A stretch of 64,000 nucleotides of DNA, taken from positions 310,001-374,000 of the forward strand of contig NZ_JARBUT010000002.1 in assembly GCF_028882275.1 (NCBI RefSeq). Reading direction: 5' to 3'. This stretch comes from Nocardiopsis sp. N85 (lineage in GTDB: Bacteria; Actinomycetota; Actinomycetes; Streptosporangiales; Streptosporangiaceae). Numbering within the stretch: position 1 is the first letter of the stretch; the number at the start of each line of letters is the position of its first letter. Positions 1-64,000 of this stretch are shown here, piece after piece. The notes beneath the pieces were generated by a model. The model had not been told where the DNA came from. It was given only the letters and a program-made list of their open reading frames with translations, and made no database searches. A program made the position numbers and the translations under genes.

Positions 1-1
1 C

Positions 2-856
2 CGGATCGCCCGGGTGGTGCGCTGGGGACAGATCGGCTCCCGGTTCGGCGGGGTGCTCGGCGGCGTGACGGTGATGCTCGGCGGCACCTGGCTGTCGGGG
101 GACGCGCTGATCCTGGTCGCCGGAGCGATGCTGGTCGCGCTGGGTCTCGCGGTCCCCCTGTCGTTCCCCATGAGCCCGGGGCGCCGCGGGGTGTCGGTGG
201 GCGCCCTGGTCCGGGAGTCCGTGACGACGCTGGCGGGGCGGCGGTTCGCGCCGCTGGTCGTCCTGGTCGTCGGGCTGACCGTCGTCAAGGCGGTACTGGT
301 CATGAGCTGGCAGCCCCTGGTGACGGCGCGGTACGGCGACGACGTCCGGATCAACGGGATGGTCCTGCTCGTGATGACCTTCGCGCTGGCCCTCGGAGCG
401 GCCTGCTCCCGGTTCCTCGGGCATCGGAATCCCCACCTGTGGGGTTCGGCGTGTGTGATCGCCACCGGGGTGCCGCTGTTCCTGGTGGCCTGGGACCTCC
501 TGCCGCCGGTGGTCGCTCTGATCCTCGCCGAGTTCCTGCTCGGCGTGTCGCAGGCGCTGTTCGTGGTGTGGGAGCACCTGATGTACAGCGACGCCGCGCG
601 CAACGCCCTGTTCTCGACGATGTCCTTCGTCGCGTTGGCCGTGCTCTCCATGACCCACGTGCTGTTCGGTTGGGCCTGGGACGGATACGGTCTCGAAACG
701 GCGATGACGGTCGTTCTCGTCGTGTCCGTCGTCGCCGCCGCCGCGACGGCGCCCCTGGCCTTCGCCTTCCCCGAGTCCCGCCGTTTCTTCGACCCCGGGG
801 GAAGGGCGGAGAGGGGTGCCCCGGGTGACTCCGAGGAGAGCGACGTGAGGGAGTGA
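2..856 (+). CDS. MFS transporter, C-terminal part
   Basis: The reading frame is already open at the window edge, so the 5' end is missing. About 284 residues are visible with seven or eight hydrophobic helices and short polar loops, ending in a charged cytoplasmic tail. Composition and the 6+6 helix-like spacing fit a major facilitator exporter of about 400 residues, so roughly 120 N-terminal residues lie outside. The GTG at 14 is only the first start codon in frame and is unlikely to be the real start. Substrate cannot be told. The stop lies about 95 bp before the next gene on the same strand. Confidence 0.7.
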   Translation, partial: RIARVVRWGQIGSRFGGVLGGVTVMLGGTWLSGDALILVAGAMLVALGLAVPLSFPMSPGRRGVSVGALVRESVTTLAGRRFAPLVVLVVGLTVVKAVLVMSWQPLVTARYGDDVRINGMVLLVMTFALALGAACSRFLGHRNPHLWGSACVIATGVPLFLVAWDLLPPVVALILAEFLLGVSQALFVVWEHLMYSDAARNALFSTMSFVALAVLSMTHVLFGWAWDGYGLETAMTVVLVVSVVAAAATAPLAFAFPESRRFFDPGGRAERGAPGDSEESDVRE

Positions 857-951
857 TCCGGGGCGGCCCCTCCCCCCGGGTCACTCCCGGGGCCCCGGAT
901 CCGGGTCGGATAACCTGCCCGTGCACGTTCGGGGAGGAATGCGGGGGAATC

Positions 952-1989
952 ATGAGCCACCTGTCGGAGCTGCTGCGGGATCGGCCGATCGTCCAAGCGC
1001 CCATGGCCGGCGGGGGTTCCACTCCCGAGCTGGTGGACGCGGTGTGGCGGGGCGGGGGAACGGGTTTCCTCGCCGCCGGGTACCTGGCCCCCGAGAAGGT
1101 CGAGGAACAGGTCGCGTCGGTGCGGGCGCGGGGCGTGGCCGCGTTCGGGGTGAACGTGTTCGTGCCCGGACCGCCCGCCGACCCCGCCGTGGTGGCGGCC
1201 TACCGCGAGGAACTGATCGCCGAGGCCGAACGCCACGGCACGGAGGTGGGCCGACCGGTCCACGACGACGATGCCTGGGACGCCAAGATCGACCTGTTGG
1301 AGCGGCTCGCCGTCCCGGTCGTGAGCTTCACGTTCGGTTGCCCCGACGGCAACGTGCTGCGCCGCCTCCAAGAGGCGGGGTCGGCGATCGTCGTCACCGC
1401 CACCACGGTGGACGAGGCGCTGATGGCGGTGGCGCGCGGCGCCGACGGCGTGTGCGTCCAGGGTGTGGAGGCCGGTGGCCACCGGGCGTCGTTCGACCCG
1501 ACCCGGGGCGCGGACCGGCCCACCCTGGAGCTGGTCGCCGCCGTCGCCTCGGCGGTCGAGGTGCCGGTGATCGGCGCGGGCGGGATCATGAGGGGCCGGG
1601 ACGTGGCGGCCGTACTGGAGGCGGGCGCGTCGGCCGCGCAGCTGGGCACGGCGTTCCTGCGCTGCCCCGAGAGCGGGGCCCGCCTCGACCACAAGCTGGC
1701 CCTGGTCGACCCCGACTTCACCGAGACGGCGTTGACGTGGGCGTTCACCGGCCGTCCCGCGCGCGGTCTGGTCAACCGGTTCATCACCGAGCACCCGAAG
1801 GCCCCGCACGCCTACCCGGAGGTGCACCACATGACCCGGCCGCTGCGGGCGGCCGCGGCACAGTCCGCCGACACGGGCGGCATGGCCCTGTGGGCGGGCG
1901 AGGGGTTCCGCGAGGCCACCGACGATCCGGCGACCGAGGTCGTGACCCGGCTGCGCCGCGAGGCGGTGGCGGCCGGTGCCCGGATCTGA
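952..1989 (+). CDS. Nitronate monooxygenase (2-nitropropane dioxygenase family)
   Basis: A 345-aa FMN-dependent TIM-barrel enzyme that would oxidise nitronates such as propionate 3-nitronate. Visible signatures are the N-terminal QAPMAGG stretch, the EAGGH motif near the middle, and the phosphate-binding GAGGI segment followed by AAQLGTAFL. The start at 952 is chosen because GGGGAGG precedes it and MSHLSELL begins the conserved domain; an upstream in-frame ATG at 853 overlaps the preceding gene and adds an unconserved tail. Family assignment is firm, the true substrate is not. Confidence 0.88.
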   Translation: MSHLSELLRDRPIVQAPMAGGGSTPELVDAVWRGGGTGFLAAGYLAPEKVEEQVASVRARGVAAFGVNVFVPGPPADPAVVAAYREELIAEAERHGTEVGRPVHDDDAWDAKIDLLERLAVPVVSFTFGCPDGNVLRRLQEAGSAIVVTATTVDEALMAVARGADGVCVQGVEAGGHRASFDPTRGADRPTLELVAAVASAVEVPVIGAGGIMRGRDVAAVLEAGASAAQLGTAFLRCPESGARLDHKLALVDPDFTETALTWAFTGRPARGLVNRFITEHPKAPHAYPEVHHMTRPLRAAAAQSADTGGMALWAGEGFREATDDPATEVVTRLRREAVAAGARI

Positions 1990-2040
1990 GCGGTCCGGGG
2001 ACGTCGCTGCCGGGGACGCGTTCCCTGCGGGTGTGGGCAC

Positions 2041-2057
2041 CCGTTCGAGGCGAACGG
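2041..2057. terminator. Possible weak terminator hairpin
   Basis: A 7-bp perfect stem (CCGTTCG/CGAACGG) with a 3-nt loop lies between the convergent nitronate monooxygenase and MarR genes. There is no T-run, so the call rests on position and symmetry. Confidence 0.3.
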
Positions 2058-2122
2058 TGCGTTCGAGGCGGGGGGATCGTGCGGGTCCGCGCGGCGGCCC
2101 TTCCGTGAGCGGTGCGGCCGTC

Positions 2123-2569
2123 TCAGGGGGTGGCCTCCACCAGGGACAGCAGGCGGAACAGGTCGGCGACCTGGTCGTCGGTCAGGCCGCTCACCAGCGG
2201 TGAGCGGGCGGCGAGTCCCGCGCCGATGGCGTCGACGATCCGTGTCCCCTCCGTCGTCGGGCGGGCCACCCTCATGCGCCGGTCGCCGACCGAGGCGACC
2301 TTGCTCACCAGCCCACGCCCCTCCAGTTCGCGGGTGACGATCGACACCCGCGAGGCCGTGCAGCCGAGCCGGCGGGCGAGCGCGCCCTGTGAGGAGATCT
2401 CGTGCAGGGCGCGCAGCGTCCTGGCCTGGAACGCGGTGAGTCCGTGTTCGCCGGCCAGGTCGGTGAACAGCCCTTCCAGGCGTTGGGCGACGCGCAGGAG
2501 CACCTCGCCCGCGTCGGGCGTCGAGGGTGTGCCGGGGGTGTCCGCCCCGACGGGTGACGACGATGTCAT
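2123..2569 (-). CDS. MarR-family transcriptional regulator
   Basis: A 148-aa winged-helix regulator. After a Pro/Thr-rich N-terminal tail of about 20 residues come the dimerisation helix, the helix-turn-helix (QGALARRLGCTASRVSIV) and the wing with the DRRMRVARPT strand typical of MarR proteins. It usually represses itself and a neighbouring efflux or oxidoreductase gene. The convergent nitronate monooxygenase and the MFS exporter are the nearest candidates, but they do not share its promoter region. Ligand unknown. Confidence 0.85.
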   Translation of the reverse strand: MTSSSPVGADTPGTPSTPDAGEVLLRVAQRLEGLFTDLAGEHGLTAFQARTLRALHEISSQGALARRLGCTASRVSIVTRELEGRGLVSKVASVGDRRMRVARPTTEGTRIVDAIGAGLAARSPLVSGLTDDQVADLFRLLSLVEATP

Positions 2570-3049
2570 CCGTCCCTCATCTCCACCGCATCGAAATCAA
2601 GGGCAGCCATACCTCACGATGCTTGTCGTGAAGCAAGCAACTTTCCCGCACAGCCTAGCCGCCGACCCCGTCCCGACCATCGCCCTCGGTGCCCGCGGGG
2701 CCGGAGGGGAGCCCCCCGTCGGCACCGCGCGGGACGCGGCAGCGGAGGAGACCCGTACCGCCACCCGCCTCTACGGTGAGACCGGGATCCCCGGAGCTGG
2801 CCGAGGACCGCCCGGAGACGGCCCCCGACCTGGGGAGCCCGGAGTCGTGGAAGGACGGCCGGGGGTTCCTCACGGGACCGACGCCCGACGGCCGCCGGAG
2901 GCGTCGACCCACTCCGTGTTCACGGCCGTGGCGGTGTCCGCGACCGTGTTCCCGTCGGCCCGGACCCGGCTCCCATGAGCGGTTTTACCCACAGGTAACA
3001 ATTGGATTCCCTCACCACGCGGCCCTAGAGAGTGTGAGCCGTGACACCC
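2570..3049. other. Gene-free stretch between marR-like and acylase genes
   Basis: About 480 bp with no ORF that looks coding in either strand. It holds an interrupted palindrome TGCTTG-N8-CAAGCA at 2620-2639, about 50 bp upstream of the MarR start, which is a reasonable self-operator. The rest shows nothing recognisable. Confidence 0.5.
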
Positions 3050-3055
3050 TAAGGT
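3050..3055 (+). promoter_or_regulatory. -10 element TAAGGT of a probable leaderless promoter
   Basis: TAAGGT ends 6 nt before the ATG at 3062, and no Shine-Dalgarno is present. That spacing puts the transcript start at or next to the start codon. Confidence 0.5.
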
Positions 3056-3061
3056 TCCGAC

Positions 3062-5617
3062 ATGGGTGTATTGCGTAAACGTGTCCTCTTTCGTGTATTT
3101 CTGGGCGTTCTGTCGACTTTTGTGGTGCTCGCCCTGGTCGGCGCGCTCCTCGGGGTGTGGACCGTGCGCAGGTCGTTCCCGCAAACGTCCGGTGATCTCG
3201 CCCTTCCCGGCCTGAACGCCCCGGTCACGGTACTGCGCGACGGGTACGGCGTCCCCCACGTCTACGCCGACGACGCGCACGACCTGTTCATGGCGCAGGG
3301 CTTCGTCCACGCCCAGGACCGGTTCTGGGAGATGGACTTCCGCCGCCACGTGACGGCCGGGCGGACCGCCGAGCTCTTCGGCGAAGGACAGGTGGACACC
3401 GACGTCTACCTGCGCACCATGGGCTGGCGTCACGTCGCCGAGCAGGAGTACGACCTGCTGGCCCCCGAGAGCCGGGGGTACCTCGACGCCTACGCCGCAG
3501 GCGTCAACGCCTGGCTGGACGAGAACGACGGGGCCGAGGCGAGCCTGGAGTACGCCCTGCTGAACGCGCTCAACGGCGGCCACACCATCGAACCGTGGGA
3601 CCCCGTGGACAGCCTGGCCTGGCTCAAGGCCATGGCCTGGGACCTGGGCGGCAACATGCGCGAGGAGACGGAGCGGGCGCGGCTGCTCGCCGCCGGCCTC
3701 ACCGAGGAGCGGATCGCCGAACTGTACCCGGAGTACCCCTACGAGGAGCACCTGCCGATCACCGACACCGACGAGCTGCTGGGCGCCGAGGCCGACCTGC
3801 GCGGGGAGGCCGACGAACGGCGGGCCCCGGACACAGACCGCCCCGCGCTGCCCGAGGAGGCCGTGGCCGCCGTCGACGACGTGTACGCCCGCGCTCTGGC
3901 GCTGCCCGAGATGCTCGGCCCCAAGAGCAGCCCCGACCTGGGCTCCAACTCGTGGGTCGTCGGCGGTGAGCACACCGCGTCGGGTCTGCCCCTGCTGGCC
4001 AACGACCCCCACCTGGGCGCGGCGATGCCCTCCACCTGGCACCAGGTCGGGCTGCACTGCACCGAGTTGACCGAGGCCTGCCCGTTCGACGTCGCCGGGT
4101 TCGGCTTCTCCGGGCTGCCCGGCGTGGTCATCGGCCAGAACGAGTCGATCGCCTGGGGATTCACCAACCTCAACCCCGACGTGATGGATCTGTTCGTCGA
4201 ACGCGTCGAGGGCGACTCCTACATCGTCGACGGCGAGGCCCGTCCCCTGGAGATCCGGACCGAGACCGTCGAGGTCGCCGACGGCGAGGACGTGGAGATC
4301 ACCGTCCGCTCGACCCACCACGGCCCGCTGCTGTCGGACACCGCCGCCGGTGAGGACCTGGCCGGTATCGCCGAGGAGCCGACGCTGGAGGGCGCCGAGG
4401 AGGGGGCCGAGTACGCGGTGGCCCTCCAGTGGACCGCGCTCACGCCCGGCACCACCGGCGACGCCCTGTTCGTCATGAACCGCGCCCGCGACTGGGAGGA
4501 CTTCCGGGTGGCGGCCAGCGGGTTCGACGTACCCGCCCAGAACCTCGTCTACGCCGACGACGAGGGCAACATCGGCTACCAGGCCCCCGGCGTCGTTCCG
4601 GTCCGCGGCAAGGGCGACGGCCGTTACCCGGCCCCCGGCTGGGACTCCGACTACGACTGGAAGGAGTTCATCCCCTTCGAGGAGCTCCCCAGCGTCCACA
4701 ACCCCGCGTCCGGGTTCATCGTCACGGCCAACCAGTCCGGGGTGGACGCCGACTACCCGCACCTGCTCACCGACGACTGGGACTACGGCTACCGCTCCCA
4801 GCGCATCAACGACCTGCTGGAGGAGGCGATCGCCGAGGGCCCGGTGGACGGGGAGGACATGTCGCGCATCCACATGGACTCGTACCACGGCGGCGCCGTC
4901 GCCATCGTTCCCCACCTGGTGGACGTCGAGGTCGAGGGCACGGCCGCGCGGGCGCGGGAGCTGTTGGTCGACTGGGACCTGTACACCGAGCCGGACTCCG
5001 CCGGCGCGGCGTTCTACCAGGCCACCTGGCGGCATCTGCTGCCGTTGCTGTTCGACGAGCTGGAGCCGGTCGCCATGACCGGCAACTCACGCGGCATGTA
5101 CGTGGTGGCCGACCTGTTGGAGGACCCCGACTCCGAGTGGTGGGAGGGCGAGGAGGCGAGCGGCCGCGACGAGGTGCTGGCCGCCGCGATGGAGGCCGCC
5201 GCCGAGGAGCTGACCGGGCTGCTCGGGGACGACCCCGCCGACTGGCGGTGGGGCGACCTGCACATCCTGACCGCGACCCACCAGTCGTTCGGCACGTCGG
5301 GCATCGGGCCCGTCGAGTGGCTGTTCAACCGGGGTCCGGTGGAGAGCTCGGGCGGCTCGGCGATCGTCAACGCCACCGGCTGGGACGACAAGGAGGGGTA
5401 CGCGATCACGGCGGTGCCGTCGATGCGCATGGTCGTCGACCTGTCCGATCGTGACGCCTCCACCTGGGTCCACCTGACCGGCAACTCCGGGCACGCCTTC
5501 CATCCCCACTACGACGACCAGTTGGAGCCGTGGGGTCGTGGGGAGACGATGCCGTTCGCGTTCACCGAGGACGCGGTGCGCGCGGCGGCGGTGGACGAGT
5601 TGACCCTCGTCCCCTGA
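3062..5617 (+). CDS. Penicillin-acylase-family N-terminal nucleophile hydrolase
   Basis: An 851-aa enzyme of peptidase family S45 (penicillin G acylase, aculeacin and acyl-homoserine-lactone acylases). A membrane anchor or signal spans about residues 8-34. The alpha part carries the DGYGVPHVYADD start of the domain. The linker ends in DLGSNSW, where Ser295 would become the new N-terminus and nucleophile of the beta chain after self-cleavage. NDPHLG and the QNESIAWGFTN stretch follow, as in family members. The long acidic spacer at about residues 235-290 fits the excised linker. Substrate cannot be decided: beta-lactam side chains, lipopeptides or quorum-sensing lactones are all possible. It is monocistronic and has a strong terminator. 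Confidence 0.9.
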   Translation: MGVLRKRVLFRVFLGVLSTFVVLALVGALLGVWTVRRSFPQTSGDLALPGLNAPVTVLRDGYGVPHVYADDAHDLFMAQGFVHAQDRFWEMDFRRHVTAGRTAELFGEGQVDTDVYLRTMGWRHVAEQEYDLLAPESRGYLDAYAAGVNAWLDENDGAEASLEYALLNALNGGHTIEPWDPVDSLAWLKAMAWDLGGNMREETERARLLAAGLTEERIAELYPEYPYEEHLPITDTDELLGAEADLRGEADERRAPDTDRPALPEEAVAAVDDVYARALALPEMLGPKSSPDLGSNSWVVGGEHTASGLPLLANDPHLGAAMPSTWHQVGLHCTELTEACPFDVAGFGFSGLPGVVIGQNESIAWGFTNLNPDVMDLFVERVEGDSYIVDGEARPLEIRTETVEVADGEDVEITVRSTHHGPLLSDTAAGEDLAGIAEEPTLEGAEEGAEYAVALQWTALTPGTTGDALFVMNRARDWEDFRVAASGFDVPAQNLVYADDEGNIGYQAPGVVPVRGKGDGRYPAPGWDSDYDWKEFIPFEELPSVHNPASGFIVTANQSGVDADYPHLLTDDWDYGYRSQRINDLLEEAIAEGPVDGEDMSRIHMDSYHGGAVAIVPHLVDVEVEGTAARARELLVDWDLYTEPDSAGAAFYQATWRHLLPLLFDELEPVAMTGNSRGMYVVADLLEDPDSEWWEGEEASGRDEVLAAAMEAAAEELTGLLGDDPADWRWGDLHILTATHQSFGTSGIGPVEWLFNRGPVESSGGSAIVNATGWDDKEGYAITAVPSMRMVVDLSDRDASTWVHLTGNSGHAFHPHYDDQLEPWGRGETMPFAFTEDAVRAAAVDELTLVP

Positions 5618-5631
5618 CCGCGCGTTGAACG

Positions 5632-5661
5632 GAGGAGGGCCCGTCGACGCGGGCCCTCCTC
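5632..5661. terminator. Bidirectional terminator, 12-bp perfect stem
   Basis: GAGGAGGGCCCG pairs exactly with CGGGCCCTCCTC around a 6-nt loop, between the convergent acylase and SDR genes. Confidence 0.8.
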
Positions 5662-5681
5662 GCGTGTGCGGGGCCGAGGGC

Positions 5682-6557
5682 TCAGGCCTTGATCGGAAAG
5701 GTGACCCCGGTGCGCTCCTCCGACAGCTCCCACAGCCGGCGGGCGGCGCCCCCGTCCTTGGCCGCCGGGCTGCGCCCGCACAGGGTGGGGGCGCCGCGCA
5801 TACCGCCCCGGGGGCCGGCGAACCCGGCCGGAGGCATCCGCTGAGTGGCGGCGTAGATCGTGGGCAGGGCGCCGGCGGCGGCACTCTGCGCGAACAGCCT
5901 GTTGCCGATGGCGGTGAACGCCCGCGACAACGGGTTGGCTGCCTGTCCCTGGAGGTTGGTGGCGGCGTAGCCGGGGTGGGCGGCCACCGACAGCACCGGG
6001 GAGCCGACCTCGGTGAGGCGGCGCTGGAGTTCGAGGGTGAAGAGCAGGTTGGCCAGCTTGGACCGACCGTAGGCGCGATAGGGGGTGTAGCCGCGCTCGA
6101 AGTCGACGTCGTCGAAGTCGATGCCCGGCACCGAGGCGTGCAGCCCCGAGGAGATGGTGACCACCCGGCCGGTCACCTGGCCCAGGAGCAGGTTGGTGAG
6201 GGCGAAGTGGCCGAAGTGGTTGACCCCGAACTGGAGCTCGAAGCCGTCGACCGTCCGCGCCTTGGGGACGGCCATGATGCCGGCGTTGTTGACGAGGAGG
6301 TGGATGTCATCGGTCCAGCCCGCGGCGAAGGTCCGCACGGAGGCCAGGTCGGCCAGGTCCAGGCGGCGCACCTCGGTCTCTCCGCGGATGCCTTCGGCGG
6401 CGGCGCGCCCCTTGGCCTCGTCACGCACGGCCATGACGACACGGGCGCCGGCCCCGGCCAGGATCCGCGTGGTCTCCAGGCCCAGACCGCTGTTGGCTCC
6501 GGTGACGATCGCCGTACGTCCGGTGAGGTCGGGAAGGGCGACGGGTGTGGTGTCCAT
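5682..6557 (-). CDS. Short-chain dehydrogenase/reductase
   Basis: A 291-aa NAD(P)-dependent Rossmann enzyme. The nucleotide-binding TGANSGLG begins about 20 residues in, NNAG marks strand 4, and the catalytic Ser (TISSGLH) and YxxxK (YGRSK) are present. Length and the YRAYGRSKLANLLF segment resemble the retinol-dehydrogenase or WW-oxidoreductase type. The start at 6557 is chosen because MDTTP begins the domain and TACCGT plus GAGGGA lie right before it; longer starts cross the regulator's operator. It is divergent from a TetR gene that probably controls it. Confidence 0.88.
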   Translation of the reverse strand: MDTTPVALPDLTGRTAIVTGANSGLGLETTRILAGAGARVVMAVRDEAKGRAAAEGIRGETEVRRLDLADLASVRTFAAGWTDDIHLLVNNAGIMAVPKARTVDGFELQFGVNHFGHFALTNLLLGQVTGRVVTISSGLHASVPGIDFDDVDFERGYTPYRAYGRSKLANLLFTLELQRRLTEVGSPVLSVAAHPGYAATNLQGQAANPLSRAFTAIGNRLFAQSAAAGALPTIYAATQRMPPAGFAGPRGGMRGAPTLCGRSPAAKDGGAARRLWELSEERTGVTFPIKA

Positions 6558-6563
6558 TCCCTC

Positions 6564-6593
6564 ACGGTAGACAACCCGGAGCGAAGTTGTCAA
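6564..6593 (-). promoter_or_regulatory. Promoter of the SDR gene
   Basis: On the minus strand TTGACA (6588-6593) is followed after 18 nt by TACCGT (6564-6569), 6 nt before the SDR start. The -35 hexamer lies inside the operator palindrome. Confidence 0.65.
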
Positions 6594-6600
6594 TGACAAC
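6586..6600. promoter_or_regulatory. TetR operator candidate (perfect 7-1-7 palindrome)
   Basis: GTTGTCA-A-TGACAAC lies between the divergent SDR and TetR genes and covers the SDR -35 box, the usual arrangement for TetR-type repression. A second smaller dyad TAAAC-N4-GTTTA is at 6614-6627. Confidence 0.65.
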
Positions 6601-6604
6601 AATG

Positions 6605-6631
6605 TTGACGCCGTAAACATCCGTTTATGCT
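6605..6631 (+). promoter_or_regulatory. Promoter of the TetR gene
   Basis: TTGACG at 6605-6610 and TATGCT at 6626-6631 are 15 nt apart, slightly short. TATGCT ends 6 nt before the ATG, so the mRNA is probably leaderless. A small dyad lies between the boxes. Confidence 0.5.
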
Positions 6632-6637
6632 GGACCC

Positions 6638-7222
6638 ATGACCGGTCGTCCCTACCACCACGGAGACCTGCGCGCGGCCCTGCTCGCCGGTGCCGAGCGC
6701 ACCCTGGCCGAGCGCGGACCGAACGCGCTGTCCCTACGCGAACTCGCACGTGAGGCGGGGGTGAGCCACGCCGCCCCCAGTCGTCACTTCCGTGACAAGA
6801 CCGCCCTGCTGGACGCACTGGCCCTCAGCGGTTTCGAGCGCCTCACCGAGCGACTGGACGCCGCGGCCTCCGAATCCGGGGACACCCGCAGCGGACTGCT
6901 CGCCATGGGCCGTGTGTACGTCGCGTTCGCCCTGGGCAACACCGCCCTGCTCGACCTCATGTACGCGCGCAAACACGCGCCCGACTCCCCCGAGGAACTC
7001 ACGGCGGCGATCGGCCACCTGCTGGAGACCGTGCTGGGCATGATCGCCGAGGGTCAGCGGGCGGGGGAGGTCGCCGCGGGCGACCCGGAGTCCATCGCGT
7101 TCACGGTGGCCGCGACCCTGCACGGGTTCGCGGTCCTCAACTCGACCACCCCGCCCGACGAGATCGACCGGTCGCTGCCCCGCATCATCGACGTCCTGGT
7201 CACCGGTCTCATCCCCCGCTGA
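6638..7222 (+). CDS. TetR-family regulator (WHG-domain type)
   Basis: A 194-aa repressor. The N-terminal helix-turn-helix reads LSLRELAREAGVSHAAPSRH, and the C-terminal ligand domain has the FALGNTALLDLMYARKH segment common in the WHG/TetR_C_33 group. It diverges from the SDR gene across an 80-bp region holding a perfect palindrome and both promoters, so it most likely represses the SDR and itself. Inducer unknown. Confidence 0.88.
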   Translation: MTGRPYHHGDLRAALLAGAERTLAERGPNALSLRELAREAGVSHAAPSRHFRDKTALLDALALSGFERLTERLDAAASESGDTRSGLLAMGRVYVAFALGNTALLDLMYARKHAPDSPEELTAAIGHLLETVLGMIAEGQRAGEVAAGDPESIAFTVAATLHGFAVLNSTTPPDEIDRSLPRIIDVLVTGLIPR

Positions 7223-7514
7223 AGCCCACCGCCGCGACCCGTCGCCCCGCTCCCCGGTGGTCTCCCCGGAATCCACGCGACCCCGCCGGGCACACCGGGG
7301 CACGGCACCGGCACCGGCACCGGCACCGGCACTTCGGGGAGGATCCTCGGCGCACCCGTTCCGGGGGCGTACGGACGGACGACGGGGACCTCTCGGGGCC
7401 CGACGGCGTTCGTACGGCCGGCCGCGTGCACGGCTCCGGGCCGGTTCGGTCCGGAGCGGGGACGGGTAGAGCCGGAGTACGGGCCGGTCGAGGGCCGGCC
7501 GGAACGGGGGGAAC
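7223..7514. other. Gene-free stretch with a GGCACC hexamer run
   Basis: Nearly 300 bp without a plausible gene. It includes about five head-to-tail copies of GGCACC at 7304-7332, a simple-sequence tract of no evident function. Confidence 0.5.
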
Positions 7515-7709
7515 ATGCGCGCGAACGTCGGCGACCACGTCCACACGCACGGGGTCACCAGCAGCGACGGTCAGGACGTCGGGGAGATCATCGAGGTGCG
7601 CGGCGCCCGGAACGGGCCGCCCTACCTGGTGCGCTTTCCCGACGGCGAGGAACGGCTCATCCACCCGGGGCCGAACACCGTGGTGGAGCCCCGGCGCCCG
7701 GTGGAGTGA
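7515..7709 (+). CDS. DUF1918 small protein
   Basis: A 64-aa basic-acidic protein that matches the actinobacterial DUF1918 family from end to end: an N-terminal GDHVHTHG segment, the GEIIEVRG strand, and [19 protein letters not shown], an SH3-like small barrel by pattern. GGGGGGAAC precedes the ATG. The family's function is not known. It stands alone in front of a strong terminator. Confidence 0.85.
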
Positions 7710-7718
7710 CGGGGCGTC

Positions 7719-7755
7719 GAGAAGGGCGACGGGTCGCGGACCCGCCGCCCTTCTC
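7719..7755 (+). terminator. Terminator after DUF1918 gene
   Basis: A 10-bp stem GAGAAGGGCG/CGCCCTTCTC encloses a second stem CGGGTC/GACCCG with a 3-nt loop, giving one long hairpin with a single mismatch. Confidence 0.75.
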
Positions 7756-7900
7756 GTGCCGTGAAGCCCGAAAACCGTTGGCCCGTCGGGGATCGCGAAC
7801 CCTACCCTCCCAGAAGGCGGCAGGCCGTACCCACGGCCGCACAGGCATGCGCGCACCGCCCTTGGTCGCCCCGACGACACCGGAGAGGAACGGGCACCCC

Positions 7901-10009
7901 ATGGCCACCACACGGATGGAACAGGCCGCGGTCCGCAACATCGGGATCATGGCCCACATCGACGCGGGCAAGACGACCACCACCGAGCGCATCCTGTACT
8001 ACACCGGCTCCTCCCACAAGGTCGGCGAGGTCCACGACGGCACCACCGCCACCGACTTCCTGCCGGAGGAGCGCGAGCACGGCATCACCATCGCCTCGGC
8101 GGCGGTGACCTGCCGCTGGGCGGTCGACGGCACGGTCCACACCGTGAACCTCATCGACACCCCGGGCCACATCGACTTCACGGTCGAGGTGGAGCGGTGC
8201 CTGCGCGTCCTGGACGGCGCGGTCGCGGTGTTCGACGCGGTGGCCGGTGTCGAGCCGCAGTCCGAGACGGTGTGGCGTCAGGCCGACCGGTACGGCGTCC
8301 CCCGGATCTGTTTCGTCAACAAGATGGACCGGGTCGGCGCCGACATGGCGCGCTGCGTCGAGATGATCGGCGACCGTCTGGGCGCCGTGCCGCTGGTGCT
8401 GCACCTGCCGATCGGCGCGGAGGCGGGCTTCCGTGGCGTGATCGACCTGGTCGGCATGCGCGCCCTGACGTGGTCGGCCGATACCGACCTGGGCGAGGCC
8501 CATGACGTCGTCGCCGTCCCCGACCACCTGGTCGGTGAGGCGCGACGGTGGCGGGACCGCCTGGTGGAGGCCGTCGCCGAGCACGACGACGCGCTGATGG
8601 AACCGTACGTCCGAGGCGAGGAACCCGACGAGGAGGCGCTGCACGCGGCGATCCGGCGGGTCACCGTCGGCTCGGTCGGCGGTCCCCTCACCGTGACGCC
8701 GGTGCTGTGCGGCACCGCGTTCAAGAACAAGGGCGTGCAACCGCTGCTGGACGCCGTGGTCCGCTATCTGCCCTCCCCGCTCGACGCGGGGGAGGTGGCG
8801 GGGGTCCACCCGAGGGATCCGGCGGCGGCGGTACGACGCCCTCCGTCCGAGGACGCGCCGCTGGCGGCGTTGGCCTTCAAGATCACGAGCGACCCGCACC
8901 TGGGCCGGCTCACGTTCGTCCGCCTGTACTCCGGTCGGTTGACCACCGGTGAACGGGTGCACAATCCGCTGCGAGGGGACAAGGAGAGGATCGGCAAGAT
9001 CTATCGCGTGCACGCCGCGACCCGTGAGGAGATCGCCTCGGCGGTCGCCGGTGACATCGTCGCCGTCATGGGGCTGCGCCGGACCACCACCGGCGAGACC
9101 CTGTGCGACGCGGCGGATCCGATCGTGCTGGACTCCATGGACTTCCCCGACCCGGTCATCGAGGTCGCGGTGGAGCCCCGGTCCCGCGCCGACCGGGACC
9201 GGCTCTCCGAGGCCATCGTCCGACTGGCCGAGGAGGATCCGTCCCTTCGGGTGCGCACCGACGCCGAGAGCGGCCAGACGATCCTGGGCGGCATGGGCGA
9301 GCTGCATCTGGAGATCCAGATCGCCCGGCTGCTGCGGGAGTTCCGGGTGGACGCCCGGGTGGGGCGGCCCCGGGTCGCCTACCGGGAGACGATCCGGCGG
9401 GTCGTGGAGTCGCTCGACCACACGCACCGGAAGCAGACCGGTGGCAAGGGTCGGTTCGCACGGGTGCGGATCACCGTGGAGCCGTTCGAGGGCGGATACG
9501 CGTTCGTCAGCGAGGTCACCGGTGGTCGGGTGCCCCGGGAGTTCGTCCCCGCGGTGGACCAGGGGTGTCGGGACGCGCTGCGGATCGGCGTCCTGGCCGG
9601 CCATGAGGTGACCGGAGTGCGGGTGCGCCTGTTGGACGGCGCGTTCCACACCGAGGACTCCTCCGAGCAGGCGTTCCGGACCGCGGGGCTCGACGCGATG
9701 AAGGCGGCGCTGGCCCTGGCCGATCCGGTGTTGCTGGAGCCGGTGATGGCCGTCGAGGCGACCACGCCCGAGGAGTGCCTGGGCGATGTGATCGGCGACC
9801 TCAACGCCCGGCGCGGTCGGGTCCGGTCGTTGACGGAGCGGCGCGGTGCCCGGGTCGTGTCCGCGGTGGTGCCGTTGGCGGAGATGTTCGGCTACGTGGG
9901 CGATCTGCGGAGCCGGACCTCGGGTCGGGCGTCCTTCACGATGGAGTTCGACTCCTACGCGCAGGCGCCGACTCCGGTCGCCGCGGCGGTGATCGGCGAC
10001 GGCCGCTGA
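7901..10009 (+). CDS. Elongation factor G paralogue
   Basis: A 702-aa GTPase with all EF-G domains. G1 is [12 protein letters not shown], the switch I region ends [11 protein letters not shown]3 is DTPGHIDF, G4 is NKMD. Domain IV carries the [11 protein letters not shown] loop, and domain V ends with [17 protein letters not shown]. The switch I lead-in (DFLPEE) differs from the DWMEQE of the housekeeping factor, and there is no rpsL, rpsG or tuf nearby, so this is a second copy rather than the str-operon fusA. Start at 7901 follows GGAGAGGAAC; an upstream frame is unconserved. It may act in ribosome recycling, stress or drug protection; none of this is shown here. Confidence 0.88.
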
Positions 10010-10021
10010 CGTGAACGCGTG

Positions 10022-10050
10022 CGGGCCCGTCCCCCTCGGGGGCGGGCCCG
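10022..10050 (+). terminator. Terminator after EF-G paralogue
   Basis: A 13-bp stem with one G-U pair and a CTC loop begins 12 bp after the stop codon. It also faces the convergent gene at 10105. Confidence 0.75.
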
Positions 10051-10104
10051 TGCGCGTGGCCGGTACGGGGGTCCGGGATCGTGGGAGGCGGGGGTCGTGG
10101 GGGC

Positions 10105-10806
10105 TCAGCGCGGGCTGACGGTGCCGCGCAGGAGCACGAGTTGATCATGGGTGTCGAGGATGGCCTCGGCCAGGCCGAGATCGACGTCCTCGATCTCCTT
10201 GAAGAGGAGTTCGAGGTGGGGCAGCAGCGTGAGCAGCCAGACGACCACCTGGGGATGACGCAGCGTCGGCGAGGTGGCCACGATGGTGCCCGCGGTGTCG
10301 GCGAACTGACGCACGGCCGGGTGGTGGTCGGCCCACCGGTGCAGCCGGGCGGTCCAGGCGTCCAGGAACGGGGCCAGATCGTCGAAGGCGGTCGCGAGCG
10401 TGTCCAGGAGCAGGACGGCGGGGCGTTCCTCGGGTTCGCGATCGAGGGTGCGCCGCCACAGGGCGGCGAAGCAGGCGCGGACGGCGTCGCGTTCGTCCAT
10501 CGGCCATTCCCACCAGCGGGCCAGGTCCAGTTTCGCGGCGACGGTGTCGATCTCGATGACGCCACCGCCGGGCAGGGCGAGGTCGAGGATGCGCGGCAGG
10601 AAGTGGCGCAGGTCGTCGACGTTCCCCCAGGTGGTGATGGCCTTGGCGACGAACCGGCTCAGGTCGGCCTCGCCGAGTTCGCGCAGGGGGGACCGGCGCA
10701 GCAGGTGTTCGTCCTCGTCGGTGACGCAGTGCGGGCAGCCATCGATGCGCGCCGCCAGACGATGGCGTGCGAACACCGTGTACAACCGCTCGACCGCTTC
10801 CCTCAC
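10105..10806 (-). CDS. Uncharacterised CxxC protein
   Basis: A 233-aa soluble, mostly helical protein with no family I can name. Near the N-terminus is GCPHC, a CxxC pair that could bind a metal. It is followed by an aromatic/acidic stretch (TTWGNVDDLRHFLPRIL) and Leu-rich helices to the end. GTG start overlaps the upstream TetR stop by 4 nt (GTGA) and has GGAGGAG in front, so the two are translationally coupled. Confidence 0.7.
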   Translation of the reverse strand: MREAVERLYTVFARHRLAARIDGCPHCVTDEDEHLLRRSPLRELGEADLSRFVAKAITTWGNVDDLRHFLPRILDLALPGGGVIEIDTVAAKLDLARWWEWPMDERDAVRACFAALWRRTLDREPEERPAVLLLDTLATAFDDLAPFLDAWTARLHRWADHHPAVRQFADTAGTIVATSPTLRHPQVVVWLLTLLPHLELLFKEIEDVDLGLAEAILDTHDQLVLLRGTVSPR

Positions 10807-11405
10807 CGCTCCTCCACCTTCTCGTGCCCGGAGGGATCGGCCCCGGTCAGGCGGCCGATGGCGTGGGACGCGGTGGCGGCCCCGTCGACGGCGTCGGGAC
10901 GCGGCGGCCCCTGCACCCGGAGTCCGTCCATGACGGCGATGATCGAGGCGGCGGTCCGCCCGGTGTCGAGGTCGGCGGCGATCTCGCCGTCGTCGCGGGA
11001 CTCCGCCGAAGCGTCGGCGACCATACGGCGCAGTCCGCCGTAGCGGCCCTGGACGTACTCACGGGCGGGGTGATCGTCGGTGACGCTCTCCGAGGAGGGC
11101 GCCGTGTGGAGACGGACGGTGCCCTGGCACTCGGTGTCGGCACGGATGGTCCGGACGAGGTGGCGCGGGAACGCGCGTCCGCGCGGGCGGTCGGCGCCGT
11201 GTTCGGCGGTGGCGTCGCGCAGGTCCGGGACCCCGGTGAGCGGGTCCGCCTCGCACGGGAGGTGGTGGAGGGCCCCGACCCGGGTGAGGCCGACGCGGTC
11301 GGAGATCTCGGCGAGGGAGGCCTTGTCGTGACCGCGCGCCGCGGAGACCTCCATCGCGATCCGCGGGATCCCGTCCCGCCGACGGTCACGATCGCCCCGC
11401 GTCAC
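10803..11405 (-). CDS. TetR-family regulator, possibly decaying
   Basis: A 200-aa TetR-like protein. The helix-turn-helix is recognisable (KASLAEISDRVGLTRVGALHHL), and the C-terminal half has the AREYVQGRYGGLRRMVADA helix and a GEIAADLDTGRTAASIIAVMDGL segment usual in such repressors. Several positions look eroded, for example LHHLPCEADPLTG where LHHFPSKADLLTG is usual and VQGPPRPDAVD late in the protein. The frame is intact, so it may still work. Start GTG at 11405 is set by GGGAGGA 9 nt upstream. It is coupled to the CxxC protein gene. Confidence 0.65.
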   Translation of the reverse strand: MTRGDRDRRRDGIPRIAMEVSAARGHDKASLAEISDRVGLTRVGALHHLPCEADPLTGVPDLRDATAEHGADRPRGRAFPRHLVRTIRADTECQGTVRLHTAPSSESVTDDHPAREYVQGRYGGLRRMVADASAESRDDGEIAADLDTGRTAASIIAVMDGLRVQGPPRPDAVDGAATASHAIGRLTGADPSGHEKVEER

Positions 11406-11436
11406 CCGGCGTCCTCCCGGGCTCGTATTCCTCACG

Positions 11437-11450
11437 CCTAGGAGTCTAGG
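11437..11450. promoter_or_regulatory. Operator candidate CCTAG-N4-CTAGG
   Basis: A perfect 5-4-5 dyad 32 bp upstream of the TetR start. It overlaps TAGACT (minus strand, 11443-11448), a plausible -10 box, so autoregulation is likely. Confidence 0.45.
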
Positions 11451-11791
11451 GTCCCGCGCGGCCGGAAAGATCCACATCCCTTTGTCCTGGGGCTTTTCCG
11501 TTACCCACCGAGCAGTCGGTGGACGACGTGGAGGGGTTCGGCCGAACGCTCATCGAGCGTTCTCCCCCACACCGGCGGCTCCGCGCGGTCTCCCGGTGCG
11601 CGGGCCACATCCGCTCCACGTGGAGACCCCTCGGCGCTCCCGAGGGGGTACCGCCGTTCCGTTCGCGGCCGGGGCCGAACGGACGTTCTGTCCGACCGGC
11701 GGTGACGGGCATCGGCCGCGCACACCGCCGACCCACGCAGCCCCGTCCGTGTGGGACCCGCGGGAGCGGACCGGGCCGGAGCCGCCCCGGT
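11451..11791. other. Gene-free stretch with two hairpins
   Basis: About 340 bp with no convincing ORF. It holds AACGCT-N5-AGCGTT at 11545-11561 and CCCCTCGG-N5-CCGAGGGG at 11627-11647. Neither has a T-run. One may end transcription of the small membrane genes that read the other way, but this is unclear. Confidence 0.45.
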
Positions 11792-11992
11792 TCACTCCGG
11801 CCGCGAGCGACCGGAGAAGCGCTGGACGGCGACGAGGATCAGCAGCCCCAGGGCGATGGCGGTGCCGAAGGAGGCCAGGGTCGCGACGAGACCGGGGCCG
11901 AGCAGGTCGGCGTACGGGTCCCGGGTGAGGGCGCGGGTCAACGCGAAGACCGCCACGAAGAGCACCCAGGAGACGATCGAGGAGGTGTTCAC
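11792..11992 (-). CDS. Small two-helix membrane protein
   Basis: A 66-aa protein with two hydrophobic helices (about residues 5-22 and 32-56) separated by a short charged loop, ending in a basic tail. No family recognised. It follows the 88-aa membrane protein gene by 42 bp on the same strand, so the pair is probably an operon. Confidence 0.55.
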   Translation of the reverse strand: MNTSSIVSWVLFVAVFALTRALTRDPYADLLGPGLVATLASFGTAIALGLLILVAVQRFSGRSRPE

Positions 11993-12034
11993 CGGTGGGG
12001 CCTCCGGGGCGCGGGAAGGGACATGCCGGGCATC

Positions 12035-12301
12035 CTAACCGAGGAGGGTCCCGATGAGCCTCACCAGGGAGTACAGGGTGACCAGGGCGAGGAACACGAA
12101 GAAGCCCACCATCCAGTACTTGTTGAACCGGTGCCCGCGGCTCTTCAGGTACTCCTCCTCGTCGGTGCCCAGGACCGGGAGCACGCGGGACATCAGGCGC
12201 ATCTGCATCCGGTCGAAGTGCCGCCAGAAGACCCATGCGAGGAGGGAGAAGAGCAGGGTGAGCCCGATACCGGAGAGGAACCCGATCACGTGATCGCTCA
12301 T
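12035..12301 (-). CDS. Small membrane protein
   Basis: An 88-aa protein with two helices (about residues 5-25 and 62-85) around a charged middle part reading DEEEYLKSRGHRFNKYW. Start at 12301 is taken because MSDHVIGFLSGIG begins the first helix; a longer frame upstream is low quality. No known family. Likely co-transcribed with the 66-aa gene. Confidence 0.55.
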   Translation of the reverse strand: MSDHVIGFLSGIGLTLLFSLLAWVFWRHFDRMQMRLMSRVLPVLGTDEEEYLKSRGHRFNKYWMVGFFVFLALVTLYSLVRLIGTLLG

Positions 12302-12539
12302 GGGGTCCCGGGGCGGGTCGGGGGGATCGGTCGCACGGGAGTACGTCCTGTCGTCATGGAGGGGCACGGCCTGCACGGATCCCACGGAACCCGCACGGCT
12401 CCCTGACCGGCGGGACCGCCGGAGTGCGACGGCGGGTTCTCCACAGACCCCGAAAGACACTGGAGTCGACCGGCTCCAGGGGTGAGACTGGAATCCGGCC
12501 GGAGGACCCCGGCCTGATCCTTCCCCCTCTGGAGGGCCT

Positions 12540-13406
12540 ATGGAACTCGGGTTGCACGTCGCCGACTTCACCTGGGACGGCGGTGTCCCCGAACTCGGCG
12601 GGCGGCTCGCCGACACGGCCCGGCACGCCGAGGCCTCGGGGATCGCCCGGATCACGGTGATGGACCATTACCGGCAACTGGGCGGTGATCTCGGTCCGGC
12701 GGAGAACGCCATGTTGGAGGCCTACACCACGCTGGGTTTCCTGGCCGCGCACACCGAGCGGGTGTTGCTGCACACGCTGGTCACCGGTGTCGTCTACCAC
12801 CGACCGGGGGTGCTGGCCAAGCAGATCAGCACCCTGGACGTGCTCTCCGGCGGCCGGGCCGGGCTCGGCATCGGCGCGGCCTGGTACGAGGCGGAGGCCC
12901 GCGGTCTGGGCCTGCCCTTCCCCCCGGTGGCCGAACGGTTCGAGCGGCTGGAGGAGACCCTGCGGATCTGCCTGCGGATGTGGGGCGGGGAGGGCGGGCC
13001 CTTCGAGGGGGAGCACTACCGGCTGGAGAACCTGCTCGACTCCCCGCGCGGGCCGTCCGAGCCACGCCCCTACCTGATGATCGGCGGGATGGGCGAGCGC
13101 AAGACCCTGCGGTTGGTGGCCGAGTACGCGGACGCCTGCAACCTGTTCGGCGGGCCGGAGGTGCCGCACAAACTCGACGTGCTCGCGCGCCACTGCGAGG
13201 AGGTGGGACGCCCCTACGAGGAGATCGAGAAGACGGCGACCATCTCCCTCACCCCGGGGGTCGACCGCGACGAACTGGTCAAACGACTCCTGGAGCTGCG
13301 CGGGTCGGGCATCACCGTGGTCTACGTCTTCGGGCAGGGGTTCGCCGACCCGCGCACGACGGTGGACCGGCTGGCCGCCGCGCTTCCGGAGGTCGCCGAC
13401 GCCTGA
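12540..13406 (+). CDS. LLM-class F420-dependent oxidoreductase
   Basis: A 288-aa luciferase-like TIM-barrel protein of the kind that uses coenzyme F420. Signatures: the N-terminal strand MELGLHVADFTW, VMDHYRQLG after strand 2, the LGFLAAHTERVLLHTLVTG strand, AKQISTLDVLSGGRAGLGIGAAW, and PYLMIGGMGERKTLRLVAEYAD at the phosphate site. CTGGAGGG precedes the ATG. Substrate unknown; the family includes reductases and dehydrogenases. Confidence 0.88.
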   Translation: MELGLHVADFTWDGGVPELGGRLADTARHAEASGIARITVMDHYRQLGGDLGPAENAMLEAYTTLGFLAAHTERVLLHTLVTGVVYHRPGVLAKQISTLDVLSGGRAGLGIGAAWYEAEARGLGLPFPPVAERFERLEETLRICLRMWGGEGGPFEGEHYRLENLLDSPRGPSEPRPYLMIGGMGERKTLRLVAEYADACNLFGGPEVPHKLDVLARHCEEVGRPYEEIEKTATISLTPGVDRDELVKRLLELRGSGITVVYVFGQGFADPRTTVDRLAAALPEVADA

Positions 13407-13568
13407 CCGCGATCCGGGCACCGATCCCCACCGGGGTCGGCCACGGATGAGCCGGCGAGGCCACCGACGCACGAACGCCCAGGGGACCCGAAGGACCCGT
13501 TCGACCGCCCGAGGAGGCCGCGTACCGAAGCGGCCCTGATATCGACGGTGACAACGCAACGGCCTCAT

Positions 13569-13593
13569 CTGATGTCGTCTTCGACGACATCAG
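13569..13593. repeat. 25-nt palindrome, 11-bp arms, 3-nt loop
   Basis: CTGATGTCGTC-TTC-GACGACATCAG is exact. It has no T-run and is not especially GC-rich for this DNA, so it reads more like a protein-binding site than a terminator. A partial second copy of the left arm, CTGATATCGAC, lies about 30 bp before it. Confidence 0.7.
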
Positions 13594-13707
13594 GAGTGCG
13601 CCCACGGTCCGCCGAGCCTCCACCGCCCCTTCCTCCCATGACGGTCCCCGACCCGCCCCCGGCCTCGGGGGTACGCCTCGGTGCGCCGGACCGTGCTCGT
13701 CGACGCG

Positions 13708-13743
13708 TTCCCCGAGACCGTCCGCTTCCCCGAGACCGTCCGC
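13708..13743. repeat. 18-bp perfect tandem duplication
   Basis: TTCCCCGAGACCGTCCGC occurs twice head to tail (13708-13725 and 13726-13743). Probably a recent slippage duplication. Confidence 0.8.
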
Positions 13744-13836
13744 CGCTGGAACGAGGGGCGTTCCCCTACCGAAGACGGCCGCGCTCATCCTCCGGTATGA
13801 CGACACGGACCCGGCCCGCGCGAAAGGGTCCATGGC

Positions 13837-14691
13837 ATGGATCCCTTCGTGTGGCTCGGCGCCTTCCTGGGCACCCTCTCCTGCGTCGCCTACGCCGCGG
13901 CCGCAGTGTCCCAGTGGAGGCTGGCGGTGCTGCTCCCGGGACCGCTCACCGAACGCCGCCCCCTGACCGCCCTGTTGACCCGCCCCCTGTGGTGGTCATC
14001 GGTCCTCCTCAACGGGGCCAGAGCCGTCTTCCAGGTGGGCGCCCTGGCCTTCGCCCCGCTCACCGTGGTGCAGCCGCTGGGCGTCCTGACCCTGGTCATC
14101 GCGATCCCCTGGGCCGCGCGGCTCGGCGGACACCGGCTGACCCCACGGGAACGTCTGGGCGCCTTCCTCGCCGTCCTCTCCGTGACGGCGCTGCTGGCCC
14201 TGGCCATGACCGACGGCCGCAGTGAACCCCTGACCGCCACCGACGGGCTCATCGTCACCGTCGGCACCCTCGCCCTGCTCATCTCGGGCGCCTGGGTGGC
14301 GGGCCGTTGCCCGCCCCTCTGGCGCAGCCACCTGCTCGCCGCCGCGGCGGGCATCGCCTTCGGTGTCTCCTCCGCGCTCGCCAAGACCACCATCACCGTC
14401 GTCGGCACCGACGGAACAGGCGCGCTCCTGCACCCGGCGGCCATCGGCACCGCCGTCGTCGCCGTCCTGGGCCTGTTCCTCGCCCAGGCCGCCTACCAGG
14501 GCATGGAACTCGGTTCGCCCCTGGGCGTGACCACCGTCGTCAACCCGATCGCGGCGTCCGTCGTCGGCATCGCCTTCATGGGCGAGTCCTTCCTCGGCGG
14601 CCCCCTCGGGCTCGTCCCGGCGGTCCTGGCCGCCTGTCTGTGCGCCTACGGCATCTCCCTCCTCAGCACCCGGCTCCCCACCCCGCGCTGA
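13837..14691 (+). CDS. DMT-superfamily transporter (EamA/NIPA-like)
   Basis: A 284-aa membrane protein with nine or ten hydrophobic helices, arranged as two repeats. The segment FAPLTVVQPLGVLTLVIAIP in the first half is matched by SPLGVTTVVNPIAASVVGIA in the second, typical of drug/metabolite carriers and of NIPA-like members. Start ATG is preceded by GAAAGGG. Substrate is not predictable. It is monocistronic. Confidence 0.82.
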   Translation: MDPFVWLGAFLGTLSCVAYAAAAVSQWRLAVLLPGPLTERRPLTALLTRPLWWSSVLLNGARAVFQVGALAFAPLTVVQPLGVLTLVIAIPWAARLGGHRLTPRERLGAFLAVLSVTALLALAMTDGRSEPLTATDGLIVTVGTLALLISGAWVAGRCPPLWRSHLLAAAAGIAFGVSSALAKTTITVVGTDGTGALLHPAAIGTAVVAVLGLFLAQAAYQGMELGSPLGVTTVVNPIAASVVGIAFMGESFLGGPLGLVPAVLAACLCAYGISLLSTRLPTPR

Positions 14692-14804
14692 CCCCGTACG
14701 GCGACCCCGACCGGATCCGGAAAAAATTTCTCGCGCGGTGTCGAATCCCGCGCGGCCCGTTCGACGGGAGAGTGTAAGAGCGAACGAGAAGTGAGGAACA
14801 CACC

Positions 14805-15371
14805 ATGCGCACCCTGATCGTCACCGCGTTCACCTCCCTCGACGGCGTCATGGAGGCCCCTGGCGGCGAACCCGGCTACCGCAACACCGGCTGGACCTTC
14901 AAGGCCGTCGAGTTCGACGAGGCCGCCTACGAGATCAAGGGCCGCGAGCAGGCCGAGGCGGACGCCCTGCTGCTGGGCCGCCTCAGCTACGAGGCGTTCG
15001 CTCCGGTGTGGCCCACGATGACCGAGGAGTTCGCGGGCTACAACGCGATGCCCCGCTACGTCGTGTCCACCACCCTGACCGAGCAGGACGAGCGCTGGCC
15101 CGCCACGATCCTGCGGTCGCTCGACGACGTCGCCGCCCTCAAGGAGACCGAGGGCGGGCCGATCATCGTCAACGGCAGCTCCACCCTGGCCCGCGGCCTC
15201 GCCGACGCGAACCTGGTCGACCGCTACCACCTGCTCGTCTTCCCCCTGCTCCTGGGCGCGGGCAAGCGCCTGTTCAGCGACACCGACAAGGACCTCACCA
15301 AGCTCGAACTCGTGGAGCACGAGGCGTACTCCAACGGCGTTCAGAAGCAGGTCTTCGACGTCGTCCGCTGA
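14805..15371 (+). CDS. Dihydrofolate-reductase-family protein (RibD C-terminal domain)
   Basis: A 188-aa NADPH-binding protein of the RibD_C/DHFR-like fold. It starts MRTLIVTAFTSLDGVMEAPGG, the family's first strand and loop, has the LLLGRLSYEAFAPVW segment, and ends with IIVNGSSTLARGL and DRYHLLVFPLLLGAGKRLF. GTGAGGA precedes the ATG. Stand-alone members are common in actinobacteria and their substrates are mostly unknown; riboflavin synthesis is not implied by the context. Confidence 0.87.
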   Translation: MRTLIVTAFTSLDGVMEAPGGEPGYRNTGWTFKAVEFDEAAYEIKGREQAEADALLLGRLSYEAFAPVWPTMTEEFAGYNAMPRYVVSTTLTEQDERWPATILRSLDDVAALKETEGGPIIVNGSSTLARGLADANLVDRYHLLVFPLLLGAGKRLFSDTDKDLTKLELVEHEAYSNGVQKQVFDVVR

Positions 15372-15397
15372 CCCGGGAACGGACCCCGCGATCCGGT

Positions 15398-15440
15398 GGG
15401 AGGTCGAGGCGGCCGGGCGCCGGCCTCACCTCGACCTCCC
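15398..15440 (+). terminator. Terminator after RibD-like gene
   Basis: GGGAGGTCGAGG pairs exactly with CCTCGACCTCCC; an inner GGCCG/CGGCC stem closes the loop. Confidence 0.75.
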
Positions 15441-15783
15441 CTTCGGGATCGCCGACCGCGGCGGGTGCCCGCGGCCAGGACGCGGCGGCCGTCCTGCTCC
15501 CCTCCTGGAAGAACCCCTTCCGGGCGGCGGGACGCGCCATCGTGCTCGTACGAGGGAACCTCCACCCGGATCACCGGACGGAGGCCTCCGGCATGATCCA
15601 TCGGCCACCCCCGCTCACCGACCCGACTGCGGCGCCCGTGGGCTCCTTGGCGTATCCTCCCAAGTCAGCGGGGCCACAAGTGACCCTTTCGCCCCGCATG
15701 CCCGTGGTCGCACCCCGAGCCCCACGCACCTCGGCGGTCCAAGCGGCCCGTGACCGTGACCCCGCGCGAAGATCGGTGCCTTC
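15441..15783. other. Gene-free stretch upstream of ion channel
   Basis: About 340 bp; no coding frame, no clear promoter, nothing else seen. Confidence 0.4.
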
Positions 15784-16464
15784 ATGGCCGAGCAGGACGC
15801 CCCCACCCCGAAGAACGAACACGGCGAGCGCGTGGCCCGATGGGAACGCAGGTCGGAGATTCCGATGCTGCTACTGGCCGGAGCGTTCCTCGTCGCCTAC
15901 GCCTGGCCCGTCATCGACCCCGACCTGGAACCGGACCTGTACACCGTGCTGGAGACGCTGTCGTGGACGGTCTGGCTGTCCTTCGGCGCCGACTTCGTCA
16001 TCCGGGTCCACCTCAGCGAGCACCGGTTGAAGTACGCCCTGCGCCACTGGTACGACGTCCTCCTGATCCTGATGCCCGTGTTCCGGACCCTGCGCCTGCT
16101 GCGGCTGTTCGCGCTCATGCGCATGCTGAACCGCTCCGCGCAGGGAGGCTCCCTGGAGGGCAAGGCCTCCCTCTACGTCGGCGGCGCGGCAACGCTCACC
16201 ATCTTCCTGGGGGCGGTGACCGTGCTCGACATCGAACGGGGGGCGCCCGACGCGAACATCACCGAACTCGGGGACGCCCTGTGGTGGGCGCTGGTGACGG
16301 CCACGACGGTCGGGTACGGGGATTACTACCCGGTCACGCTCGAAGGACGGCTGGTGGCCGTCGTGCTGATGATCATGGGCATCGGCCTGATGGGCGTCGT
16401 CACGGCGGCGGCCGCGTCGTGGTTCCTGAGAAGCGCGGCGAAGAACGTCTCCTCCGCTCCGTGA
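15784..16464 (+). CDS. Voltage-gated potassium channel
   Basis: A 226-aa single-subunit Kv-type channel. Four helices form a voltage sensor, with S4 reading RTLRLLRLFALMRM, arginines at intervals of three. The pore helix and selectivity filter ALVTATTVGYGDYYP follow, then the inner helix. There is no C-terminal RCK or cyclic-nucleotide domain, so gating would be by voltage alone. Length fits minimal bacterial Kv channels. It probably acts as a tetramer in the cytoplasmic membrane. Confidence 0.92.
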   Translation: MAEQDAPTPKNEHGERVARWERRSEIPMLLLAGAFLVAYAWPVIDPDLEPDLYTVLETLSWTVWLSFGADFVIRVHLSEHRLKYALRHWYDVLLILMPVFRTLRLLRLFALMRMLNRSAQGGSLEGKASLYVGGAATLTIFLGAVTVLDIERGAPDANITELGDALWWALVTATTVGYGDYYPVTLEGRLVAVVLMIMGIGLMGVVTAAAASWFLRSAAKNVSSAP

Positions 16465-17180
16465 TCCCCGACCGGCCGCCTTCGAGGCGACCGTCCCCCG
16501 CGCGGTCGCGCATCGGCGGAGAGGCGTTCTCCCGAGGCTTCTCGTACCGGTGCCCGATCATCCTCACCGAGAACGGCCCGGCCGGGGCGGCGGATCCCAC
16601 CGGCCACGGTCCGGCGCTTCGGCTGATCGCCGTTCTCGGTCCTGTGGGAGTGCCCCCGGTCCCAGGGCCCGCAGTCGGCACGACGCGGTCCCTGCACCGC
16701 GAAGGTCCGTCGGCAGGCGAACGGCAGGGGCCGCGCCACCGCCCGTCCCCACCGCGAACGGCCCGGGGGGACACCACGGGCCCGATGCGGTTCACGTGTG
16801 CTCCCCGGCACGACCCTTGTGCGTCCCAGGCATCCCAGGCGTCCCGGCGTCCCGTCTCCCGGAACAACCGAGTTCGGTGGAGACGCCCTTGCCGGTGACC
16901 GCTCGGTGCGGCGAGAACAGCCGATAGCAGCATTTCCCGCTCCTATCAGAGACCGTGATGCCGCCGGTGACACGTGACCAAGGCACATCGTTCCACCACG
17001 CGAGTGAGATCGCCGGTCGCGAAGTCCGGACCAATGTCGACAAAGTTTGGCTTTTTGGCAGCACGGGCACAAGCAATTTCCCCCAGTTTATTGCTTTATG
17101 TCGGATTCGATGACCGAATCGGGGGCCGGTGCGCACAAAGCGCGCGACGTCGAGCCCCCTCGGGAGCACAAGGGGAACAC
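16465..17180. other. Gene-free stretch, GC-poor at its right end
   Basis: About 715 bp. 16465-16900 shows no gene. From about 16910 to 17125 the sequence is clearly richer in A and T than its surroundings, with runs such as GGCTTTTTGGC, and has a perfect dyad GATTCG-N5-CGAATC at 17104-17120, about 60 bp before the surface-protein gene. It is probably the promoter and operator region of the sortase pair. Confidence 0.45.
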
Positions 17181-17648
17181 ATGGACATGACGCGTACCGT
17201 GACGGCCGCTACCGCGACCCTGGTCTTCGGCACCGCACTCGCTCTGGGTGCGGCCGCACCAGCGCTCGCCGAGGACCCGGTCCCGCCACCGCCGCCGGAT
17301 GTGGACTGCTCGGACATCCCAGAGCGCAACTTCGAGGTCAGCCCCGGAGACCCGCACAACTTCGACGCCGACGGTGACGGCATCGGCTGCGAGGAGGACG
17401 ACGGCATGGGGTCGGAGTCCGACGACACCACGGACGAGACCACAGATGACACCACGGACGAGACCGATGACACGACCGAGGAGGACTCGAACGGGGACGA
17501 GGAGATGCCGGTCGGCGGTGTCGACACCGGTGCCGGGGGGACCGCCGACGGCGGATCGAACCTCTGGCTGCTCACCAGCGGCGGAGTCCTCGTCGCGGCC
17601 GCTGCGGGCGGACTCATCCTGACTCGCAAGCCTGGGCACGACGGCTGA
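17181..17648 (+). CDS. Excalibur-domain surface protein with a sortase-type C-terminus
   Basis: A 155-aa exported protein. Residues 1-33 are a signal peptide ending ALAED. A Pro-rich linker leads to an Excalibur calcium-binding motif (DCSDIP then DADGDGIGCEEDD). An acidic Asp/Thr repeat (DDTTDE units, about residues 80-105) follows. The end has PVGGVDTG, a small-residue spacer, a hydrophobic helix and the basic tail RKPGHDG. That order of motif, helix and charged tail is how sortase substrates look, although the motif is not LPxTG. Its stop overlaps the sortase start by one base. Start at 17181 follows AAGGGGAAC; ATG at 17187 is an alternative. Confidence 0.8.
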   Translation: MDMTRTVTAATATLVFGTALALGAAAPALAEDPVPPPPPDVDCSDIPERNFEVSPGDPHNFDADGDGIGCEEDDGMGSESDDTTDETTDDTTDETDDTTEEDSNGDEEMPVGGVDTGAGGTADGGSNLWLLTSGGVLVAAAAGGLILTRKPGHDG

Positions 17649-18361
17649 TGGGCCGTCACACGAGTCCCGACCGCCGCAGCGATTCCAGCGCTGTGGCGGT
17701 CACGGCCGTGTACGCGGGAATCGGCGTCGCGCTCCTGACCGTAGGGCTGGGTCAGGCTTTCGCTCCGCCTCCGCCGTCCTTCGAAGTGAGCGCACCGGGT
17801 TCCGTGCGCACCGCCGAGCCGAGCGTCCCGGCCGTGGCCGGGGAACCCGCCGCACTGGGGCGTTCCGCCCCGATGACGCTGACCGCTCCGTCGATCGGCC
17901 TGCGTACCTCACACATGGTCGAACTCGGTCTGAGCCACGACCGTCGTCTCGAAGCTCCGAAAGAGTGGGAGGACGTCGGGTGGTACTCAGGGGGTGCCGC
18001 GCCCGGTCAGAAGGGACCCGCCGTCCTGGCGGGCCACCTGGACTCCCCGACCGGACCGGCCGTCTTCCACCAGCTGGGAAAGCTGCGGGACCAGGACACC
18101 GTCTCGATCGAGCGCGCCGACGGCGCCGTGGTGGACTTCACCGTCTACGCGGTGGAACGTCACGCCAAGCACGACTTCCCGACAGAGGAGGTCTACGGCG
18201 ACACCGAGCGCCCTGAGCTGCGGCTCATCACCTGCGGTGGTGGCTTCGATGCCTCCACCGGGCACTACACGGACAACATCGTCGTCTTCGCGGCCCTTGT
18301 GGAAGCCCCTGGAACTTCTGAGGCCCCCGAAGTGACCACAGCGGTCCCAGACCCGGGATGA
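17648..18361 (+). CDS. Class F sortase
   Basis: A 237-aa transpeptidase that would attach the preceding protein to the cell wall. An N-terminal membrane anchor covers about residues 20-40. The sortase barrel has the catalytic His in LAGHLDSPTG and Cys196 in LITCGGGFD. At the place where the catalytic Arg normally follows the Cys strand the sequence reads ASTGHYTDNIVVFA, with no Arg. Coupling by TGATG with the surface-protein gene points to a dedicated enzyme-substrate pair. Confidence 0.85.
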   Translation: MGRHTSPDRRSDSSAVAVTAVYAGIGVALLTVGLGQAFAPPPPSFEVSAPGSVRTAEPSVPAVAGEPAALGRSAPMTLTAPSIGLRTSHMVELGLSHDRRLEAPKEWEDVGWYSGGAAPGQKGPAVLAGHLDSPTGPAVFHQLGKLRDQDTVSIERADGAVVDFTVYAVERHAKHDFPTEEVYGDTERPELRLITCGGGFDASTGHYTDNIVVFAALVEAPGTSEAPEVTTAVPDPG

Positions 18362-18679
18362 CGGCGCGGCGGTCCGCGATGGACACCTCGCCCATACGCA
18401 GTCCGGCGATCTCCTGACGGCGCAGGCCGGTGTCCTTGAGCGGTCGCAGGGGGCGCTGTCACGGAGCTTACAGACGTCCACGCGGCGGTCGGTGTCAGTG
18501 GGCCGACCGCCGGCCGGCAGGTGCTCGGCCGCGAACCAGGAGGCGGCCTGCGAGTCAAGCGTGATGGTCTTGCGACTCCTGCCCTCGGCCAGCAGGTAGA
18601 GGACGAAGGAGTCGATGTGCGGCTTCAACGGTCCGGCGGCCAGGTCGCGCGGTCTCCGGCGGAGGTGGCGAAGAGCCAT
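18362..18679 (-). pseudogene. Remnant of a tyrosine site-specific integrase
   Basis: The 5' part encodes a SAM-like core-binding domain (HIDSFVLYLLAEGRS, then ITLDSQAASWFAAEHL). About 80 residues in, the frame breaks. In the next frame the box I region resumes as KDTGLRRQEIAGLRMGEVS with the catalytic Arg. The 60 or so residues normally between are missing, and the His-x-x-Arg and Tyr boxes are gone; the remnant stops at the sortase stop codon. It is therefore dead: internal deletion, frameshift and 3' truncation. It lies about 80 bp from the 3' end of tRNA-Thr, a common integration site. Confidence 0.75.
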
Positions 18680-18757
18680 GAGCGGTGGCTCTCCACGCGA
18701 TCACACACGTGCAGTGATGTGGACCGCCCGGAGATGCCCCAGGTCAGACCATGTGAG

Positions 18758-18830
18758 AGCCGGCGAGGGGACTTGAACCCCTAACCTGCCGCTTACAAGG
18801 CGGCTGCTCTGCCAATTGAGCTACGCCGGC
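18758..18830 (-). tRNA. tRNA-Thr (anticodon UGU)
   Basis: A 73-nt cloverleaf: acceptor GCCGGCG/CGCCGGC, D-arm GCTC/GAGC, anticodon arm GCCGC/GCGGC with loop CTTGTAA (anticodon TGT), T-arm AGGGG/CCCCT with loop TTCAAGT. CCA is not encoded, as usual in actinobacteria. Confidence 0.96.
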
Positions 18831-19134
18831 GGGTCGTTCGGCTCCGGGAGGGAGCCGCGTCCTCCCGAATGGTACCGGGTGAGGCACCTTTCGGCCTACT
18901 CGGATCGCTCGCCCTCCCTCGGGCCCGCCTCACCCGTGCCAGGCAGGCGGAAGCACACTTGACACGATTTTTCTTGATCTGGCGGTTTTCATCATCCTCG
19001 GACATCGCTTCGCCTGTGCCGTACGTTTCCCGCACACGAATCATGGCCCCGAAAAGGCCCAAGCGAGGGATCCGCGCCCCCCTCAGGGCATCCGGCGGAC
19101 CACAGGAGCCTCGGGGGCTATATAGAGTTCTCCT
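18831..19134. other. Gap between tRNA-Thr and padR-like gene
   Basis: About 300 bp without a trusted gene; AT-rich patches near 18955-18995. CTATATAG followed by a near-palindrome around GAGTTCTC lies at 19118-19134, right before the PadR start, and may be both its -10 region and its operator. Confidence 0.4.
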
Positions 19135-19482
19135 ATGCCCCCTCCGAGGATGACCTTGCAGACCCAGCTCGTTCTGCGTGTACTGCTGAGCGATCCGACC
19201 CAAACCGTCTACGGCCTACAACTGTGCGAGGCCACCGGCCTCGCCGCCGGTACCGTCTACCCGATCCTGACCAGGCTGGTGAACTGCGGCTGGGTCGATT
19301 CACGGTGGGAGACCCCGGATGAGCAGGCCGACGCCGGGCGACCGAGACGGAAGTACTATCGCCTGACCGGAGAGGGCGCCCGTGAGGCCGGCATGGCCCT
19401 GGCGGAGGCCCACCAGCAGAGCGCGGCTGTTCGGCGCTGGTGGGAACAGGGCCTCATTGAAGAAGGACCCGCCAACGCATGA
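19135..19482 (+). CDS. PadR-family transcriptional regulator
   Basis: A 115-aa winged-helix protein of the short PadR type. It has LVLRVLLSDPTQTVYGLQLC, the recognition region GLAAGTVYPILTRLVNCGWV and the wing GRPRRKYYRLTGEG. PadR proteins typically sense small molecules or partner proteins and repress their own operon. The next gene starts within its stop codon, so that gene is its likely functional partner. Confidence 0.9.
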   Translation: MPPPRMTLQTQLVLRVLLSDPTQTVYGLQLCEATGLAAGTVYPILTRLVNCGWVDSRWETPDEQADAGRPRRKYYRLTGEGAREAGMALAEAHQQSAAVRRWWEQGLIEEGPANA

Positions 19483-20177
19483 GATCGTTCCGCCCCCCGA
19501 GAACCCCGCTGCCGCAGCGCCCTCCTCTGAACGAGGAGCGCTTGCGGAACATCCAGTCCGAGCGATCTTCTCCCGTTTTCGTCGCTCGAAGGACATTGGG
19601 ACTGCTGCAAACCGTTCACGAACTGCTTCCACGGGCGCTGGAAACACCCGTGTCACGCCCACCGACACCGGGTCTCGACACCGTGAACATCATCTGTCGG
19701 GCGTTGGAGGCGGCGCTGTCACTCCATGACTTCATCGCCTCCTCGAAGCAGGCTCCGGAAGGCTTGGAGGAGAGCCGCCAACGGTGTTCGGTCCTGTGGG
19801 AGCACTGCCGGCTCCTCGCCCGAGAACACGGGCCCGAGCGGGTGGCGGCCGTCATAGAGGCCGAGTCGAGGCTCGGATCGGCGCGAGAGGTTCTGGAGGA
19901 GATCGCCTCGGGGCGGCACGAGGTGACGGGCCATGGCGTCATCCCCCAGCCGCTGGCCGAACGCGGCCCGCTCCCCTCCCTGTTCGTCCTGCGTCGGGTC
20001 GTCCGTGCCTTGGCCCGGGTCCTACCGAGCAGTCATCGCGACGATTGGCTCGAAGAGCGGATGAGCGACCTCCACTCCCTTCCGGGAGGGCGGCGCTTCC
20101 TCTACGTCATACAGATGGCACGAGCCGCCCCGTTGCAGGCCGTTCTCATCCGACGCAACGGTCGTACGGCGGCCTAG
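19479..20177 (+). CDS. Uncharacterised PadR-linked protein
   Basis: A 232-aa protein with a basic N-terminal 40 residues, a central helical part and a C-terminal segment DDWLEERMSDLHSLPGGRRF followed by a hydrophobic, Arg-ended helix (QAVLIRR). A Trp-Glu-Leu-rich segment like this occurs in other actinobacterial proteins beside PadR genes. I cannot name a function. ATGA overlap with the PadR gene shows translational coupling. Base composition is a little lower in GC than the core genes around it. Confidence 0.65.
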   Translation: MRSFRPPRTPLPQRPPLNEERLRNIQSERSSPVFVARRTLGLLQTVHELLPRALETPVSRPPTPGLDTVNIICRALEAALSLHDFIASSKQAPEGLEESRQRCSVLWEHCRLLAREHGPERVAAVIEAESRLGSAREVLEEIASGRHEVTGHGVIPQPLAERGPLPSLFVLRRVVRALARVLPSSHRDDWLEERMSDLHSLPGGRRFLYVIQMARAAPLQAVLIRRNGRTAA

Positions 20178-20210
20178 CGGCAGCGGGTCGGCGCCCAGGG
20201 CGCCGAAAGG

Positions 20211-20241
20211 GATGGCCGGTCACAGGCGACCACCGGCCATC
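20211..20241 (+). terminator. Terminator of the PadR operon
   Basis: GATGGCCGGT pairs exactly with ACCGGCCATC around an 11-nt loop. A 17-nt perfect palindrome at 20189-20205 lies just before it. Confidence 0.65.
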
Positions 20242-20416
20242 GCGTGAACGTCTTCCCCACCCGGGCGTCCAGCCCACCGATCACCCATGTCCCCGCCGCG
20301 GAAAGACATGCGAAGAACGCCCTCGGTCCTCGCGAGCCGTGCTCCCGCCCGCGCCACGTGCCTTCATCGTATGAGCGTGCGGTCATCTCGGGTGCGACCA
20401 GAAAGAGGAGCACATC

Positions 20417-20629
20417 GTGAAAGACCCGAAGCGAACGTCATCGGCGGAGCCGGACGATTCCATCCACGTCAGCACGCGTTTCGCCGTGATCGCCCTCTGG
20501 AGCCTCGTCTGCTCCGCCATGGTGGGCACCGCGACCGCGTGGTCCGGAGCCCCTACGGGAACGGCGTTACTGGCCGCCCTCGGAGTCCTGGGGGGAGCGT
20601 TCTTCACCTTGGCGAAGATCATCCGTTGA
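20417..20629 (+). CDS. Small two-helix membrane protein
   Basis: A 70-aa protein with a charged N-terminal 20 residues and two helices (about 22-42 and 48-68). GTG start with GAGGAG 6 nt upstream. The gene is short and unlike any family I recognise. It ends 51 bp before the convergent rlmB stop. Confidence 0.5.
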   Translation: MKDPKRTSSAEPDDSIHVSTRFAVIALWSLVCSAMVGTATAWSGAPTGTALLAALGVLGGAFFTLAKIIR

Positions 20630-20680
20630 CCTGTGGGAGATCGATCCCGGCCCCCTGTCGGGGACCGGGGGTGGGCACGA

Positions 20681-21652
20681 TCAGGAGTTCTGGGCGGCGC
20701 GCAGGCGGGCGACCTCGTAGAGGGAGACGCCGGCGGCGACGGAGGCGTTGAGCGACTCGGCGTTGCCGATCGGGATGCTCGCGACCACGTCGCAGGATTC
20801 GCGCACCAGGCGGGACAGGCCCTTGCCCTCGGAGCCGACCACGACGACCAGCGGTCCGCCGGCCAGGTCCAGGTCCGTGATGAGGGCGTCGCCGTCGGCG
20901 TCGAGGCCGACGACGAACAGGCCCGCCTTCTTGAAGGTCTCCAGGGCGCGGGTGAGGTTGGTGGCCTGCGCGATGGGCAGGCGGGCCAGGGTGCCCGCGG
21001 AGGTCTTCCACACGGTGGCGGTCACACCCGCGGCGCGACGCTCCGGGATGAGCAGGCCGTCGGCGTTGAACGCGGCGGCCGAACGGGCGATCGCACCGAG
21101 GTTGTGCGGGTCGGTGACACCGTCGAGCGCGACGATGAGCGGAGGCGCGTCGGAGCCCAGCGACCGCTCCAACAGTTCCTCGGGCAGCTGGTAGCGGTAG
21201 GGGCGCACACGCAGGACCATGCCCTGGTGGACGGCGCCGGGCTGGCCGCTGCTCTCACAGCGACGGTCGAGTTCGGCGCGGGTGACCTCCAGGACCTCGA
21301 CGTTCTGCTCACCGGCGAGGCGGGCCGCCTCGTTGACGCGATCGTCGGAGTCGAGGCTGTTGGACAGGAAGAGGCGGCTGGCGGGCATCCCGGCGCGGAG
21401 CGCCTCCAGGACGGGGTTGCGGCCCACGAGCAGGTCGGAGTCGATCCGACGGCGGTCGGTGTCCGTGTGAGAGGAACGCCCCTGGGTGCCGGAGCCCTCG
21501 GCCGTGGCGCGGCGGATCGCCTTGGAACGCTGCTTACCGTCGTACCAGTGCCGCTGCTCGGCGGGCAGGGTGCCCTTCTTCGCCTCCAGGGAACGACGGC
21601 CCTTGCCGCCGCTGCCCTTCGTGGGGCCCTTCTTGCTCTTCTTCGCCGGCAT
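20681..21652 (-). CDS. rlmB: 23S rRNA (guanosine-2'-O-)-methyltransferase RlmB
   Basis: A 323-aa SPOUT methyltransferase that modifies G2251 of 23S rRNA with S-adenosylmethionine. A basic N-terminal extension of about 70 residues (PAKKSKKGPTKG) is typical of actinobacterial members. The substrate-binding domain begins LLVGRNPVLEAL. The three SPOUT motifs are NLGAIARSAAAFNADGLLIP, VVVVGSEGKGLSRL and IPIGNAESLNASVAAGVSLY. Start at 21652 has GGAGGG in front; upstream codons are unconserved. It follows cysS on the same strand by 222 bp, the usual actinobacterial order. Confidence 0.95.
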   Translation of the reverse strand: MPAKKSKKGPTKGSGGKGRRSLEAKKGTLPAEQRHWYDGKQRSKAIRRATAEGSGTQGRSSHTDTDRRRIDSDLLVGRNPVLEALRAGMPASRLFLSNSLDSDDRVNEAARLAGEQNVEVLEVTRAELDRRCESSGQPGAVHQGMVLRVRPYRYQLPEELLERSLGSDAPPLIVALDGVTDPHNLGAIARSAAAFNADGLLIPERRAAGVTATVWKTSAGTLARLPIAQATNLTRALETFKKAGLFVVGLDADGDALITDLDLAGGPLVVVVGSEGKGLSRLVRESCDVVASIPIGNAESLNASVAAGVSLYEVARLRAAQNS

Positions 21653-21874
21653 GATCGCCGTCCCTCCGTCAAGTATCGCGAGCATGCCGGAAGAGTCCTC
21701 CGGCGCATGGGGTGCCGCTTCGCCGATGGCGGCGGCAAATCCCCAGACTACCGCCGGGCCGGCACCGAACGTGTTGTCCACGGGCACGCGAACGCACCCG
21801 GCGGCCGATGCGGGGGCGGCCCACCGTGGAAATCGGGGGGCCGCCCCGCTCCGGACACCGCACGCCGTCCGTGT

Positions 21875-23275
21875 TCAGCCCCTCCGCAGGTCCCAGCGCG
21901 GCCCCTGCGGGGTGTCCTCCACCACCACGCCCGCCGCGGCGAGGCCGTCGCGGATGGCGTCGGCGGCCGCGTAGTCCTTGCGGGCGCGGGCGGCCTGGCG
22001 CTGTTCGAGGGCGACCGCGACGAGGCCGTCGACGACCTCGCGCAGCCCGTGGTCCCCGGAGGACCACTGTTCGCTCAGCGGGTCCAGGCCCAGGACGTCG
22101 AGCATGGCGCGCAGTTCCCCGGCGAGCTCGGCGGCCTTCTCCTTGCCGCCGGCGGCCAGGGCGCTGTTGCCCTCGCGGACGTGCCCGTGCACGACGGCGA
22201 GGGCCTGGGACACGCCCAGGTCGTCGTCGAGCGCGGCGGCGAACTCGGCGGGCACCCGGGCCGCGGGCGCGACCTCGCCCAGGACCTCGACGGCGCGGGT
22301 GAGGAAGCCCTCGATCCGCTGGTAGGCGACGGCCGCCTCACGGAGGGCCTCGTCGGAGTAGTCGATGGTGGAGCGGTAGTGGGCCTGGCCGAGGTAGTAG
22401 CGCAGTTCGACGGCGCGGACCTTCTCCAGCATCTGCGGGATCCGCATGGAGTTGCCGAGCGACTTGGCCATCTTCTCGCCGCCGATCTTGAGCAGACCGT
22501 TGTGCAGCCAGTACTGCGCGAAGGCGTCACCGGCGGCGCGGGACTGGGCCATCTCGTTCTCGTGGTGCGGGAAGACCAGGTCCAGGCCGCCGCCGTGGAT
22601 GTCGAAGGACGGGCCGAGGTACTTGGTGGCCATCGCCGAGCACTCCAGGTGCCAGCCGGGGCGGCCGCGTCCCCACGGGGTGGGCCAGGTGGGCTCCCCG
22701 GGCTTGGCGCCCTTCCACAGGGCGAAGTCGCGGGGGTCGCGCTTGTCCCGGTCGGGGTCGGAGTCGGCCGCGGCCTGCACCTGCTCCAACCGCTGGTTGG
22801 AGAGTTCCCCGTAGGGCGGGAAGGAGCGCACGTCGAAGTAGACGTCACCGGAACCGTCGTCGGCGGCGTAGGCGTGCCCGGCGTCGATGAGCCGTTGCAT
22901 GAGCTCGATCATCTCCGGCACGTGGCCGGTGGCGCGCGGCTCGACGGTGGGCGGCAGGCAGCCCAGGACGTCGTAGGCGTGGGTGAAGGCGCGCTGGTTG
23001 CGCTCGCTGATCCGCCACCAGGGCACGTCCTCGGCGCACGCGACGTTGATGATCTTGTCGTCGATGTCCGTGACGTTGCGGCAGAAGGTGACCTCGTAAC
23101 CCGAGTGGGTCAGCCAACGGCGCAGGATGTCGAAGTTCACCCCGGATCGGATGTGACCGATGTGCGGAGGTGCCTGCACCGTGGCACCACACAGGTACAG
23201 GGAGGCGTGTCCCTCACGCAGGGGGACGAAGTCTCGGACCTGTCGGGCACTGGTGTCGTAGAAGCGCAGACTCAC
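21875..23275 (-). CDS. cysS: Cysteinyl-tRNA synthetase
   Basis: A 466-aa class I synthetase. Cys29 in [14 protein letters not shown] is the first zinc ligand and contains the HIGH motif. ECSAMA and HHENE supply the other ligands, and KMAKS is the KMSKS loop. The C-terminal half is the anticodon-binding helical bundle. Start is GTG 7 nt after TAGGCT (23283-23288), without a Shine-Dalgarno, so the transcript is probably leaderless. The close paralogue MshC of mycothiol synthesis is excluded by length and by synteny with rlmB. Confidence 0.95.
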
Positions 23276-23601
23276 GTTGTCAAGCCTATCCTCTTTCCCC
23301 TCACATCCGCGTCACAAACCGACGACTCCGACCCGGGCGAACGTGGTGACGGGTGGGTCACGGTGCCCCTGTTTCCACTCTCGGACATCCCGAAGCACCT
23401 ATATATGAAGAACCGTATTCGGACCTTCGCCGTGTGAGATACCCCGGGACAGAGGCCTCGCGGCCAGGAACGGCGGGTCACGAGATACTGCATATTCCGA
23501 CATAACGCCATGGAACGCCCGTAGTTCGCACGGCCTGGAAGGCACCGGAATCGGACGGAATCTCGTGTTAACGCCATCACCTCGACTACGCTGCGAAAGC
23601 G
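23276..23601. other. Divergent promoter region cysS / 739-aa gene
   Basis: About 325 bp, less GC-rich than its surroundings. It has the cysS -10 at 23283-23288 and, for the right gene, TACGCT at 23587-23592, 9 nt before its ATG. An isolated TATATATG occurs near 23400. No gene seen. Confidence 0.5.
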
Positions 23602-25821
23602 ATGGCCCCTTACAACGATTCCCTCGGAACAGGAACACGGAACGGTAGGCCCACGGGTCGCGGAGCGGGAACCGGTGCGCTCGCCGGTGGCGCCCTCTTC
23701 GTGGGGCTGATCGCGCTGTGTGCCCTCGTCATCTCCTACAACGGCGTCTTCCGGCTCGCCGAGCACGGTGGCCACGAGGGTCACCCCCTCGCCCACGTGT
23801 TCCCGGTGATGTACACGTTGTTGCTGATCATGGCCTGCTGGGTCAGCTACCTGCTGCGCGAGGCCCCACCACGACGGCGTTCGTGGATCGACCTGGGATT
23901 GATCCCGCTGCTGGTGCTGTTCGCCGCCGTGATCATGGTGCTCAACAACCTGGAGCTGATCGAGCGGATCCCCCAGCGCGTCGCCAGCGTGATCGTGGCG
24001 GTCGCGCCGCTGGTGGCGCTCCTGATCGCGCTCCTGCTGTGGATGGCGGTCCGCGCCCACCTGCGCCGCCGTCGCCGCACGGGCGGATCCCGGCCCGGAC
24101 CGGCGAACGATCGGACCATGGTGCTGCACGGCCGCGCGGTGATGCCCGACGACCGGGACACCGAGGACACGGACGAGGGACCGTCCTTGGAGGAGCGCCT
24201 GCTGGCGTTCGGCGGCGGGTTAGAGCCGCGTACGGCCCCGGAGCCGCAGGCTCCGGACACCCGCGTGCTCCCCGAAGCCGAGATGCCCGAACCCGAGCCG
24301 CCGGGCTCCCCGGACCCCGGACCCGAACCGTCCGCGATCCGTACCGGGTCCTCCGCGTCCTCCGCGCCGACGCCGGTGGCCGGTCCCACCGAGGACGAGG
24401 ACGAGGGGCCGGAGGCGTCAGTGCCCACCGTCCCGCTGCCGCGCCGCTCCCGGAGCGGGGACAACCCCATCAAGCAGGCCGCCGATCACCCGCCGCTGGC
24501 GCCCATCGCCTCCGCCGAACCCGAACCCGAGCCGGAACCCGAACCGGCACCGGTCGCCGTGTCGGCGATGCCCGGAGCGCCGGAGGAGGTGGACGAGGGC
24601 TTCGAACACGATCCGTTGCCGGGCGACCCGGTCACCGACGAGGCGGAGGCGCCCGTGATCACGGCCTCGGCGGCCTCACCGAAGGACGAGGAGCCCGTCG
24701 GCCCCTCCGCCGCCGAGACCACCGAGACCGCCGACGAGGGACCGGCACGAGAGGCCTGGGAACCCGGGGAGACCGGCGGGGCCGCGCTCCCCGGCCACGG
24801 GGACGCCCTCGGATCCGAGGCCGCTCTCGACGAGGGGCCCTCCCCCGACGCCCTCTGGGAACCGCCGACGGACGACGACACCGGTACCTGGGCGCGCACC
24901 GACTACGTCCCCCCGGTCTGGACTCCCCCCGAGGACGACGACTCGACGGTCGACGCCCCGGTCGAGGTCCCCGCCCCCGCCCTGGACCACGACACCGGCC
25001 CCGCCGTGCGCGCGGCCTTCCGCATCCCCGACGATCCGATGGCCGCTTCCCGATCGGCGCTGTCGGACGATCTGCCCGACGACTCCCCCGTGTGGACGCC
25101 TCCCGTGGCCGAGGTGCGCCCGGCGGGCCCCGTCCTCCCGGAACCGACCGAGGCCGGTCCTCGGCCCGACCGTCCCGCATGGGCCATGTCGTCCGGACCG
25201 TCCGGGCCGTCCGGTACCGGCCCCGACGACACCGCGGCACCTTCCGCGAGGCCAGGGCGCCCCGCCGACAGCGGTCCCGCCGAGGCCGTCCCGGCCGCAC
25301 CCGAGGAACCGGCGTCCCCCTGGGACGGCAACGGCGGCAGCCGGAACACCGCCGAGGCGCACCCCCGCTCGGGCGGCATCCGCGCCGCCGAACACACCGG
25401 CCCGGCCACGCCCGAAGAACCCGTGGAACCGGTGGATCCGATCCGCTCCGCGCGCGCCGAAGACGTCGGGGGCACCGGTGACGCCGACGAGGACACCCCC
25501 ACCGGCTCCGGGCGCACCCGGCGCACGGCCTTCGTCGCCCCCGCCGTGCCGCCGGGCGCCGCACGACCGCGGGAGGACGACGCCGAACCGGTCCGGGGTC
25601 CCGTCCCGGACCCCGTCGAGGACCGCCGATCGCGACGTCCGTCGCCCTCTCCGGCACCATGGGCGCCCGCCGATCCGGAGGCCGTCACCGAGCGCCTGCG
25701 CAGGACCCCGGTGGAGAAGCGGCCGATGGTGCTCAAACCGCCCCGGCCGCCGATGCCCGATTTCTCCTCCGGGCCGCCTTCACGGCGTGTGCGCAGCGAA
25801 CCGCTCCGCCCCGACGAGTGA
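23602..25821 (+). CDS. Membrane protein with four helices and a long acidic, Pro-rich tail (DUF2637-like head)
   Basis: A 739-aa protein. Residues about 28-155 form four helices; the first two (ALFVGLIALCALVISYNGVF, then YTLLLIMACWVSYLLRE) and the short polar link resemble DUF2637 proteins, which are often linked to plasmid transfer or cell division. A basic RRRRRTGG marks the cytoplasmic edge. About 550 residues follow that are rich in Pro, Glu, Asp, Ala and Thr with EPEPEPEPEP-type runs and are surely disordered. Short motifs PVWTPP and the final RPMVLKPPRPPMPDFSSGPP recur and may bind partners. Function unknown. Confidence 0.7.
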   Translation: MAPYNDSLGTGTRNGRPTGRGAGTGALAGGALFVGLIALCALVISYNGVFRLAEHGGHEGHPLAHVFPVMYTLLLIMACWVSYLLREAPPRRRSWIDLGLIPLLVLFAAVIMVLNNLELIERIPQRVASVIVAVAPLVALLIALLLWMAVRAHLRRRRRTGGSRPGPANDRTMVLHGRAVMPDDRDTEDTDEGPSLEERLLAFGGGLEPRTAPEPQAPDTRVLPEAEMPEPEPPGSPDPGPEPSAIRTGSSASSAPTPVAGPTEDEDEGPEASVPTVPLPRRSRSGDNPIKQAADHPPLAPIASAEPEPEPEPEPAPVAVSAMPGAPEEVDEGFEHDPLPGDPVTDEAEAPVITASAASPKDEEPVGPSAAETTETADEGPAREAWEPGETGGAALPGHGDALGSEAALDEGPSPDALWEPPTDDDTGTWARTDYVPPVWTPPEDDDSTVDAPVEVPAPALDHDTGPAVRAAFRIPDDPMAASRSALSDDLPDDSPVWTPPVAEVRPAGPVLPEPTEAGPRPDRPAWAMSSGPSGPSGTGPDDTAAPSARPGRPADSGPAEAVPAAPEEPASPWDGNGGSRNTAEAHPRSGGIRAAEHTGPATPEEPVEPVDPIRSARAEDVGGTGDADEDTPTGSGRTRRTAFVAPAVPPGAARPREDDAEPVRGPVPDPVEDRRSRRPSPSPAPWAPADPEAVTERLRRTPVEKRPMVLKPPRPPMPDFSSGPPSRRVRSEPLRPDE

Positions 25822-26335
25822 CCTGACGGGCGGTCCCGAGAACGGACCGTGCGCGGGCCCGCGACCGGGCGGCGGGTACGTGGTCGCCGCCCGTGGTCGG
25901 CGGCGACCACGCTTCGACGGGTGTGGCCCCCTCGGGTGTCGACCGGGCGCGCGGGGACGATGAGGCGTCGGCCCCGGGCCCACGGCGCACTCGCGCGGAG
26001 TGGCCCGGTGCGTCTCCGAGGCCTTCGCAGCCCTCCCGCTGTTCCCGGGTCACCTCTTCGGGGGCCACGGGGGTCGAGGGGACGGCCACCGCGAGGGCGG
26101 GCGCCGCCACGACGGAGCCGCACCACCGGCGGGTCTTCGCCCACCGTGTTCCTCTCGCTCTTCGCCCGTGTCCTCCCCGGGCCCCCGTCCCCGTTCGGGG
26201 TCCGGCGGCACGTCCTCCGCGCCCGGAGGGACGCCGTTCACGTCCGTCGTGTCGCCCCGTGTCCGTCGACCGCCGTGAGGCTCGTGTCCGGCCCAGGAGG
26301 GCGACGGGGAAGGAAGGTCGGCCGCGCCATGACGA
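25822..26335. other. Gene-free stretch after the 739-aa gene
   Basis: About 510 bp. Apart from the hairpin at 25880-25910 I see nothing; frames open in both strands here lack any conserved pattern. Confidence 0.45.
25880..25910 (+). terminator. Terminator, 12-bp perfect stem
   Basis: GTGGTCGCCGCC pairs exactly with GGCGGCGACCAC across a 7-nt loop, 60 bp after the stop codon. Confidence 0.7.
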
Positions 26336-26367
26336 GAACGCCCCACGGCATCGGCCGTGGGGCGTTC
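26336..26367. terminator. Strong terminator, 14-bp perfect stem
   Basis: GAACGCCCCACGGC pairs exactly with GCCGTGGGGCGTTC around ATCG. It ends the carD-ispF unit reading leftwards. Confidence 0.85.
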
Positions 26368-26398
26368 TGGTTCTGGGGTCCCGGGTTCTCCGGGCCCG

Positions 26399-26878
26399 TC
26401 ACCCGGTGGGGACGCACAGGGCCGTGGCGATGGCCGCGATGCCCTCGCCCCGCCCGGTGAGACCCAGACCGTCGGTGGTGGTGGCCGACACGGTCACCGG
26501 GGCACCGACGATCGCCGTCAGCGTCTTCTCGGCCTCATCGCGCCGTGGCGCGAACTTGGGCCGGTTGCTGATGACCTGCACCGCGACGTTGCCGATCTCG
26601 AATCCGGCCGCGCGCACGCGGGCGACCGTCTCGGTGAGCAGCTCGGCGCCCGAGGCGCCCTTCCACCGTGGTTCCGAGGTGCCGAAGTTGGACCCCAGGT
26701 CGCCCAGGCCGCACGCGGAGAACAACGCGTCGCAGGCGGCGTGAGCGGCGACATCACCATCGGAATGTCCGCTGACGCCTTCCTCCCCCGGCCATTCCAG
26801 ACCGGCGAGAAAAAGTGTCCGTCCAGGAGAAAACGGGTGGACGTCCGTCCCGACGCCCACCCGAGGAATTTTCGTCAT
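26399..26878 (-). CDS. ispF: 2-C-methyl-D-erythritol 2,4-cyclodiphosphate synthase
   Basis: A 159-aa enzyme of the MEP isoprenoid pathway, acting as a trimer with a metal between two phosphates. Family marks are GVGTDVHPF at the N-terminus (metal-binding Asp and His), [30 protein letters not shown], and the C-terminal [15 protein letters not shown]. It lies 26 bp downstream of carD. The preceding step enzyme, IspD, often encoded between carD and ispF, is not here. Confidence 0.96.
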
Positions 26879-26904
26879 GAATTATGTGATTCCGCGACCG
26901 TGCT

Positions 26905-27387
26905 TCAGTTCGTGAGAACCTCGTCGAGGAGGGCTTCCGCCTTGTCCTCGTTGGTCTTTTCCGCAAGGGCCAGTTCGCTGACGAGAATCTGGCGCGCCTT
27001 GGCGAGCATGCGCTTCTCACCGGCGGAGAGCCCGCGCTCCTTGTCCCGGCGCCACAGGTCGCGAACGACCTCGGCGACCTTGTTGACATCGCCGGAGGCG
27101 AGCTTCTCCAGGTTGGCCTTGTAGCGCCTGGACCAGTTGGTGGGCTCTTCGGTGTGCGGCGCGCGCAGCACCTCGAAGACCTTGTCCAGGCCCTCCTGCC
27201 CCACCACGTCGCGAACGCCGACGTCCTCGGCGTTCGCGGCCGGCACGCGCACCGTCAGATCGCCCTTGTCGACCCTCAGAACGAGGTAGGCTCTGTCCTC
27301 GCCCTTAATGGTTCGAGTCTCGATCGCTTCAATACGAGCAGCCCCATGATGGGGGTAGACAACAGTGTCGCCGACCTTGAAAGCCAT
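26905..27387 (-). CDS. carD: CarD-family RNA polymerase-binding regulator
   Basis: A 160-aa global regulator that binds the RNA polymerase beta subunit and stabilises open complexes, chiefly at rRNA promoters. The N-terminal Tudor-like domain is [17 protein letters not shown]... to [14 protein letters not shown]. The C-terminal helical DNA-binding domain has the [17 protein letters not shown] segment with the conserved Trp. GGAAGGGG precedes the ATG. Very highly conserved in actinobacteria and normally essential. Confidence 0.96.
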
Positions 27388-27444
27388 GTGACAGGTACCC
27401 CTTCCGCTACCACAAGGATACCATGAATCTGTGACTTAACGTAC

Positions 27445-27472
27445 CTATTAGGTTTGCGAACACGCAGGTCAA
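27445..27472 (-). promoter_or_regulatory. carD promoter candidate
   Basis: On the minus strand TTGACC (27467-27472) is followed after 16 nt by TAATAG (27445-27450). A small dyad ACCTA-T-TAGGT overlaps the -10 region. Confidence 0.5.
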
Positions 27473-27701
27473 GCCCCACTTTTTAGGGCTTGACAAAGTC
27501 TACCCGACGATGCAGGAGCAGCCGATCGGCGCAGGTCCGAGAGCCCTTCCGGCCCTTTAGCGGAAGGCGTTCGCGGCCTCTCCGCGGGGGCGGGACGAGG
27601 CACCCCCGGGCACGACGGAGGCACCCGCGAAGAGATTCGCATCACCATACCCGGGCACTCGATGGACCCTCCCGTCACCGGTGGCGGGGTCGCCTCGCGG
27701 A
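27473..27701. other. Gap between carD and phoU
   Basis: About 230 bp, part of a 314-bp intergenic region. A TTGACA occurs on the plus strand near 27490, but no -10 follows. Nothing else seen. Confidence 0.4.
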
Positions 27702-28364
27702 TCACCCCTCCGGCTCGTAGTCCTCTCGTCGTTCCCCCGTCACCATGTAGACGAGGTTGTCCGCGACGTGCACGGCGTGGTCACCGAAACGCTCGTAGAA
27801 CCGCCCCACCAAAGTGACGTCCATGGTGGCCTCCACCCCGTGCTCCCACCCCGGGGCGAGGATGCGCTGCAACAGCTTGCGGCGCAGCCGGTCCATCCTG
27901 TCATCGTCCTTGTCCAGCTCCAGGGCCGTGTCGGGGTCGCGCTCGGTGATGACCTCTCCGGCCTTGGTCACCAGCATCTCCGCCTGGTGGCCCATCTCCA
28001 GCACGATCGAACGGAGCGGCTCGGGGATCGCCGAGTCGGGGTGCCTGCGGCGGGCGATCTTGGCCAGGTGAACGGCGTGGTCGCCCATCCGCTCCAGGTC
28101 ACCGCGCATGTACAGCGAACTGATGATGGTGCGCAGGTCGGAGGCGACCGGCTGCTGCCGGGCCATCAGGCTGAACGCGGTCTCCTCGATCTCCTGGTCG
28201 AGTCGGTTGATCTTCTCGTCACCGGAGATGACCTCCTGGGCGGCGTCCAGGTCGCTGTCGAGCAAGGCCGTGGTCGCCCGGGCGACGGCGTGTCTGGCCA
28301 GTCTGGTCATCTCGACGAGGCGCTCACTCAGGCTGTCGAGATCCTCGTGGTACGTATCGCGCAT
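27702..28364 (-). CDS. phoU: Phosphate uptake regulator PhoU
   Basis: A 220-aa all-helical protein made of two PhoU repeats. Each has the metal-cluster signature: RGDLERMGDHAVHLAKI in the first half and VGRFYERFGDHAVHVADN in the second. PhoU links the Pst phosphate transporter to the sensor kinase and keeps phosphate genes off when phosphate is plentiful. It is divergent from the kinase gene and preceded by a PHO-box-like array. Confidence 0.96.
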   Translation of the reverse strand: MRDTYHEDLDSLSERLVEMTRLARHAVARATTALLDSDLDAAQEVISGDEKINRLDQEIEETAFSLMARQQPVASDLRTIISSLYMRGDLERMGDHAVHLAKIARRRHPDSAIPEPLRSIVLEMGHQAEMLVTKAGEVITERDPDTALELDKDDDRMDRLRRKLLQRILAPGWEHGVEATMDVTLVGRFYERFGDHAVHVADNLVYMVTGERREDYEPEG

Positions 28365-28394
28365 GCTGTCAATGCTCCCAGTGGTTTTCTGAAG

Positions 28395-28427
28395 AGTCGG
28401 CCAAGAGTCGGTGAACGCTGAAAGAAC
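28395..28427 (-). promoter_or_regulatory. PHO-box-like array, three 11-bp direct-repeat units
   Basis: Read towards phoU the three contiguous units are GTTCTTTCAGC, GTTCACCGACT and CTTGGCCGACT. Streptomyces PhoP binds 11-nt units based on GTTCACC. The array lies 30-63 bp before the phoU start. Confidence 0.6.
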
Positions 28428-28470
28428 CTAGCCCATGACACACACCCTGACCGGGTAAAGGTCCAGCCCG

Positions 28471-28491
28471 CACGTTTACGATCGAAACGTG
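28471..28491. promoter_or_regulatory. Perfect dyad CACGTTT-N7-AAACGTG over the kinase promoter and start
   Basis: Arms 28471-28477 and 28485-28491. The -10 box TACGAT (28477-28482) and the GTG start (28489) both lie within or against it, so a bound protein, or an RNA hairpin if transcription starts upstream, would block expression. Confidence 0.55.
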
Positions 28492-29682
28492 CAAGGGGAA
28501 CTTCTCGCCGCTCTGACCGGCATCATCGGACTCGTCACCGGCGTCGTCGTAGGCGTCCTCGCGGGCTCCTTCTTCCGAGCCGGAGCCGTGGAACGGCCGA
28601 CGCCCGTTCCACAACGCAACGACGGCACCACACTGCCGCCGGGCATCGCCGAGGTCCTGTCCGCCCTCCCCTCGTCGGCCGTGGTCCTGGACTCCGCCGA
28701 CCGGGTGCTGCGCGCCTCCTCGGCCGCCCGGGCCTTCGGGATCGTCCGCGGCGAGGAGTTGGTCATAGACGAACTCCTCGCGCTCGCCCGCCAGGTACGA
28801 CGGGACGGTGTCATCCGCGAGACCGAGATCGAGGTGGCCGTGCGCAAGTTCGGCCCCGACGCGACGTCCTTCGCCGTGCGGGTGGCACCGCTGGGCGGCA
28901 CCGGGTTGGTACTGGTGCTGGCGGAGGACCAGACCGAGCACCGGCGAGTGGAGGCGGTGCGCCGGGATTTCGTGGCCAACATCTCCCACGAACTCAAAAC
29001 GCCGGTCGGTGCGTTGTCACTCTTGGCCGAAACCGTACAGGACGCCAGTGACGATCCCGAGGCCGTGCGACGGTTCACCGACCGTATGCAGACCGAGGCG
29101 TCGCGGCTGACCGCGCTCATCCAGGACCTCATCACGCTCTCGCGCATCCAGGGCGCGGAGCCGATGGCCGAGCCCACCCGGGTGGAACTGGGCGGGGTGG
29201 TCGAGGAGGCCCTGGACGCGTTGCGCATGCCCGCCGACGCCAAGGGCATCGAACTGGTGGGCAGCGGTGGCGAGGACGTCACCGTCCTGGGCGACGAGGG
29301 GCTGTTGGGCACCGCGCTGCGCAATCTCATCGCCAACGCCGTCTCCTACAGTCCCAAGAACACCCGGGTCGCCGTATCGGTCGCGTTGACGCGCAACACC
29401 ATCGACATCAGCGTCACCGACCAGGGGATCGGCATCCCCCAGCAGGACCTGGAAAGGATCTTCGAGCGGTTCTACCGTGTGGACGCCGCTCGGAGCCGGG
29501 CCACCGGAGGTACCGGTCTCGGCCTGGCGATCGTCAAGCACATCATGACCCACCACCGTGGAGAAGTGACCGTGTGGAGCAAGGAGGGGTCGGGGTCGAC
29601 GTTCACTCTTCGTCTGCCCAGACCCGAGGACCGGGGGCAGGACGCCGCCCGGAACAACGACCGTCAGGAGGCGGCACAGTGA
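28489..29682 (+). CDS. senX3: Sensor histidine kinase, SenX3/PhoR type
   Basis: A 397-aa membrane kinase for phosphate starvation. One N-terminal helix (about residues 5-25), a PAS-like domain (residues 50-145), then the H-box FVANISHELKTP with phospho-His167. Catalytic boxes follow: N-box LRNLIANAVSYSP, G1 TDQGIGIP, G2 GTGLGLAIVKH. A single short N-terminal helix and cytoplasmic PAS match the SenX3/PhoR family, which senses phosphate through PhoU and Pst. GTG start lies 6 nt after TACGAT, so it is probably leaderless. The regulator gene overlaps it by 4 nt. Confidence 0.92.
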   Translation: MQGELLAALTGIIGLVTGVVVGVLAGSFFRAGAVERPTPVPQRNDGTTLPPGIAEVLSALPSSAVVLDSADRVLRASSAARAFGIVRGEELVIDELLALARQVRRDGVIRETEIEVAVRKFGPDATSFAVRVAPLGGTGLVLVLAEDQTEHRRVEAVRRDFVANISHELKTPVGALSLLAETVQDASDDPEAVRRFTDRMQTEASRLTALIQDLITLSRIQGAEPMAEPTRVELGGVVEEALDALRMPADAKGIELVGSGGEDVTVLGDEGLLGTALRNLIANAVSYSPKNTRVAVSVALTRNTIDISVTDQGIGIPQQDLERIFERFYRVDAARSRATGGTGLGLAIVKHIMTHHRGEVTVWSKEGSGSTFTLRLPRPEDRGQDAARNNDRQEAAQ

Positions 29683-30383
29683 CTCGTGTACTCGTGGTCG
29701 AGGACGAGGAGTCCTACAGCGACGCCCTGTCCTACATGCTGCGCAAGGAGGGCTTCGAGGTCGCCGTGGCGCCCACCGGCACCGTGGCCCTGGAGACCTT
29801 CGACCGCACCGGCGCGGACCTGGTCCTGCTGGACCTGATGCTGCCGGGTCTGTCGGGCACCGAGGTGTGCCGGAGTCTGCGACAGAAGTCCAGCGTCCCC
29901 GTGATCATGCTGACCGCCAAGGACTCCGAGATCGACAAGGTCGTCGGTCTGGAGCTGGGCGCCGACGACTACGTGACCAAGCCCTTCTCCTCCCGTGAAC
30001 TGGTCGCCCGGATCCGCGCCGTACTGCGCCGCCGGGGCGGCGAGGCCGGGGAGGACCCGGTGCTGCCCGCCGCCCTGGAGGCCGGTCCCGTCCGCATGGA
30101 CGTGGAGCGGCACGTGGTGACGGTGCGCGGGGAGAACGTGCAGCTGCCCCTCAAGGAGTTCGAGCTGCTGGAGGTGCTACTGCGCAACGCGGGGCGGGTG
30201 CTGACCCGGATGCAGCTCATCGACCGCGTGTGGGGCGCCGACTACGTGGGCGACACCAAGACCCTCGACGTGCACGTCAAGCGGCTGCGCGCGAAGATCG
30301 AGGACGACCCGAGCAGCCCGAAGTACATCGTCACCGTGCGGGGGCTGGGCTACAAGTTCGAGCCGGTCACCGCCGACGTCTGA
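29679..30383 (+). CDS. regX3: OmpR-type response regulator, RegX3/PhoP
   Basis: A 234-aa partner of the upstream kinase. The receiver domain has the acidic pair at residues 8-10 (VVEDEE), phospho-Asp52 in LLDLMLPG, Thr in MLTAKDSE and Lys in TKPFSSREL. The C-terminal winged helix has RVLTRMQLIDRVWG and TLDVHVKRLRAKIE. GTG start overlaps the kinase stop (GTGA), with CAGGAGG in front. By family it controls pst, phoU and alkaline phosphatase genes in low phosphate. Confidence 0.94.
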   Translation: MTRVLVVEDEESYSDALSYMLRKEGFEVAVAPTGTVALETFDRTGADLVLLDLMLPGLSGTEVCRSLRQKSSVPVIMLTAKDSEIDKVVGLELGADDYVTKPFSSRELVARIRAVLRRRGGEAGEDPVLPAALEAGPVRMDVERHVVTVRGENVQLPLKEFELLEVLLRNAGRVLTRMQLIDRVWGADYVGDTKTLDVHVKRLRAKIEDDPSSPKYIVTVRGLGYKFEPVTADV

Positions 30384-30656
30384 GTCCTCCGAGGACCCCG
30401 CCCCTCCTGTCCCGATCCACGGACCCACGCGGTCCGCGGGTCGGGACCTCGCCGTCCCCGGCGGGCGTGGTCGACGCGGACGGGGGCCGACCCGCGCCCG
30501 TCGTCCCCGGCGGGCGTGCCGGGGCGGGAACGGCTCGGGCGAACGGCGCCGGGAAGTCCGCCGGACCGGTGCGGTGACCGGTCGGGCGTCGACCGATGAC
30601 GTGGCGGGGCCGTCCCCGGTGTCGTGGTGATGCGCCGCGAGGCCGTGTGAGGCGGC
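30384..30656. other. Gap between regX3 and dtd with a 17-bp direct repeat
   Basis: CGTCCCCGGCGGGCGTG occurs at 30453-30469 and again at 30502-30518. No gene or clear terminator seen; weak stems such as GACCC-N11-GGGTC near 30422 may serve. Confidence 0.45.
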
Positions 30657-31082
30657 TCAGACCTCCACGAGGACGGTGAAGGGCCCCTCGTTGGTGAGGC
30701 CCACCGACATCTTCGCGCCGAAGACGCCCGTGGCGACGGTGGCGCCCAGGTCGCGCAGCTCCTTGACGACGGTGTCCACGAGGGGCTCGGCGACGGGTCC
30801 GGACGCCGCCGCCTGCCAGGTGGGGCGGCGGCCCTTGCGGGCGTCGCCGTAGAGCGTGAACTGGCTGACGACCAGCAGGGGCGCGCCGATGTCGGAGCAC
30901 GATCGCTCGTCCTCCAGGATGCGCAGCGTCCACAGTTTGCGGGCCAGCCTGGCGGCGTCCGCCTCCGTGTCGGTGTGGGTCACGCCGACCAGGGCCATCA
31001 GCCCGGGCTCGGTGATCTCCCCGACCACCGCGCCGTCCACCGTCACCGACGCGTGCGATACCCGCTGCACGACCGAGCGCAT
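30657..31082 (-). CDS. dtd: D-aminoacyl-tRNA deacylase
   Basis: A 141-aa enzyme that removes D-amino acids and glycine from mischarged tRNAs. The family signatures are [17 protein letters not shown] at the N-terminus, the catalytic [15 protein letters not shown], and the C-terminal [10 protein letters not shown] containing the cis Gly-Pro. Length is standard. It is the last gene of the leftward run starting with the DUF2207 gene, which ends 13 bp upstream. Confidence 0.95.
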
Positions 31083-31095
31083 GGGCCGTTCCTCC

Positions 31096-32949
31096 TTACC
31101 GACGTTCCGAACGCTGGAACTGGTTGAGCACCCGCAACCGGCGGGTGTTGGTGATGATGCCGGTCAGCGACACCACGAACGCGCTGATGGAGTCGGAGAA
31201 GTCCTGGATCCGCCATTCGCGGGGACCGGTGTACCAGTGCAGGCCGTCTCCGGTCAGTTCCTCGGGGGTCAGATCGGTGAGGGCCGCCGAGGCCAGGAGG
31301 TCCGACCAGCGGTCGACGTCGTCGAAGATGACGGCGTAGGGCAGGTAGCGCGAGTACAGCTCGACGCGCTGGCCGGGCGGCGCGGTCTCGGCGCGCGGGC
31401 TGAGCAGGTAGTCCCTGAAGCCCATGGTGTGGGCGTAGACCGAGCTGCCCAGTTTGGTCTTGGCGGGCATGTACTGGGCGCCGGCCGTGATGGCGGCACC
31501 GGCGATGACGACGGCCAGGCCGGTGAAGGCGGCCGTGGTGAACACCGCCAGCAGGATGGTGAGGATCACCCCGAGGGCGGTGACCGCCATTCCGGCGGTG
31601 CTCCACAGGCCGCGCACGCGGCTGGGCGAGCGGACGAACCACTTGAGCCGCACCATGTCGCGGTACAGCTCCTCGCGGACCCGGTCGACGCGGGCCGGGA
31701 AGTCGGTGGAGAAGCCGGGGGCGCCCAGGCGGGACAGGCGCACCGTGGGACGGTCTCCGAAGAGCGCGTCCAGGAGGAGCCACTCGGAGGGCAGCAGGGT
31801 CTCCTCCGCGGGCCCGTCCAGGCGGACCAGGCGCCAGTCGACGGAGGTGAAGTGCTCGTGCGGGAGCTCCTCCAGTCGGATGTAGCCGCGTACCGCCAGG
31901 TCCAGGACGGTGGCGGTGAGGTCGGCGATGTCGACCCGCTCGTCGATGAGCGTGCCGATCTGACCGGGGTGGACGTCGTCGGGCGGGGCGAAGCGCAATC
32001 GACCGTGCTCGCCCGTGGCGACGGGGGCGTGGTCCCCCTCGACGGCCTCTCGGCGCAGGGCCCGTTCGTCCCGGCCGCGGATCCGGATCAGGACGGTCAG
32101 GCCGCCGATGAGCACGACCAGCAGCACGCCGAAGACGCTCGCGGTGGCGGGGGTGACCTGGAAGGCGGAGGCCAGTGACCAGCGGCGGGTGAGGATGGGT
32201 TCGCCCTCGGCGGTGCCGGGCGGGTAGTTGACGACGATGTCCAGGCGGTCGTCGGGCTCCATGTCGGCCTGGAGGAAGTGGGCGACGGAGGACTCCGGGC
32301 CCATGTCGGAGGCGGTGCAGTACATGGCGCTGCGGGGTTCGCCCGCCAGGCAGGAGAGCGCCTCGGGGGGCATCGGGGCCATGACGGTGACGTCGGTGAC
32401 CTCGACGGTGTGGCTGTAGGCGCCGATGGCGCGCCACTCCATCTGCACGCCCCGGGAGACCTCGCTGGCGGTGCCGCCGACCCGGTAGGTGAGCACGACC
32501 TCGTCCTGACCGCGCGTGGGGATCTCCACCACGACCGCGCCGGCCCGGTGGTCGACCTCGGCGTCCAGGGTCCGGCCCTCGGTGTCGGTGACCCTCACCC
32601 CGTTGATCTCGAACCGGCGATCGTGCTCGGTGTCGTAGAGCATCGTCTCGGTGAGGGCCCGGACGAACACCTCGGGGGCCTCCCCCTCGAAGCGGAGGGT
32701 CTCCTCGGCGTGCAGGACGCCCAGCGCGTCCAGTTCGAGCTTCACGGTGTTGGTGATCAGGGGGTCGTCACCGCTCCGGTGGCCGATGACGCTCGAACCC
32801 GCTGCCGGTACTGTGGTGGCCGGTGCCGCCACCGTCGCGGCGTGGGCCGCCCCCATGGGCCCCGCGGCGAACGCCACCGGCAGCGAGGACAACACGAGGA
32901 GGGCCGCCGCGATCGCGACGGCCGGGCGCCAGGAGCCGACCCACCACAT
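31096..32949 (-). CDS. DUF2207 membrane protein
   Basis: A 617-aa protein. Residues 1-38 are a signal peptide or anchor. An extracellular beta-rich DUF2207 domain runs to about residue 250 ([29 protein letters not shown]). A helix near 270-290, a cytoplasmic domain, two helices around 460-500, and a C-terminal domain ([28 protein letters not shown]) complete it. Such proteins are widespread in actinobacteria and of unknown role. Start at 32949 begins MWWVGSW, 8 nt after TAGGCT. Divergent from the zinc peptidase gene. Confidence 0.85.
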
Positions 32950-33051
32950 GATGCGAGAGCCTATCCGGTCCCCCCGGGCGGCGATGCCCCCGGGCGGCCC
33001 GCGTACGACCACGTCATCCGCACGGGAACGTGGCCGGGGAGGGGCCCCGAG

Positions 33052-34002
33052 GTGAGACGCCCTCCTTCGCCCGAGGGCGAGTACTGGTCGGAGCGGCCCG
33101 GGTTCTTCCAGCGGATGGGGCTCGGGGTGTCGCTCTCCCTGGGCACCGGGCTGGCCGCGGTCGCGTTGACCGGTTTCCTGGCCATCTCCGCGATGATGCC
33201 GGGCGCGGACCCGGCGTGGTCCCATCCCGTGCCCCGGGGAGAACCGGTCATCGCGCAGGACGGCCGGGAGCCGGTCGAGACCCCGGACGGCGGGTCACCG
33301 GGGTCGATGCTCACCGACAGCCCGCTGTACCGGGCGGGCGAGCTGGGTCAGGTGACCTGTGAGGCACCGGAGCTGGACGAGGAGGATCCCGAGTCCGTGG
33401 AGGCGTTCGTCCACGCGATCGCCGACTGCCTGGACCGGGCCTGGGGCGTCTATTTCGACGCCGCCGGAATGGAGTTCACCTCGCCCAACCGCGTGTACTG
33501 GCACACGGCCGGGAACAGCCCGTGCGGCGCGTTCCCGATGGAGGGCGCGGCGGCGTTCTACTGTCAGGCCAACCAGGGGTTGTACCTGGGGGTCGAGGAC
33601 ATCGTGGAGGCGTCGGGGGGCAGCGATCGGCCGGAGGCGTACACGTTCCTCATCAGCCACGAGTACGGGCACCACGTGCAGGGGCAGTCGCGGATCCTCG
33701 CCGAGTTCCACTCGGCCCGGGCCGGGGTGCCGCGCACGGAGGCCGACGAGCTGACCCGGCGCAACGAGCTTCAGGCCAACTGCCTGGGCGGGGTGTTCGT
33801 GGGGGCCGCGGAGGAGCACCTGGGCTTCGGTCCGTCGGGTCGGGAGAATATCCTCGACGACGTCGGTCGACGGTCGGACCGGGGCCTGGGGCACACCCAC
33901 GGCACGGCGGAGAACGGCCGGTTGTGGACCGCGCACGGAATGGACCGGGTGGATCCCGCGGCGTGCAACACGTGGGACGCCCCGGAGGACTTGGTGCGGT
34001 GA
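33052..34002 (+). CDS. Neutral zinc metallopeptidase (YpfJ/PF04228 type), first copy
   Basis: A 316-aa membrane-anchored peptidase. One helix at about residues 25-48 faces the catalytic domain outward. The zinc site is LISHEYGHHVQGQ with the two His and Glu of HExxH, and the third ligand Glu lies in NELQANCLGG. Paired Cys (TCEAPELD; ADCLDRAW; SPCG; FYCQ; ACNTW) suggest disulfides. GTG start with GGGGAGGGG in front. A second, diverged copy follows 34 bp later, so they arose by tandem duplication. Confidence 0.87.
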   Translation: MRRPPSPEGEYWSERPGFFQRMGLGVSLSLGTGLAAVALTGFLAISAMMPGADPAWSHPVPRGEPVIAQDGREPVETPDGGSPGSMLTDSPLYRAGELGQVTCEAPELDEEDPESVEAFVHAIADCLDRAWGVYFDAAGMEFTSPNRVYWHTAGNSPCGAFPMEGAAAFYCQANQGLYLGVEDIVEASGGSDRPEAYTFLISHEYGHHVQGQSRILAEFHSARAGVPRTEADELTRRNELQANCLGGVFVGAAEEHLGFGPSGRENILDDVGRRSDRGLGHTHGTAENGRLWTAHGMDRVDPAACNTWDAPEDLVR

Positions 34003-34036
34003 GGGTGCCGGCAGACGGATCGGCCCGGCCGATCCG

Positions 34037-35047
34037 GTGAGAACAGGGCGGTCAGGGGTGCAGGGTTCGGGTGAGGTGCCGGAGCACGCCCGGCGGGCAC
34101 GGCGCACCGACCAGCGGGTCTTCACGCTGGTGACCGGTCTCCTGGTGGTTCTCTTGGCGTTGACGCTCCTGTCGTGGACCACGGCCGGGGATCCGTCCGA
34201 CGAGAGGGCGTCCGGGGCCCTTGAGGACTGGGGCGCCGACTCCGATGAGAAGTCGGGGTGGGGGCCCTCGGGCGGGGAGCGGTCGGGGCCGCTGCCGGGA
34301 ATGGTCGAGGAGCCGGATCGGCCTTCGGGGTACGCCGCGCTGGTGGCCAACCCGCTGTACGGGACGGGACGCCTGAGCCCGCTGCCGTGTCCGGCCCCGG
34401 AGCTGGACGTGACGGACCAGGACTCGATGGAGGCCTTCCTCCACCGTATGGCCGACTGCCTGGACGACGCCTGGAGCACCCAGTTCGAGCGGGCGGGGAT
34501 CCCCTTCACACCGCCGCAGCGGGTGTTCTGGGACGAGCCGGGGGCGAGCCCGTGCCGAACCTATCCGTCGCAGGCGGGGGCGTTCTACTGCCGGGCGAGC
34601 GCGAGCATCTACATCGGTACGAGCGACGTGGTGGAGAAGTGGAACGGGACCCGCAACGGCGCGGTGTACGTCTCGTTGCTGGCCCACGAGTACGGGCACC
34701 ACGTGCAGGGCGAGTCGGGGCTGTTGGAGTACTACCACGAGCAGCGGCGGTTGGAGGAGGACGAGCGCGCGCGCAACTCCTGGACCCGGCGCAGCGAGCT
34801 CCAGGCCAACTGCCTGGCCGGGGCGTTCCTGGGGTCGGTGCGGGTGGGGTACCCGCTGACCGATGACGACCTGGAGACCCTGATCACCGACGCGAAGGCG
34901 ACGGCGGACCGGGCGGACGGCCCGGAGGAGGAGCGCACGCACGGGTCGGCGGAGAACAGCGCGCGGTGGATGCTCACCGGCTGGGAGGAGCAGACGCCGG
35001 GCGCCTGCAACACCTGGGGCGTGGCGGACCTCTCCCTGGTGGAGTGA
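34037..35047 (+). CDS. Neutral zinc metallopeptidase, second copy
   Basis: A 336-aa paralogue of the preceding gene with the same order: N-terminal helix (about residues 28-48), acidic linker, Cys-paired domain, LLAHEYGHHVQGES zinc motif, NCLAGAFLGS third-ligand region, and a CNTWG ending. Start is GTG 34037 by frame and anchor position; GTG 34058 is also possible because neither has a strong Shine-Dalgarno. Both copies keep all zinc ligands and should be active. Confidence 0.85.
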   Translation: MRTGRSGVQGSGEVPEHARRARRTDQRVFTLVTGLLVVLLALTLLSWTTAGDPSDERASGALEDWGADSDEKSGWGPSGGERSGPLPGMVEEPDRPSGYAALVANPLYGTGRLSPLPCPAPELDVTDQDSMEAFLHRMADCLDDAWSTQFERAGIPFTPPQRVFWDEPGASPCRTYPSQAGAFYCRASASIYIGTSDVVEKWNGTRNGAVYVSLLAHEYGHHVQGESGLLEYYHEQRRLEEDERARNSWTRRSELQANCLAGAFLGSVRVGYPLTDDDLETLITDAKATADRADGPEEERTHGSAENSARWMLTGWEEQTPGACNTWGVADLSLVE

Positions 35048-35420
35048 CCGGACGGACGCCGGTCGCGTTCCGTCCGCGCGGTGGGGCTCCGGGCCGCGCT
35101 CGGGTCGCGAGGACCGCCGTCCCACCCCGACGCGGGCACGGGACCACCCGTCGACGGTGACGGGCACCATGGCGGGCACAGCGCGCGAAGGCCCGGCGGG
35201 GGCCGACCCCAGGGCACCGGCTCGGGCACCTCGAACCCCACCGACGGCGACGGGCACCATGGCGGACACACCACGCGCGAAGCCCCCGCGAGGGCCGGTG
35301 TTCGAGGCCGGGGCGTTCTTCGGGCGAGGGCCCGGCGTCGTCGGGGACCGGGCGGCGGGGTTTTCCACAGGCCGGGGATCGGCGCTGTCGCGCGGACACG
35401 GAGCGTGGCAGGATGCAGGC
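35048..35420. other. Gene-free stretch with a duplicated 30-bp segment
   Basis: About 370 bp. A 30-bp unit at 35151-35180 recurs at 35241-35270 with 27 of 30 identical bases, 90 bp apart, each containing GACGGGCACCATGGCGG. No trusted gene; the leftmost frame of the next ORF extends through here but looks non-coding. Confidence 0.5.
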
Positions 35421-37841
35421 ATGTCGGATCACACGGAACCCCTCCGACCCCGCGTTCCCCCCTCCAGCGCCTCGACCCCCCTCCCCACCGTCTCCGCCCC
35501 CGACGACGTGCCGGCGGCACCGTCGACGGCGACCGGGCGGGATCCGGGCGACGCAGGCCCGTCCACCCGGCACGATCGGGTGGAGCTGAGGGTGCACGGG
35601 GTCAGCGGCGGCCAGGCCGAGGAACTGCTGGACGTCGAGCCGGCCATGCGCGTGGGCGGTGACCGGCTGGCCGGGTTCTTCCGGTGGCGGCGCGGCGCCG
35701 ACACCGAGACCGTGCCCGGGGTGCGGCGGGAGATCTTCGCCTGGGGCAACCTCACCTCCGGCAGCGCCTCGCGCGCGTTCTGGCTCTTGCTGCTTCCGTT
35801 CATGCTGGTCAACGTGGCCTACTGGATGCGCCCCGGGCGGGCGGGGCGTGATCTGCGCGGACCGGCGCGGGTGGCCGACAACGTCTACGGGGCCGGGGTG
35901 CGGCTGTTGGCGTTGTCCCTGACGGCGCTCATCACGGTGGCCGCCGCCGGGGTCGGGGTGGACCTGTTGGGCTGGCAGTGCGCCGCCGGGCTGGGCGAGG
36001 AGTGCGTGCGGGCCCGGCCCTGGCTGGCCTTCTGGGCCTCACCGGAATCGGTGCTGTCGGCACCGGGGCCGGCCCTCGTGACGGGTGCGGTGGTCCCGTT
36101 GGCGGTGGTGGTGGTGCTGGGGCGGTTGTCGCGGCGCACGGCCGCCGACTACGAGATCGTCTCCTCCTCCGTGTCACCGGCCCACGATCCACGGGCGCCG
36201 CTGAGCCACGTCGACTTCTGGCGCAACAGCGAGATCATGGCGCGGCTGCGGTCGGCGCACATCGCCATGGCGGTCGGGGTGCTGGCCGTACTGATCGCGG
36301 TGCCGCCGCTGCTGCACGACCTGTCCGACGGCTCGCCGGGTCCCTGGGGTCCGGCACTGGCCGGTGCGCTGGGGGTGACCGTGCTGGTGAGCGCGGCGAG
36401 CGTGCTCGTACCCGGGGTGGATCCGCTGTGGAACGCGCGGGCCGACCGGTTGTGCCGGCTGCTGCGCGACATCACCCTGGTCTTGGCCGTGGCGACGGTC
36501 GTCTACGTGCTGTGGCCGCGGCCGGGGTGGGTGGCCGAGGGACGGCTCCCCGGGCACGCGGCGGTGCTCAACACCCTGTTCACCGCCCAGGTGACGCTGA
36601 TCCTGGTGACGTTGGCCGCGGCGTTGGTGCTGTACACCGTCGACCGGGCGCACGACGGGGTGGCGATGAGGGGGATGGCCGGACCGGCCACGGCGGCGCT
36701 GGGCGCCCTGGCCGGCGGGGCGTTCTCGGCGGCGATGGTGTACCAGGGCGCGCTGTGGCTGAGCGAGTGCGGGTCGCTGTCCGCGCCCGGGGCGGACTGT
36801 CTGCCGCTGGCGACCCCCACGATCTACTCCTGGCTCCAGTTGGCGATCGCGCTGGAGGCGGTACTGGTGGTCATCGTGGCGGGGTTCTTCGCGATCCGGT
36901 TGCGGCGGGACACGCGGGCGCACGTGGCCGGGGTGACCGAGGACTACGCCCGCAGCGTGCGCGACCGGCGGACCTGGGACATCGCGCGGGCGCGGGCTCT
37001 GGGTCGGATGACGGAGGTGCTTCCGGCCGTGTTGACGGCTCTGCTGGTGCCGGCCGTGGTGCTGGGCGCTCTGGTGCTGTACTCGGTCATGTCCGGGCAC
37101 CTGATGCCGGGTGGGCCGGAGCCGGCCGCGACGGCCGTGGCCGACCGGGTGCGGGTCCTCGCCCAGGGGGCGGTGTCGGTGCTCACCGGTGTCGGATCGC
37201 TGCTCGGCGGAGCCGCGCTCGTCGCCCTGATGTGGATCGGTCGCAGCGCCTATCGGGATCGGCCGACCCGGCAGGCGGTGGGCGCCCTGTGGGACGTGGG
37301 CACGTTCTGGCCGCGGGTGGCGCACCCGTTGGCGCCGCCGTCCTATGCGGAGCGGGCGGTGCCGCAACTGGTGGCCCGGGTGGCGCGGATGACCCGGGAG
37401 GGCACCGACGTGGTGTTGTCGGGGCACTCCCAGGGGTCGGTGTTGGCGGCGGCGACGGTGTGGCAGCTGCCCGACGACTGTCTGGGGCGGGTCGCGCTCA
37501 TCACCCACGGCTCACCGCTGGACCGGCTGTACGCCCGCTACTTCCCGGGCTACTTCGGCCCGGGACCCTTCGCCGACCTGTGCGACCGGGTCGCGGGGTG
37601 GCGCAACCTGTGGCGGATCACCGACGCGATCGCCAGTCCGGTGCGGGTGCGTTCCGGAGAGGGGATCGCGACGGTCGGACCGGCGGAGCCGCTGCCCGAT
37701 CCACGGTCCTACGACGCCCTCCCAGGGGAGGCGCGGCGTCCGGAGATCCTGGGGCACTCGTACTACACGGACGACCCCGCGTACTCCGGGGCGCTGCGCC
37801 GGACGCTCACGGAGCTGGAGGAGACCTACCAGGGGCCGTAG
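35421..37841 (+). CDS. Large multipass membrane protein with a lipase-like C-terminal domain
   Basis: An 806-aa protein. A cytoplasmic start has RVELRVHGVSGGQAEELL, a HGV motif common in alpha/beta hydrolases as the oxyanion strand. About eleven helices follow between residues 110 and 590. The last 150 residues contain VVLSGHSQGSVLAAA, a GxSxG nucleophile elbow, and HGSPLDRLY. So the hydrolase fold seems to be split by the membrane part. Function unknown; a membrane-embedded lipase or esterase is my guess. Start ATG 35421 begins MSDHTEP, 6 nt after CAGGAT. Its end overlaps the convergent DUF2516 gene by 16 bp. Confidence 0.7.
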   Translation: MSDHTEPLRPRVPPSSASTPLPTVSAPDDVPAAPSTATGRDPGDAGPSTRHDRVELRVHGVSGGQAEELLDVEPAMRVGGDRLAGFFRWRRGADTETVPGVRREIFAWGNLTSGSASRAFWLLLLPFMLVNVAYWMRPGRAGRDLRGPARVADNVYGAGVRLLALSLTALITVAAAGVGVDLLGWQCAAGLGEECVRARPWLAFWASPESVLSAPGPALVTGAVVPLAVVVVLGRLSRRTAADYEIVSSSVSPAHDPRAPLSHVDFWRNSEIMARLRSAHIAMAVGVLAVLIAVPPLLHDLSDGSPGPWGPALAGALGVTVLVSAASVLVPGVDPLWNARADRLCRLLRDITLVLAVATVVYVLWPRPGWVAEGRLPGHAAVLNTLFTAQVTLILVTLAAALVLYTVDRAHDGVAMRGMAGPATAALGALAGGAFSAAMVYQGALWLSECGSLSAPGADCLPLATPTIYSWLQLAIALEAVLVVIVAGFFAIRLRRDTRAHVAGVTEDYARSVRDRRTWDIARARALGRMTEVLPAVLTALLVPAVVLGALVLYSVMSGHLMPGGPEPAATAVADRVRVLAQGAVSVLTGVGSLLGGAALVALMWIGRSAYRDRPTRQAVGALWDVGTFWPRVAHPLAPPSYAERAVPQLVARVARMTREGTDVVLSGHSQGSVLAAATVWQLPDDCLGRVALITHGSPLDRLYARYFPGYFGPGPFADLCDRVAGWRNLWRITDAIASPVRVRSGEGIATVGPAEPLPDPRSYDALPGEARRPEILGHSYYTDDPAYSGALRRTLTELEETYQGP

Positions 37842-38116
37842 GGGCCCTCGTTGCGGTCGCCGCTCACGCCCTTGACCGCGGGGCGGACGTCGAGCAGGAA
37901 GATGAGGGTGGCGACCAGGCACAGCAGGACGAAGATGGCCACGTTGAAGAACACGGCGAGTGCGGACAGTCCGGTGGCGACGCCGGTGAGGGTGACCCAG
38001 AGCTTCTTGGTCTGTTTGTCCATGATCTCGAAGGAGGACGCCGGGGTCCGTACCGCCTCGATCAACGCGTACAGACTGGCCACGAAGGTGACCAGGTAGA
38101 TCAGCTGCCAGATCAC
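37826..38116 (-). CDS. DUF2516 membrane protein
   Basis: A 96-aa protein with three helices (about residues 2-20, 38-58 and 58-78), matching the actinobacterial DUF2516 family by length and by the EAVRTPASSFEIMDKQTKKLW link between helices 1 and 2. GTG start at 38116 is chosen with GGGAG in front; a longer frame adds an Arg-rich, unlikely N-terminus. Role unknown. Confidence 0.8.
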   Translation of the reverse strand: MIWQLIYLVTFVASLYALIEAVRTPASSFEIMDKQTKKLWVTLTGVATGLSALAVFFNVAIFVLLCLVATLIFLLDVRPAVKGVSGDRNEGPYGPW

Positions 38117-38239
38117 AACACACTCCCGATGACGTTCGCGAACGGAGATCCGCCCGTTCTCCACCGTAAACGGATCAGGGGAGGAAATCGTGCCCCGACG
38201 GGAGCGGTGTCACACGGGTTCCGATCACATCGGGGCGGA

Positions 38240-39184
38240 TCAGATCGGGATGTGCCACAGGCAGGTGACCGAGGCCAGCAGGAAGGCCGAGGCGCCCATG
38301 ATGACGGCGCCCGCGTGGTACGGGAGCTCGTCGTCGGGTCGCAGCAGGCGGTTCACCCGGCGCATGACCTCGGGTTCGGCCTCCTGGACGGCGGCCATCG
38401 CCCCGGCGGGCACCGGCGCGGGTCCGGCGGCGCCGAACCGGAGCAGCGCCATGGCCAGTTCGCGGGAGGAGCTGGTGCGGCGCGCCTGGTCGTCGGCGCA
38501 CATCTCGATGAGCAGGGCGACGCTCTCGTAGTAGGTGCGCACCAGCCGCACCTTGGGAAAGGCGCGCTTGAGAGAGGAGAACGGCAGCAGCACCAGGTCG
38601 TGGCGCTGGCGCAGGTGGGCGTGCTCGTGGGCCAGGACGGCCGCCAGTTCGCGCTTGTCCAGCACGGCGAGGGCGCCGGCACTGATGACCACCTGGGAGC
38701 GGAGCACGCCCGGAAGACAGTACGCGGCGGCGGCCGGGTGCTCGATGACCCGGGCGCCCGGAACGTCCGGGTGGTCGCTGGCGACGAGTTCGAGCAGGTC
38801 GTGGTGGCGTCGGCGGACCCGCACCACCTGCACGAAGGAGGAGACCAGACCGGAGAAGAGGACCAGCGTGAGCACGATCGCCAGGACCACGGCGACCAGG
38901 TGGCTCACACCCTCCAGCCCCTGGGAGAGCTCGGCGAGGATGAGCTCACCGCTGAACAGATCCGTGGCCAGGGCCATGAGGCCGCCGGCCGCGCCCAGTC
39001 GGTACGAGGAGAGCCCGAAGGCCAGGAGCGCGCCGATCGTGGACACACCCCAGGCGAGGCCGAGTGCCTGCCAGGTGATCACCGCCGTGTAGGGCCCTCG
39101 GGAGGGCCACTTCGCGCGATGGAGCAGCGCCATCGCGATGAGACAGGAGACGGCGACGAGAGTGAGAAGGGCGGCACTGACCAT
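38240..39184 (-). CDS. M56-family (BlaR1-like) membrane metallopeptidase
   Basis: A 314-aa membrane protease. Helices at the N-terminus and near residues 35-60 and 85-115 lead to a cytoplasmic domain with LAHEHAHLRQRHD, the HExxH zinc motif, and E/D ligands in EMCADDQAR. A last helix is near the C-terminus. There is no extracellular penicillin-binding sensor domain as in BlaR1, so the trigger is unknown. It lies 5 bp after the BlaI-type repressor gene and is expected to cleave that repressor. Confidence 0.9.
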   Translation of the reverse strand: MVSAALLTLVAVSCLIAMALLHRAKWPSRGPYTAVITWQALGLAWGVSTIGALLAFGLSSYRLGAAGGLMALATDLFSGELILAELSQGLEGVSHLVAVVLAIVLTLVLFSGLVSSFVQVVRVRRRHHDLLELVASDHPDVPGARVIEHPAAAAYCLPGVLRSQVVISAGALAVLDKRELAAVLAHEHAHLRQRHDLVLLPFSSLKRAFPKVRLVRTYYESVALLIEMCADDQARRTSSSRELAMALLRFGAAGPAPVPAGAMAAVQEAEPEVMRRVNRLLRPDDELPYHAGAVIMGASAFLLASVTCLWHIPI

Positions 39185-39189
39185 ACGGG

Positions 39190-39552
39190 TTAGTTCCTTG
39201 GCTGCTCGATTTCCGCGAGTGCGCGCCGGAGCGCTTCCGCCCCCTTGCCGTCCATGGACTGGACGAAGGCGGCGAGGGCCGCGTCACGATCACCCGTCTG
39301 CCCGAGAGCGTCGAACATCAGCTCCGAGACGTAGGATTCCCGGCTGGCTGCCGGACGGTACCGCCACGCACGACCTTCGCGTGCCCGAGTGACGACCTTC
39401 TTCTTGGCCAGTCGGTCGAGCACGGTCATGACGGTCGTGTGGGCCAGATCCCGATCGGCGAGTTCCCTGCCGACCTCACGAACCGTCATTGGTTCATTTC
39501 GTGCCCACAGTACATCCATCACCGCGCGTTCAAGTTCGCCGAGCCGATTCAT
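39190..39552 (-). CDS. BlaI/MecI/CopY-family repressor
   Basis: A 120-aa winged-helix repressor: LGELERAVMDVLWARNEPMTVREVG, then HTTVMTVLDRLAKKKVVTRAREGRAWRY, as in BlaI. The C-terminal helices dimerise. It forms an operon with the M56 protease that would inactivate it. No beta-lactamase gene is in the window, although a penicillin-acylase family gene lies 34 kb away. Start lies 7 nt after TAGACT (39560-39565). Confidence 0.92.
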   Translation of the reverse strand: MNRLGELERAVMDVLWARNEPMTVREVGRELADRDLAHTTVMTVLDRLAKKKVVTRAREGRAWRYRPAASRESYVSELMFDALGQTGDRDAALAAFVQSMDGKGAEALRRALAEIEQPRN

Positions 39553-39575
39553 GTCATCGAGTCTACTTGCGGTCG

Positions 39576-39592
39576 TACTACACAGCGTCGTA
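39576..39592. promoter_or_regulatory. BlaI-type operator candidate
   Basis: TACTACACAGCGTCGTA is an imperfect dyad (six of eight base pairs match) just upstream of the repressor -10 box, near the -35 region. Confidence 0.45.
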
Positions 39593-39781
39593 CCCCCACG
39601 TTAAATCGCCGTGTCCTTGGGGACAAGGGCTTTCGGCCCCCGAGGCGGCACCGAAGGGCACCCCGTCCCGCCTCTCGGACCGGAGGTGAACCGAGCCGTC
39701 GGCGGGCCGATTCACTTCTTCGCGAGCCCTCGGGCACCCCGGAATGCGATACTGCCGCCCCACCGTGGAGAGAACGGGGAC

Positions 39782-40312
39782 ATGGGCACCACACCGAGCG
39801 GCCGGATGGCCATCGTCAAGGGCGACATCACCGAGCAGCGCGTGGACGCCATCGTCAACGCCGCCAACGGCTCCCTGCTGGGCGGCGGCGGGGTGGACGG
39901 GGCGATCCACCGCAAGGGCGGCAGGGCGATCCTCGACGAGTGCCGAAAGCTGCGCGCCTCCCACTACGGCGGCGGACTGCCCGCCGGTCGGGCGGTGGCG
40001 ACCACCGCGGGCCTCCTGCCGGCCCGCTGGGTGATCCACACCGTCGGCCCGGTGTACAGCACCACCGAGGACCGGTCCGCCCTCTTGGCCTCCTGCTTCA
40101 CCGAGTCGCTGCGCGTCGCCCACGGGCTGGGCGCGGAGTCGGTGGCCTTCCCGGCGATCTCCACGGGCGTCTACCGGTGGCCGATGGCCGACGCCGCCCG
40201 GATCGCCGCCGAGGCACTGCGCACCGCCCCGTCGCGGGTACCGGAGATCCGCCTCGTGCTGTTCGACGACGCTGCCCTGGCGACCTTCCGGTCCGCGTTC
40301 GGCCCCGTCTGA
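39782..40312 (+). CDS. Macro-domain O-acetyl-ADP-ribose deacetylase (YmdB type)
   Basis: A 176-aa macro domain that would hydrolyse O-acetyl-ADP-ribose or ADP-ribosyl groups. Marks: VKGDITEQRVDAIVNAANGS, LLGGGGVDGAIHRKGG, HTVGPVY and FPAISTGVYRWP, the ADP-ribose binding loop. GGAGAGAACGGGG precedes ATG. Nothing nearby is an ADP-ribosyltransferase, so the target is open. Confidence 0.92.
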   Translation: MGTTPSGRMAIVKGDITEQRVDAIVNAANGSLLGGGGVDGAIHRKGGRAILDECRKLRASHYGGGLPAGRAVATTAGLLPARWVIHTVGPVYSTTEDRSALLASCFTESLRVAHGLGAESVAFPAISTGVYRWPMADAARIAAEALRTAPSRVPEIRLVLFDDAALATFRSAFGPV

Positions 40313-40871
40313 ACCCCCGCTCCCCCTTCCGCTCGGTGGATCCGGATCGTCGGCGCCGCGCGGCGGGCAGGGAGGATCAGGTACCGGAGGGAGGAGAGGG
40401 AGGGGGACGACGATGGCGTACGACCGGCGATCGACGGTGGACCGGGCGGAACCGCAGCGCATGGCCGCCTCCTGGTTCCGGGTCCTCGGATACGAGGTGG
40501 AGGACCATCGGGACCTCGTCGACGGCCGGCCGCCAGGGCGCCATCGAACCCGATGGGCACACGGTCCCGGTGAACGGCCGGCGGACGTGGATCACCGCGG
40601 CCGCCGTGCGCGATCGGGCCGGTGGCCGCCGGCCGTCGTTCCCGAGCACCCCCGAACCCGGAACGGCGAGGAACCGCCGACACGTCGACGTCGACGTGGG
40701 CCCCGAACGCCGTGACACCGTGACGCCGAGGCCGGGCGCCACGGCGGCCCGGACCCCACATGGGCCCGAACGCCACGGCGGTGCGCACGGTCGAGGAGCC
40801 GGTCGTCCACCACGTGGTCATGCCGAACGTCGAGGGCGACGCGTTCCGCGTCCGGTGGGTCCGAACCCGGG
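40313..40871. other. Gene-free stretch with a possible decayed gene
   Basis: About 560 bp. GGAGGGAGGAGAGGG stands before an ATG at 40413, and the first 38 codons read like a real protein (RMAASWFRVLGYEVEDHRDL). The frame then turns Arg/Pro-rich and non-coding, with hints of continuation in the next frame. This may be a broken gene, but I cannot identify it. Confidence 0.3.
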
Positions 40872-42170
40872 TCAGGAACCCGGGGAGGCGATGGGCGGCG
40901 GGTAGTCGTCGGGGCCCAGGAGCGAATCCCACGGGGTGTGCGCGGCACGACCGGGCAGTTCGGCCACCTCGGGGACGTACCGGCGCACGTACACGCCCTC
41001 CGGGTCGAACCGCCGCGCCTGCCGGAGCGGGTTGAACGCCCGGTTGGGGCGGGTGTCGTTGCCGGTCCCGGCCACCCACTGCCAGTTGCCGTTGTTGTTC
41101 GCGACGTCCCCGTCCAGCAGGTGGTCGGCGAAGTGCTCCGCTCCGGCACGCCAGTGCACGCCCAGGGTGCGGGTGAGGAACGCGGCGGTGATCATGCGGG
41201 TGCGGTTGTGCATGAACCCCTCGCGCAGCAGCTGGCGCATGCCCGCGTCCACGATCGGCACTCCGGTGCGGCCCTCCTTCCACGCCTTCAGGGCGGCGGG
41301 GTCGTCGCGCCAGCGGGTGTCGCGGGGCCGATAGTCGCGGACGCCCATGTCGGGGAAGGCGGCGGTGACCTGGTGGTGGAAGTCGCGCCAGGCGAGTTGG
41401 CGGACGAACTCGGCCCCGCCGGGTTCGTCGCGGGCGAGCACCGCCGCCTCCAGCGGCGACAGGCAGCCGAAGCGGAGGTCGGCCGACAGGTGCGAGGTCG
41501 CCCCGGCGGGCAGGTCGTCGTGCCGGTCCGGGTAGTCGGCCAGTCCGCTGTCGAGCCAGGAGCACAACCGTTGGCGGGCGGCCGACTCCCCCATGGCGAG
41601 CGGTCGCTCGGCGAGGGAGCCGCGGCCCTCGTCCAGGCGCGCGGGGATCTTCCCGGGGTCCACCCCGTCGGGCGAGCGCACCTCGGCGGGCTCGGGGAGG
41701 ACGGAGCGCCAGGGGTGCGCCTCCCAGGCCCGCAGATAGGGGGTGAACACCTTGTAGTGGTCCCCGCTCGCGGGGGTGACGTCGCCGGGCGGCACCACGG
41801 TCAGTCCCGGGTGGGAGACCACGCGCAGCCCCGCCTCGCGCAGCCGCTCGGCCCGGTTCGTGGCGGTGCGGGTGACGCCCTCGGTGACGTGGACGGTGTC
41901 GGCCCCCGTCTCCCGGGCCAGGGCGGCGACCTCGGTCACGGTGTCGCCGCGCCGTACGACCAGGTCTCCGCCGAGGGAGCGCAGGCCCTCGCGGAGGTCG
42001 TTGAGGATGTCGAGCAGGGCGCGTACCCGGTTGCGGGCGGACCGGCGCAGCAGCGCGGGATCCAGGACGAAGACCGGGAGCACGGTCTCCCCTTCGCGCG
42101 ACGCCGCGTCGAGGGCCGGGTGGTCGTGCAGGCGCAGGTCCTGGGTGAACAGGACGATGGTGTGTGCCAT
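40872..42170 (-). CDS. phr: Deoxyribodipyrimidine photolyase
   Basis: A 432-aa FAD enzyme that repairs UV-induced pyrimidine dimers with blue light. The antenna-binding domain begins HTIVLFTQDLRLHDHPAL. The FAD/DNA domain has FVRQLAWRDFHHQV, then GMRQLLREGFMHNRTRMI, and the signature NGNWQWVAGTGND followed by NPLRQARRFDPEG. Start at 42170 has GAGAGGA in front and lies in the loop of a 9-bp hairpin. The divergent neighbour carries DUF1722, the family of YbgA, which accompanies phr in E. coli. Confidence 0.93.
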   Translation of the reverse strand: MAHTIVLFTQDLRLHDHPALDAASREGETVLPVFVLDPALLRRSARNRVRALLDILNDLREGLRSLGGDLVVRRGDTVTEVAALARETGADTVHVTEGVTRTATNRAERLREAGLRVVSHPGLTVVPPGDVTPASGDHYKVFTPYLRAWEAHPWRSVLPEPAEVRSPDGVDPGKIPARLDEGRGSLAERPLAMGESAARQRLCSWLDSGLADYPDRHDDLPAGATSHLSADLRFGCLSPLEAAVLARDEPGGAEFVRQLAWRDFHHQVTAAFPDMGVRDYRPRDTRWRDDPAALKAWKEGRTGVPIVDAGMRQLLREGFMHNRTRMITAAFLTRTLGVHWRAGAEHFADHLLDGDVANNNGNWQWVAGTGNDTRPNRAFNPLRQARRFDPEGVYVRRYVPEVAELPGRAAHTPWDSLLGPDDYPPPIASPGS

Positions 42171-42180
42171 GACACACCAT
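42157..42180 (-). promoter_or_regulatory. Hairpin enclosing the photolyase start codon
   Basis: ATGGTGTGT and ACACACCAT (9 exact pairs) enclose a 6-nt loop that contains the start codon read leftwards. The Shine-Dalgarno lies directly before the stem. Confidence 0.5.
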
Positions 42181-42269
42181 CCTCTCACCCTTGGTGCGAC
42201 GAATGACACCGTGAGTGGCGCGTATCGCCCCGACGGGGGGTCGAGCGTGGGAACGGGTAAGGGAAGAGC

Positions 42270-43253
42270 ATGAACACTCTCGCTCTAGAGACGGAGAAGA
42301 CCGAGGTCAGGCCGCGTTTGGGCGCCTCCAGCTGCCTGTTGGGCGTCCCCGTCCGGTACAACGGCGGTCATTCCCGGTATCGCTTTCTCACGGACGAACT
42401 CGACCGGTACGTGGAGTGGACGGAGGTGTGTCCGGAGGCCGAGATCGGCCTGGGCACGCCGCGCCCGACCCTGCACCTGCAACGCCGTGGCGAGGCGGAC
42501 CGGGTGATCTCCAGCGGTGACGGCTCCGACCGCACCGACGAACTGGCGGGGATCGCCGATGCCCGACTGGCCGAACTGAGCGGCCTGGACGGGTACGTGC
42601 TCAAGAACAAGTCGCCCAGCTGCGGGCTGCTGGCCCTGCCGGTGTTCAACGAGGACAAACAGCGCGTGGACGGCAAGGGCCGGGGCGCGTTCGCCGGCCG
42701 CCTCACCGAACTGCTGCCCGAGCTGCCCGTGGAGGAGCAGGGGAGGCTGTCCGACCCGGCGCTGCGCGAGGCGTTCGTGGAGCGGATCTTCGCCCATGCC
42801 CGCCTGCGGGAGCTGTGGGAGGCGTCGTGGCGCCCCCGCGACCTGGTGGACTTCCAGACCCGGCACAAGCTCCAGCTGATGGCCCATTCCCCGGAGGGGT
42901 ACCGGGAGACGGGGCGGATCGCCGCGCGCGCCGGGTCGGACGACCGGGAGGGCACCAAGCGGGCCTACACCGAGGCGTTCTGCAAGGCGATGGCCACGCG
43001 GACCAATCGGGGCCGGCACGCCAACGCCCTTCAGCACGCCTTCGGGATGATCGGCGACGGACTGGACGACGTGCGCAGGCACGATCTGCTCGCGGCGATC
43101 GAGGACTACCGCGAGGAGCGGGCGCCGCTGAGCCTGCCGGTGGCGCTGCTGCGCCACCACGGGGCGGCGGACGGCCCGGACTGGTTGCGGCGGCAGACGT
43201 ACCTGCGTCCTTACCCGGACGACCTGCGTTTGAGGCATGCCTTGGCGGTGTGA
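42270..43253 (+). CDS. TudS-like (DUF523) plus DUF1722 (YbgA) two-domain protein
   Basis: A 327-aa protein. Residues about 18-160 are DUF523, the family of thiouracil desulfidase TudS. Its Cys are SSCLLGVPVRYNGG, TEVCPEAEIGLGTPRP and KNKSPSCGL, consistent with a [4Fe-4S] cluster. Residues 175-320 are DUF1722 (HKLQLMAHSPEGY, ALQHAFGMIGD). The fused form is known. Lying divergent to photolyase suggests a role in light or base-damage response, but this is inference from neighbourhood. GGGAAGAG precedes ATG. Confidence 0.87.
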   Translation: MNTLALETEKTEVRPRLGASSCLLGVPVRYNGGHSRYRFLTDELDRYVEWTEVCPEAEIGLGTPRPTLHLQRRGEADRVISSGDGSDRTDELAGIADARLAELSGLDGYVLKNKSPSCGLLALPVFNEDKQRVDGKGRGAFAGRLTELLPELPVEEQGRLSDPALREAFVERIFAHARLRELWEASWRPRDLVDFQTRHKLQLMAHSPEGYRETGRIAARAGSDDREGTKRAYTEAFCKAMATRTNRGRHANALQHAFGMIGDGLDDVRRHDLLAAIEDYREERAPLSLPVALLRHHGAADGPDWLRRQTYLRPYPDDLRLRHALAV

Positions 43254-43362
43254 CGGATAGGGGAATTCCCTGTACGGAGAAAACACGGATGACTACAATG
43301 AGTGACATCCCTGATTCTTCGACAGGGCGTTCCCTGACTCCCGACCCCTCCCGAGGTCACCG

Positions 43363-44175
43363 GTGTTCACCACGTTCTCCCGGCGTGCCTTCGTGCTCGT
43401 CTCCTCCGGCATGGTCGTCATGGCCGCCGCCGCGCTCGGCACGCTGCCCCCCGAGGGGCTCGCCGAGCGGCTCGGCGCCCACCTCGGCCCCGATCCCGCC
43501 CTGACCACCGCCGCGGTCCGGCTGCCCCCGGGTGGAAGCCTTCCGGCTCCGCTCCCCCGCCCCGGGCAGGTCTCCACCTGCGTCCAGTCGGGACCGACCG
43601 AGGTCGTGACCGTACCCGACGAGACCGCGCCCGGCGGCGAACGGGAACTGTGGGTGCGCAGACCGCCCGGCCCCGACAGCGCCGACCTGCCCGTCCTGTA
43701 CCTGCTGCACGACGGGGATCACCGCACCGCCGTGGACGAGGAGGCGCGGAGCGCGCTGGACCGGGAGATGTGCCGTACCGGGGTGGAGTTCGTCGTCGCC
43801 GTCCCCGAACGGGTCTCCGGGGAGCCCGGCGTGCTCACCCGGGCCGTCGTGCGCGCGGTCGAGGGCGGCCGGGAGCGCCCCCGCACCCTGCGCGCCGTCG
43901 GCGGCACCGGCGACGCGGCACCGGCGGCGGTGGCCTCGCCGTCGGTCGCGCAGACCGTGCTCTGGAACCCCGAGGGGACGGAGGTCACCACGGCCGAGGC
44001 GACGAGGATCCTGCTGGTCGGCGGCGACGTCGACGGCATGGCGGGCGTCCTCTCGGACCTCGGTATGACGGTCACCACCCGCTCCTCGGACGAGGATCAC
44101 GCCACCGATCCGTGGGGGCCCTCATTGCCCGAGGCCGTGGACTTCCTGGTGTCCGGCTGGGCCACTACACCCTAG
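43363..44175 (+). CDS. Secreted protein resembling an esterase, lacking a GxSxG motif
   Basis: A 270-aa exported protein. N-terminal FSRRAFVLVSSG has the twin Arg and hydrophobic stretch of a Tat or Tat-like signal. LPVLYLLHDGDHR resembles the LPVLYLLHG strand of esterase D and antigen-85 families. Where the nucleophile elbow should come the text is RAVGGTGDAAPA, with no GxSxG, so catalysis by that mechanism is doubtful. It may be a relic or a binding protein. GTG start by position. Confidence 0.6.
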   Translation: MFTTFSRRAFVLVSSGMVVMAAAALGTLPPEGLAERLGAHLGPDPALTTAAVRLPPGGSLPAPLPRPGQVSTCVQSGPTEVVTVPDETAPGGERELWVRRPPGPDSADLPVLYLLHDGDHRTAVDEEARSALDREMCRTGVEFVVAVPERVSGEPGVLTRAVVRAVEGGRERPRTLRAVGGTGDAAPAAVASPSVAQTVLWNPEGTEVTTAEATRILLVGGDVDGMAGVLSDLGMTVTTRSSDEDHATDPWGPSLPEAVDFLVSGWATTP

Positions 44176-44283
44176 ATCCGAGCCCGTCAACACCCACACC
44201 CCTGGGAGCATCCGCTCGGGAACACTGTGTACCTTCGTCGCTGTTGACGACAGACGTGTGCACACGACCTGGAGGGCCCGGCG

Positions 44284-45594
44284 GTGTCTGGAATCGTTCC
44301 CGTGGGAGGGCCGGCGGCGTTCCCGTCCCGTGTGGCGACGGTCAGCCTCCACACCTCGCCGCTGGACCAGCCGGGCACCGGTGACGCCGGCGGACTCAAC
44401 GTCTACGTGGTCGAGGTGGCCCGGCGCATGGCCGAACGCGGTGTCGCCGTGGACGTGTTCACCCGGGCGACCTCCCCCGACCTGCCCCCGGTCGTCGAAC
44501 TCGCCCCCGGGGTCTCCGTCCGCCACCTGGCCGCCGGACCCTACGGCCACCTGGACAAGAACACCCTGGCCGAGTACCTGTGCCCGTTCATCTTCGGGAT
44601 GCTGCGCACCGAGGCGCGCGGCGAACCCGGCCGCTACGACCTCGTGCACGGCCATTACTGGCTGTCCGGCAAGGCCGGGGTGTCGGCCGCCCGCCGCTGG
44701 GGCGTGCCCATGGTGCAGTCGATGCACACCATGGCGCGCGTGAAGAACGCCGCCCTGGCCGAGGGCGACCTGCCCGAACCCGACGCCCGCGTACGCGGCG
44801 AGGACCAGCTCGTACACCAGGCGGACCGGCTCATCGCCAACACCGACGACGAGGCCCACCAGCTCAAGGAGCACTACGGGGCCCGGGACCCGCAGATCAG
44901 CGTGATCCCGCCCGGGGTCGACCTGAACGTGTTCACGCCGGGCTCCCGACGCGCCGCCCTGGAGCGGATCGGCCTGGCCCCGGACACGGAACTGCTGCTG
45001 TTCGTGGGCCGAGTGCAGCGGCTCAAGGCTCCCGACGTGCTCATCCACGCCGCCGCCCGGCTGCTCGAACGCGACCCGTCGCTGCGCTCGCGGCTGGTGG
45101 TGGGCGTGGTCGGCGGCCTGTCCGGCGCCGGCATGCGCGAACCCCGCCTCCTGGCCGACCTGGCGCGTTCGCTGGGGGTCGCCGACGTGGTCCGGATGGA
45201 ACCGCCGCAGTCGCGCGAACGGTTGGCCGACTACTACCGGGCGGCGACGGCGACGGTCGTGCCGTCCCACTCCGAGTCGTTCGGGCTGGTCGCGGTGGAG
45301 TCGCAGGCCTGCGGCACCCCGGTGGTGGCCGCCAAGGTCGGCGGGTTGACCACGGCCGTCGCGGGCGACCGGTCGGGGATCCTGGTGGAGGGGCACGACC
45401 CGGCCGACTACGCGTCGGTGCTGCACCGGTTGATCGCCGAGCCGGCCTGGCGTGCGAGGCTGGCGAAGGCGGCCCCGATCCACGCCGCCACCCTGGGCTG
45501 GGACCGGACCGTGGACGAACTGCTCGACGTGTACCGCGAGAGCATCACCCCGTACGGGATGCCGACGGGGTTGCCGCTGGCCGCCGCGCGCTGA
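44284..45594 (+). CDS. mshA: D-inositol-3-phosphate glycosyltransferase MshA
   Basis: A 436-aa GT4-family enzyme, first step of mycothiol synthesis: transfers N-acetylglucosamine from UDP-GlcNAc to inositol 3-phosphate. Family marks: HTSPLDQPGTGDAGGLNVYV at the N-terminus, DLVHGHYWLSG, IPPGVDLNVFTPG, LFVGRVQRLKAPDVL, and the C-terminal SHSESFGLVAVESQACGTPVV donor site. GTG start with CTGGAGGG upstream; a perfect 12-bp dyad CGTGTGCACACG at 44255-44266 lies just before it. Mycothiol is the main low-mass thiol of actinobacteria. Confidence 0.95.
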   Translation: MSGIVPVGGPAAFPSRVATVSLHTSPLDQPGTGDAGGLNVYVVEVARRMAERGVAVDVFTRATSPDLPPVVELAPGVSVRHLAAGPYGHLDKNTLAEYLCPFIFGMLRTEARGEPGRYDLVHGHYWLSGKAGVSAARRWGVPMVQSMHTMARVKNAALAEGDLPEPDARVRGEDQLVHQADRLIANTDDEAHQLKEHYGARDPQISVIPPGVDLNVFTPGSRRAALERIGLAPDTELLLFVGRVQRLKAPDVLIHAAARLLERDPSLRSRLVVGVVGGLSGAGMREPRLLADLARSLGVADVVRMEPPQSRERLADYYRAATATVVPSHSESFGLVAVESQACGTPVVAAKVGGLTTAVAGDRSGILVEGHDPADYASVLHRLIAEPAWRARLAKAAPIHAATLGWDRTVDELLDVYRESITPYGMPTGLPLAAAR

Positions 45595-45627
45595 CGCGCG
45601 GCGGGGGAACGGGAGGGACGGGACGAC

Positions 45628-46140
45628 GTGGGAGAACGAACCGCGCGCGCGGCGGCGATCGAGACGATCGCCTTCGCGGTGGCCGAGGCCGACCTGGAGA
45701 CGGAGCGACCCCGCGAGGAGTCGTTCCTGGTGACCCTGCCGGGCAAGGCCAAGATCAAGACCCTGGTGTGGCTGGAAGTGGGACCGCACAGTCTGACCCT
45801 CACCTCGTTCTTCTGTCGGCAGCCCGATGAGAACCACGCGGAGTTCTACCTGTGGTTGATGCGCCGGAACTCCGACATGTACGGGATGGCGTTCGCCGCC
45901 GACGAGGTCGGTGACGTGTACATCCGGGGACGGCTGCCTTTGGAGGGGGTCACCCCGGACGAGGTCGACCGGCTCCTCGGCTGCGTGCTCACCTACTCGG
46001 ACGAGAACTTCAACGGCGCCCTGGAGCGCGGGTTCGCGTCGGCGATCCGCAAGGAGTGGCGGTGGCGGGCCGAGCGCGGTCACGACATGCGCAACCTCCG
46101 CGCGTTCGCGCACCTGGCGCCGGAGGATCACCTGGGCTGA
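45628..46140 (+). CDS. YbjN-domain protein
   Basis: A 170-aa protein of the YbjN family with a fold like type III secretion chaperones. It has [32 protein letters not shown], and [20 protein letters not shown]. In actinobacteria a YbjN gene commonly follows mshA, as here (33 bp gap, same strand). Function not established. GTG start with GGGAGGGAC upstream. Confidence 0.88.
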
Positions 46141-46334
46141 CACCACCGGAGGGCGGCGGGGGCGCGTCCGGGGTGCCCGACGCGGCGGAGGAGACGCGAG
46201 GGCCGTCGGACGCGGGTGGCCCGTCAGGGGTGAGGGGCCGGGCCGGAGCGAAGCGGGGAGCCCGAGAGAGCACGGCTCCGAGGAGTCGCCCCCGGGCCGG
46301 TCCCCGTTCACCGCCAGGCACTAGGCTCTTCCCC

Positions 46335-47081
46335 ATGGGAACTCTGGTACTGCTTCGACACGGTGAGAGTGTCTGGAACGCGAAGGGCCTGTTCACCGGG
46401 TGGGTGGACGTGGACCTGTCGGCCACGGGCGAGGACGAGGCCCGCCGGGGCGGCGAGCTGCTCAAGGAGGCCGGTGTCAGGCCGGACATCCTGCACACCT
46501 CGCTGCTCAAGCGCGCGATCCGCACCGCGAACCTCGCGTTGGAGACCGCCGACCTGCACTGGCTGCCGGTCCGGCGCACCTGGCGGCTGAACGAGCGCCA
46601 CTACGGCGCCCTCCAGGGCAAGGACAAGGCGCAGACGCGCGACGAGTACGGCGAAGAGCAGTTCATGACCTGGCGTCGTTCCTACGACACCCCGCCGCCT
46701 CCGATCGCCGACGACGACCCCTACTCCCAGGCCGGGGACGCCCGCTACGCGGACCTGCCGCCGGAGCTGCTGCCGCGCACCGAGTGCCTCAAGGACGTGC
46801 TCGACCGGGCGCTGCCGTACTGGTACGACGAGATCGTCCCGGATCTGGCCGCCGGCAGGACGGTCCTGGTCACCGCGCACGGCAACTCGCTGCGCGCGCT
46901 GGTCAAGCACCTGGACGGGATCGGTGACGACGCGATCGCCGGACTGAACATCCCGACCGGCATCCCGCTGGTCTACGAGCTGGACGACGCGTTCGAGCCG
47001 AAGACGGCGGGCGGCACCTACCTCGACCCCGAGGCCGCCAAGGCCGCCATCGAGGCGGTCGCCAACCAGGGCAAGAAGTAA
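46335..47081 (+). CDS. gpmA: 2,3-bisphosphoglycerate-dependent phosphoglycerate mutase
   Basis: A 248-aa glycolytic enzyme. [12 protein letters not shown] holds the phospho-His, [11 protein letters not shown] and [15 protein letters not shown] line the pocket, and [19 protein letters not shown] provides the second His. Start ATG 46335 lies 7 nt after TAGGCT, so probably leaderless; an upstream frame is Arg/Gly-rich and unconserved. Follows mshA-ybjN, the usual actinobacterial neighbourhood. Confidence 0.95.
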
Positions 47082-47094
47082 CCCCCGAGCGTTC

Positions 47095-47129
47095 CCGTGC
47101 CCGTACCGCCGGCGGCGGTACGGGCACGG
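47095..47129. terminator. Strong bidirectional terminator, 16-bp perfect stem
   Basis: CCGTGCCCGTACCGCC pairs exactly with GGCGGTACGGGCACGG around GGC, between the convergent gpmA and DsrE genes. Confidence 0.88.
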
Positions 47130-47149
47130 TCGTGCCGGGGGCCGGTGTC

Positions 47150-47512
47150 TCAGTAGACCAAGGGCTTGGCGCCCTCGGCGACGACCTCCTCGACGAAGGC
47201 GGCGGCGCCCGCGATGCGCGCCCCCTCGACGAGGTCGGCCTCGGTGAGGTCGCGTCGGGCCGCGCACTGGGTGCACACGGTCACCGTGCCGGCGGCCAGG
47301 ACGGCGGCCAGCAGGTCGGCCAGGGGGGCGGCGTGCGGGAGGGAGAACTCCTCCGCGCGTCCGGGGACGGCGAACCAGGCGGCCTCACCGGTCAGCCAGA
47401 GGGAGACGGGCACCCCCGAGGCCACGGCGGTGGCGGCGACGGTGAAGGCCTGGTTGCAGCGTTCGGGGTCATCGGCACCGGCCGTGACCTTGATCACCAG
47501 GGAAGCGGACAT
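47150..47512 (-). CDS. DsrE/DsrF-like protein
   Basis: A 120-aa alpha/beta protein of the DsrE group: LVIKVTAGADDPERCNQAFTV, then VPVSLWLTGEAAW, and GTVTVCTQCAARRDL with a CxxC that could carry sulfur. Such proteins pass persulfide sulfur. It lies 24 bp after the GIDE-like gene on the same strand, likely one operon. Confidence 0.85.
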   Translation of the reverse strand: MSASLVIKVTAGADDPERCNQAFTVAATAVASGVPVSLWLTGEAAWFAVPGRAEEFSLPHAAPLADLLAAVLAAGTVTVCTQCAARRDLTEADLVEGARIAGAAAFVEEVVAEGAKPLVY

Positions 47513-47536
47513 GGCGGTCAGCCTACCGGCGGAGGG

Positions 47537-48304
47537 TCACAGCCCCAACAGGACCAGGAGGATTCCGGAGAGGGCGCACACCACGCAGGCGACGTTGAGC
47601 AGCAGTGCCTCGCGGCGCCGGGGGGAGGTGTGATCGGTGCGGTCGGCGACGCCGTGCTCGACGGTCAGCGCGCCGTCCCGGGGGGCGGTGAGGACGATCC
47701 GGCCGTCCCGCTCGCTCAGTTCCCCGGTGACGCGCACCCGGGAGCCGGGGCGCACGACCCACTCGCGGTACTCGAACTCGATGGTCTCGCCCCGGAAGAC
47801 ACCGGAGATGCGGCCCCGTACCCGGGGGAGCAGGTCGTCGGCGGGCGAGGCGACACCGGGCTGGGGGCGGCCCACCACGCGCTTGAGGCACAGTTCCGCG
47901 TCGCGCACGCGAGGGGCGTCGCGGGGGTCGACGAAGATCCGGTCGCCGTCGAGCCGCCGGCCCTCGGCGACCAGGCCGAACAGATCCTCGGAACCGTAGT
48001 CGGCGATGGAGTCGCAGGTGCGCTCCTGCACCGCGCCGTCCCGCTGGAGGGGGATGTAGTGGCGCAGCACTTCGTGACCGTGCCAGACGCACTCCACCCC
48101 GGCCAGGCCGGAGGTGACCGCACCGGCGGGTCCGGGGGCGGCGACACCGGTGAGCGTGACGCGCTGACCGGTCCGGGCGGCCAGCGCCGCCGGTTCGATC
48201 CGGGACAGTCCCTGTTGACGCCGCCATCGCCGTAGGCCCAGGATCGCGACCGGGAGCAGGGCCAACGCGATCACGAGCAGCACAGAACCGATCACCAATA
48301 ACAC
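47537..48304 (-). CDS. GIDE-domain membrane protein
   Basis: A 255-aa protein with a helix at each end (residues about 2-25 and 230-252). The middle has VTLTGVAAPGPAGAVTSGLAGVECVWHG split by loops, as in the bacterial GIDE domain (related to the mitochondrial ligase MULAN, without its RING). GTG at 48304 is chosen because AAAGGGG precedes it and it begins the first helix; 48427 is a longer alternative. Role in bacteria unknown. Confidence 0.72.
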   Translation of the reverse strand: MLLVIGSVLLVIALALLPVAILGLRRWRRQQGLSRIEPAALAARTGQRVTLTGVAAPGPAGAVTSGLAGVECVWHGHEVLRHYIPLQRDGAVQERTCDSIADYGSEDLFGLVAEGRRLDGDRIFVDPRDAPRVRDAELCLKRVVGRPQPGVASPADDLLPRVRGRISGVFRGETIEFEYREWVVRPGSRVRVTGELSERDGRIVLTAPRDGALTVEHGVADRTDHTSPRRREALLLNVACVVCALSGILLVLLGL

Positions 48305-48494
48305 AGGCCGCCCCTTTGACGCGCTTCGGAGATGGGGACGCGGGCGGGTCGACACACCCCGGGGACCGCACACCACGTCGATCACCATCTTTACCAGTTC
48401 TCCGAGAAAGCGGGGCCAATTGGGCATGTCCAGTCCACCACCCCGGGATGGCGTTGGACGTCCCATGCCCGTGACGCCGCTACGCTCTGGTGTC

Positions 48495-49046
48495 ATGCAC
48501 GCTGATGTTCACGCCGATCTGGCGAAACTGTCCTTCCTGATCGGCCGCTGGGAAGGTGTCGGCGTCGCCGGATACGCCGACGAGGAGGAGTTCCAGTTCG
48601 GCCAGGAGCTCGTGTTCGAGCACCGGCCCGGACTCCCCTATCTGAACTACCGGGGCGCGGCCTGGCGGATGAGGCCGGACGGGACCCTGGGCGACCTGGT
48701 CACCGAGGAGTCGGGGTACTGGCGGGCGCTGTCGGAGGAGGACACCGCCGACCGCGAGGAGGGCGCCCCGATCGTCCACCTCGAAGTGCTCATCACCCAC
48801 AACGAGGGCTTCATCGAGTCGTACGCGGGCACGGTGTTCGCGAACCGGGTCGAGATGGCCACCGACGCGGTGCTGCACACCTCCACCGGCCTCGACGTGA
48901 AGGCCTCGCACCGGCTCTACGGCCTGTTCGGCGACAACCGGGAGACCCTGGGGTACGCCTGGGACCTGGCGGCGCGCGGGCACTCGCTGCGCTCCTACAT
49001 GTCGGCGCAGCTCAAGCAGGTGGGCAAGGGCGCCGAGGAGCGGTAG
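48495..49046 (+). CDS. FABP-like (nitrobindin) heme-binding protein
   Basis: A 183-aa beta-barrel protein of the actinobacterial FABP/DUF1794 group. LSFLIGRWEGVGVAGY contains the GxWxGxG signature. FQFGQELVFEHRPG and GYWRALS follow, and the C-terminal half has SHRLYGLFGDNRETLGYAWDLAA with the His expected to bind heme iron. Nitrobindins bind ferric heme and isomerise peroxynitrite. TACGCT lies 8 nt before the ATG. Confidence 0.88.
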   Translation: MHADVHADLAKLSFLIGRWEGVGVAGYADEEEFQFGQELVFEHRPGLPYLNYRGAAWRMRPDGTLGDLVTEESGYWRALSEEDTADREEGAPIVHLEVLITHNEGFIESYAGTVFANRVEMATDAVLHTSTGLDVKASHRLYGLFGDNRETLGYAWDLAARGHSLRSYMSAQLKQVGKGAEER

Positions 49047-49108
49047 GGCCCGGAGAAGAGAAACGGACCCCGGGCCGCTTCCCGCCGGTGTGGGCGGGGC
49101 CGGTCGGA
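49047..49108. other. Gap between FABP gene and the mini-ORF tail
   Basis: Holds hairpins CCCGCC-N6-GGCGGG at 49081-49098 and GGCCCGG-N16-CCGGGCC at 49047-49076. Either could end the convergent transcripts here. Confidence 0.45.
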
Positions 49109-49186
49109 CTACTTCCGGCGGCCCGGGATCCAGGTGTCCGTTAGGGATTCGCCGCGAACGAACGTCGCGCGAAACGCGAGCTCGTC

Positions 49187-49225
49187 CTAGCGGACGGCCA
49201 CCTCGCCAGTCCTGAGAGAAATCAT
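49187..49225 (-). CDS. 12-codon mini-ORF with exceptional ribosome binding site
   Basis: Reads MISLRTGEVAVR then TAG. In front is AAAGGAGGTGGTCC (49231-49244), complementary to nearly all of the 16S rRNA tail, 11 nt from the ATG, and a fitting promoter. After the TAG the same frame stays open for 25 codons (DELAFRATFVRGES and on) to a second TAG at 49109-49111. The sequence around the first TAG forms a 9-bp stem (49137-49145 with 49186-49194) that pairs better in plus-strand RNA (one G-U) than in minus-strand RNA (one mismatch). It could be a leader or regulatory peptide, or a readthrough or decayed small gene. No minus-strand gene follows closely. Confidence 0.5.
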   Translation of the reverse strand: MISLRTGEVAVR

Positions 49226-49258
49226 CTTCGGGACCACCTCCTTTCCTGCGTGACACCG

Positions 49259-49288
49259 AAGGTACGTCCTGCCGGACCCTCGGGGCAA
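49259..49288 (-). promoter_or_regulatory. Promoter of the mini-ORF
   Basis: On the minus strand TTGCCC (49283-49288), 18 nt, then TACCTT (49259-49264). It would start transcription about 27 nt before the mini-ORF. ygfZ has its own TAGGCT at 49353-49358 on the other strand. Confidence 0.5.
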
Positions 49289-49365
49289 ATGTTTTTCTCG
49301 CGAGCGAAACAGCAGGTCAGATACGTGTTCTCGGTTCTCTCAACAAGAGGGCTAGGCTCGGTCGT

Positions 49366-50388
49366 ATGACTTCGCCGCTGTTGAGCACACCGGGCGCCGT
49401 GAGCGCCGAGTCCCCCGACTCCGGGGTCGCCGCGCACTATGGCGACCCGGCCCACGAGGGCCGCGCCATCGAACGGTCGAGCGCGTGGGTGGACCGGAGC
49501 AACCGGGGCGTGGTCACGGTGACCGGACCCGACCGGTTGACGTGGTTGAACGACCTCACCAGCCAGCTCACCCGGGATCTGCGGCCGGGCGCGGGCACCG
49601 AGGCCCTCGTGCTGGACACCCGGGGGCATCTGCGCCATCACCTGTCCCTGGTGGACGACGGCGTCACCACGTGGATCCACACCGAACCGGGCGAGGGCGC
49701 CGCACTGGCGGCGTTCCTGGACTCCATGCGGTTCATGCTGCGGGTCGAGGTGACGGACCGGAGCGCTGAGCGCGCGGTGCTCACGGTGGCGGGGCCCGAG
49801 CGGGAGAAGGCCGTGGCCGCCGTCGGGGTCGAGGACGTGCCGGCGCGCGCCGCCGACGACGAGATCGACCTGTTCCTCCCCGCCGACCGTCTGATCGCCG
49901 TCGCCGAGGCGTTGACGGCCACCGGCGCGCGCCCCGCGGGCCTGTGGTCGTACGAGGCGCACCGGATCGAGCACCATCGGGTGCGCCCGGGGTTGGACAC
50001 CGACGACCGCACCATTCCGCACGAGGTGGACTGGGTGGGTCGGGCGGTGCACCTGACCAAGGGCTGCTACCCCGGCCAGGAGACCGTGGCCCGGGTGCAC
50101 AACCTGGGTCGGCCGCCGCGCCGGTTGATCATGCTGCACCTGGACGGGACCGCCGAGCGGCTGCCCGAGGTGGGCGCCCCCATCGAACTCGACGGCCGAA
50201 CGATCGGCCGGGTGGGGACCTCGGCCCGCCACCACGAGCTGGGGCCGATCGCCCTGGGCGTGGTCAAGCGGTCCGCGCCGACCGACGCCGAACTGGTGGT
50301 GGAGGGGATCGCCGCGGGCCAGGAGGTCGTGGTGGACCCGGACACGGGCGCCAACGCCAAGATCGACCTGCGCCGCCGCCCCCGCTAA
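49366..50388 (+). CDS. ygfZ: Folate-binding YgfZ/GcvT-like protein
   Basis: A 340-aa protein related to aminomethyltransferase. It helps maintain Fe-S enzymes. The signature KGCYPGQETVARVHNLG with the conserved Cys is at about residue 231. The N-terminal part has RSNRGVVTVTGPDRLTWLN split by loops, and the C-terminal part the small barrel (PIELDGRTIGRVGTSARH). Start lies 7 nt after TAGGCT, so probably leaderless. Confidence 0.92.
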   Translation: MTSPLLSTPGAVSAESPDSGVAAHYGDPAHEGRAIERSSAWVDRSNRGVVTVTGPDRLTWLNDLTSQLTRDLRPGAGTEALVLDTRGHLRHHLSLVDDGVTTWIHTEPGEGAALAAFLDSMRFMLRVEVTDRSAERAVLTVAGPEREKAVAAVGVEDVPARAADDEIDLFLPADRLIAVAEALTATGARPAGLWSYEAHRIEHHRVRPGLDTDDRTIPHEVDWVGRAVHLTKGCYPGQETVARVHNLGRPPRRLIMLHLDGTAERLPEVGAPIELDGRTIGRVGTSARHHELGPIALGVVKRSAPTDAELVVEGIAAGQEVVVDPDTGANAKIDLRRRPR

Positions 50389-50521
50389 CCGTGTTCCCTT
50401 CGGACCCGCGCCCCGCTTCGTTCCGTGCCCGGCGCGCCCGGAGAACGGGGACCCTCGGCCCGCCGCCGGCCTCCAGAACCCCTGGGCGCCCTCACCGGTC
50501 CTCGACGGGAAAGGGCGTGCG

Positions 50522-50920
50522 GTGTCCCTGAGACCGTGGATGCTGGTGGTGCGGCTGCTGCTGGAGCTGGCCGCGTTGGTCGGGTTCGGCTCTGCGGCGT
50601 GGCACCTTCTACCGGATCTGCGCTGGTCGGCGACGTTCGCGGTGCCGTTGCTGGTGGCGGCGGTGTGGGGGACGTTCGCGGTCCCCGGCGACCCGTCCAG
50701 GTCGGGGCGGGCGCCGGTGCCGGTCCCCGGGCCGGTGCGGCTGCTCGTGGAGTGGGCGGTCCTGTTCGGTTCCTCGGCGGCGCTGGCCTGGGCCGGCGCG
50801 ACCGGTGCCGCCCTGGCGTTCGCCGGGGTGCTGGTGGTGTACCAGGCGTGCGCCTACGACCGGGTGCTGTGGCTGCTGGGGCGTGGGGAGGGCTCGGGCC
50901 GGGAGATCAGTTCGGGGTGA
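50522..50920 (+). CDS. YrdB-family membrane protein (DUF2568)
   Basis: A 132-aa protein with four helices (about residues 8-28, 35-52, 70-90 and 92-115). The ELAALVGFGSAAWHL, VPLLVAAVWGTFAVPGDPSR and VEWAVLF segments are typical of the YrdB/DUF2568 family. Function unknown. GTG start by frame and helix position. Its end overlaps the convergent gene by 14 bp. Confidence 0.82.
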   Translation: MSLRPWMLVVRLLLELAALVGFGSAAWHLLPDLRWSATFAVPLLVAAVWGTFAVPGDPSRSGRAPVPVPGPVRLLVEWAVLFGSSAALAWAGATGAALAFAGVLVVYQACAYDRVLWLLGRGEGSGREISSG

Positions 50921-51584
50921 GCGGTGCCGTTCCACCGATCCACACCTCGGAGAACTCGGTGTTCTCCGGTGCTGTGAAGACGACATAACTGGTGACGGTG
51001 GTGTCGGGGTTGATCTCGTCCCAGTAGTAGTCCGAGGCCACCGTGAACTCGGCCTCGTCGTCGTTGAGGTACTCCTTGCCCTCGGTGGTCAGGGCATAGG
51101 TCCCCCACGTGTCGAACGCCGTGGGGGAATCGCCCTGGTTGGTGACCAGGAGCCGGTAGATGTGGTACTCCATTCCGGACGGAGCCGTGGACTGCATCGC
51201 CATGCCGTCGGTGATGGTGGTGTCGGTGTAACAGATGTCCACCAGGATCCGGAGCGACCCGAAGGTCGTGGAGGCACCGGTGTAGGACTCCGGTGGCACG
51301 CTCGGCGTGTGCGATCCGGCGTCCTCCCGGCCGGTCGCGGGCTCCTCCGGTTCCCGGGGCCCGGGGTCGGCCCCCGAGCCCTCGGGCGACGGGTCGGGGT
51401 CGTCCTCGTCCGGGGAGACGATCGGCGTCTCCTCGCCCGCGGTCACCCGCACCGTCGGGATCGGGGCGGCGGTGAGGGCGACCGTGGTCGCGATGCATCC
51501 GGTCCCGGCCACGAACACCGCGACGGGGATCGCGATGGCGCGCAGTACGCCACCCGACCCCCGGGATCGGTCATTGGCATCCAT
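50907..51584 (-). CDS. Secreted or anchored DUF4352-like protein
   Basis: A 225-aa protein. One helix (about residues 13-38) with a Cys in VAGTGCIATTVALT is either an anchor or an odd lipoprotein signal. A Pro/Glu-rich linker to residue 95 leads to a beta domain: RILVDICYTDTTIT, EYHIYRLLVTNQGDSPTAFD, TSYVVFTAPENTEFSEVWI, the layout of DUF4352 immunoglobulin-like domains. These bind other exported proteins in some cases. Start at 51584 chosen to begin MDANDRSRG; longer starts are possible. Confidence 0.65.
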   Translation of the reverse strand: MDANDRSRGSGGVLRAIAIPVAVFVAGTGCIATTVALTAAPIPTVRVTAGEETPIVSPDEDDPDPSPEGSGADPGPREPEEPATGREDAGSHTPSVPPESYTGASTTFGSLRILVDICYTDTTITDGMAMQSTAPSGMEYHIYRLLVTNQGDSPTAFDTWGTYALTTEGKEYLNDDEAEFTVASDYYWDEINPDTTVTSYVVFTAPENTEFSEVWIGGTAPLTPN

Positions 51585-51639
51585 GTACCTGTGACACAGA
51601 ACACATGTCATTCATTCCGTACAAATCATCTGAAACCAC

Positions 51640-52572
51640 TCATACGGTGAGCACGATCTTTCCCCGGGTCCGCCCCTTCTTGCTCAACCGCCAGGCCTCG
51701 GCCGCCTCCGCCAACGGCAGTTCGTGTTCCACGTGGACGGTCAGCACCCCGGCGTCGGCCATCCCGGCCAGCTCGATCAGGTCGTCGGTGGAGGGGCGCA
51801 CCCATACGTAGTGGCCGCCGAGCGCGGCCACCTCCGCGTCCGCGACGGAGAGCACCCGGCCGGGGGACCCCACCAGGGGCAGGCTCTGCGCCGCCGCCCC
51901 CGAGCCGACGAAGTCCAGCACCGCGTCCACCCCGTACGGGGCCAGAGCGCGGACCCGCTCGACCAGCCCGTCACCGTAGGTCACCGGCTCCGCGCCGAGG
52001 GAGCGCACGAAGTCGTGGTTGCGCTCGCTCGCGGTGCCGATGACCCGGGCGCCCAGCGCACGGGCGATCTGCACGCCCATGGAGCCCACTCCCCCGGCCG
52101 CCGCGTGGACGAGCACCGTCTCCCCGTCGCCCACCCGAGCCCGGCGCATCGCCTGGAGCGCGGTGAGCCCGGCCAGCGGGGCCCCGGCCGCCTGCGACCA
52201 GTCCATCGACGCCGGTTTCGGGGCGATCAGCCGTACGCTCGCCGACACCAGTTCGGCGTAGGAGCCGTTCCGCGCCCAGTCCTTGCGGACGTAGCCGTAG
52301 ACCTCGTCCCCGACCCGGTACTCCGGCACGTCGAACCCGACGGCCTCGACCACACCGGCCACGTCCCATCCGGGGACCATGGGGAAGCCGGCCTCCATGA
52401 CGGGGTCGAGTCCGCCCGCCGCCAGCTTCCAGTCCACCGGGTTGACACCGGCGGCCCGCACCCGGATCAGGACCTCGCCGGGGGCCACCTTGGGGTCGGG
52501 AAGCTCCGTCTCCCGCAGTCCGTCCTCTGTCCCGTACTGCCGCAACGCCATCGCCTTCATGGACGCGACCAT
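51640..52572 (-). CDS. NADPH:quinone oxidoreductase-like MDR protein
   Basis: A 310-aa zinc-free medium-chain reductase. The GroES-like domain has VLIRVRAAGVNPVDWKLAAG and PMVPGWDVAGVVEAVG. The Rossmann domain has HAAAGGVGSMGVQIARALGA, the NADPH fold. No catalytic or structural zinc ligands are seen. Start ATG 52572 or ATG 52560 both fit; the latter begins MKAMALRQYG. Substrate is open. Confidence 0.88.
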   Translation of the reverse strand: MVASMKAMALRQYGTEDGLRETELPDPKVAPGEVLIRVRAAGVNPVDWKLAAGGLDPVMEAGFPMVPGWDVAGVVEAVGFDVPEYRVGDEVYGYVRKDWARNGSYAELVSASVRLIAPKPASMDWSQAAGAPLAGLTALQAMRRARVGDGETVLVHAAAGGVGSMGVQIARALGARVIGTASERNHDFVRSLGAEPVTYGDGLVERVRALAPYGVDAVLDFVGSGAAAQSLPLVGSPGRVLSVADAEVAALGGHYVWVRPSTDDLIELAGMADAGVLTVHVEHELPLAEAAEAWRLSKKGRTRGKIVLTV

Positions 52573-52961
52573 ATCCGTCCGGGGTGCCCCGGGCCGGGAG
52601 CCCGCGCCCGACCCCGGCGATCGGAGTACGGCGTCGGGATCGTCCCCGCCGTGGGGTCCGGCACGCGACCACGGGCCCCGCGCGGGGCGGCTCCGCGAGA
52701 CCTCGCCCCCTGCCGGGAGGAGGGCGGCCCACTCCCGCAGGACGCCTCCACCATAGCCTTCACCTTCAATCCATTGCAACGAACAGAGCCTTTCCGTTGC
52801 ATTACCTTTCATTGCCATTGCAACAGTTTCACTGCTTTCAACTGCGTCAATGCTCGTTTGGTGCGACAGGCGCGTTGCCAGATCTATGAACGCAACGTAG
52901 CTTTTCCAATATAAGAAACAGCGGGCCGATCAGGCGGACGCTGTGGAAGAAGGAGAGCACC
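52573..52961. other. Gene-free, AT-richer divergent promoter region
   Basis: About 390 bp. From 52750 on the sequence is much richer in A and T than its surroundings and holds the GTTGCAATG-type repeats listed separately and a TATAAG at 52910. It controls the oxidoreductase (left) and the DUF4097 operon (right). Confidence 0.6.
52772..52824. repeat. Three copies of a CATTGCAAC/GTTGCATTA motif
   Basis: CATTGCAAC at 52772-52780 and 52816-52824, with GTTGCATTA (inverted, one base different) at 52796-52804. Spacing is 24 then 20 bp, about two helical turns, so a protein could bind all three on one face. Related CGCAAC and GTTGCC words occur at 52873-52897. Confidence 0.55.
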
Positions 52962-53633
52962 ATGCAGAGGTTCACCACCCCCGCCCCCGTATCCGTCGTT
53001 CTCGACGTCCCCACGGGGCACATGCGGTTCATCGCCGCCGACCGGACCGACACCGTGGTCGAGGTCCTGCCCGCGAACGCCTCCAAGGGCCGCGACGTCA
53101 AGGCCGCCGAGCAGATGGAGGTCTCCTACGACGACGGTGTCCTGCGGATCGAGGCCCCCGAGGCGAAGAACCGGCTCCTGGGCGACTCCGGATCCATCGA
53201 GGTGGTCGTCCGACTGCCCGCCGGCTCCCGGGTCAAGGCCAAGGCGGCCGACGCCGAACTCAGGGGCGTCGGACGGCTCGGTGACGTCGCCTTCGAGGGC
53301 GCGCGGGCCACCGTCAAGCTCGACGAGACCGCCGAGGCGCACCTGACCCTCCAGGCCGGCGACGTCTCCGTCGGTCGACTTGGCGGCTCCGCCCGGATCG
53401 ACACCCACAAGGGCGACATCCACGTCACCGAGGCCGTGCGCGGCACCGTCGTGCTGAGCACCGGGTCCGGCGATATCTCGGTCGGCGCCGCCGCAGGGGT
53501 CTCCGCCTCCCTGGACGCGGGCACCTCCCACGGCCGCGTCCACAACGCGCTCAAGAACACCGACGGCGCCGCCGCCGGCCTGAACATCCACGCGACCACC
53601 GGGTACGGCGACATCACCGCCCGCGGTCTCTGA
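52962..53633 (+). CDS. DUF4097 beta-repeat protein
   Basis: A 223-aa protein built from short beta repeats such as LRIEAPEAK, GDVSVGRLGGSARIDTHKGD, GSGDISVGAA and TGYGDITARGL, the right-handed beta-helix style of DUF4097. GAAGGAG precedes ATG. No signal peptide is seen, so it is cytoplasmic or attached to the membrane by partners. It is followed 98 bp later by an alpha/beta hydrolase gene; the two are likely co-transcribed. Function unknown. Confidence 0.88.
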   Translation: MQRFTTPAPVSVVLDVPTGHMRFIAADRTDTVVEVLPANASKGRDVKAAEQMEVSYDDGVLRIEAPEAKNRLLGDSGSIEVVVRLPAGSRVKAKAADAELRGVGRLGDVAFEGARATVKLDETAEAHLTLQAGDVSVGRLGGSARIDTHKGDIHVTEAVRGTVVLSTGSGDISVGAAAGVSASLDAGTSHGRVHNALKNTDGAAAGLNIHATTGYGDITARGL

Positions 53634-53731
53634 CCCGCGCCCCCTCACCACCTCCGAAGAAGCCTCCCTGCACCAGCCCGGTCCGACCCCGCGCAGGGCC
53701 GGACCGAAACCACGAAGAAAGGCAGAACCCC

Positions 53732-54544
53732 ATGACAGTCCCGAACCCGACCGCTCCGGCCTCCGCATGGTCCGGCATGGTGCCGATCGAGGACACCGCG
53801 CTGGCCGTGACCGACACCGGCGGCTCCGGCCGCCCGGTCCTCTACCTCAACGGCGCCTACGCCGGGAAGCGGCACTGGCGACCCGTGATCGACGCGCTCG
53901 GCACCGGGACGCGCCACATCACCTACGACGAACGGGCCCGTGGCCGATCGAAGCGGTCGGCGGACTACTCCTTCGAGGCGTGCCTGCGCGACATGGACGC
54001 CGTCCTCGACGCGAGGGGCGTGGACCGGCCGATCCTGGTCGGCTGGTCCTACGGCGCAGCGCTCGCGGTCCACTGGGCCGAGCGGAATCCGGACCGTGTG
54101 TCGGGGGTGGTGTGCGTGGACGGCGGCATCCCCTACGGTCTGACCGGCGAGGAGGGGCGGGAGCGGATCCGCGGACTGTTCCGTCGGATGCGGTGGCTGC
54201 TTCCGCTGGCGCGTCCGTTCGGCTTGGCCGCGCGGATGAGCGCCGACCGGCACGCCGACGTCAACATCGAGATCAACGAGGTCAACGCCGCCATCGGGCC
54301 CGTCCTGGACCGGGTGTCCTGCCCGGTCCGGTACGTCCTGGCCACGGGCGGCAACCTCGGCGCGGGCGAGGAGGAGATGGAACGGCTGCGCACCGCACTC
54401 GACACGGTGCTCGCCCGCAACCCGGGCATCCGGGTGAGCGCGAAGGTCGAGAGCAACCACTCCCACATCCTGCGCAAGGACTTCCGCGCGGTCGCCGACG
54501 CGGTGCGCGAGTTGACCGCGGCCCACGACCGCGAAGTCCGCTGA
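53732..54544 (+). CDS. Alpha/beta hydrolase
   Basis: A 270-aa soluble hydrolase. Strand and oxyanion region VLYLNGAYAGKRHW, the nucleophile elbow VGWSYGAAL with Ser106, an acidic residue near VDGGIP or later, and His in VESNHSHILRKDF. GAAAGGCAG precedes ATG. The acyl substrate is unknown. It is in one transcription unit with the DUF4097 gene and ends in a clear terminator. Confidence 0.88.
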   Translation: MTVPNPTAPASAWSGMVPIEDTALAVTDTGGSGRPVLYLNGAYAGKRHWRPVIDALGTGTRHITYDERARGRSKRSADYSFEACLRDMDAVLDARGVDRPILVGWSYGAALAVHWAERNPDRVSGVVCVDGGIPYGLTGEEGRERIRGLFRRMRWLLPLARPFGLAARMSADRHADVNIEINEVNAAIGPVLDRVSCPVRYVLATGGNLGAGEEEMERLRTALDTVLARNPGIRVSAKVESNHSHILRKDFRAVADAVRELTAAHDREVR

Positions 54545-54552
54545 ACGGACGA

Positions 54553-54586
54553 GGGGACACCGCCGGCCGTGTCGGGCGGTGTCTCC
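54553..54586 (+). terminator. Terminator of the DUF4097-hydrolase unit
   Basis: A 12-bp stem with one G-U pair (core GACACCGCC/GGCGGTGTC) and a 10-nt loop starts 8 bp after the stop codon. The remaining 263 bp up to gatD show nothing else. Confidence 0.75.
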
Positions 54587-54849
54587 CGGCTCCGGCCGGG
54601 AACGGGCCCCGGCCGGGCGGGGCCGTCGGGCCGGGCCCGCTCGACAGTGTCGGACCCGTTCGGAGCGCGCGCCGCCCCGGTGACGTCGCCGACTTCGGTC
54701 ATCGGCTCCGGGGGCCTCACCCGAGGCAGGGCCCGCCCTCCTCAGAGAACGACGTGGTGGTCACGACCTCACGAAAGTCGGGATGCCGTGACCACCACAG
54801 GGACCCGAGGATCACCGGGCCGTGCGCGTTCGCCTCGCGTCCGCCCGTC

Positions 54850-55563
54850 TCAGGCGGACAGTGCGGCCGACAGGCGCTCCTCGTGGAGTCGGTCGCCCCA
54901 GGCCTGCGGCAGCGGGGCCAGCTGCCCCACCCGCCAGCGCAACAACAGGTCGGCGAGCTGCGGGTTGCGCGGCAGCGCCGGGCCGTGCAGGTAGGTGCCC
55001 AGCACCTGGCCCTGGTAGGCGCCCTCGGTCCGGTCGTCGTTGCCGATGCCGCGCACCGTGGTGGACAGCGGGAGGGCCGACGGGCCGATCTCGGTGCGGC
55101 CCTGGTGGTTCTCGAAGCCGGTGATGCGGCCCACGCCCAGCGACGGGTCGACGTCGGCGACGATCTCGCCGACCGCGCGGGCCTGGCCCCGGCCGCTGCG
55201 GATGTCGAGGATGCCGATCCCGGGCAGCGGGTTGGCCTCGTCGTCGCCGTAGCTCTCGCCGATGATCTGGTAGCCGGCGCACACCGCGAAGACGCAGGCG
55301 CCGCGGGCGGCGGCACGGGCCAGACCGCCGTCGGCGCGCAGGCGTTCGGCGGCCAGGATCTGGGGGCGGTCCTCACCGCCGCCGAGCAGGTAGATATCGC
55401 CCTGCTCGGGGACCGCGTCGCTGGAGTGGACGTGCACGACCTCGGTGGGGATCCCGCGCAGTTCGGCACGGCGCTGGAGGATGAGGACGTTGCCGCGGTC
55501 GCCGTAGGTGCTCAGCAGGTCGGGGTAGATCCACACGATCCGCAGGGCGCTGGTGTTCGTCAT
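54850..55563 (-). CDS. gatD: Lipid II glutaminyl amidotransferase subunit GatD
   Basis: A 237-aa glutaminase, class I amidotransferase (CobB/CobQ-like). It releases ammonia from glutamine for MurT. RIVWIYPDLLSTYGDRGN starts the domain; the nucleophile Cys is in FAVCAGYQIIGESY and the catalytic His in GTYLHGPALPRNP. It follows murT by 9 bp on the same strand. The complex amidates D-Glu of lipid II. Confidence 0.95.
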   Translation of the reverse strand: MTNTSALRIVWIYPDLLSTYGDRGNVLILQRRAELRGIPTEVVHVHSSDAVPEQGDIYLLGGGEDRPQILAAERLRADGGLARAAARGACVFAVCAGYQIIGESYGDDEANPLPGIGILDIRSGRGQARAVGEIVADVDPSLGVGRITGFENHQGRTEIGPSALPLSTTVRGIGNDDRTEGAYQGQVLGTYLHGPALPRNPQLADLLLRWRVGQLAPLPQAWGDRLHEERLSAALSA

Positions 55564-55572
55564 GGGTATCTC

Positions 55573-56829
55573 CTACTGGACGCGGCCGTAGGCCGTGCGG
55601 ATCTGCTGGAACGCCGTGTAGTTGGCGATGAGGTCGACCTTGGTCAGTCCGGGCTGCTCGGCCTTGAGCCTGCCGAGGACCTCGTCCACCCGGTCGGCCA
55701 CCTCGAAGCGCACACCGTCGGTCTCCAGGCGCAGGGCCAGGTCGGTGCGGCGCTCGCCCATGACGAACACGCGGCGGTCGCGCAGCACCGTGTAGTCGAC
55801 GTCCCACAGCCAGGAGGTGTCCTTGCCGTCGGGGATCTGCGCGTTGACCGACAGGATCACCGGGGTGCGGGGCGGGTCCAGGACGGCGAAGGACTCCAGC
55901 CACCCGGCCGGGTTCTTGGCCAGCAGCAGGCGGACCTCGACGCCCATGGTGACCACGGAGGTGTAACGGCCCGCGACGGAGGTGATCTCGCGCAGGCGCT
56001 CCACGGTGCGCTCGGGGTCCAGTCCGTAGCCGGTGGCGGTGGCGGCGGCGATCGCGGCGTTGGAGCGGTTGGCGTCACCGGGCAGGTTGAGCCGGAGCTT
56101 GAGGCGGCGGCCGTCGGGGGTGACGAGCACGTCGGAGTCGTTGTCCACGCCCCAGGTGGTCTGGGGGCGGGCCAGTCCGCACTCGGGGCAGGCCCAGTGC
56201 GGGTCCTGCTCACGGTGCAGGTGCCCACCGCACTCGGGGCAGCACCAGGAGTCCTCCTTCCAGCGCTGCCCGGCCGAGACCCAGGTGGCGTTGGGGGCTC
56301 CCAGCCCCGCCCAGGCGACGAGCGGGTCGTCGGCGTTGGCGATGACGTGGGTGTCGCTCTTGCCCAGCGCGGTGCGCCAGCGCTTGGCGAGCAGGTTGAT
56401 CTCCGAGGCGCGGTCCATCTGGTCGCGGCTCAGGTTCATCAGGACCACGAACGAGGGCTGGGTGGCGACGAGGACCTGGGGCAGGTACTTCTCGTCGACC
56501 TCCAGGACGCCGTTGACGGCGGACCGGTTGTTCGACAGCGCCGTGATGTGCCCGGTGGGCATGTTGGCGCCCTGCTCGTTGGTGGCGACGTCGCCGAACT
56601 CCCGCAGGGCGTGGGAGATGAGACGGGTGGTGGTGGTCTTGCCGTTGGTCGCGCTGACCAGGGCGAGCCTGCGCCCCCTGGCGAGCTTGGAGAGCAGGTC
56701 GGGTTCGACCTTGAGCGCGATCTTTCCGCCGATCACGGAACCGTCGCCGCGCCCGGTGGCACGGGACAGGCCGGCCGCACTCCTCCCCAGTACCGATGCC
56801 AGTTGGGCGCGCAAGGGAAGCTCGCTCAT
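55573..56829 (-). CDS. murT: Lipid II isoglutaminyl synthase subunit MurT
   Basis: A 418-aa Mur-ligase-fold enzyme. The ATP loop is VSATNGKTTTTRL. The central domain has LSRDQMDRASEI, and a four-Cys zinc ribbon (CPECGGHLHRE and, later, ACPECGLA) that is typical of MurT. The C-terminal DUF1727 domain ends NYTAFQQIRTAYGRVQ. With GatD it converts the D-Glu carboxyl of lipid II to D-isoglutamine, needed for cross-linking. Conserved in Gram-positives. Confidence 0.96.
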   Translation of the reverse strand: MSELPLRAQLASVLGRSAAGLSRATGRGDGSVIGGKIALKVEPDLLSKLARGRRLALVSATNGKTTTTRLISHALREFGDVATNEQGANMPTGHITALSNNRSAVNGVLEVDEKYLPQVLVATQPSFVVLMNLSRDQMDRASEINLLAKRWRTALGKSDTHVIANADDPLVAWAGLGAPNATWVSAGQRWKEDSWCCPECGGHLHREQDPHWACPECGLARPQTTWGVDNDSDVLVTPDGRRLKLRLNLPGDANRSNAAIAAATATGYGLDPERTVERLREITSVAGRYTSVVTMGVEVRLLLAKNPAGWLESFAVLDPPRTPVILSVNAQIPDGKDTSWLWDVDYTVLRDRRVFVMGERRTDLALRLETDGVRFEVADRVDEVLGRLKAEQPGLTKVDLIANYTAFQQIRTAYGRVQ

Positions 56830-56912
56830 GTACTCTCCACGATCGCTTGATCACCTGCGCCGATGCGTTGCGGCGGCGGGCGATGTGTCGGGCCAAGCCT
56901 ATTGTCCACCGG

Positions 56913-59024
56913 CTATCGGCTCCGCCAGTCCAGCCGCTCCGGAGGAGGGCCGAGGTTGGGCGGCACACGCCCCACCGCCCCATCGGTCCCCACCGGGTCC
57001 GGTACGGCCCCGACGGGCGTGTCGGGAGCGGCGACGGGAGGAAGGATGCGGGGGCGGACCCCGCCGTCGTGGCCGCGTCCCTCCGTCGACGCACCGGCCA
57101 CCGCGCCTGTTTCGTCACCACTGATCCGGGAGTCGTCCACTGTGGCCAGTGTTGCCGTGGACAGGGTGAGAATACCCGGATTGGTGTCGGCCAGGACAGG
57201 TCCGTCGGGGCCCAGAACGAGGGCGGCCGTGGCCGGCAGGGCGCACAGCGCGTCGGCGTCGGGGGAGAACGGTCGGGTGTGCCGGGTCGGATCGTCCTCG
57301 GCGGACAGGGGTGCGTCGGCCCACTCCTGTCCGGCCGTCGCCCGGCCCCACACCGTGGCCGATCTCACATGGCGGACCAGGTCCAGGGGGGCGACGGCGG
57401 CGGCCGCGTTGCGGATGACGGCGCCCGAGTCGGTGTGCGGGGAGGCGAAGAAACGGTCGTCGGCCGCCACCTCCGCGTCGGGGTCCTCCTCCGGCGCGGT
57501 GGCGCCTTCGCCCACCTCCTCGGCGACCGTCTCGGTGAGCCGGTGCAGCGCCGACCGCGCCGCGCCTCCCGACCGCCCGTCCGACGGGTGGACGGCGATC
57601 GCGTCGGCCACCGCCGCGGCGGTCCCCTCCTCCTGGCGCATGACGACGGGCAGCCGTCCCGGGCCGGTGAACCGCGTCAGGGCGGCCGGCACGGCGGTCC
57701 GGAACATGAGGACGACCTCCACCCCGCCGCTCCCCGCGGCGGCCAGGACCTGGTCGATCTCCCCCTCGGGCAGGGTCTCGGCGCCGCACACCACCACCGT
57801 GCGGCCGCGCCTCCCCCGGGTGCGACGGGCCTCGTCGGCCGGGACCCCGGCCACTTCCAGGAGTTCGCTCAGGGCGGCCACCGCGTAGGTGCCGTACACG
57901 CGCGCGGCGACCTCGCCCGAGGCCCGGTCCGTGGAGATGATCTTGACCTGGGCGTAGGCACCGTCCTCGGCGCGCGTGCCGACCGCCTCGAACGGGGAGA
58001 GGCGGCGTTCCAGTTCCCAGGCCCGGTCCCAGTGGCCGCCGGCGCAGCGTTCGCGGACCCGGGCGCGCTGGTCGGGGGTGAGCAGGGCGAGCGCCGGGTC
58101 GTCCTCTGCGGCGTCCCCCTCGGGGGTGATGAGGGCCCGCAGACCACCGATGAGCTCGGCGATGCCCGCCCGGGGGCCGAGCACCTCCATGAGCCGCAGC
58201 AGGAGGGTCTCGTCGGCGTCGACGTCGTCGACGGTCCCGGAGGCCGCCGCGACGGCGGAGAGGATGCGGGCGCGCTGACCGGCGTCCAGGTCGGTGCCGA
58301 GCGTCATGCACGGCAGGTCGGCCGGCAGCACCCACCGGCGCGGGGCCACCGCACAGCGCCGTGCCAGGCGGACCAGGTCGCGGGTCACCGAGCGACCGGT
58401 GAGGTCGACGACGGTGAGGTCGCCGCCCTCGCGCAGCCGGGACACGCCGATGGTGGTGAGCAGCGCCGACCATCCGGCGTCGGCCCCGCCGACGACGATG
58501 ATCGCGCCCGTGTCGGCGGGGGCGGTCACCCCGTACCAGAGGGGTCGGGCCTCGAAGGCCCGGCAGGCGGCCTGCCAGGCGGTGTGCTCCCGGGCGTGCT
58601 CGTCGAGGCGTTCGCGCAGCGCGTTCTCGCGGGCGGCGCGTTCGGCCTCCAGGCGTTCACGGGCCAGCATGAGCCGGCCGGCGATCACCTGTCGGCTCTG
58701 GAGCAGGGCGAAGACGATCGGGGCGGCGATGGTCACGCAGGCCAGGACACCGCCCACCGCGAGGTTCCCGGGCAGGACCCGCAGGGACCACAGCAGCGGG
58801 CACAGCAGGGCGAACGCGCCGAGTCCGACCAGCGCGACGTGCAGCGGCCGGTTGGTGCGGGCCTCGCTGTCGCGCTGGTCGGCGATCCACTGCTCGTCGA
58901 CGCCCTCCGCGTCGGCCGGGGTCGGCCGACGCGGGGGCGGGCCGGGCGGGGGCATGAGCACGGTGTACCGCCAGCCGACATAGGTACGCGCGCTCACGCC
59001 GTCCGGCCTCGGGGTGGGGGGCAC
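56913..59024 (-). CDS. Uncharacterised 703-aa membrane protein, possible degenerate P-loop
   Basis: GTG start with AGGAGGTG 8 nt upstream. After a Pro-rich N-terminus two helices (about residues 58-76 and 83-103) are followed by an Arg/Glu coiled region (LARERLEAERAARENALRERL) and then a globular domain starting AIIVVGGADAGWSALLTTIG, whose GGxxxGW pattern resembles a Walker A of FtsK/HerA ATPases without the GKS end. VVLMFRT is a possible Walker B-like strand. The tail is low-complexity and Pro-rich. I do not recognise a family. It lies 83 bp before murT on the same strand. Confidence 0.65.
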   Translation of the reverse strand: MPPTPRPDGVSARTYVGWRYTVLMPPPGPPPRRPTPADAEGVDEQWIADQRDSEARTNRPLHVALVGLGAFALLCPLLWSLRVLPGNLAVGGVLACVTIAAPIVFALLQSRQVIAGRLMLARERLEAERAARENALRERLDEHAREHTAWQAACRAFEARPLWYGVTAPADTGAIIVVGGADAGWSALLTTIGVSRLREGGDLTVVDLTGRSVTRDLVRLARRCAVAPRRWVLPADLPCMTLGTDLDAGQRARILSAVAAASGTVDDVDADETLLLRLMEVLGPRAGIAELIGGLRALITPEGDAAEDDPALALLTPDQRARVRERCAGGHWDRAWELERRLSPFEAVGTRAEDGAYAQVKIISTDRASGEVAARVYGTYAVAALSELLEVAGVPADEARRTRGRRGRTVVVCGAETLPEGEIDQVLAAAGSGGVEVVLMFRTAVPAALTRFTGPGRLPVVMRQEEGTAAAVADAIAVHPSDGRSGGAARSALHRLTETVAEEVGEGATAPEEDPDAEVAADDRFFASPHTDSGAVIRNAAAAVAPLDLVRHVRSATVWGRATAGQEWADAPLSAEDDPTRHTRPFSPDADALCALPATAALVLGPDGPVLADTNPGILTLSTATLATVDDSRISGDETGAVAGASTEGRGHDGGVRPRILPPVAAPDTPVGAVPDPVGTDGAVGRVPPNLGPPPERLDWRSR

Positions 59025-59211
59025 CGTCCGAACACCTCCTGATCGACCGCCCGAGCGGGCGGCCGGGGACTCGGTTCACTCGGGGCACGGCCGACCCGGG
59101 CCGGCCCGTGTGGGCACGATGCTGTCACCACCGGGCCGGCTTGTCACCGTCGCGGCGTGTCTCCCGGCGACCGGGCGGTCCGTGTCCGTCGGAGGCCGTG
59201 TCCCCGAGGGA

Positions 59212-60813
59212 TCAGTAGGCCGGGCAGCTGAGGCCGGGTTCGGGGACCTCTCCGCGCAGAAGGTAGGCGTCGATCGGGTCGTCCACGCAGGGCATGCCGT
59301 AGCCGTAGGCGGTGTGACCGGCGCCCTCGTAGGTGACCAGGGTCGCGGTGTCCAGCTGGTCGGCCAGTTCCTCGGCCCAGGCGTAGGGTGTGGCGGGGTC
59401 GCCGATGGTGCCGACCACCACGATCGGGGGCGCGTCGGGCGCGGTGAACCCGGTCGGGGCGACCTCGGTGTCGGGCCAGTAGGCGCAGGGCAGCTGTCCC
59501 CACACCAGGTCGGGGCCGAAGAACGGCGTGTCGACGGCGATCCTCTCCGCGGCGTCCCGGTAGACGTCGAGGTCGGTGGGGTCGACCCGGTCGGCGCAGT
59601 TGATGGCGGTCAGCGCCGCGTCGGCGTCCTCGTGGAACCCGTCCCCCTCCTCGTCCTCGTTCCGGGCGGCCTCTCCGCCCTCATCGGCGGTGTCGTCCTC
59701 GTACGAGGACCCGTAGGTGAGGTCGTAGAACTCCGCGAGGAGTTCGTCGGCGTCGGCGGTCTCCTCCTCCAGGGCGGTCAGGGTGTGGGCCATGTCGGTC
59801 CAGACGGTCTCGTCGTAGAGCGCCTGGCCCACCATCCCCAGCATGGTGCCGGCGTCGATGGGGGTGTCCTGGACGACGGGCGGGTCGGCGTCGAGTCGCA
59901 GGAGGAGGTCGGTCATCTCGTCCTCGGCCGCCTCCGCCCCGGTGAAGGGGCAGGTCCCCTCGCCGGAGCAGTCGGTGACGAACAGCTCCCAGGACGTCTG
60001 GAACGCCTGTGCCTGGTCCAGCGCGACCTCCACGTTGGGCCGCTCGGTCTCGACCGCGCCGTCCAGCACGAGGGCGCGGGTGTTCGCGGGGAACATCTCC
60101 GCGTACAGGGCGCCGATGTAGGTGCCGTAGGAGTAGCCCACGTAGCTCAGGGCCTCGTCGCCCAGGGCGGCGCGGACGAGGTCGAGGTCGCGGACCACGT
60201 TGACGGTGCCGATCTCGGCGAGGAACTCCTCCCCCACCGTCTCGGCGCAGTCGTCGGCGTAGTCGCGGGCCGCCCGCTCCAGGCGGTCCAGGTCGGCGTC
60301 GGTGACGGCCGCGGGGTCGTCGACCTCGTACTGGGCGGCGGCCAGCGCGTCCCAGTTCCCGCAGGCGAAGCCGCCGCTGTCGCCGACCCCGCGCGGGTCG
60401 AAGGAGACGATGTCGAAGGCCTCTCCGATCTCCTCGCTCAGCTGGGGGTGAGAGAGCATCTCCAGCCCCGACTCACCGGGGCCGCCCGGGTTGAGGACCA
60501 GCGAGCCGATCCGCTCGTCGGGACCGCCGGTGGCGGGCACCCGGGCCAGCGCGATGTCGATGGTGTCCCCGTCGGGGGTGTCGTGGTCGAGGGGGACCGC
60601 GAGGGTGGCGCACTCCAGGGCGGTCACCCACGCGCCGTCGCCGTACTCCTCGGCTGCCTCCTCGGCCTCGTCCCCCTCGTAGCAGGGCATCCAGTCCAGA
60701 GTCGTGACCGCGACGTTCTCCGCGTCCTCCGGTCCCGCCGGTGTGATCGCCGTACATCCGGCGACCAGCAATGTCACGACGCCCGCCAGCGCCGGCACCC
60801 CTGTGTACCTCAC
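59212..60813 (-). CDS. TAP-type alpha/beta hydrolase peptidase, lipoprotein
   Basis: A 533-aa secreted tripeptidyl aminopeptidase-like enzyme. The N-terminus has lipobox LLVAGCTAI, so it is anchored by lipid outside the membrane. LVLNPGGPGESG is the oxyanion loop, DIVSFDPRGVGDSG the second strand motif, and VGYSYGTYIGALYAEMFP the nucleophile elbow. His is in YEGAGHTAYGYG. The TAP-like C-terminal domain carries the CVDDPIDAYLLRGEVPEPG ending. An acidic insert (about residues 340-365) is unusual. GTG start with GAGAGGGG. Such enzymes remove peptides in cell-wall or medium. Confidence 0.9.
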   Translation of the reverse strand: MRYTGVPALAGVVTLLVAGCTAITPAGPEDAENVAVTTLDWMPCYEGDEAEEAAEEYGDGAWVTALECATLAVPLDHDTPDGDTIDIALARVPATGGPDERIGSLVLNPGGPGESGLEMLSHPQLSEEIGEAFDIVSFDPRGVGDSGGFACGNWDALAAAQYEVDDPAAVTDADLDRLERAARDYADDCAETVGEEFLAEIGTVNVVRDLDLVRAALGDEALSYVGYSYGTYIGALYAEMFPANTRALVLDGAVETERPNVEVALDQAQAFQTSWELFVTDCSGEGTCPFTGAEAAEDEMTDLLLRLDADPPVVQDTPIDAGTMLGMVGQALYDETVWTDMAHTLTALEEETADADELLAEFYDLTYGSSYEDDTADEGGEAARNEDEEGDGFHEDADAALTAINCADRVDPTDLDVYRDAAERIAVDTPFFGPDLVWGQLPCAYWPDTEVAPTGFTAPDAPPIVVVGTIGDPATPYAWAEELADQLDTATLVTYEGAGHTAYGYGMPCVDDPIDAYLLRGEVPEPGLSCPAY

Positions 60814-60941
60814 GTGTTCGCGCCCCTCTCCGCACGGCCTCGTCGCCGTGCCCCGTTTCTCGGACGGGGGATGGGACGGGGCCACCGCGAAAGTGGTTTC
60901 GGGCTCATCACGGAATGGAGCATGCCGTACGACACAAAGGG

Positions 60942-60992
60942 GACACGAAGGGGCGCCGGGGGAGCCACCGGCTCCCTCCGACGCCCCGTGTC
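60942..60992 (-). terminator. Terminator of the sulfurtransferase operon
   Basis: A long hairpin 40 bp after the DUF1416 stop: GACAC, GGGGCG and GGGAGCC each pair with GTGTC, CGCCCC and GGCTCCC, loop ACC. Confidence 0.7.
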
Positions 60993-61030
60993 GTCTCGGT
61001 CCGGCCCGGCCGGAGCCGGACGGGATCGGA

Positions 61031-61336
61031 TCAGGCCTGGACCTGGAGGTCGATGACCTTGCCGACCTCGGCCCGCACCGGGTACTCGCCGGTGAAGCCC
61101 TGGGAGGCCAGGACGCGCACCTTCCAGTCGCCGTCGGCGGCGAAGAACCGGAAGGTCCCCTCGTCACCGGTGGCGACCTCGCCGACGAAGTCGTCGGAGG
61201 CGTTGAGGAGTCGCGCGTAGGCGCCGCGCAGCGGCTGACCGTCACGCGTCACCGTGCCCTGGATGACCGCCTGGTCTCCGGCGTCGACGTCGGCGAGGGC
61301 GACCCCGCCGACCGGTGCTCCGCAGCTGTCGCTCAC
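61031..61336 (-). CDS. DUF1416 protein (SseC type)
   Basis: A 101-aa protein: SDSCGAPVGGVALADVD, QAVIQGTVTRDGQPLRGAYARLL, GEVATGDEGTFRFFAADG, a carboxypeptidase-regulatory-like beta fold. GTG start overlaps the sulfurtransferase stop (GTGA). In M. tuberculosis the homologue SseC lies next to CysA/SseA-type sulfurtransferases. Role probably in thiosulfate metabolism, not proven. Confidence 0.92.
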   Translation of the reverse strand: MSDSCGAPVGGVALADVDAGDQAVIQGTVTRDGQPLRGAYARLLNASDDFVGEVATGDEGTFRFFAADGDWKVRVLASQGFTGEYPVRAEVGKVIDLQVQA

Positions 61337-62178
61337 TTGGTCTCCGCCTCTCCGAGCTCGACCGGCACGCCCACCAGGGAGCCGTACTCGGTCCACGAAC
61401 CGTCGTAGTTCTTGACGTTCTCCAGGCCGATGATCTCGTGCAGGGCGAACCAGGTGTGCGAGGAGCGCTCGCCGATGCGGCAGTAGGCGATGATCTCCTT
61501 CTCCAGGTCGACCCCGGCCTCCGTGTAGAGCTCGCGGAGCTCCTCGGCGGTCTTGAAGGTGCCGTCCTCGTTGGCGGTCTTCGCCCACGGGATGTTGCGC
61601 GCGGTCGGGATGTGGCCCGGACGCTGCGAGGACTCCTGCGGCAGGTGCGCGGGGGCCAGCAGCTTGCCGACGAACTCGTCGGGCGAGCGCACGTCGACCA
61701 GGTCCTTGGTGCCGATGGCCTCGACGACCTCGTCACGGAAGGCGCGGATGCTCAGGTCCTGGTCCTGGGCCCGGTACTCGGTGGCGGTCCGCTCGGGGAC
61801 CTCCTCCACCAGCTCGCGGGAGTCCAGCTCCCACTTCTTGCGGCCGCCGTCGAGCAGACGGACGTTGTCGTGGCCGTAGAGCTTGAAGTACCAGTAGGCG
61901 TAGGCCGCGAACCAGTTGTTGTTGCCGCCGTAGAGGACGACCTGGTCGTCGTTGGAGATGCCCTTGGCGGACAGCAGCCTCTCGAAGCCGGTCCTGTCCA
62001 CGAAGTCACGGCGGACCGGGTCCTGGAGGTCCGTCTTCCAGTCGATCTTGACGGCGCCGGGGATGTGTCCCTTGTCGTAGGCGGACGTGTCCTCGTCGAC
62101 CTCGACCAGGACCACGGTGGCGTCGTCCAGGTGAGCCTCCACCCAGTCGGCGTCCACAAGGACGTCGGAGCGGCTCAT
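61333..62178 (-). CDS. Thiosulfate sulfurtransferase (rhodanese)
   Basis: A 281-aa two-domain rhodanese, the actinobacterial CysA2/SseA type. The inactive first domain has LVEVDEDTSAYDKGHIPGA. The second has the catalytic Cys in IIAYCRIGERSSHTWF, and RSPDEFVGK and GHIPTARNIPW. It moves sulfane sulfur from thiosulfate to cyanide or thiols. AGGAGGTT lies 4 nt before the ATG. It is coupled to DUF1416 downstream and follows DUF4395; all three lie behind the cysteine leader peptide. Confidence 0.95.
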   Translation of the reverse strand: MSRSDVLVDADWVEAHLDDATVVLVEVDEDTSAYDKGHIPGAVKIDWKTDLQDPVRRDFVDRTGFERLLSAKGISNDDQVVLYGGNNNWFAAYAYWYFKLYGHDNVRLLDGGRKKWELDSRELVEEVPERTATEYRAQDQDLSIRAFRDEVVEAIGTKDLVDVRSPDEFVGKLLAPAHLPQESSQRPGHIPTARNIPWAKTANEDGTFKTAEELRELYTEAGVDLEKEIIAYCRIGERSSHTWFALHEIIGLENVKNYDGSWTEYGSLVGVPVELGEAETK

Positions 62179-62230
62179 GGGGAACCTCCTGTTGTTTCTT
62201 TGCGTGCGGTGTCGCGTGGGCTGTTCGGTT

Positions 62231-62255
62231 CCCACCGGACACGGGGTCCGGTGGG
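62231..62255 (-). terminator. Hairpin between DUF4395 and sulfurtransferase genes
   Basis: CCCACCGGAC pairs exactly with GTCCGGTGGG around ACGGG. It lies inside the operon, so it may tune readthrough rather than end all transcripts. Confidence 0.6.
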
Positions 62256-62267
62256 CACGGAGGGGGA

Positions 62268-62690
62268 TCAGGCCGGCTTCCCCGTCGCCAGGAGACGGCG
62301 GCCGAGAAGGTACATCTCGCATCCGGCGCAGAAGGCGAAGGCGGCGTTGAGGAAGGCGGCGGTGAGGGCGAGGGCGGTCGCGCCGATACCGAGCCACTCG
62401 GGACCCACCAGGTATCCGATGAGTCCGAGGGCGGCGAAGGCGAGTCCCACCCCTTGCGCGAACCGGGGCGGCCGGGCGTCCTCCGTTTCGGAGGGCGGGC
62501 CCAGCCGGGGCCGTACGACGGTGGAGAACAACAGGGCGTAGGGCGAGTGGCGCACACCCGCGAGGACGCCGATCGCGAACACCACGGCCTGGAACCCCAG
62601 GATCCAGGGTTGGGCGAAGGCGAGGGCGGCGGCCAGCACGAGAGTGGTCAGGACAGCGGCGAAGCGCTGTCCGCGAGGGTCGACCTGCAT
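62268..62690 (-). CDS. DUF4395 membrane protein
   Basis: A 140-aa protein with four helices, matching DUF4395. It begins QVDPRGQRFAAVLTTLVLA and ends with AFAFCAGCEMYLLGRRL, a CxxC at the membrane edge. The family is commonly beside sulfurtransferase or thioredoxin genes, suggesting a redox or sulfur-carrier role in the membrane. Start at 62690 has AGGGA 10 nt upstream. Confidence 0.88.
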   Translation of the reverse strand: MQVDPRGQRFAAVLTTLVLAAALAFAQPWILGFQAVVFAIGVLAGVRHSPYALLFSTVVRPRLGPPSETEDARPPRFAQGVGLAFAALGLIGYLVGPEWLGIGATALALTAAFLNAAFAFCAGCEMYLLGRRLLATGKPA

Positions 62691-62765
62691 GACGAGTTGT
62701 CCCTGGCGTACACGAGGAGAAGGGTCGGTCGCGCGAGGAGGCGGGGGCTCAGGGGCCCGCACGCC

Positions 62766-62852
62766 CTAGGGACACAGACAGAGCGCGGCGGCGACGCGGC
62801 AGAAGTCCACCGCCCGTCGCTTCGTCAGATACGCGCTCGTCAAGGAAGTCAC
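62766..62852 (-). CDS. Cysteine-rich leader peptide
   Basis: A 28-aa ORF of the pattern seen in actinobacterial putative leader peptides: GTG start, a basic middle KRRAVDFCRVAAA, and the Cys-containing end LCLCP followed by TAG. It lies 75 bp before DUF4395 with its own promoter, in the place expected of a ribosome-stalling sensor that slows at Cys codons when cysteine is scarce. It is too short to be a stable enzyme. Confidence 0.72.
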   Translation of the reverse strand: MTSLTSAYLTKRRAVDFCRVAAALCLCP

Positions 62853-62859
62853 GTCCTTG

Positions 62860-62888
62860 ACGCTACAGGCCTCTCAACCCGTTGTCAC
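62860..62888 (-). promoter_or_regulatory. Promoter of the sulfur operon and leader peptide
   Basis: On the minus strand GTGACA (62883-62888), 17 nt, TAGCGT (62860-62865), then 7 nt to the leader GTG. The leader is therefore probably leaderless itself. Confidence 0.65.
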
Positions 62889-63032
62889 GGGTGGCCTGGA
62901 TCACAGAAGGGCCCATCCGGGCCGGTGAACGGGTGTGCGGCCCGCCGCTCGGGGCCCGGATGGGGAGGCGGGTTCCCCGTATTCCCTGGTGATCCGGTCG
63001 GAAAGGGTGGTCTGAGGTTCCGATCCCCCGGG

Positions 63033-63560
63033 TCAGGAGACCGCGAGACCGATGGCGGCGATCACATCGGCCTTGCGCGGTTGGCCGCTCGCCCGGCGCG
63101 TCACGCGCCCCCGCGCGTCCAGGACCAGGACCGTGGGGGTGCGCATGACGTTCAGCCGACGCACCAGGTCCAGGCGGGACTCGGCGTCGATCTCCGCGTG
63201 CGCGACGCCCTCGACCATGTCCACGACCTCCGTCAGGATCCGACGGGTGGCCCTGCACGGCTGGCAGAAGGCGCTGGAGAACTGCACGAGCGTGGCCCGC
63301 TCCCCCAGGGCGGCACCGATGTCCTCGGCGGTCAGCGCCGTCGCGTCGTCGGCCTGATCGCCGGTGTCGGTGCGATCGGTCGGTTCGCCCATGGGCCCCG
63401 GCTCCTCCCCCACGGCCACCGTGCCGTGGAACGCGGACTCGTTCGCGGGGGCGGGCCGCCCCTGCTCGCGGAAACGGCCCCGCCCCCGCCGCCACAGCAG
63501 GCCCACGGCGGTGGCCGCGAGCAGCGTGACGGCGAGGGCGGTCAGACCGACGGGGTCCAT
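63033..63560 (-). CDS. Membrane-anchored thioredoxin-like protein
   Basis: A 175-aa protein. One N-terminal helix (about residues 5-22), an acidic linker to about residue 75, then a thioredoxin fold: ATLVQFSSAFCQPCRATRRIL with the active site CQPC, and the cis-Pro in MRTPTVLVLD. Its ATG overlaps the stop of the preceding lipoprotein-like gene by 1 nt (TGATG). The neighbours resemble M. tuberculosis thiX, cysA2 and sseC. It probably reduces exported or membrane partners; CxxC of DUF4395 is a candidate. Confidence 0.88.
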   Translation of the reverse strand: MDPVGLTALAVTLLAATAVGLLWRRGRGRFREQGRPAPANESAFHGTVAVGEEPGPMGEPTDRTDTGDQADDATALTAEDIGAALGERATLVQFSSAFCQPCRATRRILTEVVDMVEGVAHAEIDAESRLDLVRRLNVMRTPTVLVLDARGRVTRRASGQPRKADVIAAIGLAVS

Positions 63561-64000
63561 CAGGCGGCCCCGGACCCCATGAGGGGCACGTTCTCGGCGA
63601 CACCGGTGACCCGCAGGCCGCCGGAGACGGCCTCGGCGTCGGTGACGGTCATCCCGAACGGCATCTGCGGCATCGGGAAGGAGACCGTGATCATGTCCGA
63701 GACGACCCCGGTGAGGTCGATGGGGGCACCCTCGACCTGGATGTCGGTGGGCGTGGCCGAGACGACCCCGTCCTGGACCGAGATGTCCAGGGCCGCGGAG
63801 ACCGGAACGCTGATGCCCAGGTTCACCATGGCCAGCTCACCGCTGGCGTAGGGCTTGCCGCCCTCGGTGGAGACCGTGATGCCCTCGGGCAGGAAGGGGT
63901 TGAGGATCGCGTAGGGCAGGACCGCCGAGCCGTCGATCCGACCGGCCGTGACCTCGGGCTGGTCGAGCAGCTCCGCCAGGGGCGCGTCGACGTCCTTGGC
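63560..64000 (-). CDS. lmeA: LmeA-like DUF2993 protein, C-terminal part
   Basis: The frame is open to the window edge, so the 5' end is missing; 146 residues are visible. It reads VTAGRIDGSAVLPYAILNPF, then DISVQDGVVSATPTDIQVEG, and ends in VRVTGVAENVPLMGSGAA-like beta repeats, as in DUF2993. In mycobacteria LmeA acts on mannosylated lipids outside the membrane and lies near thiX. The symbol is by family and position; the enzymatic role here is not shown. Confidence 0.72.
   Translation of the reverse strand, partial: AKDVDAPLAELLDQPEVTAGRIDGSAVLPYAILNPFLPEGITVSTEGGKPYASGELAMVNLGISVPVSAALDISVQDGVVSATPTDIQVEGAPIDLTGVVSDMITVSFPMPQMPFGMTVTDAEAVSGGLRVTGVAENVPLMGSGAA

Follow-up and report, generated by a model that had tools for sequence, protein, structure and literature searches.

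SgrS is a dual-function small RNA (sRNA), and in leader ORFs and attenuators (uORF sensors) a short open reading frame (ORF) lies within a structure that the ribosome would melt, with a terminator-like hairpin behind it. SR1 (PMC8501984) and VcdRP (PMC8672173) are described as dual-function sRNAs as well, and sRNA-encoded peptides are surveyed in PMC5521070. In Staphylococcus aureus, an extended Shine-Dalgarno (SD) sequence combined with an AUU or AUA start is reported to be strongly regulated at initiation (PMC13009471). For the Rfam family Ms_IGR-5 (RF02471, 'Actinobacteria sRNA'), the relative in S. lividans is described as an RNA-seq-validated transcript (PMC8079986), the relative in S. 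avermitilis as one of the 2 among 139 sRNA units that have an Rfam match (PMC8780764), and in M. smegmatis an sRNA is reported to overlap the earlier-named IGR-5 (PMC10454040). Homologs of MS_IGR-5 in M. abscessus and M. smegmatis carry ribosomal reads, which are weak evidence because most characterized E. coli non-coding RNAs likewise show them (PMC4974804). In the papers surveyed on the family, on anti-SD sRNAs and on short ORFs, we found no published ORF or function for Ms_IGR-5.

We analysed a window of 64,000 nt from Nocardiopsis sp. N85, in which positions are counted from the first letter. A cmscan of the whole window placed Ms_IGR-5 on the minus strand at 49251-49058, with 80.5 bits (E 3.5e-16) against a gathering score of 45 and a match over model positions 1-184 of 184; it is the sole RNA family in the window besides a tRNA, and the genome has 1 RF02471 match. 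A first-pass annotation, made from the letters alone, had described an orphan mini-gene here, and the SD, 12 codons, TAG and promoter of that description are the 5′ half of the Ms_IGR-5 RNA; the mini-gene is thus no orphan and belongs to a known sRNA family. The feature looks like an independent small RNA gene that carries its own promoter, and its parts are as follows.

49283 to 49288, minus strand: −35 element TTGCCC (from the sequence; pattern kept in relatives)
49259 to 49264, minus strand: −10 element TACCTT, spacer of 18 nt (from the sequence; pattern kept in relatives)
49058 to 49251, minus strand: Ms_IGR-5 small RNA (cmscan, RF02471)
49248 to 49250, minus strand: 5′ strand of helix P0, at the RNA 5′ end, CGC (covariation)
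49231 to 49246, minus strand: SD1, extended SD GGAAAGGAGGTGGTCC (complement of the 16S 3′ end, counting two G-U pairs)
49187 to 49225, minus strand: 12-codon ORF MISLRTGEVAVR with its TAG stop at 49189-49187 (open in-frame ORF in 198/199 relatives)
49209 to 49212, minus strand: strand of the proposed pseudoknot PK within the ORF, GGAC in codons 5-6 (covariation, few changes)
49204 to 49206, minus strand: 3′ strand of helix P0, from the end of codon 7 into the first base of codon 8 (covariation)
49199 to 49204, minus strand: SD2, SD-like GAGGTG inside the ORF, its first base 15 nt ahead of the stop codon (spacing kept in relatives)
49194 to 49202, minus strand: strand of helix P2 within the ORF, in codons 8-11 (covariation; one internal G-A mismatch in the window)
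49133 to 49141, minus strand: pre-terminator strand of helix P2, ACGGACACC (covariation)
49065 to 49131, minus strand: terminator-like domain with outer stem GGATCCCGGGCCGC / GCGGCCCGGGGTCC (fold; covarying stem pairs)
49106 to 49109, minus strand: terminator-loop strand of PK, GUCC (covariation, few changes)
49064 to 49052, minus strand: T-rich stretch past the terminator-like domain (from the sequence)

At E <= 0.001, the RF02471 model matched 200/200 sampled genomes of the window's order, 192/296 genomes of its class and 70/396 genomes of the phylum. Model R1, which covers the 5′ 68 positions of the RNA, was trained on 87 sequences and contains no frame information, matched 171/396 phylum genomes at the same threshold, a count that is not independent because many of the training sequences come from the same phylum sample; its weakest matches, from about E 1e-4 upwards, are doubtful. 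By this comparison, for which part of the R1 training set came from the genomes searched, the RF02471 model overlooks family members. The first-pass annotation had named the joint absence of conservation and of any transcript as the outcome that would speak against it, and the opposite was found: the RNA is conserved, and its relatives are transcribed.

The promoter that had been noticed upstream is there by eye (TTGCCC-18-TACCTT, 49288-49259), and the pattern TTGNNN-16..19-TANNNT occurs at the same place in 94/143 relatives vs. 0/143 reversed controls, with the −10 element of these 94 ending 13-17 nt upstream of GGAGG. Generic scans of the locus reported no sigma-70 promoter and no terminator. 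Nothing on the same strand follows nearby, as had been stated: the next downstream ORF (48495-49046, plus strand; Pfam THAP4_heme-bd, the 'FABP' of the earlier description) is convergent with the RNA. A relative of this ORF lies downstream and convergent at 43 of 97 loci, for which short flanks were available. Among 10 other downstream ORFs, 8 had Pfam hits, which were PNPOx in convergent orientation (3) and, co-directionally, MFS (2), metallo-beta-lactamase (1), hydrolase (1) and arginine deiminase (1). Since neighbouring genes vary among genomes, the RNA appears to stand alone, and since no constant same-strand gene follows, we rejected a leader of a downstream gene and consider a cis-attenuator for one neighbour unlikely. 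The stop codon of the THAP4_heme-bd ORF lies 11 nt from the modelled 3′ end of the RNA, so the two transcripts may overlap.

To compare reading frames, we used relatives anchored on GGAGG and GAGGT, which are non-independent samples. The first count comprised 144 distinct sequences and skipped four loci with GAGGT in another frame (L103, L108, L109 and L112); these four were brought into the pooled set of 199 distinct RNAs, from which two duplicates had been removed. Two loci with a GGGGG core (L102 and L114) escaped the motif search and are uncounted, and both have the ORF by eye. Of further R1 matches, 60 hand-chosen stretches were fetched and 53 analysed; four were left out because the motifs searched for were absent from them (L202, L224, L236 and L237, with CAGGTG by eye in L224), and three were left out by eye (L206, L207 and L235). 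Start codons of the 144 were assigned by priority, by which at least L066 and L142 received ATC where ATT and TTG look better, and the search for stops covered a slot of 7 positions, a width at which chance places a stop in 102/1595 control slots.

In the window, the frame reads MISLRTGEVAVR, TAG, 25 further codons and a second TAG, as the first-pass annotation had it. An open ORF with a near-cognate start, located 6-13 nt past the SD core, is found in the frame of the fixed stop in 198/199 relatives; the two alternative frames have one in 0/199 and 10/199. The sole miss in the stop frame (L078) has ACG at the start place. With NTG starts alone, the corresponding counts are 173/199 in frame vs. 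0 and 1. The added R1 matches have such an ORF in the stop frame in 53/53 cases vs. 7 in another frame (53/60 if the dropped stretches are counted as misses). Between start and GAG, the 144 relatives contain no stop among 928 in-frame codons, vs. 8/784 and 117/784 in the shifted frames. Assigned starts in these 144 were ATG (76), TTG (41), GTG (10), CTG (7), ATC (6), ATT (2), ATA (1) and ACG (1), and the stops were TAG (127), TGA (12) and TAA (5). The ORF has 12 codons in 107/144 and 13-15 codons in the others, and the distant set adds lengths of 10, 11, 17 and 18 codons. In a diverged branch with a weak R1 score (L230-L233; E about 1e-4), ATA stands at the start position of an 18-codon frame (IDAPSSSRGYLLGEVALT / IDASSSSRGYLLGEVALT).

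These sequence counts (198/199 vs. 0 and 10) indicate that the frame is conserved beyond chance and that the ORF is under selection as a reading frame; together with the SD and the start, the kept frame supports a ribosome-binding RNA, as suggested earlier, and a translated mini-ORF. Because the frame is kept from start to stop and the peptide barely is, the act of translation is probably what matters. The reading that we prefer, and to which we would give about an even chance, is that ribosomes gate a structured RNA whose function lies in translation and not in the peptide; both this gating and any target are inferred.

The SD is the strongest in the window, and nearly completely complementary to the anti-SD, as had been noticed: with up to 3 mismatches allowed, no stretch of the window other than GGAAAGGAGGTGGTCC matches the 16S-tail complement, where chance would give 0.31 such matches; GGAAAGGAGGTGGTCC itself deviates at 2 positions, each a G facing a U. 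Its core AAAGGAGGTGRTYC occurs twice in the 6.5-Mb assembly, once in the Ms_IGR-5 RNA and once on the strand facing the 16S 3′ end, which reads GGATCACCTCCTTTCT. Codons 2-4 have a GC content of 35% (22% at third positions) vs. 71% past the stop, as expected of an unstructured initiation region. Further into the ORF, GAGGT begins 14-15 nt before the stop in 198/199 relatives, whereas control positions have a stop in 32/3190 cases; the sixth base is G in 195 and A in 4. The presence of GAGGT itself in these counts is by construction, since the relatives were anchored on it. In the 12-codon form, a spacer of 6 nt separates the end of GAGGUG, which is complementary to the anti-SD, from the last sense codon. 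The constancy of GAGGTG, in part due to this anchoring, could also reflect pairing in cis with CACC and not with 16S. In seven relatives (L201, L209, L214, L216, L218, L222 and L225), the ORF tail is GAGGTGATG..TAG, with an in-frame ATG between SD2 and the stop, so that reinitiation there would be possible.

Both sites would also fit an RNA that simply holds ribosomes, in which SD1 and SD2 bind 30S or 70S through the anti-SD, the ORF serves to load or park the ribosome, and the RNA acts on the ribosome pool. The 14-16 nt of complementarity to the 16S tail, which recur in the genome nowhere except opposite the 16S gene, the second anti-SD-complementary site at a fixed distance upstream of the stop, and the ribosomal reads reported for homologs (PMC4974804) are consistent with this explanation, which by itself, however, leaves the frame kept to the stop, P0 and P2 unexplained, and which would demand very strong expression from one gene. 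We regard it as unlikely.

The pairings of the ORF were examined in 143 aligned RNAs (effective number about 90). The top five covarying pairs were 56-116 and 54-118 of helix P2, which rank 1st and 3rd, and 1-45, 2-44 and 3-43 of helix P0; pairs of the terminator stem rank 6-9 (131-184, 127-188 and 134-181 covary). In a second alignment, built separately from 87 sequences that mostly also belong to the set of 143, 96.2% of 343 P0 cells are paired, vs. 10-62% in slid versions, and 75 cells changed on both sides, vs. a shuffled mean of 15.4, a number that 0/500 shuffles reach. For P2, 1350/1571 cells over 11 pairs are paired (86%), vs. a shuffled mean of 78% and 26-51% when slid; the window has GGUG-G-CCGU with ACGG-A-CACC, including one G-A mismatch. 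A P2-like helix was found at p <= 0.05 in 12/52 distant RNAs and is not clear in most of them. For PK, 718/857 cells are paired (84%), vs. a shuffled mean of 75% and 24-45% when slid; the pair 38-150 is standard in 142/143 RNAs (GC 137, CG 4, TA 1) and ranks 18th, a level at which non-pairing column pairs also occur, and the four core pairs changed on both sides in 5, 0, 0 and 2 of 143 RNAs (5 for 38-150, 2 for 41-147). P0 and P2 thus covary strongly and PK modestly (143 and 87 RNAs). By covariation across the aligned sequences, the 5′ end of the RNA (P0) and its pre-terminator strand (P2) pair with the region of ORF codons 5-12, and a pairing of the terminator loop with the ORF (PK) is suggested with modest support from few changes. 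Helix P1, the energy-favoured fold in which GGUCC of the SD pairs with GGAC, was set aside as unproven: 0/715 cells changed on both sides, and its paired fraction of 0.881 equals the shuffled mean of 0.882.

The GUCC and CACC strands are strongly kept among relatives, as would be the seed of an ordinary base-pairing sRNA that uses the terminator loop or the pre-terminator CACC and in which translation of the ORF sets only stability or turnover. The gene is autonomous, with a promoter and a terminator-like hairpin, as such an sRNA would be; but cis pairing can account for the kept strands, and we consider this explanation quite unlikely.

The amino acids encoded by codons 2-5, 7 and 10-12 vary among relatives, and codon 5 changes at its first base (W/R/G) with GG retained. 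Codon 6 encodes Thr in 127/144 relatives, using all four Thr codons, which can be explained by the fixed bases GGAC, although a constraint on the peptide would give the same. The residues E-V are encoded by a single codon each (GAG GTG) in 144/144 without synonymous change, as a nucleotide constraint would give; in this anchored set, only the last G was free to vary. In 14/199 relatives GAGGT stands in another frame relative to the stop, giving a different peptide, for example LHSTSGGGSS or VTDSCSTGSGGTSG, and the frame from start to stop is kept in 14/14. A functional micropeptide of about 12 residues, as in the usual dual-function RNA, could draw on the strong SD, the in-frame ORF in 198/199 relatives, the Thr of codon 6 with its four codons and the invariant E-V (in a set anchored on GAGGT), but the single codons of E and V, the varying first base of codon 5 next to its kept GG and the relatives that read GAGGT in another frame (LLKTSGGDCS among their peptides) make it improbable. 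The regulatory micropeptide first proposed for this locus is therefore weakened: its frame is kept, whereas most residues are not, and 14/199 relatives encode another peptide. Judged from these comparisons, the peptide is probably not the product.

A chance ORF, a plus-strand RNA or a readthrough element can be dismissed almost entirely, since the frame counts (0/928 in-frame stops, which with 198/199 vs. 0 and 10 refute a chance ORF), the match of the covariance model to the minus strand, the folds and the near-equal post-stop medians outweigh the one point in their favour, a slightly higher in-frame lower quartile past the stop. The medians of open codons past the stop are 50 in frame and 49 and 49 in the other frames, with lower quartiles of 26 vs. 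13 and 16, a slight in-frame excess; with TAG exchanged for TGA or TAA in relatives (127/12/5 of 144), readthrough, one of the first suggestions, is not supported. The stretch around the TAG, which had been thought to pair better as plus-strand RNA, folds at −20.8 kcal/mol on the minus strand vs. −16.3 kcal/mol on the plus strand, and the 205-nt RNA at −103.4 vs. −99.8 kcal/mol. With the fold weaker on the plus strand both locally and overall, and the covariance model on the minus strand, the proposed plus-strand structured RNA was rejected.

Under the preferred reading, in which ribosomes gate a structured RNA, ribosomes would initiate at SD1 and translate the ORF, and P0, PK and P2 would melt. 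The ribosome at the stop codon, held through SD2, would keep these pairings open, with GAGGUG 6 nt before the last sense codon of the 12-codon form matching normal SD spacing. The RNA would thus switch between a closed form (P0, P2 and perhaps PK) and a ribosome-held form, and the open form would either bare 3′ elements (the CACC strand and the GUCC loop) to targets or hold the ribosome. In this way the RNA might report or use translation initiation in trans, with the peptide as a by-product. More broadly, we think it possible, though somewhat short of an even chance, that these RNAs form a phylum-wide class of stand-alone RNAs in which an extended SD recruits the ribosome, 10-18 largely arbitrary codons are translated across a folded and possibly pseudoknotted RNA and a second SD holds the ribosome at the stop, so that ribosomes would be sensed or modulated with neither a peptide nor a downstream gene.

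An RNA filed as an sRNA, present in 200/200 sampled genomes of the order, thus appears to conserve a reading frame and hardly its peptide. Such conservation of a frame without a peptide is unusual as a mode of selection and suggests that the signal is the act of being translated; on the same grounds, some 'non-coding' RNAs that carry ribosomal reads may be genuinely translated. The structure model (P0, P2 and perhaps PK) has covariation behind it. The RNA family itself was already known, and what appears to be new here, on the evidence of sequence, is the conserved frame without a conserved peptide and the P0/P2/PK fold.

Compared with the Rfam description of RF02471, which files the family as an sRNA and in whose consensus part of SD1 is paired to the ORF, P0 and P2 fit the SD1/ORF area better. 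The Ms_IGR-5 RNA resembles leader ORFs and attenuators in having a short structured ORF ahead of a terminator-like hairpin, and differs from them in that its downstream neighbours vary and are convergent or co-directional. Its ORF codons pair in P0 and P2 (and modestly in PK) by covariation, and under the gated reading these structures would alternate. The extended-SD starts of S. aureus show the same combination of SD and start as several Ms_IGR-5 lineages, whereas the S. aureus sites open larger proteins (e.g., 61 residues) and not an sRNA mini-ORF, as far as they are described in PMC13009471. With the dual-function sRNAs SgrS, SR1 and VcdRP, the Ms_IGR-5 RNA shares an sRNA gene with a translated short ORF; those RNAs are described as encoding a defined small protein, whereas in Ms_IGR-5 the peptide is not kept, most of its residues varying and 14/199 relatives having GAGGT in another frame. 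Another likeness is to CC2171 (RF01867, caulobacter sRNA), which likewise starts with GAAAGGAGGUGAUCCAG, complementary to the 16S tail, although the window RNA scores 18.3 bits against the RF01867 model, below its gathering score of 75. At CC2171 loci (L250-L329, mostly from records titled Alphaproteobacteria), an ORF of 14-33 codons from GTG to a stop is present in 76/76 distinct sequences, 70 of them with 21-25 codons, although the search pattern itself dictated the GTG and codons 2-3, leaving only the remainder informative. With its ORF directly after the extended SD, CC2171 looks like a small protein or a leader peptide rather than a non-coding RNA, and its peptide seems partly conserved (MSHC...TW..AS...), unlike that of Ms_IGR-5. 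The CC2171 RNA of Alphaproteobacteria may be an independent instance of an RNA whose activity is translation.
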